Made by a program: the position numbers and the translations under genes
Notes under the pieces: generated by a model
What the model was told of the DNA's origin: nothing
Databases searched by the model: none
Seen by the model: the letters and a program-made list of their open reading frames with translations, nothing else
Origin: Phycisphaerae bacterium RAS2
GTDB lineage: Bacteria > Planctomycetota > Phycisphaerae > UBA1845 > UTPLA1
DNA: 64,000 bases
Direction of reading: 5' to 3'
Assembly (NCBI GenBank): GCA_007753915.1
Contig: CP036352.1
Span: forward strand, 3,597,306 to 3,661,305
Shown here: positions 1 to 64,000 of the stretch, piece after piece
How positions within the stretch are numbered: the stretch's first letter is position 1
Layout of the letters: each line of letters starts with the position of its first letter

Positions 1-1
1 C

Positions 2-70
2 GATCTGAACTGCGATACAGCGGTCAACGGTCGCGACATCGAAGGCATGATCGACGCGATCCTGCCGTAA
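2..70 (+). CDS. C-terminal end of a dockerin-tailed exported protein (partial)
   Basis: The gene enters from the left edge; only its last 22 codons and the TAA stop at 68-70 are inside. They read DLNCDTAVNGRDIEGMIDAILP, the second half of a dockerin-type calcium-binding repeat (DxNxDxxxNxxDI followed by a hydrophobic helix). The same tail closes six other proteins in this window, so this is very probably a large secreted protein with a dockerin-like C-terminus. Nothing can be said of its catalytic or binding part. A strong hairpin terminator follows about 55 bases downstream. Confidence 0.7.
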   Translation, partial: DLNCDTAVNGRDIEGMIDAILP

Positions 71-125
71 GCGGCGAGCATCAGCCGTAGGGTGCGTCCT
101 CGACGCACCATGATTCTCAAAAAAC

Positions 126-162
126 ACGCCCCGCGCCGACGGCGATCCGTGGCGCGGGGCGT
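126..162. terminator. Bidirectional rho-independent terminator
   Basis: A perfect 12-bp stem (ACGCCCCGCGCC at 126-137 pairing with 151-162) encloses a 13-base loop. The plus strand continues with a run of T, and the plus strand before the stem is A-rich, so the hairpin can also end transcription on the minus strand. It lies between two converging genes: the partial dockerin protein and the minus-strand PEP-CTERM gene. Confidence 0.85.
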
Positions 163-225
163 TTTTTCAGATGCACGCAATCTCATCGTTCGCCGCGCGT
201 CATCACCGCGACGGCGAATGCCGCA

Positions 226-975
226 CTACGCACGCGCTCGGCGGCGTCGGTGACAGGCCGCCACGACCCCCAGGAGCGCGAGGGCGGCGGTGGACGGCTC
301 CGGCGTGACGAGAATGTTGTCAACCTTGCCCATGTCGCCGTTGCCGTTGTTCATCCAAAAGGCGACCCACACGTCCGGCTTGTTCGCGGGCAGCGGGTAC
401 GACGCCGACGACCACGAATTCTCGTTTCGGTCGCTAAGCAACTGGGTCCAGTTGCTCCACGCTGGGCCGTCCACGTCGAACCGATGAATGAGATTTTCGT
501 TCGGACCGCCGTCGGGCGTGTCGTTCACGAAATTGATGTTGCCCAGGTAATAGCCCGCGGTGAATCGATCCGTGCTTTCCGTGTTATGCGTCTTCCATTG
601 GAAGCTCAACACGGGGTTGGCGATGCCGACGGTGCTCACGCGAAACAGCAGGCCCGCGTCATCCTGGAACTGACCGAACGTGACGTTGTTCGGATAGACG
701 CTCGGCAGCCGCAGGACGGCGAGGTCCGAATCGATCGTTCCCTCGCCCGGGGCCATGCGCCCGCCGTACCACGTGCCCTTCGCGCCTTCGGAGACCAGCG
801 GCAGCCCGGGATTCTGGCTGTTCGAGAAGCTGGTGTAGCCCTCGAAGTCCTCGCAGAACAGGCTGGTTACGTTCTTGCAATACATGCTGGCCGATGCCGT
901 CGACGCGACCGCCAGATTCGCCAGCACGACCAGCGCCAGTCCGCCGCAGATGCTTCGCTTCGAATCAATCGTCAT
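226..975 (-). CDS. PEP-CTERM sorting-domain exported protein
   Basis: A 249-residue secreted protein of unknown function. The N-terminus has a basic segment followed by a hydrophobic stretch and ASTASA, a classical signal peptide. The mature part starts with a short Cys-containing segment and looks like a beta-sandwich (FCEDFEGY, alternating strands ending in KVDNILVT) reminiscent of carbohydrate-binding jelly rolls, but no family is assigned. The C-terminus is a full PEP-CTERM signal: TPEPSTAALALLGVVAA followed by CHRRRRARA, the substrate signal for exosortase-type processing. No exosortase is seen in the window. The ATG at 975 was chosen because AAGGGGG lies a little upstream and the signal peptide begins there; the frame stays open further upstream but without signal-peptide character. 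Confidence 0.85.
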   Translation of the reverse strand: MTIDSKRSICGGLALVVLANLAVASTASASMYCKNVTSLFCEDFEGYTSFSNSQNPGLPLVSEGAKGTWYGGRMAPGEGTIDSDLAVLRLPSVYPNNVTFGQFQDDAGLLFRVSTVGIANPVLSFQWKTHNTESTDRFTAGYYLGNINFVNDTPDGGPNENLIHRFDVDGPAWSNWTQLLSDRNENSWSSASYPLPANKPDVWVAFWMNNGNGDMGKVDNILVTPEPSTAALALLGVVAACHRRRRARA

Positions 976-1538
976 CACAATCAAACCCCCTTTTGCCCCG
1001 CGATGCAGGATCCCCGAAAAACAATTCCCCGCTGCTAACGCTTCAGGCATTGCCGGATCGGATGGAGCGCTTCGCCGTGTGAGACGACCTGTCCCCGGCG
1101 AATCGCCATCCCGGCGATGCCCGTACCCACAAGCTCCCAAAAACCGTGACCCCCCGGGTCCGCAAATGCATCGCGGACCGTGTCGCAACAGCGATGGCTG
1201 CCAAACTGCCGTCACTCGGAGTCGGCAGGCCCTTGTGTTGCCCGCCCGCTGTGCGACGAATGAAACCTAACCAACGAATGACGAGAAGCAAGCTGCGGCT
1301 GATGAATTTCACACATTTAACCAAACTGCGAGGTGACAACGAGTTAGGGATAGAGCGACATTGCGCGAAATGCGGACGTTCGCGGCGAGTTTGTGTTATG
1401 AGATGAATGACCCCTGGACCGGGTGGTCTATTATTGGATACTCGAAGGCCGCTTGCCCATCCGGACGATGCGTGATTTCACCGAACGTAGTAACTGAAAC
1501 GACGACGCTGCTCATGCCTGACAAGTCTTTGACCGGAC
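976..1538. other. Intergenic region, no gene recognised
   Basis: About 560 bases between the start of the PEP-CTERM gene and the end of the next minus-strand gene. Several short open frames cross it on both strands, but none has a convincing ribosome binding site, signal or motif. It should contain the promoter of the PEP-CTERM gene; I could not pick out a confident -35/-10 pair. From about 1300 onward it is less GC-rich than its surroundings. Confidence 0.5.
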
Positions 1539-2558
1539 CTACGAATTGGGCTTGGCGGATGTGAAAGCGAACGCCACTGCGAATCCGACAAGGCAGAGCC
1601 GCAGCACTGAGTGAACTCCCCCGGCATACCAAACCTGCCATGCGAATTGTGGATCCAGCGCCGAGCCAACGGCCACGCGATGGATCGTCGTCATAAATGT
1701 CAGGAACGCCAGCTCCCCGAGTACAATTCCAAGCAGGCAACTCAACGCTGCCACCCGCGCGCCGCGCATTCCGCGCCCCTCAATCCGGCCGATCAGCCGT
1801 TCTTGTGGATACGACAACAGCCAGGCCGCCGCCAGGAAGGCGATTGTCTCAACCAATAACGCGTGCGGCAGATAAAATTTTCGATACGGCCCGACCAGCC
1901 GATCTAAGAGCCAGGCAACGCCGATCCACGCGCTCGACCACACGGCCGCCGTCGCCAGCATGGCCAGGGGCCCTCGCGTCATCAAGGCTATGGTGCCGTC
2001 AAGGGTCGTCACCTGCGCCCGTTCGCGCTCCTGTTGGCGCGCCTCTCGACAATGGCTGCATATCTGCTCGATGCCATGCTCGCCGTAATCCGGAGAACTC
2101 ACCTGACGACGCATGCACACATGACAGACAGATCGGTCCGGTCGAACGCCGGCGGCCTCCAGCGTCGAAAGCAGATCGTTGATCAGCGAGACTGAATCGC
2201 ATGCATTGTCATCGTGTTCGACGCCGAATCGCGTGAACCAGGTCCGCCCGCGTTCGTGGCTGATGCGTGCGCGTCCGGCCGCAATCATCTCCGTGATCGA
2301 ATCGGGCCAATTCACGGATTCCACCATTGCATCTTGAACGGGTGGATACACGACTTGAAACATCAACACGAGCGTCGTTTCAACGGCGTGGAACGACTCA
2401 AGCTGAAATAACTCGGGCGGTTCCGCACTAGACATAAAACAGCGAATCATCATGCGGAAATCGCGATACGTGCCAAATGCCTCATTGGGCGCAATGGGAA
2501 ATAGCCCCATTTCGCGCGCCAGTGCTTCGACGACATCGGAACCTGACTGGACGCTCAT
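1539..2558 (-). CDS. Hypothetical membrane protein with two CxxC pairs
   Basis: A 339-residue protein I do not recognise. The N-terminal half is soluble. In its middle are CHVCMRR and, about 20 residues later, CSHCREA, four cysteines spaced like a zinc ribbon. The C-terminal half contains about four hydrophobic segments (starting near LAMLATAAVWSSAWIGVAWL), so it is an inner-membrane protein with a cytosolic zinc-ribbon-like domain. The first ATG of the frame is at 2558; a TTG 54 bases further upstream could add 18 residues. It lies head to tail with another small Cys-rich membrane protein, so the two may form a transcription unit. Function unknown. Confidence 0.6.
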   Translation of the reverse strand: MSVQSGSDVVEALAREMGLFPIAPNEAFGTYRDFRMMIRCFMSSAEPPELFQLESFHAVETTLVLMFQVVYPPVQDAMVESVNWPDSITEMIAAGRARISHERGRTWFTRFGVEHDDNACDSVSLINDLLSTLEAAGVRPDRSVCHVCMRRQVSSPDYGEHGIEQICSHCREARQQERERAQVTTLDGTIALMTRGPLAMLATAAVWSSAWIGVAWLLDRLVGPYRKFYLPHALLVETIAFLAAAWLLSYPQERLIGRIEGRGMRGARVAALSCLLGIVLGELAFLTFMTTIHRVAVGSALDPQFAWQVWYAGGVHSVLRLCLVGFAVAFAFTSAKPNS

Positions 2559-2671
2559 CGTCGGATCCAATTCAAGAAGCACCAGAGTGTGGCTAGGCTT
2601 ACAAGCATGCAATCTCCGTCATGGCGTCATGCAAGCTACCAAAGCCAAACAGCAGAACCAAGCTAGCCGGC

Positions 2672-3301
2672 TCAATCTGACGCAGGAATCTGCCGAGATT
2701 GTGTACTCGAGTCAAGATGTAACAGTTCTCGCTGCTTTTCAGTGACCGGCGTGTTACATTCAGTGCACGTCCCGCGACTATTTCCTGTCAAGTTGTAACC
2801 GCAAACTTTGCAAAGCAATGGCGCTGCATTCCACCGAACCAAAGGAAGCGCTATCCCTGCGCAAACGATTCCAAGCAGCGCCGACAATAACCAAAATGGC
2901 CAGACTAGGTACTTAGCACGAATCAATTGCGAGTCGCGAACATAAATGAATCTGTAAATCATTGGAAGCGACGAGTACTTTGACTGGGACAGTGCGTTGA
3001 ATCGAGCAAGGCGAGCACACTCAATATCAACCCCCACAATGGACGTCATGAACACAAACTCATCAGGTGCCCATAGCATCTCCAATTCTCCCGGCTTTCC
3101 CGCCAGTTTTTCGACCACTTGGAGAAGCACAGATACCCGACCGTTTGCAATCTCAATGATACAAACTGGGGAACCAATTCTTGTTACGGTTGAATTTGAA
3201 ACAAACCACAAACAACAAACGAGAAGGAAAGCCAAAAGGGTGAAGCCAAGGCCGATCTTCCGCTTGCGGCTAATTCTGGTGAATTTTGGTGTTCGTACCA
3301 T
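2672..3301 (-). CDS. Membrane protein with C-terminal CGYNLTGN zinc ribbon
   Basis: A 209-residue protein with an N-terminal basic segment and a transmembrane helix (IGLGFTLLAFLLVCCLWFV), an extracytoplasmic stretch of about 100 residues, a second helical pair (VWPFWLLSALLGIVCAGIAL) and a C-terminal zinc ribbon CKVCGYNLTGN ... CTECNTPV. The ribbon form CxxCGYxLxG...CPECG is very common in planctomycete membrane proteins of unknown function (family knowledge, not checked by search). The ATG at 3301 is preceded by AAGGG at a suitable distance; a TTG at 3322 is the alternative. The region is noticeably lower in GC than the flanking genes, which may point to different ancestry. Confidence 0.65.
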   Translation of the reverse strand: MVRTPKFTRISRKRKIGLGFTLLAFLLVCCLWFVSNSTVTRIGSPVCIIEIANGRVSVLLQVVEKLAGKPGELEMLWAPDEFVFMTSIVGVDIECARLARFNALSQSKYSSLPMIYRFIYVRDSQLIRAKYLVWPFWLLSALLGIVCAGIALPLVRWNAAPLLCKVCGYNLTGNSRGTCTECNTPVTEKQRELLHLDSSTQSRQIPASD

Positions 3302-3611
3302 GATAGCCCTTGATATTCCCAAACTGCAATTCTGCTATCCAATGGACAAGTCAGTTGGCTAATCAATCTCTCTCGACTACTAAAGTTTTCGGCCATTCAG
3401 CGTTTCAAGCCTCTCGTTATTACAACCCCCGCCGCGCCGCCCGGTCGGATTCAAGTCACATCCGTCCGAGTGAAGTCACCTTTCAAAGGCCACAGCCCTG
3501 ACATTCGAATGCAGATCGCTCCGCGTCACTGCGAATCTTTAAGTTCACGAATGCGGCCCGGAACCGAGACTCAACCTCAAGCCCCAATTCTCAAGCCTCG
3601 GGCCCCTCTCT
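3302..3611. other. Intergenic region with short repeats only
   Basis: About 310 bases between the zinc-ribbon protein start and the end of mmsA. It holds a few direct repeats of CTCAAGCC near 3570-3600 but no gene, RNA or terminator that I can support. Confidence 0.5.
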
Positions 3612-5135
3612 TTACCCCCGCGTCGTCACAAATTCCCCCGCTGTGCCGCCGGGTTGCCACCGCGACAGAATCATCTTCGACTGCGTGTAGAACGCGATGC
3701 CTTCCTTGCCCTGGATGTGCAGATCGCCGAAGAACGAACCCTTCGCCCCGGTGAACGGGAACATCGCCATCGGCGCGGGCACGCCGACGTTTACGCCGAT
3801 CATGCCGGCCCCGGCGCGATGTTTGAACTCGCGGGCCGCGTGGCCGTCGCGCGTGTAGATCACCGCGCCGTTGCCGTACGGATTGGCGTTGGTCAATTCA
3901 ATCGCCTCCTCCAGCGTGCCCACGCGCGAGACGCTTAAAACCGGGCCGAACAGCTCCGTGCGGCTGGCGAAGCTCTCCGGCGCGACATGATCCAGCACCG
4001 TCGGCCCGAGGTAAAAGCCCTTCGGCGCGTCGGCCACCTTCACCCCGCGGCCATCTCGCGCCAGCTTCGCCCCGTCTTTCACACTCTTGTCGATATTGGC
4101 GATCAGGCTCTCCAGGTGCGGCCGCGTCGTCACCGGGCCCATGTCGGCGGGCGCCGCGCCGCCGTCGATGTCCGTCCGCCCCACGCGCATCGACTCGGCC
4201 GTTGCGCGAAGCCGCTCCACCAGCGGGTCGGCTACCTTGCCCACGGCCACCGCGAGGCTGCCGGCCATGCAGCGCTGCCCCGCACAGCCGAACGCGCTGA
4301 CCGACAGCGCCGCGACGCTCTTGTCGAGATCGGCGTCGGGCATGACGAGGATGTGGTTCTTCGCGCCGCCGTTGGCCTGCACGCGCTTGCCGTGCTTCGT
4401 GCCTGTTTCGTAGATGTATTTCGCGATCGGCGTGCTGCCGACGAAGCTGATCGCCTGCACGTGCGGATGCGTGAGCAGCGTATCGACGCAGGCCTTGTCG
4501 CCGTGGACGACGTTGAGCACGCCCGGCGGCAGACCGGCTTCGGCGCACAGCTCGGCGAGCCGCATGGCCGACAGCGGCACTTTCTCGCTCGGCTTTAAGA
4601 CAAAAGTATTTCCCGCGGCGATGGCGATCGGGAACATCCACAGCGGCACCATCAAAGGGAAGTTGTACGGCGTGATGCCCACGCAGACACCCAGCGGGTG
4701 AACGTACGTCTCGCAGTCGACGTCGACGGCGATGTTCCGCAGCGTGTCGCCCATCGTCAGCGTCGGCATGCCGCAGGCGAACTCGACCATCTCGATGCCG
4801 CGACGCACCGATCCGACCGACTCGGCATGCGTCTTACCGTGTTCCAGCGAAACCGTCCGCGCGAGATTCTCGGCGTTCTTCTCCAGCAGGTGCACGAGGC
4901 GGAACATCACGCGGGCGCGCTCGACCACGGGCGTGTCGCGCCACGCGGGAAAAGCGTCCTGCGCCGCCTGAATGACTGCGGCCGTCTCCGCCGAGTCGCA
5001 CATCGGCACGCGGGCGATCACGTCGCCGGTCGAGGGATTGAACACCTCGCCGAAGCGCGCGGCCTTCGTCGGCGTCATGCGCCCATTGACGAAGTTGTGG
5101 ACGGTTTGAATCTTCTCCGAGACGGCGACGGACAT
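3612..5135 (-). CDS. mmsA: Methylmalonate-semialdehyde dehydrogenase (CoA-acylating)
   Basis: Catalyses NAD- and CoA-dependent oxidative decarboxylation of (methyl)malonate semialdehyde to propionyl- or acetyl-CoA, in valine and inositol breakdown; cytosolic. The 507-residue length fits the family. Visible signatures: ITPYNFPLMVPLWMFPIA, the cofactor-binding lysine motif KPSEK (181-185), FVGSTPIAKY, QANGGAKNH where other aldehyde dehydrogenases have the catalytic-glutamate ELGGK segment (typical of the CoA-acylating branch), and the catalytic cysteine in GQRCMAG (C289). An excellent Shine-Dalgarno GGAGGTG lies just upstream of the ATG at 5135. It stands alone, with no valine or myo-inositol genes beside it, so the in vivo substrate is not settled by context. 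Confidence 0.93.
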   Translation of the reverse strand: MSVAVSEKIQTVHNFVNGRMTPTKAARFGEVFNPSTGDVIARVPMCDSAETAAVIQAAQDAFPAWRDTPVVERARVMFRLVHLLEKNAENLARTVSLEHGKTHAESVGSVRRGIEMVEFACGMPTLTMGDTLRNIAVDVDCETYVHPLGVCVGITPYNFPLMVPLWMFPIAIAAGNTFVLKPSEKVPLSAMRLAELCAEAGLPPGVLNVVHGDKACVDTLLTHPHVQAISFVGSTPIAKYIYETGTKHGKRVQANGGAKNHILVMPDADLDKSVAALSVSAFGCAGQRCMAGSLAVAVGKVADPLVERLRATAESMRVGRTDIDGGAAPADMGPVTTRPHLESLIANIDKSVKDGAKLARDGRGVKVADAPKGFYLGPTVLDHVAPESFASRTELFGPVLSVSRVGTLEEAIELTNANPYGNGAVIYTRDGHAAREFKHRAGAGMIGVNVGVPAPMAMFPFTGAKGSFFGDLHIQGKEGIAFYTQSKMILSRWQPGGTAGEFVTTRG

Positions 5136-5204
5136 GGGGCACCTCCGGTGGAATGCGAATCCGGATAGTTTACCCCGCCGGTCGCGCGGCGTCCCGTGCG
5201 GCGA

Positions 5205-6593
5205 TTATGGCGCGACCGGAACGATGCGATGCACCTGGCCGGTCGTGCCGACGGGGCCGAGGTTGGCGCTGGTGAGAACATAGACCTCTCCGTCGGGGTC
5301 CTGGCCCATGCCGAAGAGGTATCGGCCGAGGCGGCCGCCGTCGCCGCCGTCGATCATGAACTCGCTCATCTGCCAGGTGCCATTGTCCTGACGCTGCGCG
5401 GCGAAGAGCGAGCCGTCGGGCGCGCCGAAGTCGCGCGAGAAGTCACCGAAGACGTACCGCCCGAACAACCCCGGCACGGTCTGGCCGCGATAGACGTAGC
5501 CGCCGATGACGGCGATGCCGCGCGGACCGTCTGCCGGATCGGTGTGCGGATATTCGACGATGGGATCGAGCAGCGGTCGTCCGGCGTTGTCGGCGGTGGC
5601 GCAGCTGGCGGGCGGCGAGCCAGCGTCGTCAGGATTGAAGCACTGCGTCCCTTCGCGCACGCGCCAGCCGTAGTTTCCGCCCGCAGTGACGATGTTGACT
5701 TCTTCGACAAGATTCTGCCCGACGTCGGCGACGAAGAGCTCCTGGGCGCCGCCGGCGTTGAAGGAGAATCGCCAGGGGTTTCGCATGCCCATGGCGAAGA
5801 TTTCCGGAAGGGCGCCGTCGGTGTTGATGAAGGGATTGGTCGGCGGAATGCCGTAGGGATTGCCGCTGTTCACGTCGATGCGCAGGATCTTGCCGAGCAG
5901 GGTGGCAAGGTCCTGACCGTTGCCGATGTCAGGATTGTGACCCTCTCCGGCGTCGTTGGCCCCGCCGCCGTCACCAACGGCGATGTAGAGGTAGCCGTCG
6001 GGTCCGAAGGCGAGCTGGCCGCCGTTGTGATTGAACTGCGGCTTGCCGATGACGAGCAGAACGCGCTCGGAATCGGGGTCGGCGACGTTTGCATCGCCCG
6101 CCGAGACGAGAAACTCGGACACGTGCGTTTCGGAGTTGAAAGTAAGCGGTACGCCGTCGGACGCGCGGGGAGCGGTGTAAAAGACGTAAAACTTCCCATT
6201 GGCAGCGTAATTCGGGTGGAACGCCAGCCCCAGCAGGCCGCGCTCGTCGAAGATGAGCCCGCCGCCGAAGTCGATGCCGACGGTGACCATCCGATCGCGC
6301 AAATCGAGGAATGGCGTGTCCAGCAGATTGCCGTTGGCGTCGATGACGCGAATGAGGCCGATCTGATCAATGACAAAGAGGCGGCCGGAGCCGTCGCCGG
6401 CGTGAACGAGGCCGACGGGCGAGGTCAGCCCTTCGGCGACGAGCTGCAGGCCGATGGACTGCGGCGTAGGCCCGGCGAGGAGTGCCAGTAGTGCGTCACA
6501 CCCCGTGCACGGCAGAGCCGCCAGCAACAGGACACAGACGATCAGCCTTGGTTTTCGACTGGGACAGCACCGCGGGGCAAAGGCAGTGGACAT
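5205..6593 (-). CDS. PQQ-dependent sugar dehydrogenase-like protein (GSDH family)
   Basis: A 462-residue exported beta-propeller of the soluble glucose/sorbosone dehydrogenase family, predicted to oxidise sugars or related alcohols with pyrroloquinoline quinone in the periplasm. The N-terminus is a signal sequence (LIVCVLLLAALPCTGC) ending in a possible but non-standard lipobox. Family motifs include LTSPVGLVHAGDGSGRLFV, GLLGLAFHPNYAANGKFYVF, FNHNGGQLAFGPDGYLYI with the conserved His-Asn pair and downstream GDGGGAND, and GMRNPWRFSF. The ATG at 6593 was preferred because AGGAG lies 8 bases upstream and the signal peptide starts there, although the frame stays open for 64 more codons upstream. 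Substrate unknown; several relatives act without proven PQQ. Confidence 0.85.
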   Translation of the reverse strand: MSTAFAPRCCPSRKPRLIVCVLLLAALPCTGCDALLALLAGPTPQSIGLQLVAEGLTSPVGLVHAGDGSGRLFVIDQIGLIRVIDANGNLLDTPFLDLRDRMVTVGIDFGGGLIFDERGLLGLAFHPNYAANGKFYVFYTAPRASDGVPLTFNSETHVSEFLVSAGDANVADPDSERVLLVIGKPQFNHNGGQLAFGPDGYLYIAVGDGGGANDAGEGHNPDIGNGQDLATLLGKILRIDVNSGNPYGIPPTNPFINTDGALPEIFAMGMRNPWRFSFNAGGAQELFVADVGQNLVEEVNIVTAGGNYGWRVREGTQCFNPDDAGSPPASCATADNAGRPLLDPIVEYPHTDPADGPRGIAVIGGYVYRGQTVPGLFGRYVFGDFSRDFGAPDGSLFAAQRQDNGTWQMSEFMIDGGDGGRLGRYLFGMGQDPDGEVYVLTSANLGPVGTTGQVHRIVPVAP

Positions 6594-6805
6594 GTGAAGA
6601 CTCCTGACTTCGGCGAGGCATCCGCGCGAGGGCGAGCGCCGCGGGTGATTGTCGCGCCGGGCGGCCCGCGCCGCCACCCCACCCGCGGGAGTTCCTGCGG
6701 CGAATTGCCCGGCCGCACAATGCAACGCCGGCCTGGAAATGGTGCGGCGTGCACGAATGCGCGGGCGCCCTGTGCCAAAATGCACCGGACCGCTTTTCCG
6801 GCAAT

Positions 6806-8818
6806 TTAGGTCCGTTTGAACTGCCGCTCGAGGTCGCGCGTCGTGAGCTGGAGCGTCGTCGGGCGGCCGTGCGGGCAGTTGCTGGCGCGCTCGGTGAGAT
6901 CGCGCTGGCTAAGCAGGGCGACCATTTCCTCCTGCGACAGCGCGTCGCCGGCCTTGATCGCGGCCTTGCACGCCATCATGTCCAGCGCCGCGTGAACGAG
7001 CGTTTCGGCCGTCGCCTCGCCGCAGTCGGCGAGCTTGTCGAGCAGATCGCGAACGAACGCGGCGGAATCGAGATTCGACAGGAGGATTGGGAAGCTTTGA
7101 ATCGCCAGCGAGGCCGGACCGAAACGTTCGAGCTCGATGCCCAGGCCGTGCAGCAGTTCGCCCTGTCGCTCTGCGGCTTCGGCTTGCGCCGCCGAAACAG
7201 AGACCACCGGCGGGATAAGCAGCCGCTGCGATTCGAGCGGCCCGGTCAGCAACCGCTGGCGGAATTTCTCATACAGGATGCGCTCATGCAGTGCGTGTTG
7301 ATCGATGATGACGATGCCTTCGTCGGTTTGTGCCACGAGGTAGGCATTATGCACCTGGATGACCGAGCCGGCCGGGGAATCGGGCGCGGGCTGCGGAGCC
7401 GCCAATCCGTCCGCCGAAATCATCGCGTCGCGATCAGCCGGCGGCACGTCGCCGGGAGGTAGACGCGGGCCGGTCGGCAGAACGGGCGGCGCGATCGCTT
7501 CATCGTTCGGCGGCGTCGCCGGCGTGGCGAAAGTCGGCGAGAGCGACGGGCGCACATTGCGCAGCGCGTAAGACGGCGGCGGGGCGAAGTCGATCCGCGC
7601 CTGCGTGGGGTCGATGGTGCGCAGGTAATCGGCGACGGCCTGTCGCACGCTGCGCTGCCGGTCATCGCCGCCCGCTTCACGCGCGGCGCCACCGTCCCCG
7701 GTCGCGCGGTTCAGCGAGAAGGCCGGCGTCAGATCGCGCGCCAGCAGCGCCTCGCGCAGCACGGCCAGCACCTGCGACTGGACCAGTCCCGCGTCGCGCC
7801 AGCGCACCTCGAGCTTGGTCGGATGCACGTTCACGTCGAACTGCCGGGGATCAGCCCGCAGAAACAGAAACACGACGGCGTGCCGGTCGTGCTCCATCAG
7901 CCCGCGAAAGGCCTCGCGCACGGCGTAGGCGATGCGCCGGTCGGTGATGAACCGGCCGTTGAGAAAGACATATTGCCATTTGCTCGACGCGCGCGACTGC
8001 GCCGGCGGCGCGAAGAGCGCCTCGATCTCCAGGTCGCGCTCGCTGCGCTGAACGGGAATCAGGCACGACGCCAGCTCCGGCCCGTAGAAGTCGCCGATGC
8101 GGCTGCGGCGGTCGCTCACCGACGGCAGGCTTCGCGCCGATCGGCCGTTGTGCGATACGGAGAACGCAATCGCCGGGTGGGCCAGCGCCAGGCGCGCGAT
8201 CTGCTCGGTGACGTGGCCCATCTCCGTCGCCGCCTGGCGGAGAAACTTCCGCCGCGCGGGGACGTTGTAAAACAGATTCCGCACTTCGACCGTCGTTCCC
8301 ACGGGACCGGCGCTGGACCGGATCAACGGCGCGTCGCTCGATTCGCCGGCCTCGCCCGCGCCGCGCTCGCTGCGACCGACGTACTCAAACGCTTCGTCCT
8401 GACCGGCCGGCCGACTCACCATCCGAAAGCGGCTGATCGAAGCAATGGAGGCCAGTGCCTCGCCGCGAAAACCCAGCGTGCGGATGTTGAACAGGTCCTC
8501 GGTGTTGCGGATTTTGCTGGTCGCATGGGGCGCGACCGCGAGCGCGAGGTCGTCGCGCCCGATTCCGCAGCCGTTGTCGGCCACGCGGATCAGTTGAACG
8601 CCGCCTTCCTCGATGGCGACGTCGATTCGCGTCGCGCCGGAGTCGATGGCATTCTCGAGCAGCTCCTTCACGACGCTGGCGGGCCGCTCGATGACTTCGC
8701 CGGCGGCGATCTGATTGACCAGCGTCGGGTCGAGCCGGTGAATGACCGGCGATGCCGGAGCGGAAGGCGAATTCGGCAGATCGGAATTTGATGCAGGGCT
8801 CATCGCGGGCGATTCCAT
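6806..8818 (-). CDS. mutL: DNA mismatch repair endonuclease MutL
   Basis: Couples mismatch recognition by MutS to strand nicking and excision. The 670-residue protein has the GHKL ATPase domain at the N-terminus: KELLENAIDSGA (51-62), DNGCGI (81-86), GFRGEALASIASIS (117-130). A low-complexity Pro/Ala-rich linker covers roughly 360-480. The C-terminal dimerisation domain carries the endonuclease metal site DQHALHERILYE (506-517, fitting DQHAx2Ex4E), plus ACKAAIKA (616-623) and CPHGRPT (648-654). So this is the latent-nuclease type found in bacteria without MutH. The start is uncertain by a few codons, since neither ATG at 8818 nor the one five codons later has a clear Shine-Dalgarno. No mutS is nearby. 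Confidence 0.95.
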   Translation of the reverse strand: MESPAMSPASNSDLPNSPSAPASPVIHRLDPTLVNQIAAGEVIERPASVVKELLENAIDSGATRIDVAIEEGGVQLIRVADNGCGIGRDDLALAVAPHATSKIRNTEDLFNIRTLGFRGEALASIASISRFRMVSRPAGQDEAFEYVGRSERGAGEAGESSDAPLIRSSAGPVGTTVEVRNLFYNVPARRKFLRQAATEMGHVTEQIARLALAHPAIAFSVSHNGRSARSLPSVSDRRSRIGDFYGPELASCLIPVQRSERDLEIEALFAPPAQSRASSKWQYVFLNGRFITDRRIAYAVREAFRGLMEHDRHAVVFLFLRADPRQFDVNVHPTKLEVRWRDAGLVQSQVLAVLREALLARDLTPAFSLNRATGDGGAAREAGGDDRQRSVRQAVADYLRTIDPTQARIDFAPPPSYALRNVRPSLSPTFATPATPPNDEAIAPPVLPTGPRLPPGDVPPADRDAMISADGLAAPQPAPDSPAGSVIQVHNAYLVAQTDEGIVIIDQHALHERILYEKFRQRLLTGPLESQRLLIPPVVSVSAAQAEAAERQGELLHGLGIELERFGPASLAIQSFPILLSNLDSAAFVRDLLDKLADCGEATAETLVHAALDMMACKAAIKAGDALSQEEMVALLSQRDLTERASNCPHGRPTTLQLTTRDLERQFKRT

Positions 8819-8889
8819 TCGTCCGCGCGAGTATAGGAGGCGCGATTTCCGGCCGTCAAACGCCCAGGGGCATTCTGTGAATTCCGCGG

Positions 8890-9465
8890 CTACCCCGCCC
8901 GCCGGGCGTGCTTGAGGTGCTCTTTGAAGTTCTCCAGGTAGGCATTCACGAGATCGGTGTCGTTGCGAATGATCAGGATGTTCTCGGCGTTCTTCTCCTC
9001 GGCGGCCTTCGTGAAATTGTACGACCCGGTGATGACGGTGTGCTTGTCGAGGATGACGACTTTGTTGTTCGCGGTGTCGTGGTCGGCATCGAAGTAGACC
9101 TTCACCCCGTCACGCCGCAAAACGCGCCAGGGGCCGTATGTCATCTTTTCCTGCGACTTGTCAAGAATCAGCTCGACGTTCACGCCGCGCTTGGCGGCCT
9201 TGGCCACGGCGTCGCCAATGCGCTTCGACGTGAAGATGTACATCTGAATGCGGATGTTCTTCTTCGCCTCGGAAATCGCCGCGACGATCCGGCTCTCGCA
9301 CCCGCCTCCGGGGCTGAAGACCGCCTCGCACAAGACGGGCTTGTCCTTCTCGCTCGATTGCATCGCCACCGAAAACGCGGCGACGACGACGAGTCCAACG
9401 ACGCACCAGGAAAATCTTGGCGACTTGCGCCGGGCGAACGACTTTTGCACACGCGTGGGTTGCAT
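8890..9465 (-). CDS. Membrane-anchored phospholipase D-like protein with altered HKD motif
   Basis: A 191-residue protein with one N-terminal transmembrane or signal helix (WCVVGLVVVAAFSVAM) and a single phospholipase D/nuclease fold domain: SRIVAAISEAKKNIRIQMYIF, GVNVELILDKSQ, KVVILDKHTVITGSYNFT, ENILIIRN. This architecture resembles the Nuc/mitochondrial-PLD branch, where two copies pair to make one active site. The HxKxxxxD motif is altered: K135 and D140 are present, but the nucleophile position 133 is Asn (A-N-N-K instead of M-H-N-K), so classical activity is doubtful. The ATG at 9465 was chosen because GGAGGA sits 7 bases upstream (complement of 9473-9478); the frame extends 23 codons further without such a site. 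Confidence 0.8.
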   Translation of the reverse strand: MQPTRVQKSFARRKSPRFSWCVVGLVVVAAFSVAMQSSEKDKPVLCEAVFSPGGGCESRIVAAISEAKKNIRIQMYIFTSKRIGDAVAKAAKRGVNVELILDKSQEKMTYGPWRVLRRDGVKVYFDADHDTANNKVVILDKHTVITGSYNFTKAAEEKNAENILIIRNDTDLVNAYLENFKEHLKHARRAG

Positions 9466-9861
9466 CGCGATGTCCTCCAGACAGCGGTAGGGATTCTGCG
9501 GCAAGGAACCGTCATCTTGCAAGGAAATTCCCACACCGCTGCGCGAAGTTTCACAAAGCTAGTTGCGGCCCGCAATCACGCAGCCGGACCAGGCGGACCA
9601 GGCGGACCACCCCCCGTATTTCGGCCCTATTGGGATGAATCCAGCCGGCCCACGGCAATAACGCTGAAATCACTGCGTTTGGCATTCCCAGTTGAAACCC
9701 CTGCCTCTTGCGACCGGATCGAGGCGCTGTTCCCCCCTCGACCGCGAGGAGGGCGATTGGGGCTTCGGGTGTGAGTGGGCATGTCCGGCTCCGGCGAGCA
9801 GATCAGCCGGGCGACTGCCATGTGATGTTCAGCCAAGCTCTCCAATAAGGAGTGGGCAGCC
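9466..9861. other. Divergent intergenic region with 9-bp repeat
   Basis: About 400 bases between two divergently transcribed genes, so it should hold both promoters. At 9586-9609 the nonamer GGACCAGGC is repeated 2.7 times in tandem. No gene or RNA is supported. Confidence 0.5.
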
Positions 9862-11688
9862 ATGTCGAGGCATCGTTGCGCGCCGGCCATTCTGTGTTTT
9901 TCTCTTGCCACCGTAATTACCGTGGTCGCAATCGACACCGCGACGGCCCAGCCGCTGCCGCCGCCGCTTCAACCGCCGCCCGTCCCGCTGCAAAATCCCA
10001 TCACCGAGCCGAAGCGCGTTCTGGGGAAGATCCTCTTCTGGGATGAGCAGCTCTCGAGCGACAACACCATCGCCTGCGGCACCTGTCACATCCCCGGTCG
10101 CGGCGGGGCCGACCCGCGCATCGCACGCCACCCCGGCAACGACAACATTCTGAATACGCCGGACGACAAGCTGGCCTCGCCCGGTGTCATTCGATCCGAT
10201 TCGGCCAACCGCTATTTCCGTGATCCGGTCTTCGCGCTGCTGCGGCAGATCACCTCGCGCGCTGCCAATCCGTCACTTACCGCCATGTACGCGCCCGACC
10301 TCTTCTGGGACGGCCGTGCGCGCACGACGTTCATCAATCCGCAAACCGGCGTCGTGAGCATTCCCAATGGCGGCGGACTGGAGAGCCAGGCCGTCGTGCC
10401 GATCCTAAGCAGCGTCGAAATGGCTCACGACGGGCGAACGTGGAACGAGGTCGTCAACAAGCTCAACGTGATCGAGCCGATGATCCTCGCGTCGAACCTG
10501 CCGGCAGACGTGTCGGCGGTCGTGCAATCGAATCCGACTTATCCCGATCTGTTTGCCGCGGCATTCGGCGATCCGATGATTTCCGCGGAGCGCATCGGCT
10601 ACGCGATTGCGACCTACGAGCGAACGCTGCTCCCGAACGATACGCCGTTTGACCGCTTCCTCGCCGGCGTGCCCAACGCGATGACGCCGGGGCAGGTGCA
10701 GGGCTTCAATGCGTTGCAGGCCTCGCCTTGCGTCATCTGCCACACGGCGCCGCTTTATACGAACAACACGTTCCAAAACATCGGGCTGCGGCCGGTCGGC
10801 GAGGATCGCGGAAGGCAGGACGTCACCGGCCTGCTCGCCGATCGCGGGCGTTTCAAAGTGCCGACCCTGCGAAACGTCGGGTTGAAGCCCACGTTCATGC
10901 ACAACGGACAGTTCACGACGCTCAACCAGGTGATCGCCTTCTATGCCAATGGTGCGGCACAGTTTCCCGATAACCGCTCGCCGCTGCTGCCGATCGGCCT
11001 GCCGCCGCCAGTCGTGCCCGCCGTCATCGATTTTCTCGCGAACGGCCTGACCGACGCGCGCGTGGCGAACGAGGCGTTCCCATTCGACCGACCCCGGCTG
11101 CACAGCGAGTCTCCGCAACCCAATCCGTCGTTCATCGGCGCCGGCACGCCCGGAACCGGCGGCCTGGTGCCCGCCATGATCGCGGTCAGTCCGCCCAACC
11201 GCGGCAACATTGATTTCAAGATCGGCGTGAACGGAGCGCTGGGCGGGTCGCAGGCGTTTGTCGCGTTCTCCGCGTCCCCGCCGGTCGGCGGGCAGCTACT
11301 CAATCCCACGCTGCACGGCCCGTTCACGCTGGATGGCGCAGGTCCCGGCAACGGCTTTGGCACATGGCAATGGCCGATCGACGCCGAAGCGGTCGATTCA
11401 TGCAATGTCTATTTGCAGTGGCGCGTGACCGATCCCGCCGCGGCAGGCGGCGTGGCGCTGTCGCGCATCGCGCACCTGCGGATGATTCCCTACTTGTGCG
11501 GCGGCGACATGAACTGCGACGGCGAGGTGAACGGTCTGGACGTGCAAGGGCTGGTCGAAGCGATCCTCGATCCGGCCGCCTACGCCGCGAATCATCCCGA
11601 TTGCAATGCGGCGCGCGGCGATTTGAATGCCGACAATCTGGTGAACGTGCAGGATATCGCGGCCTTTGTTGCGGCGCTGGGGATGTAG
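9862..11688 (+). CDS. Di-haem cytochrome c peroxidase-type protein with dockerin tail
   Basis: A 608-residue exported protein of the di-haem cytochrome c peroxidase/MauG superfamily, expected to reduce peroxide or oxidise a partner using two covalent c-type haems. It has a signal peptide ending near DTATAQ, then a proline-rich linker, haem site one CGTCH (72-76, after GKILFWDEQLSSDNTIACGTCH-type context), the conserved DLFWDGRA, SSVEMAHDG, YERTLLPNDTPFDRF, haem site two CVICH (290-294), and FKVPTLRNVGLKPTFMHNGQFTTL. After about residue 400 comes an extra beta domain, and the last 60 residues are a two-repeat dockerin-like module (GDMNCDGEVNGLDV ... GDLNADNLVNVQDIAAFVAAL). AAGGAG at 9847-9852 supports the start. 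The dockerin fusion is unusual for this enzyme family. Confidence 0.88.
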   Translation: MSRHRCAPAILCFSLATVITVVAIDTATAQPLPPPLQPPPVPLQNPITEPKRVLGKILFWDEQLSSDNTIACGTCHIPGRGGADPRIARHPGNDNILNTPDDKLASPGVIRSDSANRYFRDPVFALLRQITSRAANPSLTAMYAPDLFWDGRARTTFINPQTGVVSIPNGGGLESQAVVPILSSVEMAHDGRTWNEVVNKLNVIEPMILASNLPADVSAVVQSNPTYPDLFAAAFGDPMISAERIGYAIATYERTLLPNDTPFDRFLAGVPNAMTPGQVQGFNALQASPCVICHTAPLYTNNTFQNIGLRPVGEDRGRQDVTGLLADRGRFKVPTLRNVGLKPTFMHNGQFTTLNQVIAFYANGAAQFPDNRSPLLPIGLPPPVVPAVIDFLANGLTDARVANEAFPFDRPRLHSESPQPNPSFIGAGTPGTGGLVPAMIAVSPPNRGNIDFKIGVNGALGGSQAFVAFSASPPVGGQLLNPTLHGPFTLDGAGPGNGFGTWQWPIDAEAVDSCNVYLQWRVTDPAAAGGVALSRIAHLRMIPYLCGGDMNCDGEVNGLDVQGLVEAILDPAAYAANHPDCNAARGDLNADNLVNVQDIAAFVAALGM

Positions 11689-11933
11689 GGGGCCTCGACG
11701 CGCCGGCATCATTCCGGATCATCCAGATAAACCAGCGCCGACAGGATGACACACCGTGAATGCATGGCGCCCTCCCCTCCGGCCCAGGCTGATTCTAGAA
11801 TGGCCGCCGAGGGTTGGCGCGCGAACCGACCCGCCCGGCGCGAAAAGTTGACAACCGTTGTATCATGGCTCAATTGATTCATCCGCGCTGCGCAAAGTTC
11901 CGCGCGACTGCGAAGCATCACACAGGTTGACCC

Positions 11934-13427
11934 ATGAGCGGCGAATTGTTGAGCCAATTGATTCCCACCGGCGAAGCGACCGCGATGTTGCCCGTGAAGC
12001 ACGGATCGCCCGTCACCGTGATCGGCACACCCGCGATCCGCGAGACGTTCTCCGACGACACGCTTCAACAGGCAATCAACACTCGGCAGGCACCCGGTGT
12101 GGTCGAGGTCGTGCTGAATCCCGACGCCCACATCGGCTACGGCGCGCCGATCGGCTGCGTCATGGCGTCACCGTCGCACATCTACCCCGGCCCGGTTGGT
12201 GTCGACATCAAGTGCAGCATGAGCCTGCTGCAACTGGACCTGCCGGCCGACGCGATCCAGACGCGGCAAACTCGCCGCGCGATCATCGACGCGATCTGCG
12301 AGCGCGTGCCGACCGGCGCGGGCCGCGGCCAGCGACATGTGCCAAAGTCGCGGCACGTATCCGAATCGCTGGGGCGAAACGTCGCCGTCGAAGGCGCGTC
12401 GCCCGTCGTCTGTCAGGCGCTGGGCATACCGCCGCACTGGGCCGACCGCTGCGAGGACAGCCACCACGTCGGCCACGACGACACGCGCGACGCGCTGGCC
12501 GCGCGGCTGGACAAGCTGCTGCATGCCCGCGCGATCGGCAACTTCGAGGAGAAGGTGCGCCAGCTCGGCTCCTACGGCGGCGGCAATCACTTCGGCGAAT
12601 GCGAGATCGTACGAGTGGACGAGGGCGACGCCGCGCGACGCTGCGCCGAGGTCTTCGGTCTGCGCGACGGGCATGTCGCGTTTCTGTCACACTGCGGCTC
12701 GCGCGGCCTGGGGCACAACCTCGCGATGGGGCAGTTCCGCAGGCTGCAGGGCAAGTTCGCCGAATGGGGCATTCCGTTCCCCGGGCGGGACAAGGAGCTG
12801 TGCTACGCGCCACTCGGCACGCCCGAGGCGAACGATTACCTCGACGACATGGCCCTGGGCGCGAACTTCGCGACGGTCAACCACATGTTGATCAACTCGC
12901 TGGTGCTGGACGCGTTTCAGGAGATTTTCCCCGGCGTGAAAGGCGAACTGGTCTATTTCATCAGTCACAACATCGCGCGGAAGGAAATCGTCCGCAACCA
13001 GCCGATGTGGGTCATGCGCAAGGGCGCCACGCGAGCGTTTCCCGCGAACTACCACGCTCTGAAAGGCACGCCGTTTGAATCGACGGGCCACCCGATCCTC
13101 CTGCCCGGCGATCCGCAGCGCGGGTCGGCCGTGATGGTCGCGCAGCCGACGGCGTCGCTCTCGTGTTACAGCGTGAATCACGGCGCGGGGCGGATGCTGG
13201 GCCGCAAGCAGGCGATTCGAACACTGGATCAAAAGGCAATCGACGCGAGCTTCGATGAGCGCGACATTCTCTCGAACTGTCGAACCTATCCGAAGGACGA
13301 AGCCCCGGCGGCGTACAAGGATTTCGAGGAAGTCCTGCGCTCGGTGAAGCTGGCCGGGCTGGCGAGTGAGGTGGCCCGGTTGCAGGCGCGATTTGTCATC
13401 AAGGACGCCAGCGACGCGGATGATTGA
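11934..13427 (+). CDS. rtcB: RtcB-family RNA-splicing ligase
   Basis: GTP- and Mn-dependent ligase joining 3'-phosphate or 2',3'-cyclic phosphate RNA ends to 5'-OH ends, acting in RNA repair or tRNA splicing. The 497-residue protein has the family's key residues in order: GVDIKCSM with metal ligands D91 and C94, QLGSYGGGNHFGE (N218, H219), SHCGSRGLGH (H253), FISHN (H345), NYHALKG, and SVNHGAGR with the guanylated His416. GVDIKC differs from the common GxDIGCG form and matches a longer subfamily. No rtcA, rtcR or archease gene is nearby. The ATG at 11934 has only a weak purine-rich site upstream, but no earlier in-frame start is better. Confidence 0.92.
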   Translation: MSGELLSQLIPTGEATAMLPVKHGSPVTVIGTPAIRETFSDDTLQQAINTRQAPGVVEVVLNPDAHIGYGAPIGCVMASPSHIYPGPVGVDIKCSMSLLQLDLPADAIQTRQTRRAIIDAICERVPTGAGRGQRHVPKSRHVSESLGRNVAVEGASPVVCQALGIPPHWADRCEDSHHVGHDDTRDALAARLDKLLHARAIGNFEEKVRQLGSYGGGNHFGECEIVRVDEGDAARRCAEVFGLRDGHVAFLSHCGSRGLGHNLAMGQFRRLQGKFAEWGIPFPGRDKELCYAPLGTPEANDYLDDMALGANFATVNHMLINSLVLDAFQEIFPGVKGELVYFISHNIARKEIVRNQPMWVMRKGATRAFPANYHALKGTPFESTGHPILLPGDPQRGSAVMVAQPTASLSCYSVNHGAGRMLGRKQAIRTLDQKAIDASFDERDILSNCRTYPKDEAPAAYKDFEEVLRSVKLAGLASEVARLQARFVIKDASDADD

Positions 13428-13512
13428 ACCCTGCGCCGAGGCAACTATACTTAGGCTCGTTACAGGGTGGCTCCGCGCAGGCCGGTCCCGACTCACAAAA
13501 AGGAGCAACGGG

Positions 13513-13674
13513 ATGTTTCCTCAATTCGTTGATAGTCCAGGGGACCAGTTTGGAGCCGTTCTAATCAATTTATTCGGCTCGATTCTCAACGCGCTGTTCA
13601 GCGGCATCATCGGCGCGTTCATCGATGCATTCATCGCGCCGCTCTTCCAGAGTCTTGCCGGCGGCATGGCATAA
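13513..13674 (+). CDS. Small hydrophobic protein (53 residues)
   Basis: A short gene with a very good ribosome binding site (AAAAAGGAG just before 13507, then ATG at 13513). It encodes a 53-residue, highly hydrophobic peptide with a segment FGSILNALFSGIIGAFIDAFIAPLF that could be one membrane helix or a helical hairpin. The beginning (MFPQFVDSPGDQFG) is polar and acidic. No cysteines, no obvious family. It sits between rtcB and an outer-membrane porin gene and may be expressed with the latter. It could be a small membrane peptide, such as a toxin-like or regulatory peptide, but that is only a guess. Confidence 0.6.
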   Translation: MFPQFVDSPGDQFGAVLINLFGSILNALFSGIIGAFIDAFIAPLFQSLAGGMA

Positions 13675-13719
13675 ACGAGTGGTGACGCGCGCCGCCCCGG
13701 CGCGAAAGGGTCCCTCGCC

Positions 13720-15222
13720 GTGCGTGCTCCTGTCCCACATTTCAAGCACCGGCGTCTTTACCGATGGCTCGGCCTGGTCGGGGCGATCCTGACGCTGACC
13801 ACCCCGCGCGCGTTCGCCCAGCCCGAGGCATCGGTTGCTGCAACCACGCAACCCACGGAGCAGTCCGCGGAATCAGCACCGAGCACGCAGCCCTCACCGG
13901 CCGAGCGACCGGGGTATTACACAAGTCGATCAATTGGAACGACCCCCGCGACCGACCCCCCGGCTTATGCCCAACGCGCGTCCGAACTGGCTGAATGGTT
14001 CGGCGCCGAGGATGCCGCGAGTTTGAGCTGGCTCGATGTCGGCATCGAGCAAATGACGCGTTACGAGCATCGCCAGAATTTCTACCCGGCCGGCAACACG
14101 AACGACAATCGTTTTCTGATGCGCAATCGGGGCTATCTCGGCCTGCGCGAGATAGCCGATCCATTTCGCCTCGCTCTGGAGTTTCAGGACGCGCGCGCCT
14201 TCGGCAACGACTTTCCCGAGACCACGGCGGACGTGGACGAAGCCGATATTCTACAGGCGTATGGCGAACTCTATCTTCGGGACACATTTGGAGCGAACAA
14301 CCCACTTAGCGTTCGCGCGGGGCGGCAATCCTTCGACCTTGTGAACCGTCGACTGGTCGCGCGAAACGGATTCCGCAATACAATCAATGCCTTCGACGGC
14401 CTGCGGGTCCGCGCTGGTGACGAGACCACGCCCTGGGAAGTCAATGTCATTGCCATGAAGCCCGTGGAGCGATTCGCTCGACAATTCAATCACCCCGATG
14501 ACGAGCAATGGTTTTACGGGCTCACCGGCGATATTCGATTCCTCGATCCGGCGATTCTCTTTAAGCCTTACTACTTCGTCCTCGATACCGATCGAAAGGG
14601 ATTCAACCGATACGACCGGGAAGTGCATACGGTCGGCCTGAACGTCTTCGGGCTCCTCGGCGACAGCGGCTTTGATTACGACCTCGACGGCGCGTGGCAA
14701 TTCGGCAAGAGCGAACGCCGCAACCATCGTGCCTTCGCCGCGCACGGAGAACTGGGCTACACCTTCGAGCACGAGTGGGACCCGCGCCTGGCGGCCTTTG
14801 TCGACTACGGATCGGGCGACCGGCACCCGTTCGATCACACCAACGAGCGCTTCGATTCGTTGTTCGTCGCGGCGCACCCTTTCTACGCGCCGACCGACAT
14901 GTTCACGCGCGAAAACCTCATTCAGCCCGGCCTTCGATGGACGGTCAAACCGCTCAAGACCCTGACGATTGAAAGCTTTTATCGTGCGTACTGGCTTGCC
15001 AGCGATTCCGACACGTGGGCCCCCGCAAACGTCCGCGCGATCTACGGGCGCAACGGCGATTTTCTCGGCCACGGGCTGGATATCATCGCGACCCTTCAGC
15101 TCACGCAGCGATGGTCGATTGAAGTCGGCTACTCCCACCTTATGGCCGGCGAGTTCATTCAGAACCTCCCCAACGGCGACGATGCAGATTTCTTCTACGT
15201 GCAGACCACGCTACGGCTCTGA
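13720..15222 (+). CDS. Alginate-export-type outer membrane beta-barrel protein
   Basis: A 500-residue outer-membrane channel candidate of the AlgE-like alginate export family. Start is GTG at 13720 with AAAGGG upstream. A signal peptide (LVGAILTLTTPRAFAQ) is followed by a low-complexity Thr/Gln/Pro linker (ATTQPTEQSAESAPSTQPSP), then the barrel domain with alternating strands: QNFYPAGNTNDNRFLMRNRGYLG-type motif, LALEFQDARAFG, LSVRAGRQSFDLVNRRLV, NAFDGLRV, LQLTQRWSIEVGYSHLMAGEF and the end FFYVQTTLRL. In this family such proteins export or import polysaccharides or act as generic porins, so the substrate is open; no alginate synthesis genes are present. Confidence 0.82.
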   Translation: MRAPVPHFKHRRLYRWLGLVGAILTLTTPRAFAQPEASVAATTQPTEQSAESAPSTQPSPAERPGYYTSRSIGTTPATDPPAYAQRASELAEWFGAEDAASLSWLDVGIEQMTRYEHRQNFYPAGNTNDNRFLMRNRGYLGLREIADPFRLALEFQDARAFGNDFPETTADVDEADILQAYGELYLRDTFGANNPLSVRAGRQSFDLVNRRLVARNGFRNTINAFDGLRVRAGDETTPWEVNVIAMKPVERFARQFNHPDDEQWFYGLTGDIRFLDPAILFKPYYFVLDTDRKGFNRYDREVHTVGLNVFGLLGDSGFDYDLDGAWQFGKSERRNHRAFAAHGELGYTFEHEWDPRLAAFVDYGSGDRHPFDHTNERFDSLFVAAHPFYAPTDMFTRENLIQPGLRWTVKPLKTLTIESFYRAYWLASDSDTWAPANVRAIYGRNGDFLGHGLDIIATLQLTQRWSIEVGYSHLMAGEFIQNLPNGDDADFFYVQTTLRL

Positions 15223-15241
15223 TGCGTCGGCACGCGGTGCG

Positions 15242-16330
15242 TCAGGCAGTGGGTTCCGGCGATGCGTCAGGGCGGGGGAGGCGATCCTTCTCCACCAGTC
15301 GCGTGAACGCGTCCACCGTTCGCGGATCAAAGAGCTTGCCCGATGCACCTCGAATCGCTTCCAGGGCCTTCTCGGTGGTCCATGCCGGTTTATAGACTCG
15401 CTCGCTCACCAGCGCGTCGTACACGTCCGCGAGATGCACGATCCGCGCGGCCTGCGGCGTCGCGTCGCCCTTGAGGCCGTCGGGGTAGCCGCTGCCGTCC
15501 CAATTCTCGTGATGGCTTCGCGCGATCTGCCGGGCGATTTCGAAGAAGGGCTTGCGCGAGAGAATTCGCTCGCCGGCGACGGTGTGTTCCTGAATCTGGG
15601 CACGTTCTTCGGGCGTCAGCGGCGCGGGCTTCTTGAGAATGTGATCCGGCACCTGCATCTTGCCCACGTCGTGAAGAATCGCCGAGTAACCGTACTGCTC
15701 GGCCGTGCTCTCGGTCAGGCCCAGCTCCAGCGATAACGCGCGAGTGTAGGCCTCAATGCGGCGCACGTGTGAGCCGGTGTCCTGATCCTTGGCTTCGCTG
15801 GCAACGGCAAGCATGTAGATCGCTTCCATGTTCGCCTCGCGCAACTGCTCGGTGCGCTGGCGGACGCGATCCTCCAGCTTCGCCGAGTAGCGCTTCAACT
15901 CCAAAGCCTGCTCGATCACCGTGTCGCTCATGCGCGACATTTGTACGTATTCTTCGCGCGCCCGCTCCTCGGCCGCCTTCTGGGCCGTCAGATCGATCAC
16001 CGTCACGAGGCGAAAATCCGACAGCGGCGGCTGTTCGCCGATCAGTTTGCCCGAGACCCGTGCCGGCACGATACCGCCGTCCGCTCGAATCAGGCCCAGC
16101 TCCATTTCGAATGCGGCGTCGAAATCAGCCGCGTGATCGGGCCCCTCGGTCAGCGGCTTGCAAAGCGTGCGCGGGTCGCGCCCGATGAGATCCTGCACCG
16201 TCAGCCCCATCAGGTCGGCCAGTCGGACGTTGGCCAGGACGATCCGCCGCGAGCGGTCCACCACCAGCGCGCCGCAGTGCAGCGCGTCGATCAGGCACGG
16301 GAGTGTCGCCAGCATGGGGTCGTCGGCCAT
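15242..16330 (-). CDS. PAS domain / HD-GYP phosphodiesterase-type regulator
   Basis: A 362-residue cytosolic signalling protein. Residues about 10-120 form a PAS domain (DALHCGALVVDRSRRIVLANVRLADLMG, ending TVIDLTAQK), residues 120-170 a coiled coil (EERAREEYVQMSRMSD...), and residues about 175-345 an HD-GYP domain with HDVGKMQVPDHIL (H220, D221), HHENWDGSGYPDG (273-285) and LADVYDAL. HD-GYP domains typically hydrolyse cyclic di-GMP, and the active-site residues look intact. The ATG at 16330 was chosen because the PAS fold begins directly after it; an ATG at 16411 would overlap the divergent gene. The sensed signal is unknown. Confidence 0.88.
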   Translation of the reverse strand: MADDPMLATLPCLIDALHCGALVVDRSRRIVLANVRLADLMGLTVQDLIGRDPRTLCKPLTEGPDHAADFDAAFEMELGLIRADGGIVPARVSGKLIGEQPPLSDFRLVTVIDLTAQKAAEERAREEYVQMSRMSDTVIEQALELKRYSAKLEDRVRQRTEQLREANMEAIYMLAVASEAKDQDTGSHVRRIEAYTRALSLELGLTESTAEQYGYSAILHDVGKMQVPDHILKKPAPLTPEERAQIQEHTVAGERILSRKPFFEIARQIARSHHENWDGSGYPDGLKGDATPQAARIVHLADVYDALVSERVYKPAWTTEKALEAIRGASGKLFDPRTVDAFTRLVEKDRLPRPDASPEPTA

Positions 16331-16409
16331 GGCGTGAATTGTAACCGGTGGCCCGCGGGCCGCACGCGGCGTAGAATCCAACGGGCGCAAGCGCGATTGG
16401 AATCCCATC

Positions 16410-17528
16410 ATGGCACAGCGCAGGACGGCACCGGCTCGCTGGGTGTTCTATACACTCGTCCTGATCGGCGCCGCGTCATGGACCGCAGCCGCCCCTGCCG
16501 AACCGGGCCGGGAGAAATCACCCAAGGCCGAACGCAAGTCGAACCAGCGAGACTCCGCCGGGTTGAAGGACGACGCGCGCCAGCGCCGCCTGCGGCTTTA
16601 CCCTCCGTCAACGCAACCGGCCCTGCCCGAAGGTGCTACCGTTCGCATCGGCGATTGGGTCTATCGGGCCATGCGCGCCAACCCGGCCGACGGCGTGCCA
16701 TGGGACCTGATGGTGACACCCGTCGAAGAAAAGGCCGACCGCTGGCAGCTCGGTTTCGCCGGTCAGCAACTGCCGCCGCTGGAGATGGGCCGTCGTCGCG
16801 CGTCGGGCGATTTGCTGCGCCCGGGCATGGCGGTGCCGCGCGGATCGGCAACCGTGATCGAAGTGCCCGACGTGCTCTGGAAGCAGTGGTTCGCGAAGGA
16901 CATGGCCGATGTCGTCGGCGTGCATTTTCACGAGGTCGTCTCGGAGGACAAGGCGCGCATTCTGTTCAGTCTCCACAAAGTGCCGCCCGACAGCCCGGAG
17001 GGTCAACCCCCGGCCGACTACAAGGGCGTATCCGGCAGCCGCATCGAGGCGACGTTGCTCACGCCGCTGGCCTTTCACCTGGATCAGACAATCGTCGCGC
17101 GGATCGATCCACTCAAGAAAGAGCTGGTGGAGAGTCGCGCGCAGCACGAGCTGGCCCACGCCGCCGTCTCACAGGATGTTTTTCTCGCCGTGCTGCACGG
17201 GCCGCAGGATTGGAACGTCGAGGCCTGCACCGGCCGGCGCACGAAGCTGGCCTATTACTGGCGGCGCGAGGAGATCGGCCGCACCTGGCGCGAGTTTCGC
17301 GGCGGGCGGGAGAAGGCGAAGGCGATTCGCACGACCGTGGTGCTCGTGCCGCCGACGCGATGGTCGCTGATGCTGCCGGTTCCGCCGGAGCGCGTGATGC
17401 AGTCGCAGGTGGACGAGTTCAACGAGTCGATCGTGCGCGTCAGCCAGCGCTTCGCCGAGGTGGACGCCGCGGCGCAGGAGCGGTTCCACGGGCAGCACGG
17501 GGCGTTCGAAGCGGCGGCGGGGCCGTGA
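16410..17528 (+). CDS. Secreted hypothetical protein with HELAH motif
   Basis: A 372-residue exported protein I cannot assign to a family. The N-terminus has a signal peptide (WVFYTLVLIGAASWTAAAPA) followed by a charged Lys/Arg/Glu stretch. The middle contains beta-rich sequence and a ARAQHELAHAAVSQ-like segment in which H246-E-L-A-H250 matches the HExxH zinc-metallopeptidase signature. No obvious third ligand motif was recognised. The C-terminal part is rich in Val and Pro (TTVVLVPPTRWSLMLPVPPE) and ends in a probable helix. It is divergently arranged with the HD-GYP gene, with starts about 80 bases apart. It may be a zinc-dependent secreted protease or only have a chance HELAH in a helix. 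Confidence 0.6.
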   Translation: MAQRRTAPARWVFYTLVLIGAASWTAAAPAEPGREKSPKAERKSNQRDSAGLKDDARQRRLRLYPPSTQPALPEGATVRIGDWVYRAMRANPADGVPWDLMVTPVEEKADRWQLGFAGQQLPPLEMGRRRASGDLLRPGMAVPRGSATVIEVPDVLWKQWFAKDMADVVGVHFHEVVSEDKARILFSLHKVPPDSPEGQPPADYKGVSGSRIEATLLTPLAFHLDQTIVARIDPLKKELVESRAQHELAHAAVSQDVFLAVLHGPQDWNVEACTGRRTKLAYYWRREEIGRTWREFRGGREKAKAIRTTVVLVPPTRWSLMLPVPPERVMQSQVDEFNESIVRVSQRFAEVDAAAQERFHGQHGAFEAAAGP

Positions 17529-17563
17529 GCCAGTTCGTTCGCGCGGCTCGGATCGACTGATGC

Positions 17564-18523
17564 CTATTCCCGGCCCGATCGGCGGTGGTCCTCGACTCTC
17601 CGAAGACGATAGGAGACATCCTCCAGAATCGCGCGGCTGGAGTTGATGAGATCGGCCACGATGCCGGTGAGCACCATTTGAAACCCGGCGATGAGCAGGA
17701 TCGCGCTCAAGATGAGCGACTGGATATGCTTGTCGTGTTCCGTGGTGAAGAAGAAGTAATACAGGAATCGCAATCCAATGAGAAAGCCGAGCGTGAACGT
17801 CGCGCCGCCGGCGAGCGTGAAGATCTTCATCGCCCGGTAGGACGAATACACCCGCACCATGATGCCGACCGAGCGCGAGATGAACACGCCGATGTTGGAG
17901 AACAACCGGCTCTCGCGCAGCTTCTCATTCGTGCGAATCGGCACGCTGATGGTGATCAAGCGCTTGCGCCCGGCCTGAATCACGTGATCGACGGTGTGAT
18001 CGAAATCGGTCGAACAGGCGAGCCGCATCGCCGCCTCGCGCGAGTAGGCCTTGAAGCCGCTCGGCACGTCAGGCACGGTGATCCCCGCGAGGTGGCTGAC
18101 CACGCGGCTGCCGAGCGTCTGCATCTTCTTCTTGACAAACGAAAAGTGCGGCACTTTCTCCGGCTCGCGGTCGCCGATCACAAGATGCGCGCGGCCCTCA
18201 AGAATCGGCTGCACGAGCCTGGGGATGTCACCGCCGAAGTATTGATTGTCGCCATCGGTGTTGACGATGATGTCCGCCCCGTGTGCGAGGCAGTAATCGA
18301 TCCCCGCGGCGAACGCATGGCCCAGGCCGCGATTGCCGGGGAATTGAATGATGTGTTCGACGCCGCTCTGCCGGGCGATCTCCACGGTCCGGTCGGTGCA
18401 GCCGTCGTCGATGACGAGGATTTCGACCTTGTCGATGCCGGGGATTTGGCGCGGAATGTCGCGCAGCGTCGCCGGCAGCGTCGCCTCTTCATTCAGACAA
18501 GGAATCTGGACAATCAGTTTCAT
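17564..18523 (-). CDS. GT2 family glycosyltransferase, dolichyl-phosphate-mannose-synthase-like
   Basis: A 319-residue membrane-associated glycosyltransferase, expected to transfer a sugar from a nucleotide donor to a polyprenyl phosphate. The GT-A domain shows IVQIPCLNEEATLPATL, EILVIDDGCTDRT, NRGLGHAFAAGIDY and the metal-binding NTDGDNQY segment, then DVPSGFKAYSREAA. The C-terminus has two transmembrane helices (TLAGGATFTLGFLIGLRFLYYFF and LILSAILLIAGFQMVLTGIVADL), as in the DPMS/GtrB branch. A polyprenyl-sugar-using GT39-type enzyme is encoded 0.8 kb away on the opposite strand, so the two could act in sequence in glycan or protein modification. No clear Shine-Dalgarno is seen before the ATG at 18523. 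Confidence 0.85.
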   Translation of the reverse strand: MKLIVQIPCLNEEATLPATLRDIPRQIPGIDKVEILVIDDGCTDRTVEIARQSGVEHIIQFPGNRGLGHAFAAGIDYCLAHGADIIVNTDGDNQYFGGDIPRLVQPILEGRAHLVIGDREPEKVPHFSFVKKKMQTLGSRVVSHLAGITVPDVPSGFKAYSREAAMRLACSTDFDHTVDHVIQAGRKRLITISVPIRTNEKLRESRLFSNIGVFISRSVGIMVRVYSSYRAMKIFTLAGGATFTLGFLIGLRFLYYFFFTTEHDKHIQSLILSAILLIAGFQMVLTGIVADLINSSRAILEDVSYRLRRVEDHRRSGRE

Positions 18524-18653
18524 GCTTCAGGTCGTGCGGCGAGCATCATCACGGAACCGATCGCGCGAGCGATCGATTGAACGTGCGGCGCTGCAGCATC
18601 ACGACGACCGCTATCGTAGGCGAACGCTGCAATTAGTCCAGAAAGACCAACGG

Positions 18654-19241
18654 TCATGCGCCCCAGTTGGCCAGCATGCGCCCGAGCAGTTCCATCGGCA
18701 GCCCGACGATGTTGGAGAAGCTTCCTTCGTATCGCTCCACGAATTCGTCGCCGTGGTCCTGGATGCCGTACGCCCCGGCCTTGCCGCGCCATTCGCCCGT
18801 GTCGATGTACTCATCGATCTGCCGGGTGGTCAGCGGGCGCATATGAATAACGGAAACGTCATGCTGCAGCAGGCGGCGGCCCGAGGCCGGCGCGAGCAGG
18901 GCCACGCCGGTGATGACCTGATGCGACGTGCCGGCCAGGCGCGTGAGAATGGCGCGGGCGTCGTCAGCGTCCGAAGGCTTGCCGATCAGCGTGTCGTCGT
19001 GAAACGCCAGCGTATCGGCCGAGAGAATCGTCTGCTGAAAGTAGTCCCCCGCAACGCTTCGCGCCTTGTAGTAGGCCAGCGATTCGACATGCATCATCGG
19101 CGTGACGTGCGGCAGCGGATCGTCCGGCTCCTCAAATCGCGGCGAGGTGACTTCGAACGCGTATCCCGCCTCGGCCAGCAATTGTCGCCGGCGCGGACTG
19201 GTGGAAGCGAGTACGAGTGCTCTGGATGGGTGCGGGTCCAT
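18654..19241 (-). CDS. maf: Maf-like nucleotide pyrophosphatase
   Basis: A 195-residue Maf/Ham1-fold protein that hydrolyses nucleoside triphosphates, often modified or pyrimidine nucleotides, to monophosphates; historically named septum formation inhibitor. Diagnostic N-terminal motif LASTSPRRRQLL, then SADTLAFHDDTLIGKPSDADDA, LAGTSHQVITGVAL, YIDTGEWRGKAGAYGIQDHG and the C-terminal GSFSNIVGLPMELL. Length matches the family. It stands between the GT2 and GT39-type genes. Confidence 0.92.
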   Translation of the reverse strand: MDPHPSRALVLASTSPRRRQLLAEAGYAFEVTSPRFEEPDDPLPHVTPMMHVESLAYYKARSVAGDYFQQTILSADTLAFHDDTLIGKPSDADDARAILTRLAGTSHQVITGVALLAPASGRRLLQHDVSVIHMRPLTTRQIDEYIDTGEWRGKAGAYGIQDHGDEFVERYEGSFSNIVGLPMELLGRMLANWGA

Positions 19242-19388
19242 GTGTGATCGTCCGTTCCGCGAAGGGAAAGCCGGGCGAATGAGCGGAACGCCGATATTGT
19301 CATGTAACGAGGGGGGCCCGTAAAGCCCATCGGCCTTCGGTGTATCAACCGCGTAGTCCTCGTATGCTACGTGACCGTGGAACCCCGC

Positions 19389-21029
19389 ATGACACGAGCT
19401 TCAATCGCCGACGGGAAACCAGACGGCCGCAGTCCAGCGACGCCTCCAGCATGTGAGTGCGTCGCCGGGTGGTGCGTGTTCCTGTTGCTGGCGCTCTACG
19501 CCACCGGCCTGACGCAGCGATTGACCGCGACATGGAGCGGCATGCACGACTGGAATGGGGCGTTCTACTCGCAGCTTGCCCGCAATTTGCTTCGGTATCC
19601 GTTCGATGTTCATCACGGCATGGGCGTGTTGGCAGTGGGAGCGGATGCACCGCCGGCGGATGAGCGCGGCCTGTATGCGCATCACCCGCCGGGCATGGTC
19701 TGGTTGACCGCGGCGGCGTTTCGGATTGCAGGTGAGAGCGAGGCGACCGCGCGCGCCGTGCCGATTGCCGCGTCGCTGGCGAGCCTATGGATGCTGGTCG
19801 CCCTTACAGCCCGGCGATGGGGCTGGGATCGGGCGCTGTGCGCCGGTCTCGTGTTCGCGATGATGCCGATGAGCGTCTATTTCGGCCGGATGGTCAACCA
19901 CGAGGCCGTTTGCCTGTGCCTGATGCTGGCCGCGGTGCTGGCCTGGCAGTCGGCGGCCCCGGAACGACCGACAAGAACGAGGGCCTTCGCGCTGACGGGC
20001 TGGGGCGCAGCCATCGCCGCGATGATCTGGATCGACTGGATCGGTGTGCTGTTTGCCGGGCTTTTCTGTGCGCGGGTCACGCTGCATCACCGCCGGCAGG
20101 GTCTGACCGGCGGACGGCTTGTTTATGCCTGGGGCGTTTCGATCGGGGCCGCCGCAGGCATGGTGTGCTACCTGGTCTACGGTGGGTTGGACGGCAATTG
20201 GGAAAAGCTATGGTCGATATTCGTGTCGCGCCGGGAGAACGACATCACGCCGTCCGATTCCGTCGCATGGGAACATGTGCTGGGCAATCTGTCGTGGCCG
20301 ATCCTGGCGCTGGCGGTGTTCGGCGCGGCAGGACACATCGCGGGCCGCGCATCAAGACAAACACAATTATACAACGGTCCATCTCATCATTCCGGCAGGG
20401 CAGTCGGAGGCCTGGGTGTCATCGCGCTGACGGGATTGATCTGGGTCGTCCTGTTCTGGCGGCTGTTCAAAATACACAATTACTGGATGTTTTATCTCGG
20501 GCCGTGGGTCGCCCTTTCGGCGGCGGCGGCGCTCGCCGGCATTCGATCGTTCGTATTCGCCCGCGCCCCGATGCCGGCAAGGGCGTTATTTTATACCACA
20601 GTCGTGATTGCAGGCGCCGCCGCGCTGAACGGCACCCAGCGGTATTTCGCGAAGACGTTTCTGCCGGAGCGCACCATCACCGCCTGGCGTGATGTCAACC
20701 AGCTCACGCGACCCGATGAGCGCATCGTGCTGCAATGGGATCCGATCCAGTTTGACCGCTACGGCGCATTTGCATTTCGCACGATCGTTCCGCCGCAACT
20801 CGCCTATTACCTAGACCGCGCGTTTGACGTGCGGACCGACGCATCGCACGCGGTCGCGCTCGGCGCCCCGGCCAACGCCATGTATGTCGTTCCACAGCAA
20901 GCCGTGCTCGCGAATCCGGAGTCGTTCAAGGCGGTCGGTTCGCTCCCAGCAACACCCGCCGGCGATCTACTCCTGATCCGGCTGGGCGGGCGCTCGGTCG
21001 CCCCGACGGCGAGTGTCGATGAGCCATAA
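19389..21029 (+). CDS. GT39/ArnT-type integral membrane glycosyltransferase
   Basis: A 546-residue polytopic membrane protein with about ten or more hydrophobic segments. The luminal loop after the first helix has the family signature of acidic residue plus DWNGAFYSQLARNLLRYPF, and HHPPG follows, as in PMT/ArnT enzymes that use polyprenyl-phosphate sugars. Other pieces: GWDRALCAGLVFAMMPMSVYFGRMVNHE. The soluble C-terminus (about 100 residues) is short and beta-rich. ATG 19389 is supported by GGAA upstream; an in-frame GTG at 19371 is the alternative. Acceptor unknown (lipid, glycan or protein). Confidence 0.78.
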   Translation: MTRASIADGKPDGRSPATPPACECVAGWCVFLLLALYATGLTQRLTATWSGMHDWNGAFYSQLARNLLRYPFDVHHGMGVLAVGADAPPADERGLYAHHPPGMVWLTAAAFRIAGESEATARAVPIAASLASLWMLVALTARRWGWDRALCAGLVFAMMPMSVYFGRMVNHEAVCLCLMLAAVLAWQSAAPERPTRTRAFALTGWGAAIAAMIWIDWIGVLFAGLFCARVTLHHRRQGLTGGRLVYAWGVSIGAAAGMVCYLVYGGLDGNWEKLWSIFVSRRENDITPSDSVAWEHVLGNLSWPILALAVFGAAGHIAGRASRQTQLYNGPSHHSGRAVGGLGVIALTGLIWVVLFWRLFKIHNYWMFYLGPWVALSAAAALAGIRSFVFARAPMPARALFYTTVVIAGAAALNGTQRYFAKTFLPERTITAWRDVNQLTRPDERIVLQWDPIQFDRYGAFAFRTIVPPQLAYYLDRAFDVRTDASHAVALGAPANAMYVVPQQAVLANPESFKAVGSLPATPAGDLLLIRLGGRSVAPTASVDEP

Positions 21030-21113
21030 ACTATTGTTAATAAAATGCTTACGGATAAACTGACAGCCGACTGTTGTCCGGATCGATCGACTAAACAATG
21101 AGCATTGCCGCGT

Positions 21114-21141
21114 TTGACGGATTGGCCTTGCCCCTTATACT
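21114..21141 (+). promoter_or_regulatory. Sigma-70-type promoter for the tRNA-Thr/tuf operon
   Basis: TTGACG at 21114-21119 and TATACT at 21136-21141 are separated by 16 bases. It lies about 115 bases upstream of tRNA-Thr, in the only gap before the tRNA/tuf/secE/nusG/rplK group, which fits a strong housekeeping promoter. Confidence 0.65.
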
Positions 21142-21256
21142 GGTTGGTCTTACAAATGGGCTGGCGCGGGTCGTGGTCGGTTCGTCTGCCCGGGTTGCGT
21201 CGGTCCCCGGCGCGGCAGGACGCGCGTGCCATGCGGCTGCAAAGCATGGACAACGT

Positions 21257-21329
<73 letters not shown>

Positions 21330-21608
21330 TATTGCATTGGGGCTGCGGTGCGGAGCTGTCCCGCCACCCGTCAGCCCGCTGAAGACGTCTGCGGCGTGTT
21401 GTGCAAGGCCGAGCGCGATGGAAACATCGCGACCGCGCATCGCATCAATGACTCCGAAGAGTACGTAAAGCAGCCACGAAGCGGCCGGCCGACGGCCACC
21501 GGATCTCCGGGTGTAGTCGGCGGGCTTGTTTTGGTTTGTTTTGAGGTTTAGACAAGTACACGTTGTAGAACACCAAAGGAAAAGCTGGCACGCGGAGGAA
21601 TCGCAGGA
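21330..21608 (+). other. tRNA-Thr to tuf spacer
   Basis: About 280 bases, with a T/G-rich tract near 21525-21550 (TTGTTTTGGTTTGTTTTGAGG) and an AAGGAAAAG/GCGGAGGAA purine-rich leader just before tuf. It is probably the leader left after processing of tRNA-Thr from the transcript. A weak second promoter is possible but not clear. Confidence 0.4.
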
Positions 21609-22817
<1,209 letters not shown>

Positions 22818-22842
22818 GGATCGGGCGATTCCGCAGGACAAT

Positions 22843-22881
22843 TCGGTCGCCGCGGCCGATTGGAACGGTCGCGGCGACCGA
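22843..22881 (+). promoter_or_regulatory. Strong hairpin between tuf and rpmG
   Basis: Arms 22843-22858 and 22866-22881 pair over 16 positions with one mismatch around a 7-base loop. No T-run follows, so it is not a standard terminator. It may be an attenuator, an RNase processing site or an mRNA-stabilising 3' end for tuf. Confidence 0.55.
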
Positions 22882-22951
22882 TACTAAAATTCGGGGCTGG
22901 TCGTCGCCGGTTTGAAACGCGGCGACGGGGCCGGCCGATGGACGGTGAGCG

Positions 22952-23128
22952 ATGGCAAAGGCGAACAAACGGGAATATGTCTGGCTGGAATGCACCGAGT
23001 CGGGCGATTTGAACTATCGCACGCAGGTGAACGTGCAGCAGGGCATCCCGGAGAAACTCAAGGGCGGTTTGAAGAAATACAGCCCGCGTCTGCGAAAGCA
23101 CACGCTCCACAAGTTGAAGAGGAAGTAG
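22952..23128 (+). CDS. rpmG: 50S ribosomal protein L33
   Basis: A 58-residue ribosomal protein of the large subunit. The sequence begins [20 protein letters not shown] and continues with [34 protein letters not shown], matching the L33 pattern (short, basic, YxT/NYRT, then LxLKKYxPxxRKHTxHKExK). The canonical zinc cysteines are reduced to one (C14). It sits in the standard place between tuf and secE, between the two tRNAs. The Shine-Dalgarno is modest (GGTGAG). Confidence 0.9.
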
Positions 23129-23274
23129 TGGTCAGGCACCAGTAGTCAGTGACTGGTGGCCAGTGGAAGGCGTTGAGCGGTCGGAGGATTGGCAGTCCGC
23201 AGTGGTACGAATGGCTTGCATCGTCGCCTTGGCCCTTGACTGCCCACTGACCACTGACAACCGACCACAAGAAT
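23128..23274. repeat. ACTG-rich inverted repeat spacer before tRNA-Trp
   Basis: The spacer contains GTCAGTGACTGGTGGCCAGTGG-type sequence at 23145-23166 and its approximate inverted copy CCACTGACCACTGAC at 23244-23258, built from the pentamer ACTGA/CCACT. The sequence between the arms is ordinary. It looks like a degenerate, mobile or slippage-derived repeat dropped into the operon between rpmG and tRNA-Trp. Confidence 0.55.
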
Positions 23275-23347
23275 AGGAGCGTAGCTCAATTGGTAGAGCA
23301 CCGGTTTCCAAAACCGGCGGTTGGGGGTTCGAGTCCCTTCGCTCCTG
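23275..23347 (+). tRNA. tRNA-Trp (anticodon CCA)
   Basis: A 73-base cloverleaf: acceptor arms AGGAGCG and CGCTCCT, discriminator G; D arm AGCTCAATTGGTAGAGC; anticodon stem CCGGT/ACCGG with loop TTCCAAA (anticodon CCA); T arm GGGGGTTCGAGTCCCTT. CCA end is not encoded. Placement before secE is the common bacterial order. Confidence 0.96.
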
Positions 23348-23418
23348 GTTGGGTGCTCGCCGAGGCAGCGGTCGAGCGGTTGGTTTGACCGCCCGACAGA
23401 TCGATCAACGGGTGTTCC

Positions 23419-24033
23419 ATGGCGCAGGACCGACGCGATCGTACGACCGATTCCGGACGACGTAACGGCGAGCGCGGTGGAGCGGCGGTTGACGAAGAGG
23501 AGAACGACGTGTCCGACGTGGCGGTTGATCACCGGGACGACGAGCGATACGAGTCGCAGGGCTATTCCGCGCCAGGCGAGGCGGCCGGCGAGCGAGGCTT
23601 CTTCGACATCTACAAGCCCGGCCAGGGTTTTTATACGCGCGTCTGGAGCGGCATCGCCTTCGGCGCGATGGCCTGCTGGTTTGCCTACTTCCTGTTCGAG
23701 AAGTTCTCCATTCTCGGAAACCACGCAACGGCGCGGTACATCCAGTTCGGCGTCGCCACCGCGGCCATCGTCGGGCTCGGCTTGCTGGGCTACTGGATGC
23801 TCGCCCTGAACCGCAAGATATGCGATTTCATGATCGCCACCGAAAGTGAAATGAAGAAGGTCCACTGGACCAGCCGCCGCGAGATCATCGGCTCCACCAA
23901 AGTGGTGATCTTCGTGATGATTGCGTTGTCCCTTCTGCTGTTCGTCGTGGACATGCTGTTCCTGGCGGCCTTCTCCGCGGCCGGCGTCCTCAAGGGCGGC
24001 GGCGTCATGGAAGCTTTGAAAGGTCTGTTCTAA
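23419..24033 (+). CDS. secE: Preprotein translocase subunit SecE (extended form)
   Basis: Clamps the SecY channel of the Sec translocon in the inner membrane. The C-terminal 65 residues carry the SecE signature: an amphipathic helix FMIATESEMKKVHWTSRREIIGSTKVV followed by a membrane helix FVMIALSLLLFVVDMLFLAAF. In front are two further predicted membrane helices (FGAMACWFAYFLFEKF, VATAAIVGLGLLGYWML) and an acidic/basic soluble N-terminus of about 60 residues, so the 204-residue protein is about three times the short one-helix form of Gram-positive bacteria. The stop codon overlaps the nusG start (TAATG). Confidence 0.92.
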   Translation: MAQDRRDRTTDSGRRNGERGGAAVDEEENDVSDVAVDHRDDERYESQGYSAPGEAAGERGFFDIYKPGQGFYTRVWSGIAFGAMACWFAYFLFEKFSILGNHATARYIQFGVATAAIVGLGLLGYWMLALNRKICDFMIATESEMKKVHWTSRREIIGSTKVVIFVMIALSLLLFVVDMLFLAAFSAAGVLKGGGVMEALKGLF

Positions 24034-24713
24034 TGCCTGAAGGCGACGAACACACGACCGACACGATGATGCACGGCTCGTCCGACGCGGCTGATACCGC
24101 AAGCGAGCCGGTTGCGGCTGCCGCGCCGAAGCCCGCCAAACCGAGCGGTCCGCGCTCGATGCACTGGTACGTCCTGCGCGTCGCGTCCAACCGCGAGGAT
24201 CAGGTCTGCGACGCCCTGACCCGAAAGGTCAAGATCGAGCATCTCGACGACCGCATCGGTCGCATCCTCGTGCCGACGCAGCGCGAGAAGCGAATGCGCG
24301 GCCGCGTCGCCAAGGTCTTCGACCGCAAACTCTACCCCGGCTACGTCTTTGTCGAGATGGCCACCGAAGAGGACGGCAGCATCCCCGAAGACGTCTGGTT
24401 CATGGTGAAGGACACCATGAGCGTCGGTGATTTCATCGGGTCCGACGGCAAGCCCACGCCGATGAAGCCGCACGACGTTGAGAAAATGCTCGCCGTCGTC
24501 GAGAAGTCGGCCGAGCAGCCGACCCTCGCAGGGATGGCCGGCATGAAGAAGGGCGACGCAATCAAGGTCAAGGAAGGCCCGTTTGAAAACTTTGAAGGTG
24601 AAATCGACGAGGTCTTCCCCGACAAGGGCCAGGTGCGCGTGATCGTGACGATCTTCGGCCGCGCGACGCCGATCGACCTCGAATACTGGCAACTGGAAAT
24701 GCTGGAGAAGTAA
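24033..24713 (+). CDS. nusG: Transcription termination/antitermination protein NusG
   Basis: Binds RNA polymerase to suppress pausing and links it to Rho or ribosomes. The 226-residue protein has an extra 40-residue acidic, Ala-rich N-terminus, then the NGN domain (MHWYVLRVASNREDQV ... LYPGYVFVEM), and a KOW domain near the end (GDAIKVKEGPFENFEGEIDEV, VIVTIFGRATPIDLEYWQLE). The start overlaps the secE stop by one base, which suggests translational coupling. Confidence 0.95.
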   Translation: MPEGDEHTTDTMMHGSSDAADTASEPVAAAAPKPAKPSGPRSMHWYVLRVASNREDQVCDALTRKVKIEHLDDRIGRILVPTQREKRMRGRVAKVFDRKLYPGYVFVEMATEEDGSIPEDVWFMVKDTMSVGDFIGSDGKPTPMKPHDVEKMLAVVEKSAEQPTLAGMAGMKKGDAIKVKEGPFENFEGEIDEVFPDKGQVRVIVTIFGRATPIDLEYWQLEMLEK

Positions 24714-24773
24714 GTTCGTCCGCGGGCAATTCACGCGGCCCCAGCCGAATCACGACGAGAGGTAGCGCGCATC

Positions 24774-25208
24774 ATGGCGAAGAAGAAGAAGATTCCGACA
24801 GCGGTGTTCAAGGTGCAGGGCGCCGGTGGCCAGGCCACTCCCGCTCCGCCCATCGGCCCGGCCTGCGGTCAGTACGGCGTCAATCCCGGTCAGTTCGTGC
24901 AGCAATTCAACGAACGAAGCAAACACCTGAACGGCATGCCGGTCACGGCCGTCGTCAGCGTCTATGCCGACCGCACGTTTGATTTTGTTCTCAAGAGCCC
25001 GCCCGCGTCGGTGCTGCTCAAGGCCGCGGCGCAGGTCGCCAAAGGCGCCGGCAACCCGCTGAAGGAGAAGGTCGGCAAGGTCACACAGAAGCAGGTGGAC
25101 GACATCTGCAAGACCAAGATGAACGACCTGAATTGCTGGACGGTCGAATCGGCCCGCAAGATCATCGCCGGCACCGCCCGCAACATGGGCATCGAGATCG
25201 AGGGCTGA
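24774..25208 (+). CDS. rplK: 50S ribosomal protein L11
   Basis: 144-residue component of the GTPase-associated centre; binds 23S rRNA and takes part in factor-dependent GTP hydrolysis. Typical sequence: PAPPIGPACGQYGVNPGQFVQQFN, TAVVSVYADRTFDFVLKSPPAS, GKVTQKQVDDIC, GTARNMGIEIEG. Normally rplA and then rplJ-rplL-rpoBC follow; here a terminator and a symporter gene come next. Confidence 0.97.
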   Translation: MAKKKKIPTAVFKVQGAGGQATPAPPIGPACGQYGVNPGQFVQQFNERSKHLNGMPVTAVVSVYADRTFDFVLKSPPASVLLKAAAQVAKGAGNPLKEKVGKVTQKQVDDICKTKMNDLNCWTVESARKIIAGTARNMGIEIEG

Positions 25209-25246
25209 TCGAGGCTTCGGCGCGCGTCTAATCTGTTTTTCCCCCG

Positions 25247-25281
25247 GAAGCCGGCGGATTGCAATCCGTCGGCTTCTTTCT
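25247..25281 (+). terminator. Rho-independent terminator after rplK
   Basis: GAAGCCGGCGGATT (25247-25260) pairs with AATCCGTCGGCTTC (25263-25276) except for one G-T pair, followed by TTTCTTTG. It ends the tuf-rplK operon. Confidence 0.8.
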
Positions 25282-25346
25282 TTGCTGTCCGCGCCGGCTC
25301 TTCGTATTCCTGCCCTGCGCTGCCGAAATTCGACGATAGATCAAAG

Positions 25347-27065
25347 ATGATCGTCCTCGATCCTGCCTCGACATTTTCGCTTGCGTCCTGCCTCGCGCAG
25401 GCGCGGTTTCACCTGATCGATTGGGGAGTCGTCGCGGGGTACCTTGTCTTCACGACGGTACTCGGCGCGAAGCTCGCCGGCAAACAGGCAACGATCCGCG
25501 ATTTCTTTCTCGGCGGACGCAAGCTCCCATGGTGGGCCGTCTGCGGATCGACCATCGCCACGGAAATCTCAACGGCGACATTTGTCGTTGTTCCGGCCAT
25601 CGTCTTCGCCGCCGGCGGCAACCTTACTTATCTCCAGCTCGCCATCGGCAGCATCCTCGCGCGATTTGTCGTCGCCTGGTACTTCGTGCCGCGATTCTAC
25701 GAGGAGGAGATTTACAGCCCCTACGACTACGTCGGCCGACGGCTCGGCCCGCGCGTCAAGACCGTCACCACTGGGCTCTTTCTGATCGGCGCCGTACTCG
25801 GCCAGGGCGGCCGGCTCTTCACCGCCGCCTTCATGGTCAGCATCGTTGCCGACATCGATCTCGTCTCGGCCATCTGGCTGATGGGCGCGTTCAGCGTGCT
25901 ATGGGCGATGATCGGCGGCATCACCATGGTCATCTGGACCGACGTGATCCAGTTCGGCATTCTGCTGCTCGGCGCAGCCGTCGCCCTGGGCTTCGCGATG
26001 CACGTCGTTCCCGGCGGAATCAGCGAGGCTGTGCGACTTGGACGCGAAGCGGGGAAGTTTCAGTTTCTTGATTTCAGCACCGATCTGTCCGTGCGCTACA
26101 CGTTCTGGTGCGGTCTGCTCGCGACGACGTTCTCAAACCTTGCGGCCTTCGGCACCGATCAAGTCATGGCCCAGCGGATGTTCTGCTGTCGCGACGCGCG
26201 CGACGCACGCTTGTCCGTCGTCTGGAGCAGCGTCAGCATTGGCGTCGCCTTGCTCATGATGTTGCTTGGCATTTCGCTGTATGCCTATTTCCAGCACGCG
26301 CCGTTCACCCCCGGCGAAGCCGCCCGGTACGCGAAGCATCAGGAATACCTGCTGCCGATCTTCATCGTTCGCGCGCTTCCGATCGGCGTGCGCGGCTTGA
26401 TTGTCGCGGCCGTCCTCGCGGCGGCTGTGTCGACACTCGAATCGGCCCTGGCGGCGCTCTCACAGACAACCGTCAACCCGATTCAAAGCCATCTCAACCG
26501 ACGGCGCGGCAAAGCGGACGCCGTGGCGTCGCCCGACAGCGAACTGGGCCTTTCAAAGGTCCTGATCTTTGCATGGGGCATTGTGCTTTGCGGCATGGCG
26601 ACGGCCTGCATCGGCATCGCGAGGAACTATCAGAACGCCATTGACCTCGTGCTGGCCTTCGCGGGTTACACCTCCGGGCCGCTGCTGGGGATCTTCCTGC
26701 TGGCGTTCCTGAAACGCCCGCGCGATGACCGGGGCCTGCCGTGGGCGGTTGCAGTCTCGATCCTCGCCGTGTTTGCGGTGTCGGTTCGCGAACCGTGGGT
26801 GATGAAAGTTGTGATCGTCGCCGTGATCGTGGTGTGGCTTGTCACGCCGGTGATAAGGTCGTTACCGTGGCAACACAAATTGATCATTAACCTAACCGCG
26901 CTGGCTGCCGGCGGACTGCATTTTGTAGATGGTGCGACCGCTCCATGGCTGATGTCAGCGGGTTGGGCCTTTCCGTGGACGTATCCACTCGGCACGGTCA
27001 TCACCTTCGGACTGGGCTTTGTGCTGGGCCGGCCGCGAAACGATCAGATTGTTCGAGAGAATTGA
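25347..27065 (+). CDS. Sodium/solute symporter (SSS family)
   Basis: A 572-residue inner membrane transporter with about 13-14 hydrophobic helices. Family features: FFLGGRKLPWWAVCGSTIATEIS near the N-terminus (unwound helix 1 with the sodium-site Gly/Ser), YSPYDYVGRRLG, LGQGGRLFTAAF, GGITMVIWTDVIQFGILLLGA and FGTDQVMAQRM. SSS members couple sugar, monocarboxylate, amino acid or nucleobase uptake to Na+; substrate here cannot be told. It follows the ribosomal terminator and should have its own promoter. An unusual six-copy 18-bp repeat begins exactly at the stop codon. Confidence 0.9.
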   Translation: MIVLDPASTFSLASCLAQARFHLIDWGVVAGYLVFTTVLGAKLAGKQATIRDFFLGGRKLPWWAVCGSTIATEISTATFVVVPAIVFAAGGNLTYLQLAIGSILARFVVAWYFVPRFYEEEIYSPYDYVGRRLGPRVKTVTTGLFLIGAVLGQGGRLFTAAFMVSIVADIDLVSAIWLMGAFSVLWAMIGGITMVIWTDVIQFGILLLGAAVALGFAMHVVPGGISEAVRLGREAGKFQFLDFSTDLSVRYTFWCGLLATTFSNLAAFGTDQVMAQRMFCCRDARDARLSVVWSSVSIGVALLMMLLGISLYAYFQHAPFTPGEAARYAKHQEYLLPIFIVRALPIGVRGLIVAAVLAAAVSTLESALAALSQTTVNPIQSHLNRRRGKADAVASPDSELGLSKVLIFAWGIVLCGMATACIGIARNYQNAIDLVLAFAGYTSGPLLGIFLLAFLKRPRDDRGLPWAVAVSILAVFAVSVREPWVMKVVIVAVIVVWLVTPVIRSLPWQHKLIINLTALAAGGLHFVDGATAPWLMSAGWAFPWTYPLGTVITFGLGFVLGRPRNDQIVREN

Positions 27066-27172
27066 AGCATCCTCGCTTCAGCAAACATCCACTCCAGGCC
27101 AGGCGTTCATTTCTGTACAAGCATCCATTCCCAAATCAGCATTCATACCTGAAACAGCGGTCCATTCCGCGT
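27065..27172 (+). repeat. Degenerate 18-bp tandem repeat, six copies
   Basis: Starting on the last base of the symporter stop codon, six consecutive 18-base units run without gap (27065, 27083, 27101, 27119, 27137, 27155). Each has a core similar to AAGCATCCATTC. The units are clearly related but diverged. The reading frame in phase with them is not that of the symporter, and there is no start signal for it. Confidence 0.6.
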
Positions 27173-27190
27173 GAGTATTCGCCAAAAAGA

Positions 27191-27220
27191 AAAGCCCCCG
27201 GCAGGCCTGCCGGGGGCTTT
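27191..27220. terminator. Bidirectional terminator
   Basis: A perfect 30-base palindrome (AAAGCCCCCGGCAGG and its complement) with A/T-rich ends, placed between the plus-strand symporter and the minus-strand OmpA-like gene, so it can serve both. Confidence 0.85.
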
Positions 27221-27278
27221 GATTCAATCATTCAACTTTTCGAGGCGCAATCAGCGTCCTATGACATCTTGCCGCTGC

Positions 27279-28208
27279 TTACGGAGTCTCGAACTCTTCC
27301 GCGTTGATGTCGCCGGCGAGCGTCTTGGGCGATTCCAGCGATGCGGCATCCGTCGCCGTTCGGCGCGGAGAGGTCGTGCCGGCGTTGGCCTGCATGCCGG
27401 GAACCATTTCCTTGCTGCTCACAAGGAAAATCTCCACGCGTCGATTTTCTTCCGCGCCGCCGCGGGGCGGATTCGGCACGCGCGGGCGGTGCTCGCCGTA
27501 GCCCATGACGCCCATGCGATGGAAGTCCACGCCGAAGCTCTTCAGGGCGAACATGACCGCGATGGCCCGATGGCTCGACAGGTGCCAGTTCGTCGGGTGA
27601 TTCTTGCCGGTGATCGGGCCGATCGGCAGGTTGTCGGTGTGACCGACGACGATCACTTCGAACTGGCTCGCCGCCGCCGAGTTGACGATGTTGGCAAATG
27701 CCTGCATCGCCTGCTTGACCGTCTCCTTCACCTGGTCGCTGCCCTTGTCAAACGTGAGGTCGCTCTTCCAGCGAACCGCTCCGCGCTGCGGGTCATACTC
27801 GATCGCATCGGGGTATTGGGCCGCAAGGTCCTTCAGCGCCTTGTCCAGCTCCGGCGGAAGCTTCACTTCCACCACTTCGATGCCGCCGACGCCCTTCTTC
27901 AGCACGTCGTCCATCTGCGCCTGAAGCTTGCGGGCGAACTCGTCCAGCCGCTTGTTCTCGGCGAGCAGCGTCTCGTTCATCGCCGACTTGGTGTCAAGCT
28001 CGCGTCGCAGCGCATCCCGCTCGGCCTCCAGCGACAACACGCGATTGCGCTCGTCGGCCAGGTCGCGCTCGGCCGCATCCGCGCGCTCGGCCGCCTTGCG
28101 CCGCGCGAACTCGGTCCGAAGAAACTCGTCGCGCGACACGCAGCCGACCGACGTGAGCGCGAGGCCGCCGAACACGGCGAGCATGGTGAGTCGTTGATAC
28201 TTGTTCAC
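27279..28208 (-). CDS. OmpA-family peptidoglycan-binding lipoprotein
   Basis: A 309-residue lipoprotein. Start is GTG with a strong AGGGAGGA site upstream. The signal peptide ends in LTSVGC (lipobox), residues about 25-115 form a long coiled coil rich in Arg/Glu/Ala, and residues about 140-270 form an OmpA C-terminal domain: VVGHTDNLPIGP, NWHLSSHRAIAV, GYGEHRPRVPN, ENRRVEIFLV. These bind diaminopimelate-type peptidoglycan and link envelope layers. The coiled coil plus OmpA layout also resembles MotB-like or Pal-like spacers, but there is no TM helix of the MotB type. A flexible Thr/Ala-rich tail closes it. Confidence 0.88.
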   Translation of the reverse strand: MNKYQRLTMLAVFGGLALTSVGCVSRDEFLRTEFARRKAAERADAAERDLADERNRVLSLEAERDALRRELDTKSAMNETLLAENKRLDEFARKLQAQMDDVLKKGVGGIEVVEVKLPPELDKALKDLAAQYPDAIEYDPQRGAVRWKSDLTFDKGSDQVKETVKQAMQAFANIVNSAAASQFEVIVVGHTDNLPIGPITGKNHPTNWHLSSHRAIAVMFALKSFGVDFHRMGVMGYGEHRPRVPNPPRGGAEENRRVEIFLVSSKEMVPGMQANAGTTSPRRTATDAASLESPKTLAGDINAEEFETP

Positions 28209-28475
28209 GGTGAATCCTCCCTGATAGTCAGGCTACGACGAAACAGCGAATCCGCGTCGCACGTCGCCAGCATGTCGCCACAACGGCCCGTGCACGGTCC
28301 GCCCCGCATCCGTGCCGTCGCGGCGTATTATGCCGACCCGGCCTGTCGTCGGCAACGGGGTACCCGGGTGAATTGAAAGGACTCGGGGGAGGCTAAGGTT
28401 CGGCGGATGCGAAGCTCACAGGGCATCGAGCGGCCTGTGAGTTGTTTCGGGGGCGCGTGGCCGCCGCCGATCGTG

Positions 28476-29834
28476 TCAGCCGCGAATGGCCCATTTTGCG
28501 AGGTCCGTCAACTTCGGGGGCTTGCCCTGCATGAGCAAGCCGACGCGGAAGACTCTGCCCGCCGCCCAGACACAAAGCAACGTCGTGAGCAGCGTGCCCG
28601 CGACGCCGGCGATGGGTTGCCACATCGGCACACCGGGGGGCACGGACTGGCGAACCATCATCACCATCGGAGTGGCGAACGGAATCAAGGAGAGGACGGT
28701 CGAGAACTGGCTGCTGGGAAACCGCAGGACCGTGCCCAATGCCATCATCGGCAGGACCATCACCATCATGACCGGCATCATCAAATTCTGCGCTTCGCGC
28801 AGATCGTTGCAGCAGGCGCCGATGGCCAGAAACACCGACCCAAACATGAGAATCGCCAGCGACAGATACACGACGAACCAGCCGAGCATCGCCACCGGCA
28901 CGATGTCCAGCGCGTCAAAATGCCGGGCGACAAAATAGATGCCGATCGAATAAACGCCGATCAGCGTCAGCGCCATGCCGACATACCCGATGAGTTTGCC
29001 CAGCATCAGGTCAAACGGGCGGACACTGCCGAGCAGCACCTCCGAAATGCGCTGCATCTTCTCTTCGATCGCGCCGTGCAACAGCGGCTGCGTCGCCATC
29101 ATCATCGACACCCACATGAGCATGACGAGGCCGAACGGAACCATGAACGTCTGCAGTTGGTTGACCTGCTTGGCGGCCTCGACCTTTCCTCCTTCGCCGC
29201 GCGTGACGAGTCCGAGGCTCTCAATCCACGGCGGCGTCATGGCGCGCTCGACCAGCTTCTGGTCGATCCCAGCCTGCGCCAATCGCACCTCGCGCACCCG
29301 ATCGCTCACGACGCGCCGCAGCCACCGCTGAATGTCTTCATAGGTCGGCGAATTGGAGTAATACATGATGCCGGGGTCAGGGCCGCCGTCGGGATTCAGG
29401 ATGTCCGCGCCGACTTCGATGATCGCAAACAGCTCCTTGCTGCGCACGCGGTCCGACAACTCCAATCGTTGCGATTCTCGATCGTCCTTCGGCGAAACCT
29501 GCTGCAACGCGATCTTCGACCGGACCTGCTTGCGCGAGTCCTCGCCCTCGGCCTTCTTCCCGTCGCCTGCCCCGTCCCGCGTGATGCGCGAACGGTAAAC
29601 CTCCTGCGTGTTGTACTGCTCCGCCGACGCGGTCAGCATATCAAACAGCTTGCCCGAGCGGTCCACCACCGCCACCTGCTTCGTGTCGGTGTCGACGCGA
29701 TCCTCCATCAGAAGCTGCACACCGACCCCGCCGAACATGAACACCGGCATCAGCAGAATCGCCACAACAAACGACTTGCTGCGCACGCTGACGCGATACT
29801 CCCGGCCGGCCACGACCCACACCTTGCCGCTCAT
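28476..29834 (-). CDS. ABC-2 type transporter permease
   Basis: A 452-residue permease of the ABC-2/NatB type. One N-terminal helix (SFVVAILLMPVFMFGGVGV) is followed by a large external domain of about 190 residues and then about five membrane helices (TFMVPFGLVMLMWVSMMMA, LIGYVGMALTLIGVYSIGIYFVA, LGWFVVYLSLAILMFGSVFLAIG and others) with EKMQRISEVLLGSVRPFDLMLGK, the conserved coupling-helix region. It has a very strong Shine-Dalgarno (GGAGGAGGT) and its ATG overlaps the TGA of the ATPase gene (ATGA). It forms an exporter with that ATPase, possibly for sodium or a drug-like compound; the substrate is not determinable. Confidence 0.88.
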   Translation of the reverse strand: MSGKVWVVAGREYRVSVRSKSFVVAILLMPVFMFGGVGVQLLMEDRVDTDTKQVAVVDRSGKLFDMLTASAEQYNTQEVYRSRITRDGAGDGKKAEGEDSRKQVRSKIALQQVSPKDDRESQRLELSDRVRSKELFAIIEVGADILNPDGGPDPGIMYYSNSPTYEDIQRWLRRVVSDRVREVRLAQAGIDQKLVERAMTPPWIESLGLVTRGEGGKVEAAKQVNQLQTFMVPFGLVMLMWVSMMMATQPLLHGAIEEKMQRISEVLLGSVRPFDLMLGKLIGYVGMALTLIGVYSIGIYFVARHFDALDIVPVAMLGWFVVYLSLAILMFGSVFLAIGACCNDLREAQNLMMPVMMVMVLPMMALGTVLRFPSSQFSTVLSLIPFATPMVMMVRQSVPPGVPMWQPIAGVAGTLLTTLLCVWAAGRVFRVGLLMQGKPPKLTDLAKWAIRG

Positions 29835-30760
29835 GGGGCGACCTCCTCCGGCGACGGCCTCGCGATCCGCACGAAAATGTCATGCAAACTCGGCCGGGCA
29901 ATCTCAAAGTGCTCGACGCGCCCGCGATCCACCAGCGCACGCAACACCGCCTGCGGGTCCGCGCCGCTGCGCACGCGCAACTCCTGGAATTGTCCGAAAT
30001 CATTGACGCGATCGACGCCCGGCAACTGATCGAACGCGACGCCGTTTCCGCCCAGGCGCACCCGCAGCGTGTCAGCGCCATACTGGCTCTTGATCTGTTC
30101 CAGCGTGCCGTCCAGCACCTTCTGACCCTTGAAGATCATGAACACGAAGTCGCACATCCGCTCGGCCACGTCCATGTCGTGCGTCGAGAACAGCACCGTC
30201 GCACCCGCCCGCTTCAGGTCCAGCACGGCGTCTTTCAGAACGTCCATGTTCACTGGGTCCAGCCCGCTGAACGGCTCGTCCAGAATCACCAGGTCCGGCT
30301 TGTGCAGCACGGTCGCGATGAATTGAACCTTCTGCGCCATGCCCTTGGAGAGCGCTTCGACTTTCTTGTTCTCCGCGCCGGGCAGCTCCAGTCGCTTAAA
30401 CCAGTTCGCGATGTCGGCGCGCACACCCCGCGCGCCCTTCAACGCCGCGTAAAACTCGAGCACGTCGATCACCTTCATCTTGCGATACAGCCCGCGCTCC
30501 TCGGGGAGATAGCCGATGCGATCACACGCCGCCGCGCCGGCCGTCGCGTCTTCCCCCAGAACGCGGATCGTGCCGCGGTCGGGATGGAAAATGCGCATGA
30601 TCATGCGAAGCGTCGTCGTCTTGCCTGATCCGTTCGGACCGATGAAGCCGTAAACCGACCCGGCGGGCACGTGCAACGACAGATCGTTCACCGCCGTGAA
30701 CGCGCCGAAGGTCTTGGTGACGCCGTTAATGGCCACGGCGTCGGAGCGGGACGTTGACAT
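29831..30760 (-). CDS. ABC transporter ATP-binding protein
   Basis: The 309-residue nucleotide-binding subunit of the ABC-2 exporter. Walker A GPNGSGKTT (41-49), Q-loop region YLPEERGLY, signature ALSKGMAQKVQ (136-146), Walker B LVILDEPFSGLDP (157-169) and H-loop FSTHDMD (H194). LSKGM and the C-terminal 80-residue regulatory tail are typical of NatA/DUF4162-type ATPases. The ATG at 30760 was chosen since the ABC fold begins there; upstream codons to 30868 look non-coding. Its stop overlaps the permease start by four bases. Confidence 0.9.
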   Translation of the reverse strand: MSTSRSDAVAINGVTKTFGAFTAVNDLSLHVPAGSVYGFIGPNGSGKTTTLRMIMRIFHPDRGTIRVLGEDATAGAAACDRIGYLPEERGLYRKMKVIDVLEFYAALKGARGVRADIANWFKRLELPGAENKKVEALSKGMAQKVQFIATVLHKPDLVILDEPFSGLDPVNMDVLKDAVLDLKRAGATVLFSTHDMDVAERMCDFVFMIFKGQKVLDGTLEQIKSQYGADTLRVRLGGNGVAFDQLPGVDRVNDFGQFQELRVRSGADPQAVLRALVDRGRVEHFEIARPSLHDIFVRIARPSPEEVAP

Positions 30761-30972
30761 ATGTATTTCCGGCTCGCGGGACAGGTTCGTCAGGCCGAAT
30801 CGAATCGGCCGTGATCCGATGCGTCGGTTCGTGACCAAAGAATACCGGCGACGCCGAAGGGACTCCACCCCGGGAGCATCGACGGCTCTTGTCAGGCATC
30901 CGCGGCTCTCGCCACGAGTCAGTTGAACGCACCCTTCGCCCCGCGCTCACGCGAAGAGAGCAGAACAAAAGA

Positions 30973-31007
30973 AAAGGGCCGGCGGAACGGGGTTCCACCA
31001 GCCCTTT
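30973..31007 (-). terminator. Rho-independent terminator of the di-haem/dockerin gene
   Basis: Arms 30973-30988 and 30992-31007 pair over 16 positions with two mismatches; on the minus strand the stem is followed by TTTCTTTTG. It stands just past the minus-strand gene that ends at 31038. Confidence 0.75.
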
Positions 31008-31037
31008 GGTTCAGGCAATCGTTTCAATCGCCAGTCG

Positions 31038-32708
31038 CTACGGAAGAATGAAGTCAATAAACGGCTGCACGTCCAGGCCGTTGACTTCGCTGTCGGCGTT
31101 GCGATCGTACATGCATAGCAAGGCCGGGTCCTGATTGGTGCCCAGCATCACGGCGACAAACAGCGCGATGTCGGTGTACTGCGAATCGCACTCGTCGGGG
31201 ACGGCATTGGTGTTGCAGTCCAGGCTGGTGGCATTCAGGATGTCGGTCAGGTCGTTGACGGTGTTGCTGTTGCAGTCGCCCTGGACCGGTTCGTAGGCCT
31301 GAAGGAACAATGCGTAATCGTCGTTGTCGACGTCGCCGTCCTGGTCGATGTCGTGCACGCTGCATGCGTCGTCGGGCGTGTAGGTCGGCGTCGGGCCGGT
31401 GAAGCAGGCGACAAAGTCGGCGAAGTCCACCTGGTCGATGAAATTGTTCCCGTCAGCGTCGAACTCGGCGCGCCCGAGCGAACCCAGGAACGCAATGACG
31501 TGGTCCTTGTCGGTCTGGCTCAACGCCGCGAAGGCCGCCCCGGCCGGCTGGGCCTCGCTGAACGGCGCGTTGTGCCACCCGATGGCCGCGGTGACGCGGC
31601 TGGCGAACGTGCCGCCGGTGACGCGGGCATCGTGAATCAGCGGATCGCGCATGCGCAGGCCCCACAGCGGTGTCGTACGCAGCTCGCGTACACTCGCCAT
31701 GCCCTGCTCGATGCCGTCGCCGAGCGTGCCCATGTCATGCAGCAAAAAGTCTGAATAAGCACGGACCGGCTTGTTGCGGATCGCGTCCTCCAGACCGCCA
31801 TCGTTCGACGTCATGAACTGCGGGATGTGACAATCGTCGCAACCAATCGCGTTGAAGATCGATTCGCCGGTCATGCCCGACTTGGGCGTCTGCGGCGGCG
31901 CCGCGAGGAATCGCTGGAAATGCGTCACGTGATCGATGAAGTGCTGCCCGTTGATGTCCGGCCCGTCCTCCGGATCGGCCACGGTGTCGCACTCGCCGAG
32001 CGTCGGCGGATCGTCGCCGTTCGGATCGTTCTCCGTGAGAATGAACCGATTGGTCAGGCCCATCTCGTTCAACGATGCATCAGCGGAAAAAGTCAGCACG
32101 GTCGCAACCTGGCTCTTCCAGCCGAAACGGCCGACTCGGAGCGGACTCATCGGCGGGTCTTCAAACGCCTCGACCATGTGCGCCTTGCCGCTGATGCCGG
32201 GGCCGACCGCCTCATTCGCCTGGATGTCGGCGTCGGGGATCGCCTCGATCAGGCCGAATCCGAGGGTCGAAGTCGTGAGTCGATGCGCCGTCACGTTGGC
32301 TTCGGGCGGGACAACTTCAATGCAGGTGCCGTTGATCCCCTGGACCTGGAGCAACGAACCGCCCTTCTCATCGAGCGGGTCGAAGATCTCGTTCTTGTCA
32401 TCGAAGAAGCCGAATCGCGTTACGACCATGGCTCCGCTGCCGCCGATCGGCGTGGAGTGGCAGGCGCCGCAACTGGTTTCGTTGAAGACCGGTCCGAGGC
32501 CTTCTGCGATGGTCAATGCGGTGTTGAACTTGGTCTGGCCCGCGATGAACCGATCAAGCTGGGCAGGGGTCAGACCGGTCAAAGGATCGCCCATCTTGGG
32601 TTGCAGATCGACGGCGAATGCACGATCGGCCACCGGGCCTGGCGTAAGCACCGCCGCGAAAACCCACAAACCCAATACTCGGTTCACAGCACGCTTCTTT
32701 CCGTTCAT
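31038..32708 (-). CDS. Di-haem oxidoreductase (DUF1111-type) with dockerin-like tail
   Basis: A 556-residue exported protein. Signal peptide VLGLWVFAAVLTPGPVADRAFA, then the di-haem oxidoreductase domain of the DUF1111 family: LTPAQLDRFIAGQTKFNTA, GPVFNETSCGACHS with haem site one C80-x-x-C83-H84, FGLIEAIPD, NAIGCDDCHIPQF with haem site two C290-x-x-C293-H294, and RTTPLWGLRMRDPLIHDARV. These are peroxidase-like c-type cytochromes of uncertain substrate. Past residue about 420 are EF-hand/dockerin-like repeats (DADGNNFIDQVDFADFV, DIDQDGDVDNDDYALFL), a DCNSNTVNDLTDI / DCNTNAVPDECD pair typical of planctomycete exported proteins, and the final DRNADSEVNGLDVQPFIDFILP. AAGGAGAG upstream decides the ATG at 32708. 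Confidence 0.88.
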   Translation of the reverse strand: MNGKKRAVNRVLGLWVFAAVLTPGPVADRAFAVDLQPKMGDPLTGLTPAQLDRFIAGQTKFNTALTIAEGLGPVFNETSCGACHSTPIGGSGAMVVTRFGFFDDKNEIFDPLDEKGGSLLQVQGINGTCIEVVPPEANVTAHRLTTSTLGFGLIEAIPDADIQANEAVGPGISGKAHMVEAFEDPPMSPLRVGRFGWKSQVATVLTFSADASLNEMGLTNRFILTENDPNGDDPPTLGECDTVADPEDGPDINGQHFIDHVTHFQRFLAAPPQTPKSGMTGESIFNAIGCDDCHIPQFMTSNDGGLEDAIRNKPVRAYSDFLLHDMGTLGDGIEQGMASVRELRTTPLWGLRMRDPLIHDARVTGGTFASRVTAAIGWHNAPFSEAQPAGAAFAALSQTDKDHVIAFLGSLGRAEFDADGNNFIDQVDFADFVACFTGPTPTYTPDDACSVHDIDQDGDVDNDDYALFLQAYEPVQGDCNSNTVNDLTDILNATSLDCNTNAVPDECDSQYTDIALFVAVMLGTNQDPALLCMYDRNADSEVNGLDVQPFIDFILP

Positions 32709-32873
32709 CGCGAAACTCTCCTTAAATGGCGGGCAAGCGCCGCACACCTTCGCTTCGGCTTGCACCGACGCGCTGGCACAGCGTGCAACCGGCGCGCCTG
32801 GGGCGCGCAGCAATCCACGGCTAGTCCCCCCGACTGCGTGACAACCCGCTATCTATTCAGCCTGCAGGCCGAA

Positions 32874-35354
32874 CTAGATTGAGCAGTCCTGCCCGTTGAG
32901 AATCTCGTCAACGAAGAGCGAGATATCGTTCATATCCAGCCCATTGTTGTCGATGTCTGCACACGAGCAGATGCCTGGGTTGCCGAGGAGACAATTTACG
33001 AAGCCGGCGATGTCCAAACCGTTGCGCTGACCGTCGCCATTGGTGTTGCCGGGGCAACTGCATCCGCCCTCGCACACCTTGCTGGTGACTTCGAACGCGT
33101 CGATGGCGCCTTCGCAGGTTGTCGCCGTGCCGGTGTCCACGACGGAGAACCGGACGCGGACGTTGGCCGTTAGGGCGTCGTTCTGGAAGTAGTCGCTCAC
33201 GCGGAACGAGGCAAGCGTCCAGGCCGAAGCACTGGTCGTGATGGTTTCGACAGTTGTCCAGTTGGCGCCGTTGTTGTTGCTGACCGCGACGGTCATGCTG
33301 TCGCCGGTGCTTCCGAAGAACCAGCGGGCATAGCGGATGACCGCGTCGGAGCCTGTCAGATCAATCGGGGGCGAAATCAAGTGCGTCGGCCCGCCGTCAA
33401 CGTCCGCGGCACCGACCGCGCCACCCACAACACCTTGACCCGTTACCCAGCACATGACGTTGGGAGCGGCCTCGTAGTCGTCCTCGGGCTGGGCCTGGTT
33501 GGCGCCGCTCAGCGTGCCGACCGGATCGACGCGGACCCACGCGCCACCGGTCAGCGAGGGGTCATTCTGAACGGTCCAGCCGGCGTCGCTCACTTCGAAA
33601 CTCTCAAGCGCCACCGCCTCATCGGTCGCAATTGTCGCACGATACGTCGCAGCCGGTGCGTTCGAGGGGCTGTAGAAAATGCCGCCGCCGACCAGCTGAC
33701 CACGGATGTAATACCGAATAAAGTCGCCGCACTCGCCCGCCGGCAACGAGGCCGTGTAGCGGTCACCGCTGACGTGCGTCATCGGCGTCGAGCTGAAGGC
33801 TCCGCCGTTGATGCTGTAATGCAGCGTAATGGTACCCGGCTGCAACGCGCCGTTGACCGGAACCACATCGACTTCAAGCAGCTGCGACGTCGCCGGCGCC
33901 ACGGCCTGCGGCGCGCCGCCGATGATCGTGTAATTGATCGAAACCGGAGGAATGTTGATCCAGACTTCCATCGAATTGCAGCGGCCCAGGACGATGTCGT
34001 TGTACCCGTCGCCGTTGATGTCAAAGATGGCCGAGTGGTACGTGCCGATGAGATTGCCCGTCGGAATAACCGAGGGGCTGGCTTCCTGGAGCGTCACGTT
34101 CGGAGCGTTGCCGAGGTTGCGGTAGATGTGAGCCCGGCGCGAGCAGCCGAAGCCGTCGACGTCCACGTCCGAGATGAACACATCCTTCCAGCCGTCGTTA
34201 TCGAGGTCAATGATGATGGACTGGCTGCCGAAGCCGTCGTCGCCGCCGGCCTGAAAAGCAAATGAAAACGTGTTGAAGTTCGGCGCGCCGCTGCCGTCGT
34301 TGCCGGTGTTCAACAGGTACCGATCGGCGTTGTCGTCCGTCGTGACAAGGTCGATTCGGTTGTCATTGTTCAGGTCGCCGGCGCTGACGAAGTACGGTGC
34401 CTGGGCGTTGACGATCTTGTAATTGTTGAAGAATCCCACGTTGGCGGGATTGTTCATGACCACCGCGACGTGCTGCGGCGGGGTCAGGGCAGTCTGCTTG
34501 ACGACGTCATTGACACCGTCGCCGTTGATGTCGCAGATGATGCTGGCCGCGCCGAACGTCGCATACAGATAATTCCGGTTGCCGACGCCGCCGGGATAAT
34601 TGAAGATCGAGCCCATGCGCGACGTGCTCTCGTCCACGAAGACGCCGGGGTTGCCCGCGCCCATGTTGACCAGCAGCTTGTTGTCGAAGTCGTTGTTCGG
34701 ATTCTCCGCCGGACCGGTCTGGCCACTGTCATAGTCGCCATAGTAAATATCCGGGTAGCCGTCGCCCGTCACGTCGCCGACGGCGACCGAGCAGAATCGC
34801 GGATTGGCCACCGCGCCGGTCACGCTCAACATCTGCGGGATGCGGAAGTCCTCATGCCGAAAACCCTGCCAGACGCCGGAGACCTCGCCGAGGTTTCGGT
34901 AGATGCGCGGGTGCCCGATCACCTTCGACAATCCATCGCTCACCGTTGTTGCGGTGACAAGATCGAGCCAGCCATCGAGGTTCAGGTCGACCAGCAGCAC
35001 GTCGCGGTCATTCGTCGACGTGAGAAAGCCCTGGTCGCCCGGCACGTCCGACGCCGACGCGTACAGCGCCGTCTGGTCGGTCAGCACGCCGTTGACATTC
35101 ATGAACAGGACATTCGGTCGGCCGCCCGCGGTGGAAAACGGGTTCTTGCGTACGCAGACCAGGTCAATATCCCCGTCCTGGTCGACGTCGCCCCAGGCGT
35201 AGTCCTTCTCCTCCGGATCGGATGTACTTACGGCCGGCGCCGCATTGATGCGGATCCCGGTCTGGTTCTGAAACGTCACCCATTGTCCTTGTGCCGACCC
35301 CCAGACACACAGAACACTGATGGCCAGACAAATCGACAGGTTTCGGGGATTCAA
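32874..35354 (-). CDS. Exported FG-GAP/VCBS beta-propeller protein with dockerin tail
   Basis: A secreted protein of about 826 residues. It begins with a signal peptide (NLSICLAISVLCVWGSAQGQ), then an integrin-alpha-like propeller of FG-GAP repeats, each holding a Dx(D/N)xDGxxD calcium loop (GDVDQDGDIDLVC, LVDLNLDGWLDLV, GDVTGDGYPDIYY, CDINGDGVNDVV, GDLNNDNRIDLV, IDLDNDGWKDVFI, FDINGDGYNDIVLG). A beta-sandwich region follows, and the end is a two-repeat dockerin-like module (CPGNTNGDGQRNGLDIAGFV ... DIDNNGLDMNDISLFVDEIL). I prefer the TTG at 35354 because GAGGG sits 7 bases upstream and the signal peptide starts there; a GTG at 35417 lies in a hairpin and adds 21 residues without signal character. 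Ligand unknown. Confidence 0.8.
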   Translation of the reverse strand: MNPRNLSICLAISVLCVWGSAQGQWVTFQNQTGIRINAAPAVSTSDPEEKDYAWGDVDQDGDIDLVCVRKNPFSTAGGRPNVLFMNVNGVLTDQTALYASASDVPGDQGFLTSTNDRDVLLVDLNLDGWLDLVTATTVSDGLSKVIGHPRIYRNLGEVSGVWQGFRHEDFRIPQMLSVTGAVANPRFCSVAVGDVTGDGYPDIYYGDYDSGQTGPAENPNNDFDNKLLVNMGAGNPGVFVDESTSRMGSIFNYPGGVGNRNYLYATFGAASIICDINGDGVNDVVKQTALTPPQHVAVVMNNPANVGFFNNYKIVNAQAPYFVSAGDLNNDNRIDLVTTDDNADRYLLNTGNDGSGAPNFNTFSFAFQAGGDDGFGSQSIIIDLDNDGWKDVFISDVDVDGFGCSRRAHIYRNLGNAPNVTLQEASPSVIPTGNLIGTYHSAIFDINGDGYNDIVLGRCNSMEVWINIPPVSINYTIIGGAPQAVAPATSQLLEVDVVPVNGALQPGTITLHYSINGGAFSSTPMTHVSGDRYTASLPAGECGDFIRYYIRGQLVGGGIFYSPSNAPAATYRATIATDEAVALESFEVSDAGWTVQNDPSLTGGAWVRVDPVGTLSGANQAQPEDDYEAAPNVMCWVTGQGVVGGAVGAADVDGGPTHLISPPIDLTGSDAVIRYARWFFGSTGDSMTVAVSNNNGANWTTVETITTSASAWTLASFRVSDYFQNDALTANVRVRFSVVDTGTATTCEGAIDAFEVTSKVCEGGCSCPGNTNGDGQRNGLDIAGFVNCLLGNPGICSCADIDNNGLDMNDISLFVDEILNGQDCSI

Positions 35355-35729
35355 GGCTATGCCCTCGCTGTAAATGTAGAAGATCGTTGTGCCCACTGTT
35401 GCAGTGGGTCGGCTCACTCCAGTCTGTTAAGTGTAACCGAACGCGATATAAGACTCAATTAGTTGATGACTTAGGGAAAAGGGTGGCGAGGATTTCCTAC
35501 GACCCCCAAAGTCCGAATTTCGTTCATCCACAACCAGTTGCCGTGTATAAAGTTGCCCCTATGCACATTCCCAGCTAACTGCATATTATGCAATCGCACA
35601 AAAAGGCGTGAACAGGAAAAATCGAGTCCGCGGGCAAGATCACGCACCGCGGATCCCCTCGATTACGTAATGCGCTTGAGCGATGCCTGTGCCCAGTTCG
35701 CCTTCATAGGTTGGGTGATTGATGGCGAG
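35355..35729. other. Intergenic region with hairpin
   Basis: About 375 AT-richer bases between the start of the FG-GAP protein and the end of the next gene. A small hairpin CCCACTG-TTG-CAGTGGG lies at 35392-35408, in the expected 5' leader of the FG-GAP gene. No gene is recognised. Confidence 0.5.
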
Positions 35730-38222
35730 TTAACGCTTTGCTTCCAGTGCGACCTCTTCGGGCGCAGCGCCTTGCCGAATCGTGTAATGCCCTGCCTTCA
35801 GATTCTCGTAACGTGTTTGGACAACTGGTTGGTCAGCGAAGCGCGCATCGGGCCACACGATCGACAATTTATCAATCTGATCCGCATCGCCCAATCCGAT
35901 CAGCACTCGAAGCGTTGACTGCGACAGCCGCCCGCTTCCGGCGGCAACGGTTCGCACAACGGTGCGCCCGCCGATCACCGCCTCGATCCTCGCTCCAATC
36001 GCATCGCGATTGCATCGTTCGCCGACCAATTGCAGCGAAACACGTCTGCCCGCGCTGCGAAGCCCATTTCGCACGAGCCGCGGCCCGGTCGCGTCTCCCG
36101 AATTGACCCATACGTCTAAATCGCCATCGCGGTCCCAGTCCACCGCCACCACCGAGCCGATCGCCGCCGCGCCCCCGACCCCAAGCGTGGACACATCGCA
36201 GAACTGACCGCCTCCGAGATTCAGGTACACGGCGGTCTGCTCGCTGCCGGCCCATCCACCACCCTTGCTCATCCAACTCCTTAACTTCGCCAATGCGCGG
36301 TGGCCCTCCGCGAGTCTCCCCGGATCGCCCAGCGCATCGGCAACGCGTCGCCAGAAGTAGCTCGCCGCTTCGCCGCCATGGGCAACCGATAAGACTCCAT
36401 TCGTGACAAACAAATCTTCCAGTCCGTCGCCATTGAAGTCGATCAGCGTCGCCCCGCTCGTCCAGCCACCCAGGCGAACGCCCGATTCGTCGGCGCGATT
36501 CAGGAACGTGCCCTTCCCCTGATTGACATACAACCCGTTGCCCTGCGGAAGCCGTTGCACGGCGACGCGCGACGCGGGATCCGCATCCTCCATGAAGCGA
36601 GGCTGAAAAACGATCCGGCTGCCCTCCGGACTGAACACATTGCCCGCGAACAGATCCAGATCGCCGTCGCCGTCAAAATCAGCCCAGCAAGCCGTGCAGC
36701 CGATGGCGGCAAGGTCCAATCCGCTCTGCGCGGTCACGTCGACGAATCGCCCACCGTCGCAGCGAAACAACCGCCCGCTCGCGAACTCCGAGGCGACGTA
36801 CAAATCCGCGTCGCCGTCGCCGTCATAGTCCGCCCACGCCGCCGCGGAAGAAAATCGATGGTTGCCGCGACCAAGCCCGACCGCCGCCGTGGCATCGGCG
36901 AAACCGCGCGGGCCATCGTTGCGAAGCAGCACATCGGCGGGGCCATTCGTTGCGTCATGGAGCGGCTGGGGCATCGGGCCGTCAACGAGCCAGTCGAAAC
37001 TGCGACACGCGTACACATCCAGATCGCCGTCGAGGTCATAGTCCGCCGCCGCCAGTGAGCCGAACCGCCCCGGCCCGGTCGCCAGGTGCGCGTGACGCTG
37101 CGTGAATCGCCCGCGCCCGTCGTTCTCATAGAAAACAACCGTCGCGCCCGTGGACGCGACCAGGTCCGTGTCGCCGTCGTTGTCCCAATCGATCAGCAGC
37201 ACGCCGCCCGTGTCGTCGGTCCAGTCCACACCGGCCTCGCGCGCCGCCTCGCGCACGCCGCCGTCGGCCTGTTGCAGCAGAAGTTGATTCGGCTGCCCAG
37301 CCCCCATTCCCACGTACACATCCTCAAGCCCGTCGCCGTTCACATCGCCGATGGCGAGACCGAGATCCGATCGATGCGGACTGTTTGATGCAGACGGCGG
37401 ACCGGGCTTCGGCTTCTGATTTTTCATTAGCTCGGTTGCCCGCGCACCGTTCAGCATCGCTCCCTCGGCCCGAAGCTCGTCGTAACCCATGACCAGGATC
37501 GAGACAATCCGCGGCATTGGCGAGCGAGGCAACCGATCACCTGCCTTTGGAACGGGTTCCATGTTCCCCGAACATGCTTCCCCTGCTTCTTCCTCCGTCT
37601 CCCACACCCACGACACCGCCCAGCGAGCGTTCTGCTGCACGCGCGACGATCCGTCGCCGCTGTCCACGCGCACGATCACATCCGTCGCAAAATCCGTCGC
37701 CGAGTTGGAGATGATGCCGGCCACGCGAAAATCAAATTGAAGCGGGCGCTGCGCATCGGAATCCCCTGCGTCGGAATAAGGTCCGCGCGCGTTCTGGTCG
37801 ATCGCGCCATGCGGTGCAAGGAACGCCTCAAACGCCGCGCTCGGCGGCGTGCGCCCGATCGACTCCGGCCGACCCCGAAACCGCTCCACGTGAATACCAA
37901 GCAAGCGCGTCGTTTCGCGCGGCTCGGGCCGCAGCGGCGGTAACAGACACCTGTCAAATAGCTCCGCCTCGGCCGCTGGAGGAAGCGTCCCCACCTCGGT
38001 CAGCACCGCCCCCAGCCGGCAAAGCTGCGCCAGCGCCGCCTCGGCCTGCACTTCGCTCGTCCAGCCGTCCGCAAGGGCGGTGGGGAGATCGGAAGGGCCT
38101 TCAGGAATCTCTCCGACCGGCTGTTCGGAATGCGGCCGTTCGCAGCCGCTCAACAGAAGTGCGAAAAAGAGCATCCAGTGCGCAAACAGGGAAAACTGAC
38201 CGGCCCGTGACGATTGACGCAT
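35730..38222 (-). CDS. FG-GAP repeat / ASPIC-UnbV lipoprotein
   Basis: An 830-residue outer-envelope lipoprotein: lipobox FFALLLSGC, a region of about 200 residues I do not recognise, then a beta-propeller of FG-GAP repeats with calcium loops (GDVNGDGLEDVYVG, IDWDNDGDTDLV, ADYDLDGDLDVYAC, ADYDGDGDADLYVA, ADFDGDGDLDLFAG, IDFNGDGLEDLFVTNG, VDWDRDGDLDVWVNSG), and the C-terminal ASPIC/UnbV domain (VSLQLVGERCNRDAIGARIEAV, VRTVAAGSGRLSQS, VLIGLGDADQIDKLSIVWPD). UnbV-type proteins are exported and abundant in planctomycetes; function is poorly known (surface binding or adhesion is suspected). The ATG at 38222 has only a weak ribosome site but provides the positive N-region of the signal peptide. Confidence 0.82.
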   Translation of the reverse strand: MRQSSRAGQFSLFAHWMLFFALLLSGCERPHSEQPVGEIPEGPSDLPTALADGWTSEVQAEAALAQLCRLGAVLTEVGTLPPAAEAELFDRCLLPPLRPEPRETTRLLGIHVERFRGRPESIGRTPPSAAFEAFLAPHGAIDQNARGPYSDAGDSDAQRPLQFDFRVAGIISNSATDFATDVIVRVDSGDGSSRVQQNARWAVSWVWETEEEAGEACSGNMEPVPKAGDRLPRSPMPRIVSILVMGYDELRAEGAMLNGARATELMKNQKPKPGPPSASNSPHRSDLGLAIGDVNGDGLEDVYVGMGAGQPNQLLLQQADGGVREAAREAGVDWTDDTGGVLLIDWDNDGDTDLVASTGATVVFYENDGRGRFTQRHAHLATGPGRFGSLAAADYDLDGDLDVYACRSFDWLVDGPMPQPLHDATNGPADVLLRNDGPRGFADATAAVGLGRGNHRFSSAAAWADYDGDGDADLYVASEFASGRLFRCDGGRFVDVTAQSGLDLAAIGCTACWADFDGDGDLDLFAGNVFSPEGSRIVFQPRFMEDADPASRVAVQRLPQGNGLYVNQGKGTFLNRADESGVRLGGWTSGATLIDFNGDGLEDLFVTNGVLSVAHGGEAASYFWRRVADALGDPGRLAEGHRALAKLRSWMSKGGGWAGSEQTAVYLNLGGGQFCDVSTLGVGGAAAIGSVVAVDWDRDGDLDVWVNSGDATGPRLVRNGLRSAGRRVSLQLVGERCNRDAIGARIEAVIGGRTVVRTVAAGSGRLSQSTLRVLIGLGDADQIDKLSIVWPDARFADQPVVQTRYENLKAGHYTIRQGAAPEEVALEAKR

Positions 38223-38312
38223 AAGAAGAACCCGCTCGACGCGCGGATTCCACGCGCCGAACGGGCCATCGTATCCGATGCAACGTTGCGATGCGCTCGC
38301 ACCGCGATAGTC

Positions 38313-38336
38313 TGGTGGGCAATGCCCACTCTACGG
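38313..38336. repeat. REP-like palindromic element
   Basis: TGGTGGGCAATGCCCA followed by CTCTACGG, a palindrome GGGCA(A)TGCCC with a short tail. Close relatives occur at 42566-42715 in the opposite orientation. It lies between two exported-protein genes. Confidence 0.5.
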
Positions 38337-38337
38337 A

Positions 38338-41300
38338 CTACGGCCCCATCACGATTCCTTCCACCATGCCCTTCACATCCAACCCGTTCGCGGCCCCGTC
38401 GCAGTTCACATCCGCCGTCAGCGTGTGATACGCTTCGTGCGGCATGCCCAGGAGCGCGGCCACGAACGGCTCGATGTCTTCCATGTCCGCGATGCCGTCG
38501 CCGTTCACATCGCCAAGCTGCTCGTTCTCGCACGGCACGACAGTGCGGATCCGCTGGCGGCCCGCCGCGTCGTGGACCCCGTCGCCGTCGCTGTCGAACT
38601 CCAGCACCAGCTCGATCGGCGCGAACGTCTCATGGGCCACGATCCCGACACCGATCGGCAACTTAATCGGCACGCCGATCGGCAGCGCAATCACTCGCAG
38701 CACCGGCTCGCCCGGCGGCAATCCATCGAGGCTCACCGCCTCCATGTCTGCCACCTCGCCGCCGGCTCCATCGGGAATCACGGCCCGGATCGAGAACTCC
38801 AGCATGCCGCTCGGATCGGCTTCGTTGAGCAGATTCAACGTGTACTCCCGCTGCGTGCCGACGCGCTGCGTCGCTGTCGTCGGATTCTGCCACCAGTCGC
38901 CGCACCACCGCGGCGTCGCGCTGACCGTGTTCGTGCAGCCGAACGTCGCTCCCGTCGCGTTGTTCGTCACCGAGAGCTGGTAACACCCGGTCAAGTACGG
39001 CGGCGGATTCGGCAGCCCCACCGGCCGCGGTAGATTCACGCACACATTCACACACTGGCCGGCCGGAATCATCGCCGTCACACCGGCGGACGGTGAGAAG
39101 TTCATCGCCCCGATGTTGCTGCACCCCGCGCCGCCGATCGGTCCGGAGAGGTTCCACGTGTAGCTCTGCGGCGAGCCGGTGTAGTTGCAAATCTGGAAGC
39201 ACACCTGCTTGCTGACATCGCCTCGACAATACAGCACCGAGTTCGTGTAGCAGACTTCGCGGCACTTGCCGAGCTGCCCGGCCGTGAACAGGTCCACGAT
39301 CTCATTGTTGCCGAGCGACCGCCGGAAGAATTCAAACTCATCCAGCACGCCGTTGAGGAAGAGGTTGCCCGCCAGGATCGGCAATCGCTGGCCGAACACC
39401 AGCGCCGACGTGTTATTTACGCTGCCGGTGATCGCATTGTCGTTGAAGCTCTGCGCGACGCCGTCGACGAACAGTCGAATCACGTTTGCGCTGCCCGTGC
39501 CGCCCGACCCGTTGCGATATACCACCGCTGCCACGTGATGGCACTGGCCGTCGTTGATGAACGGCAGGCCCGTCGCGATGAAATTCCCGAACGTGCCCGA
39601 CGCCAACTGGAACGCCAGCCGACCGTTGAAGCTGAACATCGTGTAGCCGTGAACGTTGTTGCTCACGTCCACCGTGCGCTTATCCACAAACGGCTCCAGA
39701 CCCTGGCCCGTTGTGCGGATCCAGCCCTCGATCGTGAAGTTGCCCAGACCGAAGTTGATGTCCGCCGGACCCGGCACGTTCGGCACCGTCACGACGCCGT
39801 TCACGCCGTTGAACGCCAGCGCCCCGCTGCTCGAACAACTCGCCGCGCCGGCCGGCGTCACACCGCCCGACGGCGTCCCGTGATTCATGATGCCCGCGAT
39901 GTCATCAATCGGCGGCAGCACCGGGTTGTCGTCCATCGGCCACCAGTCCGCCATGTTCGCCGGCGGATGCTTGCAGTCGCACGAACAGCGATACCGAACC
40001 TTACCGTATTCCTGGGGCGGAATCGGCGGATCGTAATACCGCACGAGATTGCACAAACCGCTGTTGCTGCAACCGCCCGAGCAACGCACCGCGCCATTCA
40101 CCAGCACCGGGTGGCAAGGCGGATCGACCGGCGGATAACAATCACAATCCGACACTTGATAGTGGCCCGACCCCGCCGGGTACTCGGTGATCTCGATCGG
40201 CGTGCAGACTTCGCCATTCGGGCAATAGCCCGCGCACGTCGGGATGCATGTCCCCGGTTGATCCGGATTGCAGTAAGATGTCAAATTGCAGGCCGGTGGC
40301 GGTGTCTCGCAGTCGCACCAGTACCGCACCGACCCGTCAGAGTTCTGCGACGTTTGCATCTCACAGGTCTGGCCCACCACGGGGCAACTGAACACGCACA
40401 TCGGTCCGGCCGGCCCCATCTCGACGCGGCAGAACTCCGGCCCGCACTCGCAGCGCGTGATTCGATACACACCGTCCGCGCCGAGCGTGATTTCCTTCGG
40501 CTGACACAACGTGTCGCCGCCCGGGCACCCATTGACGCACGTCATGCCCTGTGGGTCGGGCTGGCACACCGGCGGGTTCACCGCCACCGGGCATGGAATC
40601 TCCACATCGCCGAGCTGCGTCTTATCGCCGACCGTCGTGTCCTGATCGAGGTCGATCATGATCGACTGATTGGTAAGCGGGCTGCCGCCGTTGGCCTTCT
40701 CTCCAAGAATTCCATATACGTACAAGTCCACACCCGGATCGGGCGGCAGCTTGATCGCGTCCGCCGTGCACCAGACCTGCACGCGATTGTTCGCTGTATT
40801 GGGCACGTCGTAGTCGTAATCCGTGCCGCCTGCCGAACTGTCCTGAAGACTATTGATGACCGAGCCGGTCAGGAACGTATTGCCCGACGCAGCCCAGCCG
40901 CCGCCGCCGGCCGGATTGGGCGGCGAGTAGCAGAATTGCAGCAGGCGGCTCTGATGCGCTCCGGTGTAGATGTCGTTCGGGCCGCCGAAGGTGTGCATGG
41001 TGCGCTCGGCGACGATCATGCAACACGAGGCCGAGGGCGCATTCGGCGCGGTGAAGCTGATGTCGCTGACCGGGCTGGACCATGGATTGGGCTGGTTTTG
41101 GTACATCGGCAGGATGAGTTCGAGTTGCTCCGTGCCCGCGATCGGACGGCCGATGTTCGGTCCCGAGGCCGTGAGTCCGACGGACCAGATTTCATTGTCG
41201 TACGCCGCACTCTGGCTGGAGCCGTCTTCGCGCCAGATGGAGTAATACAACCGTCGCGTATAGTTCGGTCCGCCGCCCTGGGGATCCGTGTGCGTTTGAA

Positions 41301-42540
41301 CGGCCCAGACGCGCTGACCGCGCTGGGTGATGGGGTGCGGCGTGATGGGCACCATGCCGTTGGGGTCGGGCGGCGGCGACCCGGCCAGCACGATGCCGGT
41401 CGCGTGGTTCCACGTCGACAGCACCGTCGCCGACGGACTGATCTGATAAATACGCCCGTCTTCAAAGTTGGACACGTAGAACGAGTGCAGCCCGCAGTCG
41501 TAGGTCAGATTGCCCAGACCCGGCCAGCATTCGGTGCCGGTGCAGCCTGTGAACATCGCGTTCGGCAACGTGATCCAGTGCGCCGCCACGCCCGTGTTCG
41601 TGTCGATCTTATAGATCGCGCCGGCCGCGCCGCCGGGAACCGTACCGATTGCGTCGGTGCCTGGGCCGAGTGTGGAGTAGATCGCCGTGTGCGCAAGATA
41701 AATGTTGCCCAGATCATCCAGCGTTACACCGAAGACCGTGCCCAAATCGGTCTTGAGCCACTTCTGCGCAGCCGACGGTGCATAGAAATTCGTGAACCAG
41801 TTGTCGGCGACCGTCGCGCCGGACTGGCCGGAAATGTTCATCACGTTCACAACCGGCAACACCGTGCTGGTGAAGTAGTCAAACCCTTCGTGCGTCGCGA
41901 CCGCCACCGACCCGGGGAACGTCGACGGAGGAAGGAAATTCGGCTTCTTGCCGCAGCAATCATCGCACGCCGGCGGCGGGCAGGCCGTCCCCGCGCATTG
42001 AATCGTGAACGTCCCCGCCGCAGGCGTCGTGCCCGGCTTCGTCCCGATTCGGATCAGGTATTGCTGCCCACACACCACCTCGCAATCCAGATACGTCTGC
42101 ACGCCGCACGGCGGCGCATTCGGCGGAAACGGCGGCGGAGCAATCGAATCATCCGAGCAGCAAAGCGGCGGCGCGCTCGGCGGCAGCCCCGGGCATGTAC
42201 AGCCATTTGTATAAAACGCGATCTTCGTGTCGGCCGTGGTCTGGCCGCACGTGTGAATCTGGATCAACCCGGTGCACGTCGCCGTCCAGCAGAACCACAC
42301 GTCATGCTCGAACGCGAGCTGTCCCGGCTGCCCGCACCACGCGTCCTGCCCTTCGGCGCTGGTCGTCGCCGTGGTCAGATCAAAGTTGAAGACGCCCGTG
42401 CCCGAGATCGACGTCGGCGAGCTGCATTGATCGCCCGCTTGCACCGGCGAGGCCATCATCAGCATCACCGCCGTCATGCCCAACGCCGAAAAATTCCGCC
42501 GCAACGAATTCATCCTGAACATGCTTCGCTCCAATGACAT
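38338..42540 (-). CDS. Large exported LamG-domain protein with dockerin tail
   Basis: A 1400-residue secreted protein. Signal peptide NFSALGMTAVMLMMASPVQAG, then a beta-rich domain with CxxC pairs (residues about 20-150), a long region resembling a sequence of beta-propeller blades (GDVTLDDLGNIYLAHTAIYS-like segment and FYVSNFEDGRIYQIS), a cysteine-rich middle of repeated units of about 45-60 residues (each ending in CDC or CxCxP, such as YQVSDCDCYPPVDPPC), a LamG/concanavalin-like domain at about 860-1090 (FTIEGWIRTTGQ, LFVDGVAQSFND, LDEFEFFRRSLG), a further beta domain, and a dockerin-like module at about 1340-1400 (GDVNGDGIADMEDIEPFV, ADVNCDGAANGLDVKGMV). GAGGA 7 bases upstream supports ATG 42540. 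Probably binds carbohydrate or an extracellular partner. Confidence 0.8.
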   Translation of the reverse strand: MSLERSMFRMNSLRRNFSALGMTAVMLMMASPVQAGDQCSSPTSISGTGVFNFDLTTATTSAEGQDAWCGQPGQLAFEHDVWFCWTATCTGLIQIHTCGQTTADTKIAFYTNGCTCPGLPPSAPPLCCSDDSIAPPPFPPNAPPCGVQTYLDCEVVCGQQYLIRIGTKPGTTPAAGTFTIQCAGTACPPPACDDCCGKKPNFLPPSTFPGSVAVATHEGFDYFTSTVLPVVNVMNISGQSGATVADNWFTNFYAPSAAQKWLKTDLGTVFGVTLDDLGNIYLAHTAIYSTLGPGTDAIGTVPGGAAGAIYKIDTNTGVAAHWITLPNAMFTGCTGTECWPGLGNLTYDCGLHSFYVSNFEDGRIYQISPSATVLSTWNHATGIVLAGSPPPDPNGMVPITPHPITQRGQRVWAVQTHTDPQGGGPNYTRRLYYSIWREDGSSQSAAYDNEIWSVGLTASGPNIGRPIAGTEQLELILPMYQNQPNPWSSPVSDISFTAPNAPSASCCMIVAERTMHTFGGPNDIYTGAHQSRLLQFCYSPPNPAGGGGWAASGNTFLTGSVINSLQDSSAGGTDYDYDVPNTANNRVQVWCTADAIKLPPDPGVDLYVYGILGEKANGGSPLTNQSIMIDLDQDTTVGDKTQLGDVEIPCPVAVNPPVCQPDPQGMTCVNGCPGGDTLCQPKEITLGADGVYRITRCECGPEFCRVEMGPAGPMCVFSCPVVGQTCEMQTSQNSDGSVRYWCDCETPPPACNLTSYCNPDQPGTCIPTCAGYCPNGEVCTPIEITEYPAGSGHYQVSDCDCYPPVDPPCHPVLVNGAVRCSGGCSNSGLCNLVRYYDPPIPPQEYGKVRYRCSCDCKHPPANMADWWPMDDNPVLPPIDDIAGIMNHGTPSGGVTPAGAASCSSSGALAFNGVNGVVTVPNVPGPADINFGLGNFTIEGWIRTTGQGLEPFVDKRTVDVSNNVHGYTMFSFNGRLAFQLASGTFGNFIATGLPFINDGQCHHVAAVVYRNGSGGTGSANVIRLFVDGVAQSFNDNAITGSVNNTSALVFGQRLPILAGNLFLNGVLDEFEFFRRSLGNNEIVDLFTAGQLGKCREVCYTNSVLYCRGDVSKQVCFQICNYTGSPQSYTWNLSGPIGGAGCSNIGAMNFSPSAGVTAMIPAGQCVNVCVNLPRPVGLPNPPPYLTGCYQLSVTNNATGATFGCTNTVSATPRWCGDWWQNPTTATQRVGTQREYTLNLLNEADPSGMLEFSIRAVIPDGAGGEVADMEAVSLDGLPPGEPVLRVIALPIGVPIKLPIGVGIVAHETFAPIELVLEFDSDGDGVHDAAGRQRIRTVVPCENEQLGDVNGDGIADMEDIEPFVAALLGMPHEAYHTLTADVNCDGAANGLDVKGMVEGIVMGP

Positions 42541-43074
42541 GGTTCTGTCCTCAATCTGTGGCATGAGGCATTGCCCACCAAGGTTACTGTTTCGCCTTGC
42601 TGGTCCGCTGCTCCCTGTCGCCGTTGCGTGGGCACCGCCCATCAATGTTGCTGCTTCGCCTTGCCGGTCCGCTGTTTCCTGTCGCCGTAGGGTGGGCACC
42701 GCCCACCATCGACTGCTTCGAGCGACTTCTTCTGACCGGTCGGCCGCTCCTTAAGCAGCGTCGCGTCGCGGCGACACGCCGCAGCCATCTACCCATCCCA
42801 CCATCTCTAATCCGCCCCTGGGCCGCCGAATCTCTCACTTTGAGATTTGAGATTTCAAATTGCGTGAAGTTCGAGATACCCGGTCGGCCCAAATTCCGGC
42901 AGCCAGACGCTTCCCGATCAGTCGGACAATTGGCATAACTATCTGCAAATAATAATTTTATGCGCTATCACTGTGTTTCGGGACCATGCTCAAAAAATCG
43001 CTCCCCTCGTGGGGTATCATGGATTGGCACTTCTTACGTCTTCTTACGGGGGTTGCCACCGCCTTGGAACGATC
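42541..43074. other. Divergent intergenic region: tandem repeats and sigma-gene leader
   Basis: Holds the tandem repeat described separately (42566-42715) and a less GC-rich end with TTGGCA at 42930-42935 and TAATTT at 42953-42958, a 17-base-spaced but weak promoter candidate for the ECF sigma gene. No coding gene is supported. Confidence 0.5.
42566..42715. repeat. Tandem 64-bp repeat built on a REP-like palindrome
   Basis: Two full units (42587-42650 and 42651-42714) and a partial unit before them share CTG(T/C)TTCGCCTTGC(T/C)GGTC, then CCTGTCGCCGT and a palindrome such as GGTGGGCACCGCCCACC (42691-42707). It is the leader of the large LamG gene on the minus strand. The palindrome resembles the element at 38313-38336. 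Confidence 0.6.
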
Positions 43075-43674
43075 ATGGCCCTGTCCACGCGCACATCCAC
43101 ATCCCTGCTGATCGGCCTTTCCGAAGCTGAGAACGACGCCGTCTGGTCCGAGTTCGACGCGCGGTATCGACCGATCGTCACGGGATACTGCCTGAAGCTC
43201 GGTCTCACCGAGCACGAAGCGGCGGACGTCGCCCAGGAATCGCTGATGCGCTTTCTGGAGGAGTACCGCGCCGGGAAGTACGACCGCGAGCGAGGCCGGC
43301 TCCGCTCGTGGCTGATCGGGATCGTCAAGTATCGCGTGGCCGACCTGAAGCGCGCGAAGTTCGCCCGACGCGAGCTGCGCGGGGAGTCAGCCGTCATCGA
43401 TCTGCCGAACGATGACCAGCTCGATGCGCTGTGGGAGGCCGAGCGCTGCCATCAGTTGCTGCGCCAGGCGATCGGAGAGCTGCGCGGCGCATCGCGCCTG
43501 ACGGAGCGCACCGTGCGCGCCTTCGAAATGTTCGCCGTGGAGCAGAAGCCCGCGGCGACTGTCGCAGCGGAACTGGGCATCACGGTGCAGGACGTGTACG
43601 TCGCGAAGAACCGCGTCGCCGCGCGGCTGCGCGAGACCATCGAGCGCCTCGAAGCGCTCTTCGACGACCGGTGA
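43075..43674 (+). CDS. ECF-type RNA polymerase sigma factor
   Basis: A 199-residue sigma-70-family factor with the planctomycete-type N-terminus: SLLIGLSEAENDAVWSEFDARYRPIVTGYCLKLGLTEHEAADVAQE-like region 2 (given here only in outline; key pieces ARYRPIV, EAADVAQES, RLRSWLIGIVKYRV) and region 4 with a helix-turn-helix (TVAAELGITVQDVYVAKNRV). It directs RNA polymerase to a specific promoter set. The start ATG 43075 follows the family's usual first residues. The kinase gene begins four bases after its stop, so both are co-transcribed; the kinase N-terminus looks like a zinc-type anti-sigma domain, suggesting that the two proteins interact. Confidence 0.88.
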   Translation: MALSTRTSTSLLIGLSEAENDAVWSEFDARYRPIVTGYCLKLGLTEHEAADVAQESLMRFLEEYRAGKYDRERGRLRSWLIGIVKYRVADLKRAKFARRELRGESAVIDLPNDDQLDALWEAERCHQLLRQAIGELRGASRLTERTVRAFEMFAVEQKPAATVAAELGITVQDVYVAKNRVAARLRETIERLEALFDDR

Positions 43675-43678
43675 ACCG

Positions 43679-46600
43679 ATGGGCGAAACGCGCGCCGATG
43701 CAACGACTTCCTGCCCCGACCTCGCCGCGCTGGAAGAGTGGGTGCTGGGCGGCGAGTCCGATTCCGCGCTGGGTCGCCATGTCGAGACCTGCCGGCGATG
43801 CCGCGATTGTGTCAGCGAATTCCGCGCCAACAATCAACTCATCGCCCGCTTCGCCAGGCCCGGCGCGAACGATTCGCCACCCGCGACGACCATCTGGTCT
43901 TCCGTCGAACCGGCCGATCTGATCCTCGGCTACACCCTGGGGCCGGAGCTTCATCGCGGCGGGCAGGGCATCGTCTACGAGGCCGTGCAGAAGTCCACCA
44001 AGCGCCGCGTCGCCCTCAAGATGCTTCGCCCGGGCGCGCTCTCGACCGACAAGCAACGCCGCCGATTCGAGCGCGAAATCGAGCTCGTCGCCGGCATGCG
44101 TCACCCGCACATCGTTACCGTTTACGAGAGCGGTGACACCGCCGACGGTCGCCGCTACTTCGCCATGGAGCTGATTCGTGGCCAGCCGCTGAACGAAGCA
44201 TGGCAGCGGCGCCAAGACCCCGCATCGATCCGGCGACTCCTCGCGCTGTTCATTCAGATCTGCGACGCCGTGCAGTACGCGCACCAGCGCGGCATCATTC
44301 ACCGCGACCTCAAACCCGCGAACATTCTCGTCGATGAGACCGGCGCGCCGCACATCCTCGACTTCGGCGTCGCCAAGGCCCTCGGCGACGACCTGCACGA
44401 GGGGTTGCTCGCTACGCGCGCCGGCGAGTTCATGGGCACCTTCGCCTACGCCGCACCGGAACAGGTCGAAGGCCGCATCGACCAGATCGACACGCGTACC
44501 GACGTCTACGCGCTCGGTGTCCTGCTGTACGAAGCCCTTACCGGCGCGCTGCCCAGCGATGTCGATCGCCCACTCTCCGATGCCATTCGTGCCATCACGC
44601 ACGAGCCGCCGCGCCCGCCCTCGCAGCGAAACCCCGCGCTGGGCGACGAACTCGACACGATCGTATTGAAGACGCTTGAAAAAGATCGCGGCCGACGCTA
44701 CCAGTCCGCCGAATCCCTCCGACAAGACCTGGAGCGTTTCCTCCGCAACGAGCCGATCGACGCACGACGCGACAGCACCTGGTACGTCATGCGAAAGTCA
44801 CTCCTGCGTCACCGCGTCTCCGCGACCGTCGGAGCGGCCTTTCTCCTGCTCATCGTCGCCTTCGCCATTGTCACGGCCGTCAACCTGCGTCGCACCGCCT
44901 TCCAGCGCGACAAGGCCCTGCGCGCGGAAGACGCTGCGCGAAACTCTGCCGACCAGCTCGCCGTCGCGCTCTCACAAAGCAACATCGAACGAGGCCGCCT
45001 GATGGTGCGCACCGGCAACATCGCCTCGGCCGAAGATGTCCTCTGGCGGGAATTCCTCGCGCCGGGCGATTCCTCGTCCGCCGGCCTCGATTCCATCTCC
45101 GCATCCGTGCGCGCCGATCCGAATTCGTTCGACCTTCGCGATGCCTATTGGGCCTTGCGCGAGGCATACGTCGCAGGTCACTGCCGCGCGACCGTCGCTG
45201 CCGCCGACGACGAGATTCGCATGTCGCTCGCCGTTTCCCCCGCCGGCGATGCCTTTGCCACGGCCGGACAATACGGCAGCGTCCAGGTCTGGACGTTGCC
45301 TCTCTCCCCGACCGGCGAGCGGTTACGGCTGAAGGTGGACCCGGTGTACGCGGCTTCGTTCTGCGGTCCTGATCGTCTCGTGCTGCTTACCGCGCGAGAC
45401 AATTATGTCGCGCTCTGCCTGCTGGATGTCCGTTCCGGCCGGCTTGACACGATTGAGCCGCCGATTGCCGCACGGTCCGACCTGCGGCCCGGCGCCGTCA
45501 TTGCGAGCTTCAGCCACGATGGCCGGCGCGTCGCCATGCTGGACGGGCACGGTTTGGCGAGGATCTACGAGACTAGCAGCGGCACTCTGGTGGGCAACGT
45601 TCCCTACAACGCCGTCGGGCAAGTCACGGTCTTTGCCCTTAGCCCGACCGGCGATCAACTGGCGTTGGGCGGTCTGGATCATTTGATTCGCATCCATGAC
45701 GTGGCGCGCGGCGTGGAGACTCGGCGCATTCGAACGAGCCCCCCGAATCCCTTCCGATACATCGCCGCCATGAGTTTCAATGCCGATGCAACCCAGCTCG
45801 CGGTCGGTTGGGGCGAAGGCGGCGTGGAAGTGTGGGACCTTGTCTCGGGAGCGAGGGTCGCGAACCTGCGCGAACACACCTATGGCGTCACAACCGTCGG
45901 ATTCTCGCCCGATGGTCGACAGCTGATCACGGGTGGACACGACAAATCACTGATCATCTGGGAGCTGGCATCCAACCAGCGGTTGATGACATGCCTCGGT
46001 CACCGATCGACCGTGCTCCAAGCGGCTTTCGCCGCGGACCGAAGCACACTTCTCTCCGTCGGGCTGGATGGCCTCATCAAGGAGTGGGACACGCAACCCG
46101 TGCCGAGCATTCAACGCCTTGCCGGCCACGACGCCGCGTCGTTCGGCGTGCAGTTCAGTCGCGACGGCGGTCTCATCGCATCGGCCGGCGCGGGCCCGGA
46201 CAATCGCGTTCGCGTTTGGAACAGCCGGACCTTGGCGCGAACCACGTCGGCGGAAAAGCACCGCGAAGCCATCGGCGGCATCGCGCAGCTGGGGTCGCTC
46301 GGTGCGATGGCATCGGTGGGCTACGACGGCGAAATGCGCGTCTGGGACGTACGGCCTGCCGGGGATGGCCCGCCGCGACTCACCCTGCGACGCACGATCG
46401 GCACGGGTATCAAGGTGCCTTCATTTGTCACCGCAAGCCCCGACGGGAAATGGGTTGCATCCGGCGGGTATGAGAATCGAGTCTCCATCTGGAGGACCGC
46501 CGATCTCTTGCAAGACGCGCCGCGCCCCCCGTCGCCCGTCCATTCAATCCACGGGCCGTCCCACCGCACGCCTTGCGCCGCGTTCAGCCATGACGGCCGC

Positions 46601-47161
46601 CTGCTCGCCGCCGCGAGCACCGACGGCACGATTCGTATCATCGAAACCCAATCCGGCAACATCATTTCTACATTTATCGCGCACGAAGGGACGGTGCGCT
46701 GGGCGCGCTTCCTCGGCGTTGACAACCGGCTCGCAACCTGCGGCGATGACGGCCGGGCAAGACTCTGGGACGTGAACGCGCTGGCGACTCGCGCTGGCGG
46801 CCGATCGGCCGACTCGTCCGTCGCCGTGCCAGAGCCCGAATTCATCCGCGAGTTTGTCGGACACGAGCACGCCATCCTTGCCCTGGATGTCAGCTCCGAT
46901 GAACGCGTACTCGCCACCGGCGCGCGCGACGGGTCAATCCGACTCTGGTCGATCGCCGACGGCCGCTCGCTGACCACCCTCGAAGGTCAACGTCAGGCCG
47001 TGTATTCGATCGCCTTCTCGCCGGACGGCCGCACGCTCGCAGCGGTCGGCGAGGATCGTGACGTTCTTCTCATTGATTTGAAGTACTACGACCGACACCT
47101 CGCGGGCAACCGCGCCCATCAACTCGCGACGCTGGGTGATGCCCGACCAAACCGCGAATAA
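43679..47161 (+). CDS. Ser/Thr protein kinase with N-terminal anti-sigma-like zinc finger and WD40 repeats
   Basis: A 1160-residue membrane protein. Residues 1-55 carry an anti-sigma-type zinc motif H34-x3-C38-x2-C41 with C12 and C44 near. Residues about 85-355 are a Hanks-type kinase with glycine loop LHRGGQGIVYEAV, VALK (K114), HRDLKPAN (catalytic D210), DFGVAK (D228), GTFAYAAPEQ and RTDVYALGVLLYE, all intact. A transmembrane helix follows at about 381-402 (VSATVGAAFLLLIVAFAIVTAV). The extracytoplasmic part, residues about 500-1150, holds about ten WD40-type repeats (VSPAGDAFATAGQYGSVQVW, FSPDGRQLITGGHDKSLIIW). It is expected to phosphorylate the adjacent ECF sigma factor or others, with the propeller as sensor. 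Its last 43 bases overlap the MFS gene end on the other strand. Confidence 0.9.
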   Translation: MGETRADATTSCPDLAALEEWVLGGESDSALGRHVETCRRCRDCVSEFRANNQLIARFARPGANDSPPATTIWSSVEPADLILGYTLGPELHRGGQGIVYEAVQKSTKRRVALKMLRPGALSTDKQRRRFEREIELVAGMRHPHIVTVYESGDTADGRRYFAMELIRGQPLNEAWQRRQDPASIRRLLALFIQICDAVQYAHQRGIIHRDLKPANILVDETGAPHILDFGVAKALGDDLHEGLLATRAGEFMGTFAYAAPEQVEGRIDQIDTRTDVYALGVLLYEALTGALPSDVDRPLSDAIRAITHEPPRPPSQRNPALGDELDTIVLKTLEKDRGRRYQSAESLRQDLERFLRNEPIDARRDSTWYVMRKSLLRHRVSATVGAAFLLLIVAFAIVTAVNLRRTAFQRDKALRAEDAARNSADQLAVALSQSNIERGRLMVRTGNIASAEDVLWREFLAPGDSSSAGLDSISASVRADPNSFDLRDAYWALREAYVAGHCRATVAAADDEIRMSLAVSPAGDAFATAGQYGSVQVWTLPLSPTGERLRLKVDPVYAASFCGPDRLVLLTARDNYVALCLLDVRSGRLDTIEPPIAARSDLRPGAVIASFSHDGRRVAMLDGHGLARIYETSSGTLVGNVPYNAVGQVTVFALSPTGDQLALGGLDHLIRIHDVARGVETRRIRTSPPNPFRYIAAMSFNADATQLAVGWGEGGVEVWDLVSGARVANLREHTYGVTTVGFSPDGRQLITGGHDKSLIIWELASNQRLMTCLGHRSTVLQAAFAADRSTLLSVGLDGLIKEWDTQPVPSIQRLAGHDAASFGVQFSRDGGLIASAGAGPDNRVRVWNSRTLARTTSAEKHREAIGGIAQLGSLGAMASVGYDGEMRVWDVRPAGDGPPRLTLRRTIGTGIKVPSFVTASPDGKWVASGGYENRVSIWRTADLLQDAPRPPSPVHSIHGPSHRTPCAAFSHDGRLLAAASTDGTIRIIETQSGNIISTFIAHEGTVRWARFLGVDNRLATCGDDGRARLWDVNALATRAGGRSADSSVAVPEPEFIREFVGHEHAILALDVSSDERVLATGARDGSIRLWSIADGRSLTTLEGQRQAVYSIAFSPDGRTLAAVGEDRDVLLIDLKYYDRHLAGNRAHQLATLGDARPNRE

Positions 47162-48417
47162 AAAACCCCCGCGCCGATCGCACCCAGCAGCCCCGCGGCC
47201 GTAAACGTCCACAGCGCGCCGGCTCCGGGAGTCACGCGCTCGCCCAGCAGCCAAAGCCCCGCGCCCACCAGTGCCGCCGGCATCACCGCCACCCCGCGCG
47301 CCGCCCAGTAGGCCCCGACCGACTGCGTCTTCATCGCCGCCGGCACCAGATCGGCGATCATCGCCTTGCGAGCCGGCTCGCCCAGCTCTCTGCAGCCCGC
47401 CACCACGAACGCGGCGTACAACCCCGCCGCCCCCAGCGTCGCGCCGAGCACCCCCAGGGCGATCGGAAACGCCGCGAAAAATACAAAAGTCAACCCAATG
47501 AACGGCTTCTTCGCCAGCCCCGCCCGGCTCGCCCGCGGGGCGATCAGCAGGTACAGCAGCACGTTCACCGCCGCCTCGATGTTCAACAGCGCCGACTGGT
47601 ACAACGCCGCCCCGCGCGCCACGTCCGCCGCGAGCAGCGGAACGCAAAACAGAATGATGAACGGCTTGGCCATCCCCTCGGCCCACCGCGCAAAGATGTC
47701 CGAGATCAGCAGTCTCCGCAGGTCCGGGTTGAATTGCCGCAACACCTCGCGCGGCCGGGCCGACGCCAACTGTTCGTCGCGCGAGGAAACACCCATCGAC
47801 CGATACTGGATCACCAGCGCCGCGATCACCAGCGCCGCCGCCGCCGCCACGTTCGCCCGCACGCCGCCGGTCACGCTTCCCAGCTGCCACAGGAACAGGC
47901 CGCCCACGCCATAGGCCACCATGCGCGACACGCGTCGAAAAATCGATTGGAGCGTGAACGCCATCGTCCGCCGGTCCGACGGCAGCGAATCGCCGACCAC
48001 CGTCACGATCGCCGGCCCGGCCAGCGAATCCCACACGAACACGAACGGAATCGCCAGAAACACCGCCGTCCGCGACTGCCAGAAGAACAAGATCGCCAGA
48101 CCGATCAGGGGCAACAGATTGAACGTCAACAGCGCCCGCCGTGTGTTGAACCGCGCCGCGATCGCGCCGCCCGCGTAGTAATTCAGCGCCTCCAGCCCGT
48201 CGCGATAGAACCCGTACAGTCCGATCAATACGATCACCAGAGGATCGCCGCCCAGCGCCGCCCGTTGAAGCGACTTGAGATACTGCGGCACCAGCGGCGA
48301 CCACAACTCCGTGCTCGCCGTCACCAGCAGGATCGCCCCCAGCAGCGCGAACGTCGACGCGTTCAGCCCCAGCCATTCACGCCATCGCCCGCCCGAATTC
48401 TCTGCAGGAGATGTCAT
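47119..48417 (-). CDS. Major facilitator superfamily transporter
   Basis: A 432-residue, 12-helix inner membrane transporter. Helix-rich from FALLGAILLVTASTELWSPLVPQYL onward, with the conserved A-motif-like loop GGAIAARFNTRRALL, a long central loop (SSRDEQLASARPREVLRQFN) and a second half starting near ADVARGAALYQSALLNIEAAVN. It probably exports or imports a small solute; substrate unknown. The ATG overlaps the TAA of the small CxxC gene (TAATG), so translation is probably coupled, and its 3' end overlaps that of the kinase gene. Confidence 0.88.
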   Translation of the reverse strand: MTSPAENSGGRWREWLGLNASTFALLGAILLVTASTELWSPLVPQYLKSLQRAALGGDPLVIVLIGLYGFYRDGLEALNYYAGGAIAARFNTRRALLTFNLLPLIGLAILFFWQSRTAVFLAIPFVFVWDSLAGPAIVTVVGDSLPSDRRTMAFTLQSIFRRVSRMVAYGVGGLFLWQLGSVTGGVRANVAAAAALVIAALVIQYRSMGVSSRDEQLASARPREVLRQFNPDLRRLLISDIFARWAEGMAKPFIILFCVPLLAADVARGAALYQSALLNIEAAVNVLLYLLIAPRASRAGLAKKPFIGLTFVFFAAFPIALGVLGATLGAAGLYAAFVVAGCRELGEPARKAMIADLVPAAMKTQSVGAYWAARGVAVMPAALVGAGLWLLGERVTPGAGALWTFTAAGLLGAIGAGVFYSRFGRASPSVAS

Positions 48418-48743
48418 TATTCTGGCACTCTTCGTGTCGATGTGATGGCCGCCGCCGGTTCAGCGGTCTCGGCCGTCAACGACACGCCGTACAACTCGCG
48501 CACCGTCTCACGCAGGAACGCCCGGAACTGCTCCAGCGTGTGCGGCGTGCCGTCTGGCCGGCGGCCCCACGGCGCGGCCCGCGCTTCGTCCGCGTCGTAT
48601 CGCGCGGGCGACCGACGCCGGCGCCCAATCGGCCCTTCGCCTTCCCCATCCATCGCGCCGCAATGCGAGCATCGACTCTGCGCGAGGTCTACCTTGCAGT
48701 CCGCTGACCGGCTCGCTCGTTTCGACTTCCTTGTGATTGCCAT
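48417..48743 (-). CDS. Small hypothetical protein with CxxC motif
   Basis: A 108-residue protein, basic at the N-terminus (ITRKSKRASRSADCK), with RCSHCGAMDG forming one CxxC pair plus one more cysteine, then a Gly/Pro/Arg-rich stretch and a C-terminal helical region QFRAFLRETVRELYGVSL. GGAGG nine bases upstream decides the start at 48743. The stop overlaps the MFS start, so both are likely in one unit. I cannot assign a function; it could be a zinc-binding regulatory or nucleic-acid-binding protein. Confidence 0.55.
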   Translation of the reverse strand: MAITRKSKRASRSADCKVDLAQSRCSHCGAMDGEGEGPIGRRRRSPARYDADEARAAPWGRRPDGTPHTLEQFRAFLRETVRELYGVSLTAETAEPAAAITSTRRVPE

Positions 48744-48920
48744 GATGCCTTGCCTCCCCCGGCGCCAATCGGCGGGCGCCAACGCCGATCAACGATAGGG
48801 TCACCTTCGCGGGAATCAAGTCGCAACGACCCGCGTGCTCCATGCCGCGCACGGTAGCCCCGACCGGGTCGGAAGTTGGGTCGCAATGGAAAATCAGGAA
48901 AAAGTCGTCAGGCCTTAAAA

Positions 48921-50999
48921 CTACGGCGCGGCCGCATTCGGTTGCAACATGCGACGATAGGCCTCGACGAACGGCCCGCCGGCCGCAAGGCGCTGCTTGA
49001 GCAGTTCGCTCGCCTTTTGCGTCTGACCCGTCTGGACGTACGCAAAAACCAACGCCTGATCCAGCGCGAACAGGTCAGTCCCACCCAGCGCCGGCATCGC
49101 GGCCACAAGATGCGGAATCGCCTGCGCCTGCTCATCGCGAAGCTGATACAACCGCCCGATCCATCGGTGAATCTGCACGTCGGCCAGCGGCGCGAACTTT
49201 GCCAGCGCCCGGCCGCGCTCGATCGCCGCCAGCGCGATCGCCCGGTCGGATTCGTCAAGCTTCGGCTTCAACCGCTCCCGCGCGGCCAGCATGAAATAGA
49301 CATATTCGACGTTCAGCGACGAATACATCGGCGTGCTGCGGGCCGCCACGTCCATCAACCGATCGGCCTCCGCGAAGTTTCGCTCCTTCAGCAACACGCG
49401 ACCCACCATGCCGCTGATCGGCCGCTGGATGCCGCCCCGATGCGGAGCGGGCGTCTGCCACTGCCGGGCGACTTCAAGCACCTCCGGCAACATGGTTCGC
49501 TCCAACTCGCGACACACGCCGTCGAACCGCCGGAACGCCTGCGGGTTCGATTCGCGGTAAAAAGGGATGTCGCACAACACGCGCACGGTATGGGCCGCGC
49601 CGAATCGTTCGTACACGTTCTCGCCGAGCCGACGGCGATACGCTTCATCATTCGGCAGTCCCGCAACCCGCTCGCGCAGCGGCGCGATCGGCCCGCCCAT
49701 GTCGCTGATGGATGCCAGCCACGTCCGCGCCATCAGCACCTGGCCCGCCAGCGACGGGTGCACGTGATCGTCCATCAGTTCGTCGCCGATGCAACCGCCG
49801 GGGCTGGCTGCGGCGAACGCGGCGCGCACATCGCAAAGCGCCGCCCCTTCTTCCTTCGCAGCGTCGCGAATCGATTGTTGAACGGCCTGCGGCGGGCGCC
49901 ACGGCATGGTGTCGTGATCCAGCGCTTCGCCGAATTCGGTGGCGGCCTCGTCAAATCGCTTCATGCCGTGGAGCGCGCGCCCCAGCAGGTAATGGGCCAA
50001 CGCGCTATCCGGGTGAGCTTTCAAGGCTTCGCGCATCGCGGCGGCGAGCGCGTCGGGCGCGGCGGCCGACTGCCGCGCGGCGACCAGTTGCGACGCCAGT
50101 TTCTCGGAAGCCTCGGGCGACAGGTGCGTCGCGTCGTCTTCGCCCAGCGGGGCGAGATCGCGCTCGTTCGTCGCGAGCGTGCAGACGAGAATCGGCACGC
50201 CGCGCGCTCTGCAAAGGCGGATCATGCCGCCCAGGTGCGTGCGGAGGTTTCGCGCCGCGTCCTGCCGAACCGGGTCGTCGACAGGAATGACGGAGCGCGC
50301 CATGACGTGTTCCATGAGCGTCTGGTTGGAACCCTGCGACGGCGCAGTCCATGCTTCCAGGACTTGTGCCATGCCCGTTGCGCGAAACGCCCGCTGCACG
50401 CGCATCGCCGCGGTGGAACGGCCCGCCGAATGCAGCGACGCCACGCCATACGCACCGTAGAACTCGTTGTTGCCGCAATAGACGATCACCAGGTCCGGCT
50501 GATAATCAATCGCGTCCTCCAGCATCGCCATCACGGGGAAGCTCGCCACCGCGGTCGTCGCGAGATTAATCACTTCCACCGTGCGACCGGGCAGGCAGTC
50601 GCCGAGCATTGCTTGCAGGAATGCCCCGGCGCTGAGCGCCATCGGCTGCGGGAACCCCTTCATCGCCGATTCGCCGCACAGGAAGACACGCACCGCGTTT
50701 GCCGGCTTGGGCATCACCAGCGCGTTCTCAAACATTGATCCCGCGCGGCCTTTGTTGGCAAAGAAGTAGGAGGCCGCACCGGCCGGATCGGTCACGACCA
50801 GCGTGCCACCGTTGACCGGGCAGACGGTTTTCATCAGCACGGGATAACCGCCGTAGCCACAAAGACGGGCCACCCCCTCGACCGCGCCAAACAGCGCGGC
50901 GACCAGTCCCAGCGCGAGGAGGATGAAGATGCGTCGCTTGTGGCGCGTGAGTCGCGGCTTGGGTTCGTTGGTCGCGGTGCTGGGTTCGCGTTGAGACAT
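48921..50999 (-). CDS. Membrane-anchored SGNH hydrolase-like protein with TPR-like regions
   Basis: A 692-residue protein. One N-terminal membrane anchor (FILLALGLVAALFGAVEGVA), then an SGNH/GDSL-type fold: FLCGESAMKG (nucleophile S111), INLATTAVAS, VIVYCGNNEFYG (the Asn/Asp block III), and much later the DDHVHPS block (D411 and H414). About 60 residues between the blocks form TPR-like helices (HPDSALAHYLLGRALHGMKRFDEAATEFGEALD), so the fold is split by a helical insert. The C-terminal 250 residues are helical TPR-like as well (LNVEYVYFMLAARERL, FALDQALVFAYVQTGQ). SGNH enzymes deacylate sugars or lipids; the substrate is unknown. Confidence 0.75.
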   Translation of the reverse strand: MSQREPSTATNEPKPRLTRHKRRIFILLALGLVAALFGAVEGVARLCGYGGYPVLMKTVCPVNGGTLVVTDPAGAASYFFANKGRAGSMFENALVMPKPANAVRVFLCGESAMKGFPQPMALSAGAFLQAMLGDCLPGRTVEVINLATTAVASFPVMAMLEDAIDYQPDLVIVYCGNNEFYGAYGVASLHSAGRSTAAMRVQRAFRATGMAQVLEAWTAPSQGSNQTLMEHVMARSVIPVDDPVRQDAARNLRTHLGGMIRLCRARGVPILVCTLATNERDLAPLGEDDATHLSPEASEKLASQLVAARQSAAAPDALAAAMREALKAHPDSALAHYLLGRALHGMKRFDEAATEFGEALDHDTMPWRPPQAVQQSIRDAAKEEGAALCDVRAAFAAASPGGCIGDELMDDHVHPSLAGQVLMARTWLASISDMGGPIAPLRERVAGLPNDEAYRRRLGENVYERFGAAHTVRVLCDIPFYRESNPQAFRRFDGVCRELERTMLPEVLEVARQWQTPAPHRGGIQRPISGMVGRVLLKERNFAEADRLMDVAARSTPMYSSLNVEYVYFMLAARERLKPKLDESDRAIALAAIERGRALAKFAPLADVQIHRWIGRLYQLRDEQAQAIPHLVAAMPALGGTDLFALDQALVFAYVQTGQTQKASELLKQRLAAGGPFVEAYRRMLQPNAAAP

Positions 51000-51045
51000 G
51001 ATTCGCGGGGATTCTATCGCGCCGGTGCGCGGTGATGCGAGCGCG

Positions 51046-51080
51046 CAAAAAAACGGCCCGCGTCGCAGGACACGGGCCGT
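51046..51080 (-). terminator. Rho-independent terminator of PEP-CTERM gene
   Basis: Stem ACGGCCCG(C)GTC paired with GAC(A)CGGGCCGT with one mismatch and a 4-base loop. On the minus strand it is followed by a run of seven T. It ends the PEP-CTERM gene at 51116. Confidence 0.8.
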
Positions 51081-51115
51081 GGTGAGTCAACTGTTTTCCG
51101 AAACCAAAGCGTCGT

Positions 51116-51799
51116 TCAGCGTCGGCGTCGGATCAGGGCGAGCGCCCCCAGACCGACCAAGGCGATCGTGCTGGGCTCGGGCACCTTGACCTGGTAGGTC
51201 ACGATGTGAGCCTCCGACGGGTTGCCCCAGTCGCCAATCTGAATGCCCGAGTTGCCGAGCGAATCGACCGCGCCGTCGCCGCCGCCGCCACCGCTGGTGA
51301 AGGCATCGAGGAAGACGATGTCGCCGGCCGACAGGCCCATGTTCGACAGCAGCGTCGTCACCGTGACGGTGTTGCCCGACTTGCTGATCGAAATGTCGTT
51401 GTTCGGAGCGGGATCGTACGTGGCTTCGGTGCGCGACCAGACGCCGCTGTAGTTGTACAGTTCAGCGCCGTTGCCGCTGTCGACCCAGGAACCGATCCAA
51501 TAGTCCGCGCCCTGGGTCATGCTGATCGGTCGTCCCCAGCCGTTGCCGACTGTGTCGCCACCCGGATCGGTGTCGAGGATGACCATGTACTTGCCCCAGT
51601 CGGTCGCCTCGACGTCGCCGGCCAGCGTGAACTTGAACGAGATGTTCGTCGCGTCGTTGTTCACTTCCAGGCTGACGATATCCAGGATGCCGCCGCCGGC
51701 GCCGGTGAAGACATCGCCGACCGAATCCTGATACAGGATGGACGCCGAAGCCGGCACCGCCGCGATCGCAACAATCATTGCCGCAATCAACTTCTTCAT
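51116..51799 (-). CDS. PEP-CTERM sorting-domain exported protein
   Basis: A 227-residue exported protein. Signal peptide MKKLIAAMIVAIAAVPASAS, a beta-rich core (DSVGDVFTGAGGGILDIVSLEV, FKFTLAGDVEATDWGKYMVILDTDPGG, TYDPAPNNDISISKSGNTV) of the kind seen in surface or carbohydrate-binding beta-sandwiches, and the C-terminal signal VPEPSTIALVGLGALALIRRRR, which an exosortase would process. AGGAGAG precedes the ATG at 51799. The upstream region carries a promoter overlapping a LacI-type palindrome (51916-51929), which ties its expression to the adjacent glucan locus. Confidence 0.88.
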   Translation of the reverse strand: MKKLIAAMIVAIAAVPASASILYQDSVGDVFTGAGGGILDIVSLEVNNDATNISFKFTLAGDVEATDWGKYMVILDTDPGGDTVGNGWGRPISMTQGADYWIGSWVDSGNGAELYNYSGVWSRTEATYDPAPNNDISISKSGNTVTVTTLLSNMGLSAGDIVFLDAFTSGGGGGDGAVDSLGNSGIQIGDWGNPSEAHIVTYQVKVPEPSTIALVGLGALALIRRRR

Positions 51800-51915
51800 G
51801 ACTTCTCTCCTTGCCTCGTCGGCGCAGTCCGCGCCGAAAAAACGACATCTATCTACTCGTCGCGACCCGCTTCAGGCCACTCGGCCCGACCCCCGGATCG
51901 CACTTCTTACCTCTA

Positions 51916-51929
51916 GTAAAACACTTTAC
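51916..51929. promoter_or_regulatory. LacI-type operator candidate
   Basis: The palindromic GTAAAACACTTTAC, similar to GTAAAACCTTTTAC at 60331-60344. On the minus strand it overlaps a promoter with TTGACA (complement of 51947-51952) and TAAAGT (complement of 51923-51928), 18 bases apart, 120 bases upstream of the PEP-CTERM start, so a bound repressor would block it. Confidence 0.5.
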
Positions 51930-51952
51930 CTGACCCGATGGGCCTATGTCAA
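51923..51952 (-). promoter_or_regulatory. Predicted promoter of PEP-CTERM gene
   Basis: TTGACA (complement of 51947-51952), 18-base spacer, TAAAGT (complement of 51923-51928). The -10 sits inside the LacI-like palindrome. Confidence 0.45.
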
Positions 51953-52150
51953 TGGTTTTGAGGGGGCGGGCGACCGGGGCCGGCGGGAATTCTGAATGGG
52001 GGGCTATTACCCTGATTCGGGTCTCCCGAATTGACCGATTCCGAGAATCCCGGTCCCAATGCTTCCCAAGGCCGATCCGGTCTGCGGAGTATTCCACAGA
52101 CCCGGTACCGGGGGCCGGTAACCGACCAAAAATCTGGAGCAAGCTTCCAG

Positions 52151-54946
52151 TCAATTGAGCAGGCTGTTGACGAACTGGGGAACGTCGTCGAGATCGTTCA
52201 GGCCGTCGCAGTTCATGTCCGCCGCCGGGCCGAAGTTCGGATTGAACCCGGTGACGTGATAAATGAACGGCTGAATGTCCCGGCCGTTGCGTGCGGCGTC
52301 GTTGTTTACGTCTCCTGCGCCGAGGCCGCCGCCGGTCGTCGATTGCACGCCGACATACGTCTTGTGGCGATACTTGTTGATGCCGCCGGGGAGCGTTTCG
52401 ATGGCGACGATGTCGGCGCGGTGATTGCCGCTGCTCAAGGAGCTTTGCCGGAAGGTGAACGTGTCGAGGTATTGCGTGGCGCGATTGGACGGTCCCGAAG
52501 CCAGCGCGATGAAGTCCGTGCCTTCGGGCAGATCGACGAAGACGTACACGGCGTTGGTCGTGAGGTCGTCGGTCTTGACGGTCCAGTCGACCGGCAGCGC
52601 CGTGACATCGTTTGAGCAGGTCGCCGTCGGCGCGAGCAGAGTGAAGTCGGGGTCTTCCACGTCGACGTACACGACGATGCGGAACTCGGAGAAGAGCGGG
52701 TCGCCCGTCGTGCGATGGCGGTAGGCCCGAACGGTGATGTAGTGGAAGCCCTCGCCCAGCGCGGCGGCGTTGATGGTCTGACGGTAGGTGCCGCTTCCGC
52801 CGGTGAAGCGGGGCGAGTTCTGCGTGAGGAAGTTTTCAAAGCCGTAGCTGGGACTGTCGTTCGAGGTGTTGCCCGCGTTGAAGTCCGACGACGGATTGCC
52901 GCCGTGCATCGAGCCGTTTCCGTTCGTGTCGGTGAAGCCCTGGTCGATGCGATAGACAGCGAGGTCGTCGGTGTTCGGGTCGAGCGCGTCGGCGATGGTC
53001 GTCTGCAACTGAATGTCAAACGTGGATGACGTCACGATCGTGATCGGGCTGATCCGCTGGAGGTGATCGGCGACACCGGCTGAATCCGGTGGGATCACCT
53101 GCGTCGTGGCGTTGGCGATGGAAATCGCGCCCGTGGGGACGGCCGGCGCGTAGATGACATACCCGCGGCCATGAAAAACACCGTTGGCGTTTCGATTGCG
53201 CGGGACGCGGATGGTGAGCGAGCCGCCCGCGCCGACCGTGAGAATTTCCTGAATGTCGTTGTTGGGATCGACCGTGGCGCTGGCTGCGTTGCCGGTCATT
53301 TCATGCAGGCGCGTGCCCTGCGGGAACGTCGTCGTGACGCTTCGCGAGTCGAAGCCGTTGTCCTCGCGGTCATTAAGACCGACGACGACGTTGTCGACGC
53401 TGTTGGGCGTTCGGCGCGTGAAGACCAGTACGTCGCCCTGGGCGCCGCTCGACGTAATCGGCACAAACCAGCCGCGAGCGAATTGATTGCGCAGGCGGAC
53501 GAGATCGGTGATCTGCGAGCTGTTCAGGCCGAGGGCGTCGTCGCGGCCATTGCGCCGGGGGAAGTTGTTGGGCGGCGGGCCGAACTGATTGGCCATGTGA
53601 TAGACGATGGCCGGCCCGGTTCGCATGAGGACGTAGGCCTGCGCGATGCTGTCGTTCTCGCCGGTGCTGATGGCGTTGTCGTGGCTGTTGACGTGGTGAA
53701 CGCCGATGGTTCCGTTGTTGAAACCGTCAACGTTGTCTACCGAGGAGCTGATGATCGTATCCCATGAGCCGGAGCCGTCGTTTTCGACCAGGTCGCGCAG
53801 CGCGCCGGCTTCGTTCAGGTCCAGAGCGTCGCGATTGCCTTCCTGCCAGCCGATAGCGGGGTAACCGGTGCCGGGTTCGCCGGGCTTGCGCACCCACTGG
53901 GCCATGTTGTTGTTGTTCTCGACGGACTCGGAGAATGAGTAAGGCGTGCGGACGACGCCGTCGAACCCGACGTAACGATTGTAGACACTTGCATCCCAGA
54001 GGTTGTCCCAGAACCAGGTCGGCAGGTGCTTGGCCGCGTCGAGCCGGAAGCCGTCGATCTTCAGCACGTCGAGGTAGTACTGCGACGAGCGCATCAACAG
54101 GCGCGTAGCGGTCTCGGAGACCGGGTCGCCCTGCATCGGGTCGTTCAGGTTGTAAGGATAAAACGTGTAGTTGAACGTACCGGGGTTGCGGCTGGTGCCG
54201 TTGAGCGTGACGTTTTGCGCGCCCAGCGCCTGATCCGGATAGAGCCGGGCGTTGGCCGCGTTGGGGATGTTGTAAATCGTGCCCGCAGGGATGTTCGCGG
54301 GGTTGCCCGCGGCGACCGGGTGGCGGATGAACTGGTGGCTCTTTGACGGGTCGATGTCGATCAGACCCAGAAGGCGACCGTTGTAGAGATGGTAGCAGCA
54401 GCCGCCGCACTGGGGGTCGTTAAGCGAAAAGCTGCAACAGGGACTGGTGGATTGCGGGCAGCCGTCGGAGTAGCTGTTGAAATCGCCCGCGGGGTCGCCG
54501 CCGGTGGTCAACACAAATCCGGGATAGCCGCCCTGGGTGATGAAGTTGGGCGTGTTGTTGTCCCAGCTTCCGTTGTGATTCATGATCCAGTCGACAAAGA
54601 CGCGGCAATTGGCCCGGTGAAACTCCTCCACCATGAGGCGGAAGGTGTTCTCGGTGCCGTAGTGCGTCTGCGACGAATTGCTACCGAGGTCGAACCGGTC
54701 AAACAAATCGTAGCCGATGCTGGCGGTGCCGCCCTGCCCGCGCTGCGGCGGCGGGAGCCACGTGGAGTCGTAGCCGGCCATGAAAACGTCCGGCATGCGT
54801 GCGCGGATCACGTCCCACTTCGCCTCGAAGTATTGAATCATCACCGGGGGCGGCTCGGCCATGGCGCGCGAGCCGTTCCACGCCATCGCGCCAAGCAGCA
54901 GTGCGAGGACGGCGTTCAACCGATTCGATGCGAAGCGTTCCATCAT
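52151..54946 (-). CDS. GH13-family alpha-amylase with dockerin tail
   Basis: A 931-residue exported enzyme of the GH13 glycoside hydrolase family, acting on alpha-glucans. After the signal peptide (LNAVLALLLGAMAWNGSRAMA), the TIM barrel shows MIQYFEAKWD, GYDSTWLPPP, VFVDWIMNHNG, DGFRLDAAKH (nucleophile D303), FSESVENN (E340 as acid/base) and HHVNSHDN (D423), the complete catalytic triad. Then come further beta domains, including a region around 600-860 typical of C-terminal amylase or binding modules, and at the end a dockerin-like repeat pair (GDVNNDAARNGRDIQPFIYHVTG, ADMNCDGLNDLDDVPQFVNSLLN). AAGGTGA precedes the ATG. Only 15 bases separate it from the P-domain protein, so they form an operon. 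Confidence 0.88.
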   Translation of the reverse strand: MMERFASNRLNAVLALLLGAMAWNGSRAMAEPPPVMIQYFEAKWDVIRARMPDVFMAGYDSTWLPPPQRGQGGTASIGYDLFDRFDLGSNSSQTHYGTENTFRLMVEEFHRANCRVFVDWIMNHNGSWDNNTPNFITQGGYPGFVLTTGGDPAGDFNSYSDGCPQSTSPCCSFSLNDPQCGGCCYHLYNGRLLGLIDIDPSKSHQFIRHPVAAGNPANIPAGTIYNIPNAANARLYPDQALGAQNVTLNGTSRNPGTFNYTFYPYNLNDPMQGDPVSETATRLLMRSSQYYLDVLKIDGFRLDAAKHLPTWFWDNLWDASVYNRYVGFDGVVRTPYSFSESVENNNNMAQWVRKPGEPGTGYPAIGWQEGNRDALDLNEAGALRDLVENDGSGSWDTIISSSVDNVDGFNNGTIGVHHVNSHDNAISTGENDSIAQAYVLMRTGPAIVYHMANQFGPPPNNFPRRNGRDDALGLNSSQITDLVRLRNQFARGWFVPITSSGAQGDVLVFTRRTPNSVDNVVVGLNDREDNGFDSRSVTTTFPQGTRLHEMTGNAASATVDPNNDIQEILTVGAGGSLTIRVPRNRNANGVFHGRGYVIYAPAVPTGAISIANATTQVIPPDSAGVADHLQRISPITIVTSSTFDIQLQTTIADALDPNTDDLAVYRIDQGFTDTNGNGSMHGGNPSSDFNAGNTSNDSPSYGFENFLTQNSPRFTGGSGTYRQTINAAALGEGFHYITVRAYRHRTTGDPLFSEFRIVVYVDVEDPDFTLLAPTATCSNDVTALPVDWTVKTDDLTTNAVYVFVDLPEGTDFIALASGPSNRATQYLDTFTFRQSSLSSGNHRADIVAIETLPGGINKYRHKTYVGVQSTTGGGLGAGDVNNDAARNGRDIQPFIYHVTGFNPNFGPAADMNCDGLNDLDDVPQFVNSLLN

Positions 54947-54961
54947 CAGCTCACCTTTCCC

Positions 54962-57900
54962 TTATGGCGCGAGGAACGCCGTGATGAACGGCCGAATATC
55001 CAGACCGTTGCGAGCCATGTCGGCGTTGAGGTCCGACTTGCTCACGTCGCAGGTGTTGGTATTCGTGCCGAGAAGCACGCCGACGAACGCATCGATGTCG
55101 GCCTGGTTCTTCACGCCGTCGCCGTTGGTGTCGCCGGGGATGTTGCTGCACGCGGGCACAACAGTGTGGCCCAGCCACTGCTGACCTGGCGCGACGAAGT
55201 TGTCGGACAAGTCACCCGACCAACGGTCGCACGGCGGCTGGGTGCCGATGACGCCGAGGTTCCATGCGTTGCCGCGATTGAGTGGCGGCAGGAACTGGTT
55301 CGACATGTAGCCGTTGCTGCCCGTCAGGACCGCGAGGACCTTGACCTGCGTGCCGAGCGACGGCGGCGTCAGGCCGATGTCCACCATGGGAATGTCGAAC
55401 TCCATGCCCTTCTCGGCGAGCGTCGCGCCGGCGGCCGACCCGCCCTGGCTCAAGCAGGTTCCCGTGTTGAGTGACCCACCTGTGACACCGAGGATGTTCG
55501 TGTCATCGAAGGCGACCTGGAGGCAATTGGCGTTTCCGGGGTTCGGAGCCGACGCATCCCCGAAGCCGGTGTGGTTGTTCTGCGTCGCGACGGCCGCGCC
55601 CATGGCGCCGGGGATGTTCGAAGGCGTGAACATCGCGGGCGATCCGGGGTTGGAGCCGAGTGTGTAGGACAGGAACTGATTGCTGGGAGCGGTTGCGCCG
55701 GTCAGGTTGGCGTTGTCGCCGAGGTTGGCCTGGCAGCCACCGAGCGGAGGCAGGGTCTGGTTGCTCCAGAAACCGCTGCCACCGATGACAGCGGCACAGA
55801 CGTCGATCGTGCCGGCCGGGCTGCCGATGGTAGCCCGGTCAATCGCGAACTGCACGCCGCGGACGGACGTCGCCGCGTTGATCGCCTGCTGAATCGCGTC
55901 AACCGTCGGGCAGTTCGTGCTGTTGACGCCTGTCGAGTTTGAATTCTCCCCGAAGAACGTGTTGGCGCCGACCGTCTGATTGAAGGTCAAGGCCGTGACG
56001 GTCAGCGGAGGCGTGATGTCCGTCAGATCCACGAGCTGGGCGTTGTAAGCGCCGCCCGGCCGCTGCATGACGATCGCATAATTCGGGTTGAACCCGGCAT
56101 CGAGCGTGTCACCGTTCATGTTTCGCAGCACCTGCGGGAAGCCGACGTAGTTCGTGTCGAGCACGTTGGACGGCCCACCCGCGCCGGTCTTGAGGAAGAT
56201 CACGAACGCGTTGACGTTCGGCCCGCCTTCGACGTTGCCGGTGAGGCCGAGGTACAGATTCGACGCGTCGTCCTGGATGAACAACTGGTTGATCTCGCTT
56301 CCGTTGGCATTGGGAATCGGGTCGGCCAAGACGCCCGAGCCGCTGTTGCGTGTTAGCCGGCCGATCGAGCGCGTCGTGTTGGTGGCGAGGTTTTTGAGGA
56401 ACACGCTGTACTCGTTGGTGTTTGGTTCGTTGTTTCGCTGGACGACGCAGGCGTAGTCGGGCGTGAATCCTGCATCGAGGATGACATTGTTGAAACCGGT
56501 GATCGCGCCCGGAGGAGCGGTCTGGCCGGTGATCGTGCCGGCGCCGCCCGCGAGCGTGTCGAGCAGCACAACGAAGGCGTTGCCGTTGCCCTCGAGGTTG
56601 CCCGTCAGCGCCACGCGAATGCGATCGGCGGTGTTGGAGACGAAGATGCGATCCAGCTCCGACCCGGGCAGGTTCTGCGGCGCGGCTTCGACGGCATCGC
56701 CGAAGCAGGTGTAATTGTTCTGGGTCGCGGTCGCAGCAACCGCCGGCAACATGCCGCCGCCCTGTTGAGGCGTGGTTCCGTCGTAGACCTTCGGAATGTT
56801 CTGACCGGTGAAGAGCGTGTTGGTGGGTGTGCTGGCCGGGATGCCGGTGGGGGCGAGCGTGATGGTTGAGAACTGCTCGCCCGGCGTGAGCGGGTTGGTG
56901 CTCAAGTCGATGGGGTTCTCAATCTTGTCATGAATTCCGAGGCAACCGACGTTGCCGCCTTCGTATTCCTCGACGTGCAGCGTCCATGACACGAGCGAGC
57001 CGATGTCTCCGGCGACGGAATCGACGACTTGCAGTGTCCACGCGCCGTTCGGATTGATGCCGTTCATCGTGAGCAGCGATTCGGCCGGCAGGATGGTGCC
57101 GCCGCCGCCCTCGCTGTCGAAAGTGGCGTTCAGGTTGGCGCCTGCGCCGCTGGCAGGATTCCACAGGACGACCGATCGACCGCTGTCAACATGCGTCAAC
57201 CTGACGGTCAGGTTGTTAACCTGCGGGTGCGTGATGCTGACCGAGACGTTCAGATCCGTGACGCGGTTGATCCCCGCGAAAGTCGGCGTGCGGCTGTCGG
57301 TCGCGCCGGCCGGATTGTTGTCCGGAATGGCCAACGGGAGCGGAGCATTAGAGAAGGCCGCGCTGCCCATCGCCGGGGGCGATTGAGTCGGATTGAGCGG
57401 GGGCAGCCACTGGTTGCTGATGAAACCGCCGCCGCTGACGATCGCCGCCGCGATTTTGATTTCGTCGGTCGGCTGAATGCCGAGCGATGCAAGGCGTACG
57501 GAGAACTGCATGCCGCTGATGGCCGTGACGGCCTTGACTTCCTGTCGGATCGGATCATCACCGGAGATATCGTTGACGCCGAGGATGTTGCTCAAGTCTG
57601 CAGAGAAGGCGTTGACGGCGAGGTTCGTGTGTCGCGCCGTGTCGACGGTGAATTCCAGCGGGATGTCGGAGTCAAAGCGCAAGTCTTCGATGATGGCGTT
57701 GTGCTGGTTGCCGCCTCGCCAGTATTGAATGGCGTATTCGGGAGCAAAGCCGGCATCCAGCGTGACGCCGTCCATGCCTTGCAACGCGCCCGAGCCGCCA
57801 AGCAGCGAGTTGGTGAAGAGAATCTGCGAGCCGGGATCACCGTCGTCCGGCCGGTCAATGAAGATGATCAGCGTGTTGTTGAAGTCTTCAAAGACCGGGA

Positions 57901-59002
57901 TGTTGCCCGTCACGCCGATGTAGAGCTTGGAGAAGTCGTTGCGGACAAAGAGACGGTCCAGTTCGCTACCCTGCGTCGGGAGCGGGCTGAACGGCGCTGC
58001 ATCGCCGAAGCAGGTGTAGTTGTTCTGCGTCGAAACAAGCGCGCCCGCGCCGTAGTCCGCGGGTATGCTCACGCCGTCAATCGCCGGCGGGGTCGCGCCG
58101 ACGTTCAACACCACCGTTGCGAACTGATTCCCGGTGAACGTCGCGAAGTCGATGATGCTCGGCGGATCGGCCAGCGGGTCATGCACGCCGACACAGTCCA
58201 CGCCGCCGCCGACCGAGCCTTGCGTCGGATTCAGCGGGGGCAGGCTTTGATTGCTGATGAAGCCCGCGCCGTTGGCCAGCAAGGCCTGGATGCCGATCGT
58301 GCTGGTGCCGGTGAGATTGAGCTGAACCAATTCGATCTTAAACTCAAACCCCAGCGTGGCCGTCGCGGCGTTGACCTGTTGCTGGAGCGGGTCGTTGGCC
58401 GGCTCGCCGTTCACGCCCGCGAGGTTGTTGTTATCGACGGCGAAGTGCGTGCCGAGCGACAGGGCCACGCCCGCATCGGTCGGATTCGTGAGGTTGTGCA
58501 GATACGCCGTCGGCGTGTCGCCGTTCATCCACACGGCCAGAGCGAACTCCGGCGCGAAATCGAGCGTCGCGCCGCTCATGTTCTTCAGCGCGTTCGAGCC
58601 GCCGGTGTAGCCGGTTGTGTTCAGGACGGCCGTTCCGCCGTTGGAACCGTTGTCGATAAAGACAAGGATCGTATTCTCCAGAACATCGAATCGCTCGGTG
58701 TTGCCGGTGATCCCGATGTAGAGATGCGTGCCGTCATTGCGGACATAGAGCCGGTCGATTTCGTTGCCCTCGGTCGGCTCTTCGGAGGGCGGCGTCGCAT
58801 CGCCGAAGCCGGTCGGGTTGTCCTGGGTCGCGCTGGGGCTGCCCTGGTACTTGGTGGGCAGGTTGCGGCCGTCCACGGTCGGCACCCCGGCGCACGGTTC
58901 ACCCGCGACCAGCAGGCTGGGCGCGGCCAGCGCCGCGACTGCCAACCCGAGTACGACCCACGATCGAACCATCCCGGACGTTGAATTCGTGTTCTGCGTC
59001 AT
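54962..59002 (-). CDS. Large exported P-domain protein with repeated beta modules and dockerin tail
   Basis: A 1346-residue secreted protein. Signal peptide VVLGLAVAALAAPSLLVAG. Then four to five copies of a module of about 150-200 residues, each with TQ(D/N)NxTxFGDA, then GSELDR(L/I)FVRND and LYIG(I/V)TGN, followed by FI(D)-type strands; degenerate copies appear toward the end (GSEINQLFIQDDASNLYLGLTGN, ATQNNHTGFGDAS). At about residues 545-680 is a proprotein-convertase P domain (AIPDNNPAGATDSRTPTF, NLTVRLTHVDSGRSVVLWNP, GAWTLQVVDSVAGDIGSLVSW). The last 60 residues are a dockerin-like pair (GDTNGDGVKNQADIDAFV, SDLNADMARNGLDIRPFI). GGAG seven bases upstream supports ATG 59002. It probably binds an extracellular polymer such as a glucan. 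Confidence 0.75.
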   Translation of the reverse strand: MTQNTNSTSGMVRSWVVLGLAVAALAAPSLLVAGEPCAGVPTVDGRNLPTKYQGSPSATQDNPTGFGDATPPSEEPTEGNEIDRLYVRNDGTHLYIGITGNTERFDVLENTILVFIDNGSNGGTAVLNTTGYTGGSNALKNMSGATLDFAPEFALAVWMNGDTPTAYLHNLTNPTDAGVALSLGTHFAVDNNNLAGVNGEPANDPLQQQVNAATATLGFEFKIELVQLNLTGTSTIGIQALLANGAGFISNQSLPPLNPTQGSVGGGVDCVGVHDPLADPPSIIDFATFTGNQFATVVLNVGATPPAIDGVSIPADYGAGALVSTQNNYTCFGDAAPFSPLPTQGSELDRLFVRNDFSKLYIGVTGNIPVFEDFNNTLIIFIDRPDDGDPGSQILFTNSLLGGSGALQGMDGVTLDAGFAPEYAIQYWRGGNQHNAIIEDLRFDSDIPLEFTVDTARHTNLAVNAFSADLSNILGVNDISGDDPIRQEVKAVTAISGMQFSVRLASLGIQPTDEIKIAAAIVSGGGFISNQWLPPLNPTQSPPAMGSAAFSNAPLPLAIPDNNPAGATDSRTPTFAGINRVTDLNVSVSITHPQVNNLTVRLTHVDSGRSVVLWNPASGAGANLNATFDSEGGGGTILPAESLLTMNGINPNGAWTLQVVDSVAGDIGSLVSWTLHVEEYEGGNVGCLGIHDKIENPIDLSTNPLTPGEQFSTITLAPTGIPASTPTNTLFTGQNIPKVYDGTTPQQGGGMLPAVAATATQNNYTCFGDAVEAAPQNLPGSELDRIFVSNTADRIRVALTGNLEGNGNAFVVLLDTLAGGAGTITGQTAPPGAITGFNNVILDAGFTPDYACVVQRNNEPNTNEYSVFLKNLATNTTRSIGRLTRNSGSGVLADPIPNANGSEINQLFIQDDASNLYLGLTGNVEGGPNVNAFVIFLKTGAGGPSNVLDTNYVGFPQVLRNMNGDTLDAGFNPNYAIVMQRPGGAYNAQLVDLTDITPPLTVTALTFNQTVGANTFFGENSNSTGVNSTNCPTVDAIQQAINAATSVRGVQFAIDRATIGSPAGTIDVCAAVIGGSGFWSNQTLPPLGGCQANLGDNANLTGATAPSNQFLSYTLGSNPGSPAMFTPSNIPGAMGAAVATQNNHTGFGDASAPNPGNANCLQVAFDDTNILGVTGGSLNTGTCLSQGGSAAGATLAEKGMEFDIPMVDIGLTPPSLGTQVKVLAVLTGSNGYMSNQFLPPLNRGNAWNLGVIGTQPPCDRWSGDLSDNFVAPGQQWLGHTVVPACSNIPGDTNGDGVKNQADIDAFVGVLLGTNTNTCDVSKSDLNADMARNGLDIRPFITAFLAP

Positions 59003-59373
59003 GACTTGCTCCACTTTCCGCCTGCCGAAAATGTCCTGAAAACGTAGTTCTCTGTCTGCATTCATCCGTCGCCGCGCGATCTGCGTGCGCTTTGAAGTCG
59101 CACACATGGCGCCGCACTCGAGTCAACGTTGACCCGAGCGCCGCGGCAAATGAATCCCTGCTACACGGTCACCCCACACGGGGCGGCGGGAGGATGGTCG
59201 GTCGACAGAGGTCCACTCCACGTGGGCCGGACGATGCGGTCGGCGAATCGATTCGTGCTGTCGATTCGCACATTCTAACACATCGCGCCTGGCGACTGCG
59301 ACGGCTTCCTTCCCCCCGATACCCTCACAACTTCTGCATCAGCGTCACGACGCGGCCGCATGGCGCGCATCGG
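59003..59373. other. Intergenic region with operator-like palindrome
   Basis: About 370 bases between the P-domain gene and the end of the prepilin-like gene. It contains the palindrome at 59117-59138, and no gene is recognised. The open frame of the P-domain gene extends 35 codons into it without signal-peptide character. Confidence 0.5.
59117..59138. promoter_or_regulatory. 22-bp palindromic operator candidate
   Basis: Left half CTCGAGTCAAC and right half GTTGACCCGAG pair at 10 of 11 positions around a central CG, with a perfect inner core GTCAACGTTGAC. The size, symmetry and central CG are those of LacI-family operators. It lies 115 bases upstream of the P-domain/amylase pair. Confidence 0.5.
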
Positions 59374-60294
59374 TCACTCAATCGTCTGAATCTCGGACGC
59401 ACGGTTCGGCTCGGTCGAATAGCGCGGCTTCGATGCGTTGAAAGGTCCGAATAGCTTGATGGCCAACGCCTGTGAATCGACGTTGGAGCCGCTCTTGAGC
59501 TGGGCCCATTCCACGTGCGCATCGACGTACAACACGTTGATCCCGCGCGTGCCGTGGTTGTCGTCCGGATTGAACTCGCGCAGGAAAGCCGTGCTTGTGT
59601 CGTTCAGGTTTGTCTGATCGGTCATCAAAAAGTATTCAGGCTTGTCGTCGTTGCGAAGCAGCGAAATGTAGGTATAGCTGACGTAAGTCTTGCCGGCCGA
59701 TTGCTCCTGAATGATCGTTCGCGGCAGGTCGCGGTAATGGCTGACGGGCAGGATCGGCCACTGGGGAGAGTCATTGAAAGGCCGATTGTTGATTCGATCG
59801 CTGGGACACACGAGCAGTTTGGGCTCCGGCAGGTACGTCGGGGTCGGAGCGAAGCCTTCTGTCGCCGGGTCGCGCGTCACTTTTCGCTCAACGATGTCGC
59901 GGATCATGCCGGAGAAATTCGGGCCCCAGTCGGCGGAACCGGCTCGTTGTGCGTCGCGTCGTTCCTGGAGCGAAGGATTGTCGTTGTTCGCGACGGGCTT
60001 GGCGGGGAACCAACTCTCGAAGTCGCCGCTGTATTGCAGAAACGCCTGGCCGAACTGACGCAGATTGGACCCGCATACGGTTCGCCGGCCGACCTCCCGC
60101 GCGCGTCCGAGCGCGGGAACAAGAATCGAAATCAGCAGCGAGATGATCGCGATGACGACGAGCAACTCAATCAGGGTGAAGGCCCGGCACGCGGCGCTGC
60201 GCCAAAAAACCGGCGGTTGCGTGGATTTTCGAAGTAGACAGGAGGGGCGGGAGGAGGCCGACAGCCGGTCAGTTGGGCAAACTCCCGATCGCAT
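59374..60294 (-). CDS. Prepilin-type (type IV pilin-like) exported protein
   Basis: A 306-residue protein with a short basic leader, then the prepilin cleavage and methylation motif [27 protein letters not shown] (cleavage before FTLIE; shown only in pieces: [12 protein letters not shown]), a helix [21 protein letters not shown] and a C-terminal beta domain ending in [21 protein letters not shown], resembling the H-X9-DG end of planctomycete pilin-like proteins. Such proteins are likely exported by a type II/IV pilus machine, and their role is uncertain. Start ATG 60294 has GGTGAG upstream. It faces away from the LacI gene with a shared control region holding the operator. Confidence 0.75.
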
Positions 60295-60321
60295 TTGAAT
60301 CTCACCGCCGCATGGGTTAAG

Positions 60322-60344
60322 ATTGTATCGGTAAAACCTTTTAC
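60322..60344. promoter_or_regulatory. LacI-type operator and -10 of divergent control region
   Basis: GTAAAACCTTTTAC at 60331-60344 is a near-perfect palindrome. On the minus strand it lies immediately upstream of TACAAT (complement of 60322-60327), a -10 candidate giving a short leader to the prepilin-like gene. The LacI gene starts 165 bases away on the other side, so autoregulation is likely. Confidence 0.5.
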
Positions 60345-60508
60345 TTAATGGAAGTATAACGTGACGCCAGCGCGATTCAAGCAAATTCCGGGACCCGGTC
60401 GTTTGCGACGGCCGATTGGCCGGTACGTGGTTGTCGGACCAATGGTTACAATCGGCCCGCCGCCCATGGAATCGCCCTTCACCACGCATTGAAACACGCA
60501 CCCAACCC

Positions 60509-61537
60509 ATGTCAAAACGAAAGTCGGTCAGCATCAAAGACGTCGCCCGCGAGAGCCAGGCCTCGCTGACAACCGTCTCACTTGTCCTCAATAAGCGTGA
60601 CTGGCGAATCAGTCCCGCGACACGCGAGCGCGTGCTGGAGGCTGTCCAGCGACTGGGCTACCGGCCGAGCCGGATGGCACAGGGCCTTCAAGCGCAGCGG
60701 TCGGGGTTTCTGGCAATTCTCGTGCCGCAGCTCCGCCACGCATTCGCCGATGCTTACTTCGGCGAACTGATCAGCGCGATTCACGATCAGGCGCGCGAGG
60801 CCGGCTACAAGATCATCCTCGAGGTGGCGGATGAAACCTATCTCGCCGCATCGCAACACGTCGAGATTTTCGACCGGCACGTCGTCGACGGCATGCTCTG
60901 CATGGGCGTCACCAATCGAGACGGATATCTAAAAGATTTCGTCAAGGGCGACCGCCCCGTCCTGCTTGTCAACAACTATCTTCCCGGGCTGGCCCTGAAC
61001 TCCGTGCGCTGCGATTACATCGAAGCCGGTCGGCTCGCCGGCCACTACCTGCGCGAGAAAGGCCATCGGCACGTCGGGCTGATCCACGGCGCGCAGGAAG
61101 TTCAGACAACGCATGACCTGCGCCGGGGCTTCGAGGGCGCGATCGGGTTGAATGCCCCGCTGGCCGCCGACCTGCTTGAAGACGGCCTGTACACCGAAGA
61201 AGGCGGCGCCGAGGCGGCGATTCGACTCGTGCGACGCCATCCGAATCTGACGGCCCTCTTTGCCGGCAACGACAAAATGGCCTTTGGCGCCATCGCCGGG
61301 CTGAAGAGCATCGGTCTTCGGGTGCCCGAGGACATCAGCGTGGTCGGCTGCGACGACATGCACTCGGCGGCGTTCTGCGACCCGCCGCTGACGACGGTGC
61401 GCACGCCGATCTACGAGCTGGGCCGGCGCGCCTGTGAGCGGCTGCTCGATCTGGTGTTCAACCGGGCGGAGTCGGTGCAGGAAGTTCACCCGGTCTCGCT
61501 GACGACTCGAAGATCCGTCGCCGCGCCGCGCGGCTGA
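60509..61537 (+). CDS. LacI-family transcriptional regulator
   Basis: A 342-residue repressor of the LacI/GalR type. The N-terminal helix-turn-helix is [21 protein letters not shown] with hinge [15 protein letters not shown], followed by a periplasmic-binding-like domain ([76 protein letters not shown]). Ligand unknown; the neighbourhood of amylases suggests maltodextrin or another alpha-glucoside. The usual planctomycete xenology would place it with polysaccharide-use genes. The frame extends 31 codons further upstream, but [13 protein letters not shown] is the normal start. Confidence 0.92.
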
Positions 61538-61586
61538 TCGCCCATCGCGCGGCGATCCGGCAGTTCATCCTTCGCTGGAGAGGAAC

Positions 61587-64000
61587 ATGAAAAGCATTCG
61601 CTGCGGGGCTTGCCTCGCGCCGATCGTCGTACTCGCTCTGTGCGTTTCATCGCGCGGAGAACCGACGAACACGGCGTCGAGCGCCGAGCGCATCAACATC
61701 GCCGGCACGTTCAACAACTGGACGACCGGCGATTCGGCGTTCCGAATGGCGCTCGCCGGCGGGCGATACGAACTCGTGCATTATTTTCCGGCCGGGCGAC
61801 ACGAGTTCAAGTTCGTCTTCAACGGGTCGTGGGATCGGCACTTCGGCGACGCCGGCCGCGGACGCGTCGAGCAGCCGGGCGGCAACATCGAATTGAATCT
61901 TCACGCGTCGGGCGCTTATCGCATCTGGCTCGATGCGGCGGCGAAGCGCTGGGGGCACGAACGCGCCGAGCCGACGGCGGCGTTCGCGGCCATCCGCGTG
62001 CTGCGCGGCGAGAAGCCGGGGGAGTTTGTTCTCGACGGAAGTCTAAGCGGCTTCCCGCCCGATGCGAACAAGACGTTTGCATGGAAGGTGGAGAAATCAG
62101 CCGGCGGCGAGTTGCCGGTGAAAAACGCGGACGACTCGACGGCCCGTGTGACCGTTGCAACGCCCGGCGGGTATCGCATCCGGCTCACGGTCGGCGGCGA
62201 CGATGCAGCGGCGTTCGCTTCGGCCGTGCGAACGTGGGAAGTTCGCCCGGAAGAATTGGACGCACGGCTGCCCGCGACGGAGTTTCGCTGGTCGCCGAGC
62301 GGATCGTGGACGAAGAAATCGCTGCCGATCGAGCGGGTCGACGTCGTGGGCGATTTCAACGGCTGGCGGCCCGGCGCGACGCCGATGTACGCAACAACGC
62401 CGGCCGGGCCGTTCGCAGCGCGCCTCGCGATGGAGGACGGGCTTCATCAATACAAGTTTCTTGTTAACGGGGTGGACTTCGTCGAGGACCCGTCGGCCGA
62501 CACACGCTACCGCGTGCCCGACCGCAACGGCGGGTTCAACAGCGGCCTGCTCGTCGGGCCGGACGCCGCGCAGCTCGGCCCGGCCAGGCCCGACGCGATC
62601 GCCGCGGCCGCCGTTCAGCACGATCTTCGCCGGGCGAAGTACCTTTCGCCGATCAGCGACGACGTGATTCGTCTCGGGGTGCGCACGCTGGCAGACGACG
62701 TGCAGGCGGTCGACGTGCTCGCGCCGGGGGATTCGTCGGACGGCAACGCCGTCGGCACGCTGTCCGCCATCCCGATGCAGCGCGGCGCGGCGCTGCACGG
62801 ATTTGAAACGTGGAGCTGTCAATTGACCGCGCCGCGGCGCAGCCTTAAATACGCCTTCCGCCTGCGCGACGGCAGCGCGACGCGCACGCTGGATGCAACG
62901 GGGATACATGAATCGCCGACGGTGAAGCGCTATTTCGAGCCGGACCTTTCCATGAGTTTCAAAACGCCCGACTGGGCCAAGCAGGTCGTGTGGTACCAGA
63001 TCTTCCCCGAGCGGTTTCGCAACGGCGACCCGTCGAACGATCCACCGTCGACCGTGCCGTGGACGCATAACTGGTTCAAACCGTACAAGCCGCGCGGCGG
63101 GAAGGGCTACACCGAGCACGGAACGCTGGAGGATTTCATTTACGACCGGCGCTACGGCGGGGACATGCAGGGCGTGCGAGAGAAGCTGGGCTACCTTCGC
63201 TCGCTGGGCATCACGGCGATTTACTTCAACCCGGTGTTCCAGGCTCAATCGCTGCACAAATACGACGCGAGTGACTTCCGGCACATCGACGATTTCTTCG
63301 GCGTGAAGGACAGCCTGAAGGACGTGCGCGGCGAGACGATCGACCCGGCGACGTGGCAATGGTCGAAGACGGATCTGATTTTCCTGGAATTCCTCGCCGA
63401 GGCGCACCGCATGGGCTTCAAGGTGATTCTCGACGGCGTGTTCAATCACGTCGGGCGCGAGTTCTGGGCGTTTCAGGACTTGCTCAAGCACGGCAAGGAT
63501 TCGCGCTACGCCGGGTGGTTCGACATCAAGAGCTTCAAGCCGTTTCACTACCAGGCGTGGGACGGCGACGACGGTTCGCTGCCGCGGTTGAAGCACGACG
63601 ACGCGCTGGGCCTGGCGAAGGAAGTGCGCGAGCATCTGTTCGCGGTGACGCGGCGATGGATGGACCCCAACGGCGACGGCGATCCGTCCGACGGCATCGA
63701 CGGCTGGCGGCTGGATGTGGCCAGCGACATCAACGTGAACTTCTGGAAGGACTGGCGCACGCTGGTGAAGTCGATCAACCCCGATGCCTACATCGTGGCG
63801 GAGCTTTGGCAGGAGTCGCGCGAGTGGCTGGACGGGCGCAGCTTCGACGCGGTGATGAACTACCCCTTCGCGCGAAGCTGCCAGCGGTTTTTCGTGAACA
63901 ACGGCAAGCGCATCACGGCGAGCGAGTTCGACCGGCAGCTCAAGGAGATGCAGGGTTGGTACGCGCCGCAGGTGAATTACGTGCTGCAAAACCTGTTCGA
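61587..64000 (+). CDS. GH13 cyclomaltodextrinase/neopullulanase-type enzyme, partial (3' end outside window)
   Basis: The frame is open from the ATG at 61587 (AGAGGA just upstream) to the right edge, 804 codons. A signal peptide (PIVVLALCVSSRG) is followed by several N-terminal glycogen-binding-like modules (INIAGTFNNW with YELVHYFPAGRHEFKFVFNG, and VDVVGDFNGW with HQYKFLVNG). The GH13 barrel begins near residue 460: VVWYQIFPERFRNGDP, ITAIYFNPVFQAQSLHKYDASDF, VILDGVFNHVG, DGIDGWRLDVASD (nucleophile D710) and AYIVAELWQES (acid/base E739). The third catalytic Asp lies beyond the window. This is the GH13_20-like type acting on cyclodextrins, pullulan or starch. It is on the plus strand right after the LacI gene. 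Confidence 0.85.
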   Translation, partial: MKSIRCGACLAPIVVLALCVSSRGEPTNTASSAERINIAGTFNNWTTGDSAFRMALAGGRYELVHYFPAGRHEFKFVFNGSWDRHFGDAGRGRVEQPGGNIELNLHASGAYRIWLDAAAKRWGHERAEPTAAFAAIRVLRGEKPGEFVLDGSLSGFPPDANKTFAWKVEKSAGGELPVKNADDSTARVTVATPGGYRIRLTVGGDDAAAFASAVRTWEVRPEELDARLPATEFRWSPSGSWTKKSLPIERVDVVGDFNGWRPGATPMYATTPAGPFAARLAMEDGLHQYKFLVNGVDFVEDPSADTRYRVPDRNGGFNSGLLVGPDAAQLGPARPDAIAAAAVQHDLRRAKYLSPISDDVIRLGVRTLADDVQAVDVLAPGDSSDGNAVGTLSAIPMQRGAALHGFETWSCQLTAPRRSLKYAFRLRDGSATRTLDATGIHESPTVKRYFEPDLSMSFKTPDWAKQVVWYQIFPERFRNGDPSNDPPSTVPWTHNWFKPYKPRGGKGYTEHGTLEDFIYDRRYGGDMQGVREKLGYLRSLGITAIYFNPVFQAQSLHKYDASDFRHIDDFFGVKDSLKDVRGETIDPATWQWSKTDLIFLEFLAEAHRMGFKVILDGVFNHVGREFWAFQDLLKHGKDSRYAGWFDIKSFKPFHYQAWDGDDGSLPRLKHDDALGLAKEVREHLFAVTRRWMDPNGDGDPSDGIDGWRLDVASDINVNFWKDWRTLVKSINPDAYIVAELWQESREWLDGRSFDAVMNYPFARSCQRFFVNNGKRITASEFDRQLKEMQGWYAPQVNYVLQNLF

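Follow-up and report, generated by a model that had tools for sequence, protein, structure and literature searches.

A receptor Ser/Thr kinase with a predicted sigma-binding zinc domain, encoded next to an ECF sigma factor in Phycisphaerae

INTRODUCTION

Groups of ECF sigma factors linked to Ser/Thr kinases (STPKs), groups of anti-sigma domains, and membrane kinases with WD40 or TPR sensors have each been described, but separately (PMC8999054, PMC7406223, PMC11032199). The kinase-activated factors of ECF43 are without the acidic DAED residues; the STPK-linked groups beyond ECF43 keep a DAED-like motif, may work otherwise, and need characterization (PMC8999054). Among anti-sigma factors, the class I domains carry their zinc motif across helix 2 and helix 3 and touch sigma2 via a fourth helix (PMC7406223). 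For the planctomycete membrane kinases, zinc is not mentioned in the main text of PMC11032199.

Here we analyze a locus of Phycisphaerae bacterium RAS2 that lies within a window of 64,000 nucleotides (the whole stretch of DNA that was analyzed) and in which these elements appear to meet. The kinase encoded there carries at its N terminus a putative anti-sigma domain of the ZAS type. We found no description of a ZAS-kinase fusion in the literature that we searched, and an earlier mention in the main ECF classification paper or its supplements is possible; apparently the fusion is a new combination of known parts, undescribed in the papers searched.

RESULTS

Organization of the locus

The features of the locus, in window coordinates, are as follows.

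43075..43674, + strand: ECF-type sigma factor gene (P0001), 199 aa; from the ORF, Pfam/NCBIfam matches and family alignment
43675..43678, + strand: spacer of four bases separating the two genes; from the sequence
43679..47161, + strand: receptor Ser/Thr kinase gene (P0002), 1160 aa, in the order ZAS, kinase, membrane helix, WD40; from the ORF and domains
43712..43855, + strand: ZAS/zf-HC2-like three-helix zinc domain, residues 12-59; from conservation, profile matches, AlphaFold and fold search
43937..44722, + strand: Hanks-type kinase domain, residues 87-348; Pfam PF00069 (Pkinase), E 8e-47
44816..44887, + strand: single membrane helix, residues ~380-403, with a basic flank toward the kinase; from the sequence
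45182..47077, + strand: predicted external WD40 region, residues 502-1133; from Pfam WD40 and AlphaFold

P0001 matches Pfam Sigma70_r2 (E 9e-9) and NCBIfam sigma70-ECF (E 1.5e-12). Its N terminus carries a T7-S8-T9-x-LL motif, and its region 2.2 motif reads E48-A-A-D51. The sigma and kinase genes probably form an operon. A search for a shared promoter motif 5′ of the sigma genes gave nothing significant, the best 4+4 dyad being present in 8 of 82 sequences while shuffles reached 7.

Several claims of the initial annotation can be judged directly from the sequence. The four-base gap between the genes is there, and so is an intact catalytic core in the kinase (K114, HRD at 208-210, and DFG at 228-230, all nearly invariant among relatives), as is the one membrane helix. 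In the full-length AlphaFold model (7 sequences in the alignment, mean pLDDT 76), a long helix spanning 384-444 overlaps the membrane helix region, and a helical stretch precedes the WD40 region. An external position for the latter is again predicted, but the earlier count of about ten repeats was too low: the model has 56 strands at residues 502-1133, giving 14 blades, or two seven-bladed propellers. We infer both the membrane topology and the kinase activity of P0002 from the families to which its parts belong. Among relatives, the ZAS, kinase, and membrane helix are retained, whereas the sensor is of either the WD40 or the TPR kind.

Distribution of relatives

Relatives of the window sigma factor were found in 17 of 17 genomes of its family and, at E<=1e-30, in 136 of the 397 genomes of a class sample. 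Matches are rarer outside the class; 17 genomes of a phylum sample of 294 matched at E<=1e-40, 10 of them from other classes. The named relatives are Phycisphaerae, Phycisphaerales, and other Planctomycetota MAGs. When the single window sigma sequence served as query in a search for related loci, none was confirmed. The set used for neighborhoods comprised 192 distinct sigma loci, with a few redundant records left out of the pair analyses. A kinase gene lies directly downstream of the sigma gene at 176 of these loci, and 16 are without an adjacent kinase. Four adjacent ZAS kinases come from outside the class (L324-L327).

Conservation of the zinc motif

The HxxxCxxC motif that had been noted at the kinase N terminus is present (H34VETC38RRC41) and is joined by a further cysteine at position 12, so that the full arrangement is C12-x21-H34-x3-C38-x2-C41. 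Its absence from homologues had been named as a result that would count against a role; instead, it precedes the kinase domain in 145 of the 176 sigma-linked kinases. In 143 it is accompanied by an upstream cysteine, commonly 22 or 25 residues N-terminal of the histidine (mean for shuffled N termini, 0.42). Even so, the ZAS profile picks up 18 of the 31 zinc-less kinases at E<0.01, compared to 0 of 620 shuffles; judged by such matches, the ZAS fold outlives zinc in these relatives. About 13 of the 176 linked kinases have N termini that are unrelated or in which ZAS went undetected, for example, L010 in the same genome.

This pattern bears on the idea of a redox or metal switch, in which oxidation of the cysteine cluster would free the sigma factor, as in RsrA and ChrR, with the kinase as a second input. 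The ligand arrangement does fit domains of the RsrA/ChrR type. However, homologous domains without zinc ligands occupy the same position, zinc is thought to be structural in other anti-sigma groups (PMC7406223), and the large external sensor provides an alternative input. We consider such a switch very improbable.

Identity of the N-terminal domain

On its own, the N terminus of the window kinase matched no Pfam zinc-finger model and no NCBIfam anti-sigma model. Because this segment is too divergent for Pfam by itself, the anti-sigma assignment rests on the family profile. Of 47 representative N termini, 18 match Pfam zf-HC2; NCBIfam models for antisigma, RsrA, and ChrR match 13, 12, and 6 of the representatives, respectively. 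RsiW, RslA, and DdvA are anti-sigma factors, and these were the first three matches (E 1e-4, 2e-4, and 3e-3) when the 47-sequence profile was run against 177,635 PDB sequences.

The predicted structure agrees. AlphaFold places helices at 15-23, 29-37, and 39-59 (pLDDT 92-97), followed by disorder. H34 falls in the second of these and C41 in the third, and the motif thus spans helices 2 and 3. The best Foldseek matches were ChrR (TMq 0.49-0.53) and RslA (0.42), with weak E-values (2.8-4.8) for what is a small domain; the VIA alignment of the model to RslA gave a Z of 4.7. Very probably, the receptor kinase bears at its N terminus a sigma-binding domain of the ZAS/ASDI type. The initial annotation is supported in part: profile, fold, gene position, and the coevolution with sigma described below favor its proposal of an anti-sigma-type domain in the zinc segment, and with it the view that sensor, predicted sigma-binding domain, and kinase reside within one protein.

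Recruitment or inhibition

AlphaFold predicts no fourth helix after helix 3, and the alignment has no conserved pattern there, although such a helix might form upon binding alone. Lacking an evident helix 4, and with it the usual means of touching sigma2, the domain may sequester sigma weakly. Some relatives also dispense with zinc ligands. Both observations suit a serious rival to inhibition, in which ZAS would be a substrate-recruitment module only; the sigma factor would be weak or inactive alone, and phosphorylation would switch it on, as for EcfP/PknT of ECF43. Kinase-linked ECF factors can indeed be activated through phosphorylation (PMC8999054).

The sigma factor itself speaks against recruitment alone. 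The acidic motif whose loss inactivates ECF43 is largely retained: it is EAAD in the window and DAAD, DAED, and DASD in 56, 20, and 5, respectively, of 139 relatives, among which we found no general Ser/Thr replacement and the acidic ends are mostly kept. In the comparison to kinase-linked ECF groups that had been suggested, the locus resembles ECF43 in the STPK gene beside the sigma gene but not in the exchange of DAED for uncharged residues with a phosphorylatable Thr, and an ECF43-like phosphoswitch at this motif is unsupported. Since the acidic residues are mostly kept, a charge switch of the ECF43 kind does not readily suggest itself, and it is more plausible that a bound partner inhibits sigma beforehand. 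Nor is there a clear phospho-acceptor elsewhere; Thr7 was rejected as a kinase-specific one, since this invariant residue is also found in relatives without a linked kinase. Finally, the same genome has at L011 a related sigma gene with a separate ZAS ORF of 103 codons directly after it and no kinase; this is possibly the unfused form of the same sigma-ZAS pair. Altogether, we regard recruitment without inhibition as unlikely.

The partner of the ZAS domain

Capture of sigma presupposes that sigma is what the domain binds. The zinc finger could instead serve the kinase (dimerization or autoregulation) or an unrelated partner, with gene adjacency incidental. We compared rank (Spearman) correlations of pairwise distances for 139 sigma/ZAS/kinase pairs. 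The correlation was 0.535 for ZAS-sigma, 0.391 for sigma-kinase, and 0.201 for ZAS-kinase. Given the kinase, ZAS-sigma was still at 0.506, while ZAS-kinase given sigma fell to -0.01; remote pairs alone gave 0.466 for ZAS-sigma and 0.065 for ZAS-kinase. In 60% subsamples, ZAS-sigma ranged from 0.449 to 0.605 and exceeded ZAS-kinase in every one. If ZAS served the kinase, its divergence would be expected to follow that of the kinase domain; it does not, pointing to sigma as the partner. The ZAS-kinase correlation could be low in part because recombination has occurred between these two segments.

The same genome provides a second view. Five of its 24 kinases carry the zinc motif, and a sigma gene is near 4 of these 5 but near only 3 of the other 19 (hypergeometric P ~0.015, calculated by hand). 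The four are the window pair, L140 (adjacent), L131 (sigma downstream), and L133/L009 (sigma 0.7 kb upstream). The fifth, L139, is a ZAS kinase without an adjoining sigma gene, as might be expected of a finger that serves the kinase. Given that ZAS tracks sigma in distance and in gene neighborhood, however, we give this explanation hardly any credence.

Where on sigma the domain might bind was addressed by residue covariation (Neff ~116). The three best sigma-ZAS pairs agree in mfDCA and MI-APC: N179-N51, I189-L54, and C125-R57 (window numbering). ZAS positions 51, 54, and 57 are about one helical turn apart, on one face of a helix, and their partners 179, 189, and 125 are in sigma4. The mean of the top 10 MI values was 0.216, compared to a null maximum of 0.189 from permutations within sigma clusters. 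Helix 3 carries most of the ZAS-sigma correlation. In mfDCA overall, however, sigma-ZAS pairs were not enriched among the top couplings, only the top three being striking, and whole-domain correlations did not favor sigma4 over sigma2 as the ZAS target. With this Neff and no such preference, we keep the sigma4 interface as a working hypothesis and suggest, tentatively, that ZAS contacts sigma4 via helix 3.

DISCUSSION

Our preferred reading, to which we assign a probability of roughly two in three on the strength of sequence comparisons and structural models, is that a transmembrane receptor kinase holds its cognate ECF sigma factor through the ZAS domain and that a signal releases or activates the sigma factor. 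We imagine that the cytoplasmic N-terminal ZAS binds sigma, with helix 3 packing on sigma region 4; this would tether sigma to the membrane and probably mask it. Binding of a ligand to the external WD40 propellers would activate the kinase, and the active kinase might then phosphorylate the captive sigma, the ZAS-kinase interface, or both, so that sigma is released or activated.

One can envision this as a hybrid, third mode of ECF control, in which the receptor captures sigma by an anti-sigma domain and phosphorylation of sigma or ZAS then frees it. We hold this more specific version only tentatively, somewhat short of even odds. If it is true, inhibitor, kinase, and sensor would be one molecule, frequent in the class of the window organism and present elsewhere in Planctomycetota.

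The fusion, present in this planctomycete and many relatives, means that one protein would sense an outside signal and could turn on a sigma factor. It bridges anti-sigma capture and kinase activation, control principles usually treated as alternatives. An anti-sigma-type domain inside the kinase would also be a concrete, testable answer for the large set of planctomycete STPK-linked ECF factors, with the residues of ZAS helix 3 perhaps determining partner specificity.

Compared to known systems, the domain is most like the ZAS/ASDI anti-sigma factors (ChrR, RsrA, RslA, and RsiW; zf-HC2). It shares with them the Hx3Cx2C motif over helices 2 and 3, the upstream cysteine, the three-helix bundle, a gene position directly 3′ of the ECF gene, and coevolution with sigma. 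It differs in its fusion to a Hanks kinase and an external WD40 or TPR sensor and in having no evident helix 4.

The STPK-regulated ECF systems (EcfP/PknT of ECF43 and EcfK/PknS) likewise have an ECF gene adjoining that of a receptor Ser/Thr kinase. ECF59, ECF61, ECF62, and ECF217 are similar as well, being planctomycete and STPK linked; this likeness is one of gene layout and setting. Unlike in the STPK-regulated systems, the window kinase has its own anti-sigma-type domain, and the window sigma factor has a DAED-like motif, not STTA. Lastly, the planctomycete membrane kinases share the order of kinase, membrane helix, and periplasmic C-terminal WD40 or TPR arrays (PMC11032199); to this plan, the window adds an N-terminal ZAS domain and a neighboring ECF sigma gene.

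Region upstream of the sigma gene

Directly 5′ of the ECF-type sigma factor gene, the window and the congeneric genome (locus L042) are nearly identical over ~68 bases immediately preceding the sigma ATG; farther 5′, the two sequences diverge. The shared stretch could represent a promoter or leader that has been conserved; alternatively, it could encode an in-frame N-terminal extension of the sigma factor. A candidate GTG start for the extended protein would lie near window position 43009. Another feature sits in the interval that separates the sigma gene from its divergently oriented neighbor.

42567-42694: a 64-base unit repeated in tandem, its two copies 83% identical to each other
43007-43073: stretch nearly identical in L042, immediately preceding the sigma ATG

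Related sigma-kinase loci

Within the RAS2 genome itself, a relative of the sigma factor at L011 (~1213.9 kb) is followed by an overlapping, stand-alone 103-codon ORF with the anti-sigma-type zinc (ZAS) motif, and no kinase gene was found in the surrounding region analyzed. Possibly, this is the unfused form of the window's sigma/ZAS-kinase pair. At L131 (~2977 kb, same genome), the order is reversed, with the ZAS-kinase gene coming first and its 3′ end overlapped by a sigma gene of another subfamily.

The zinc-less N-termini of L082, L153, L262, L263, and L265 appear to carry the ZAS-like helical unit in two tandem copies. Sigma-linked kinases lacking ZAS (L010/L128 in RAS2; L073, L075, L078, and L081) have other short N-terminal motifs in common, either W[YF]-rich and then L-E-L helices or GFGLDLPDxxWLxR; these are possibly alternative sigma-docking peptides.
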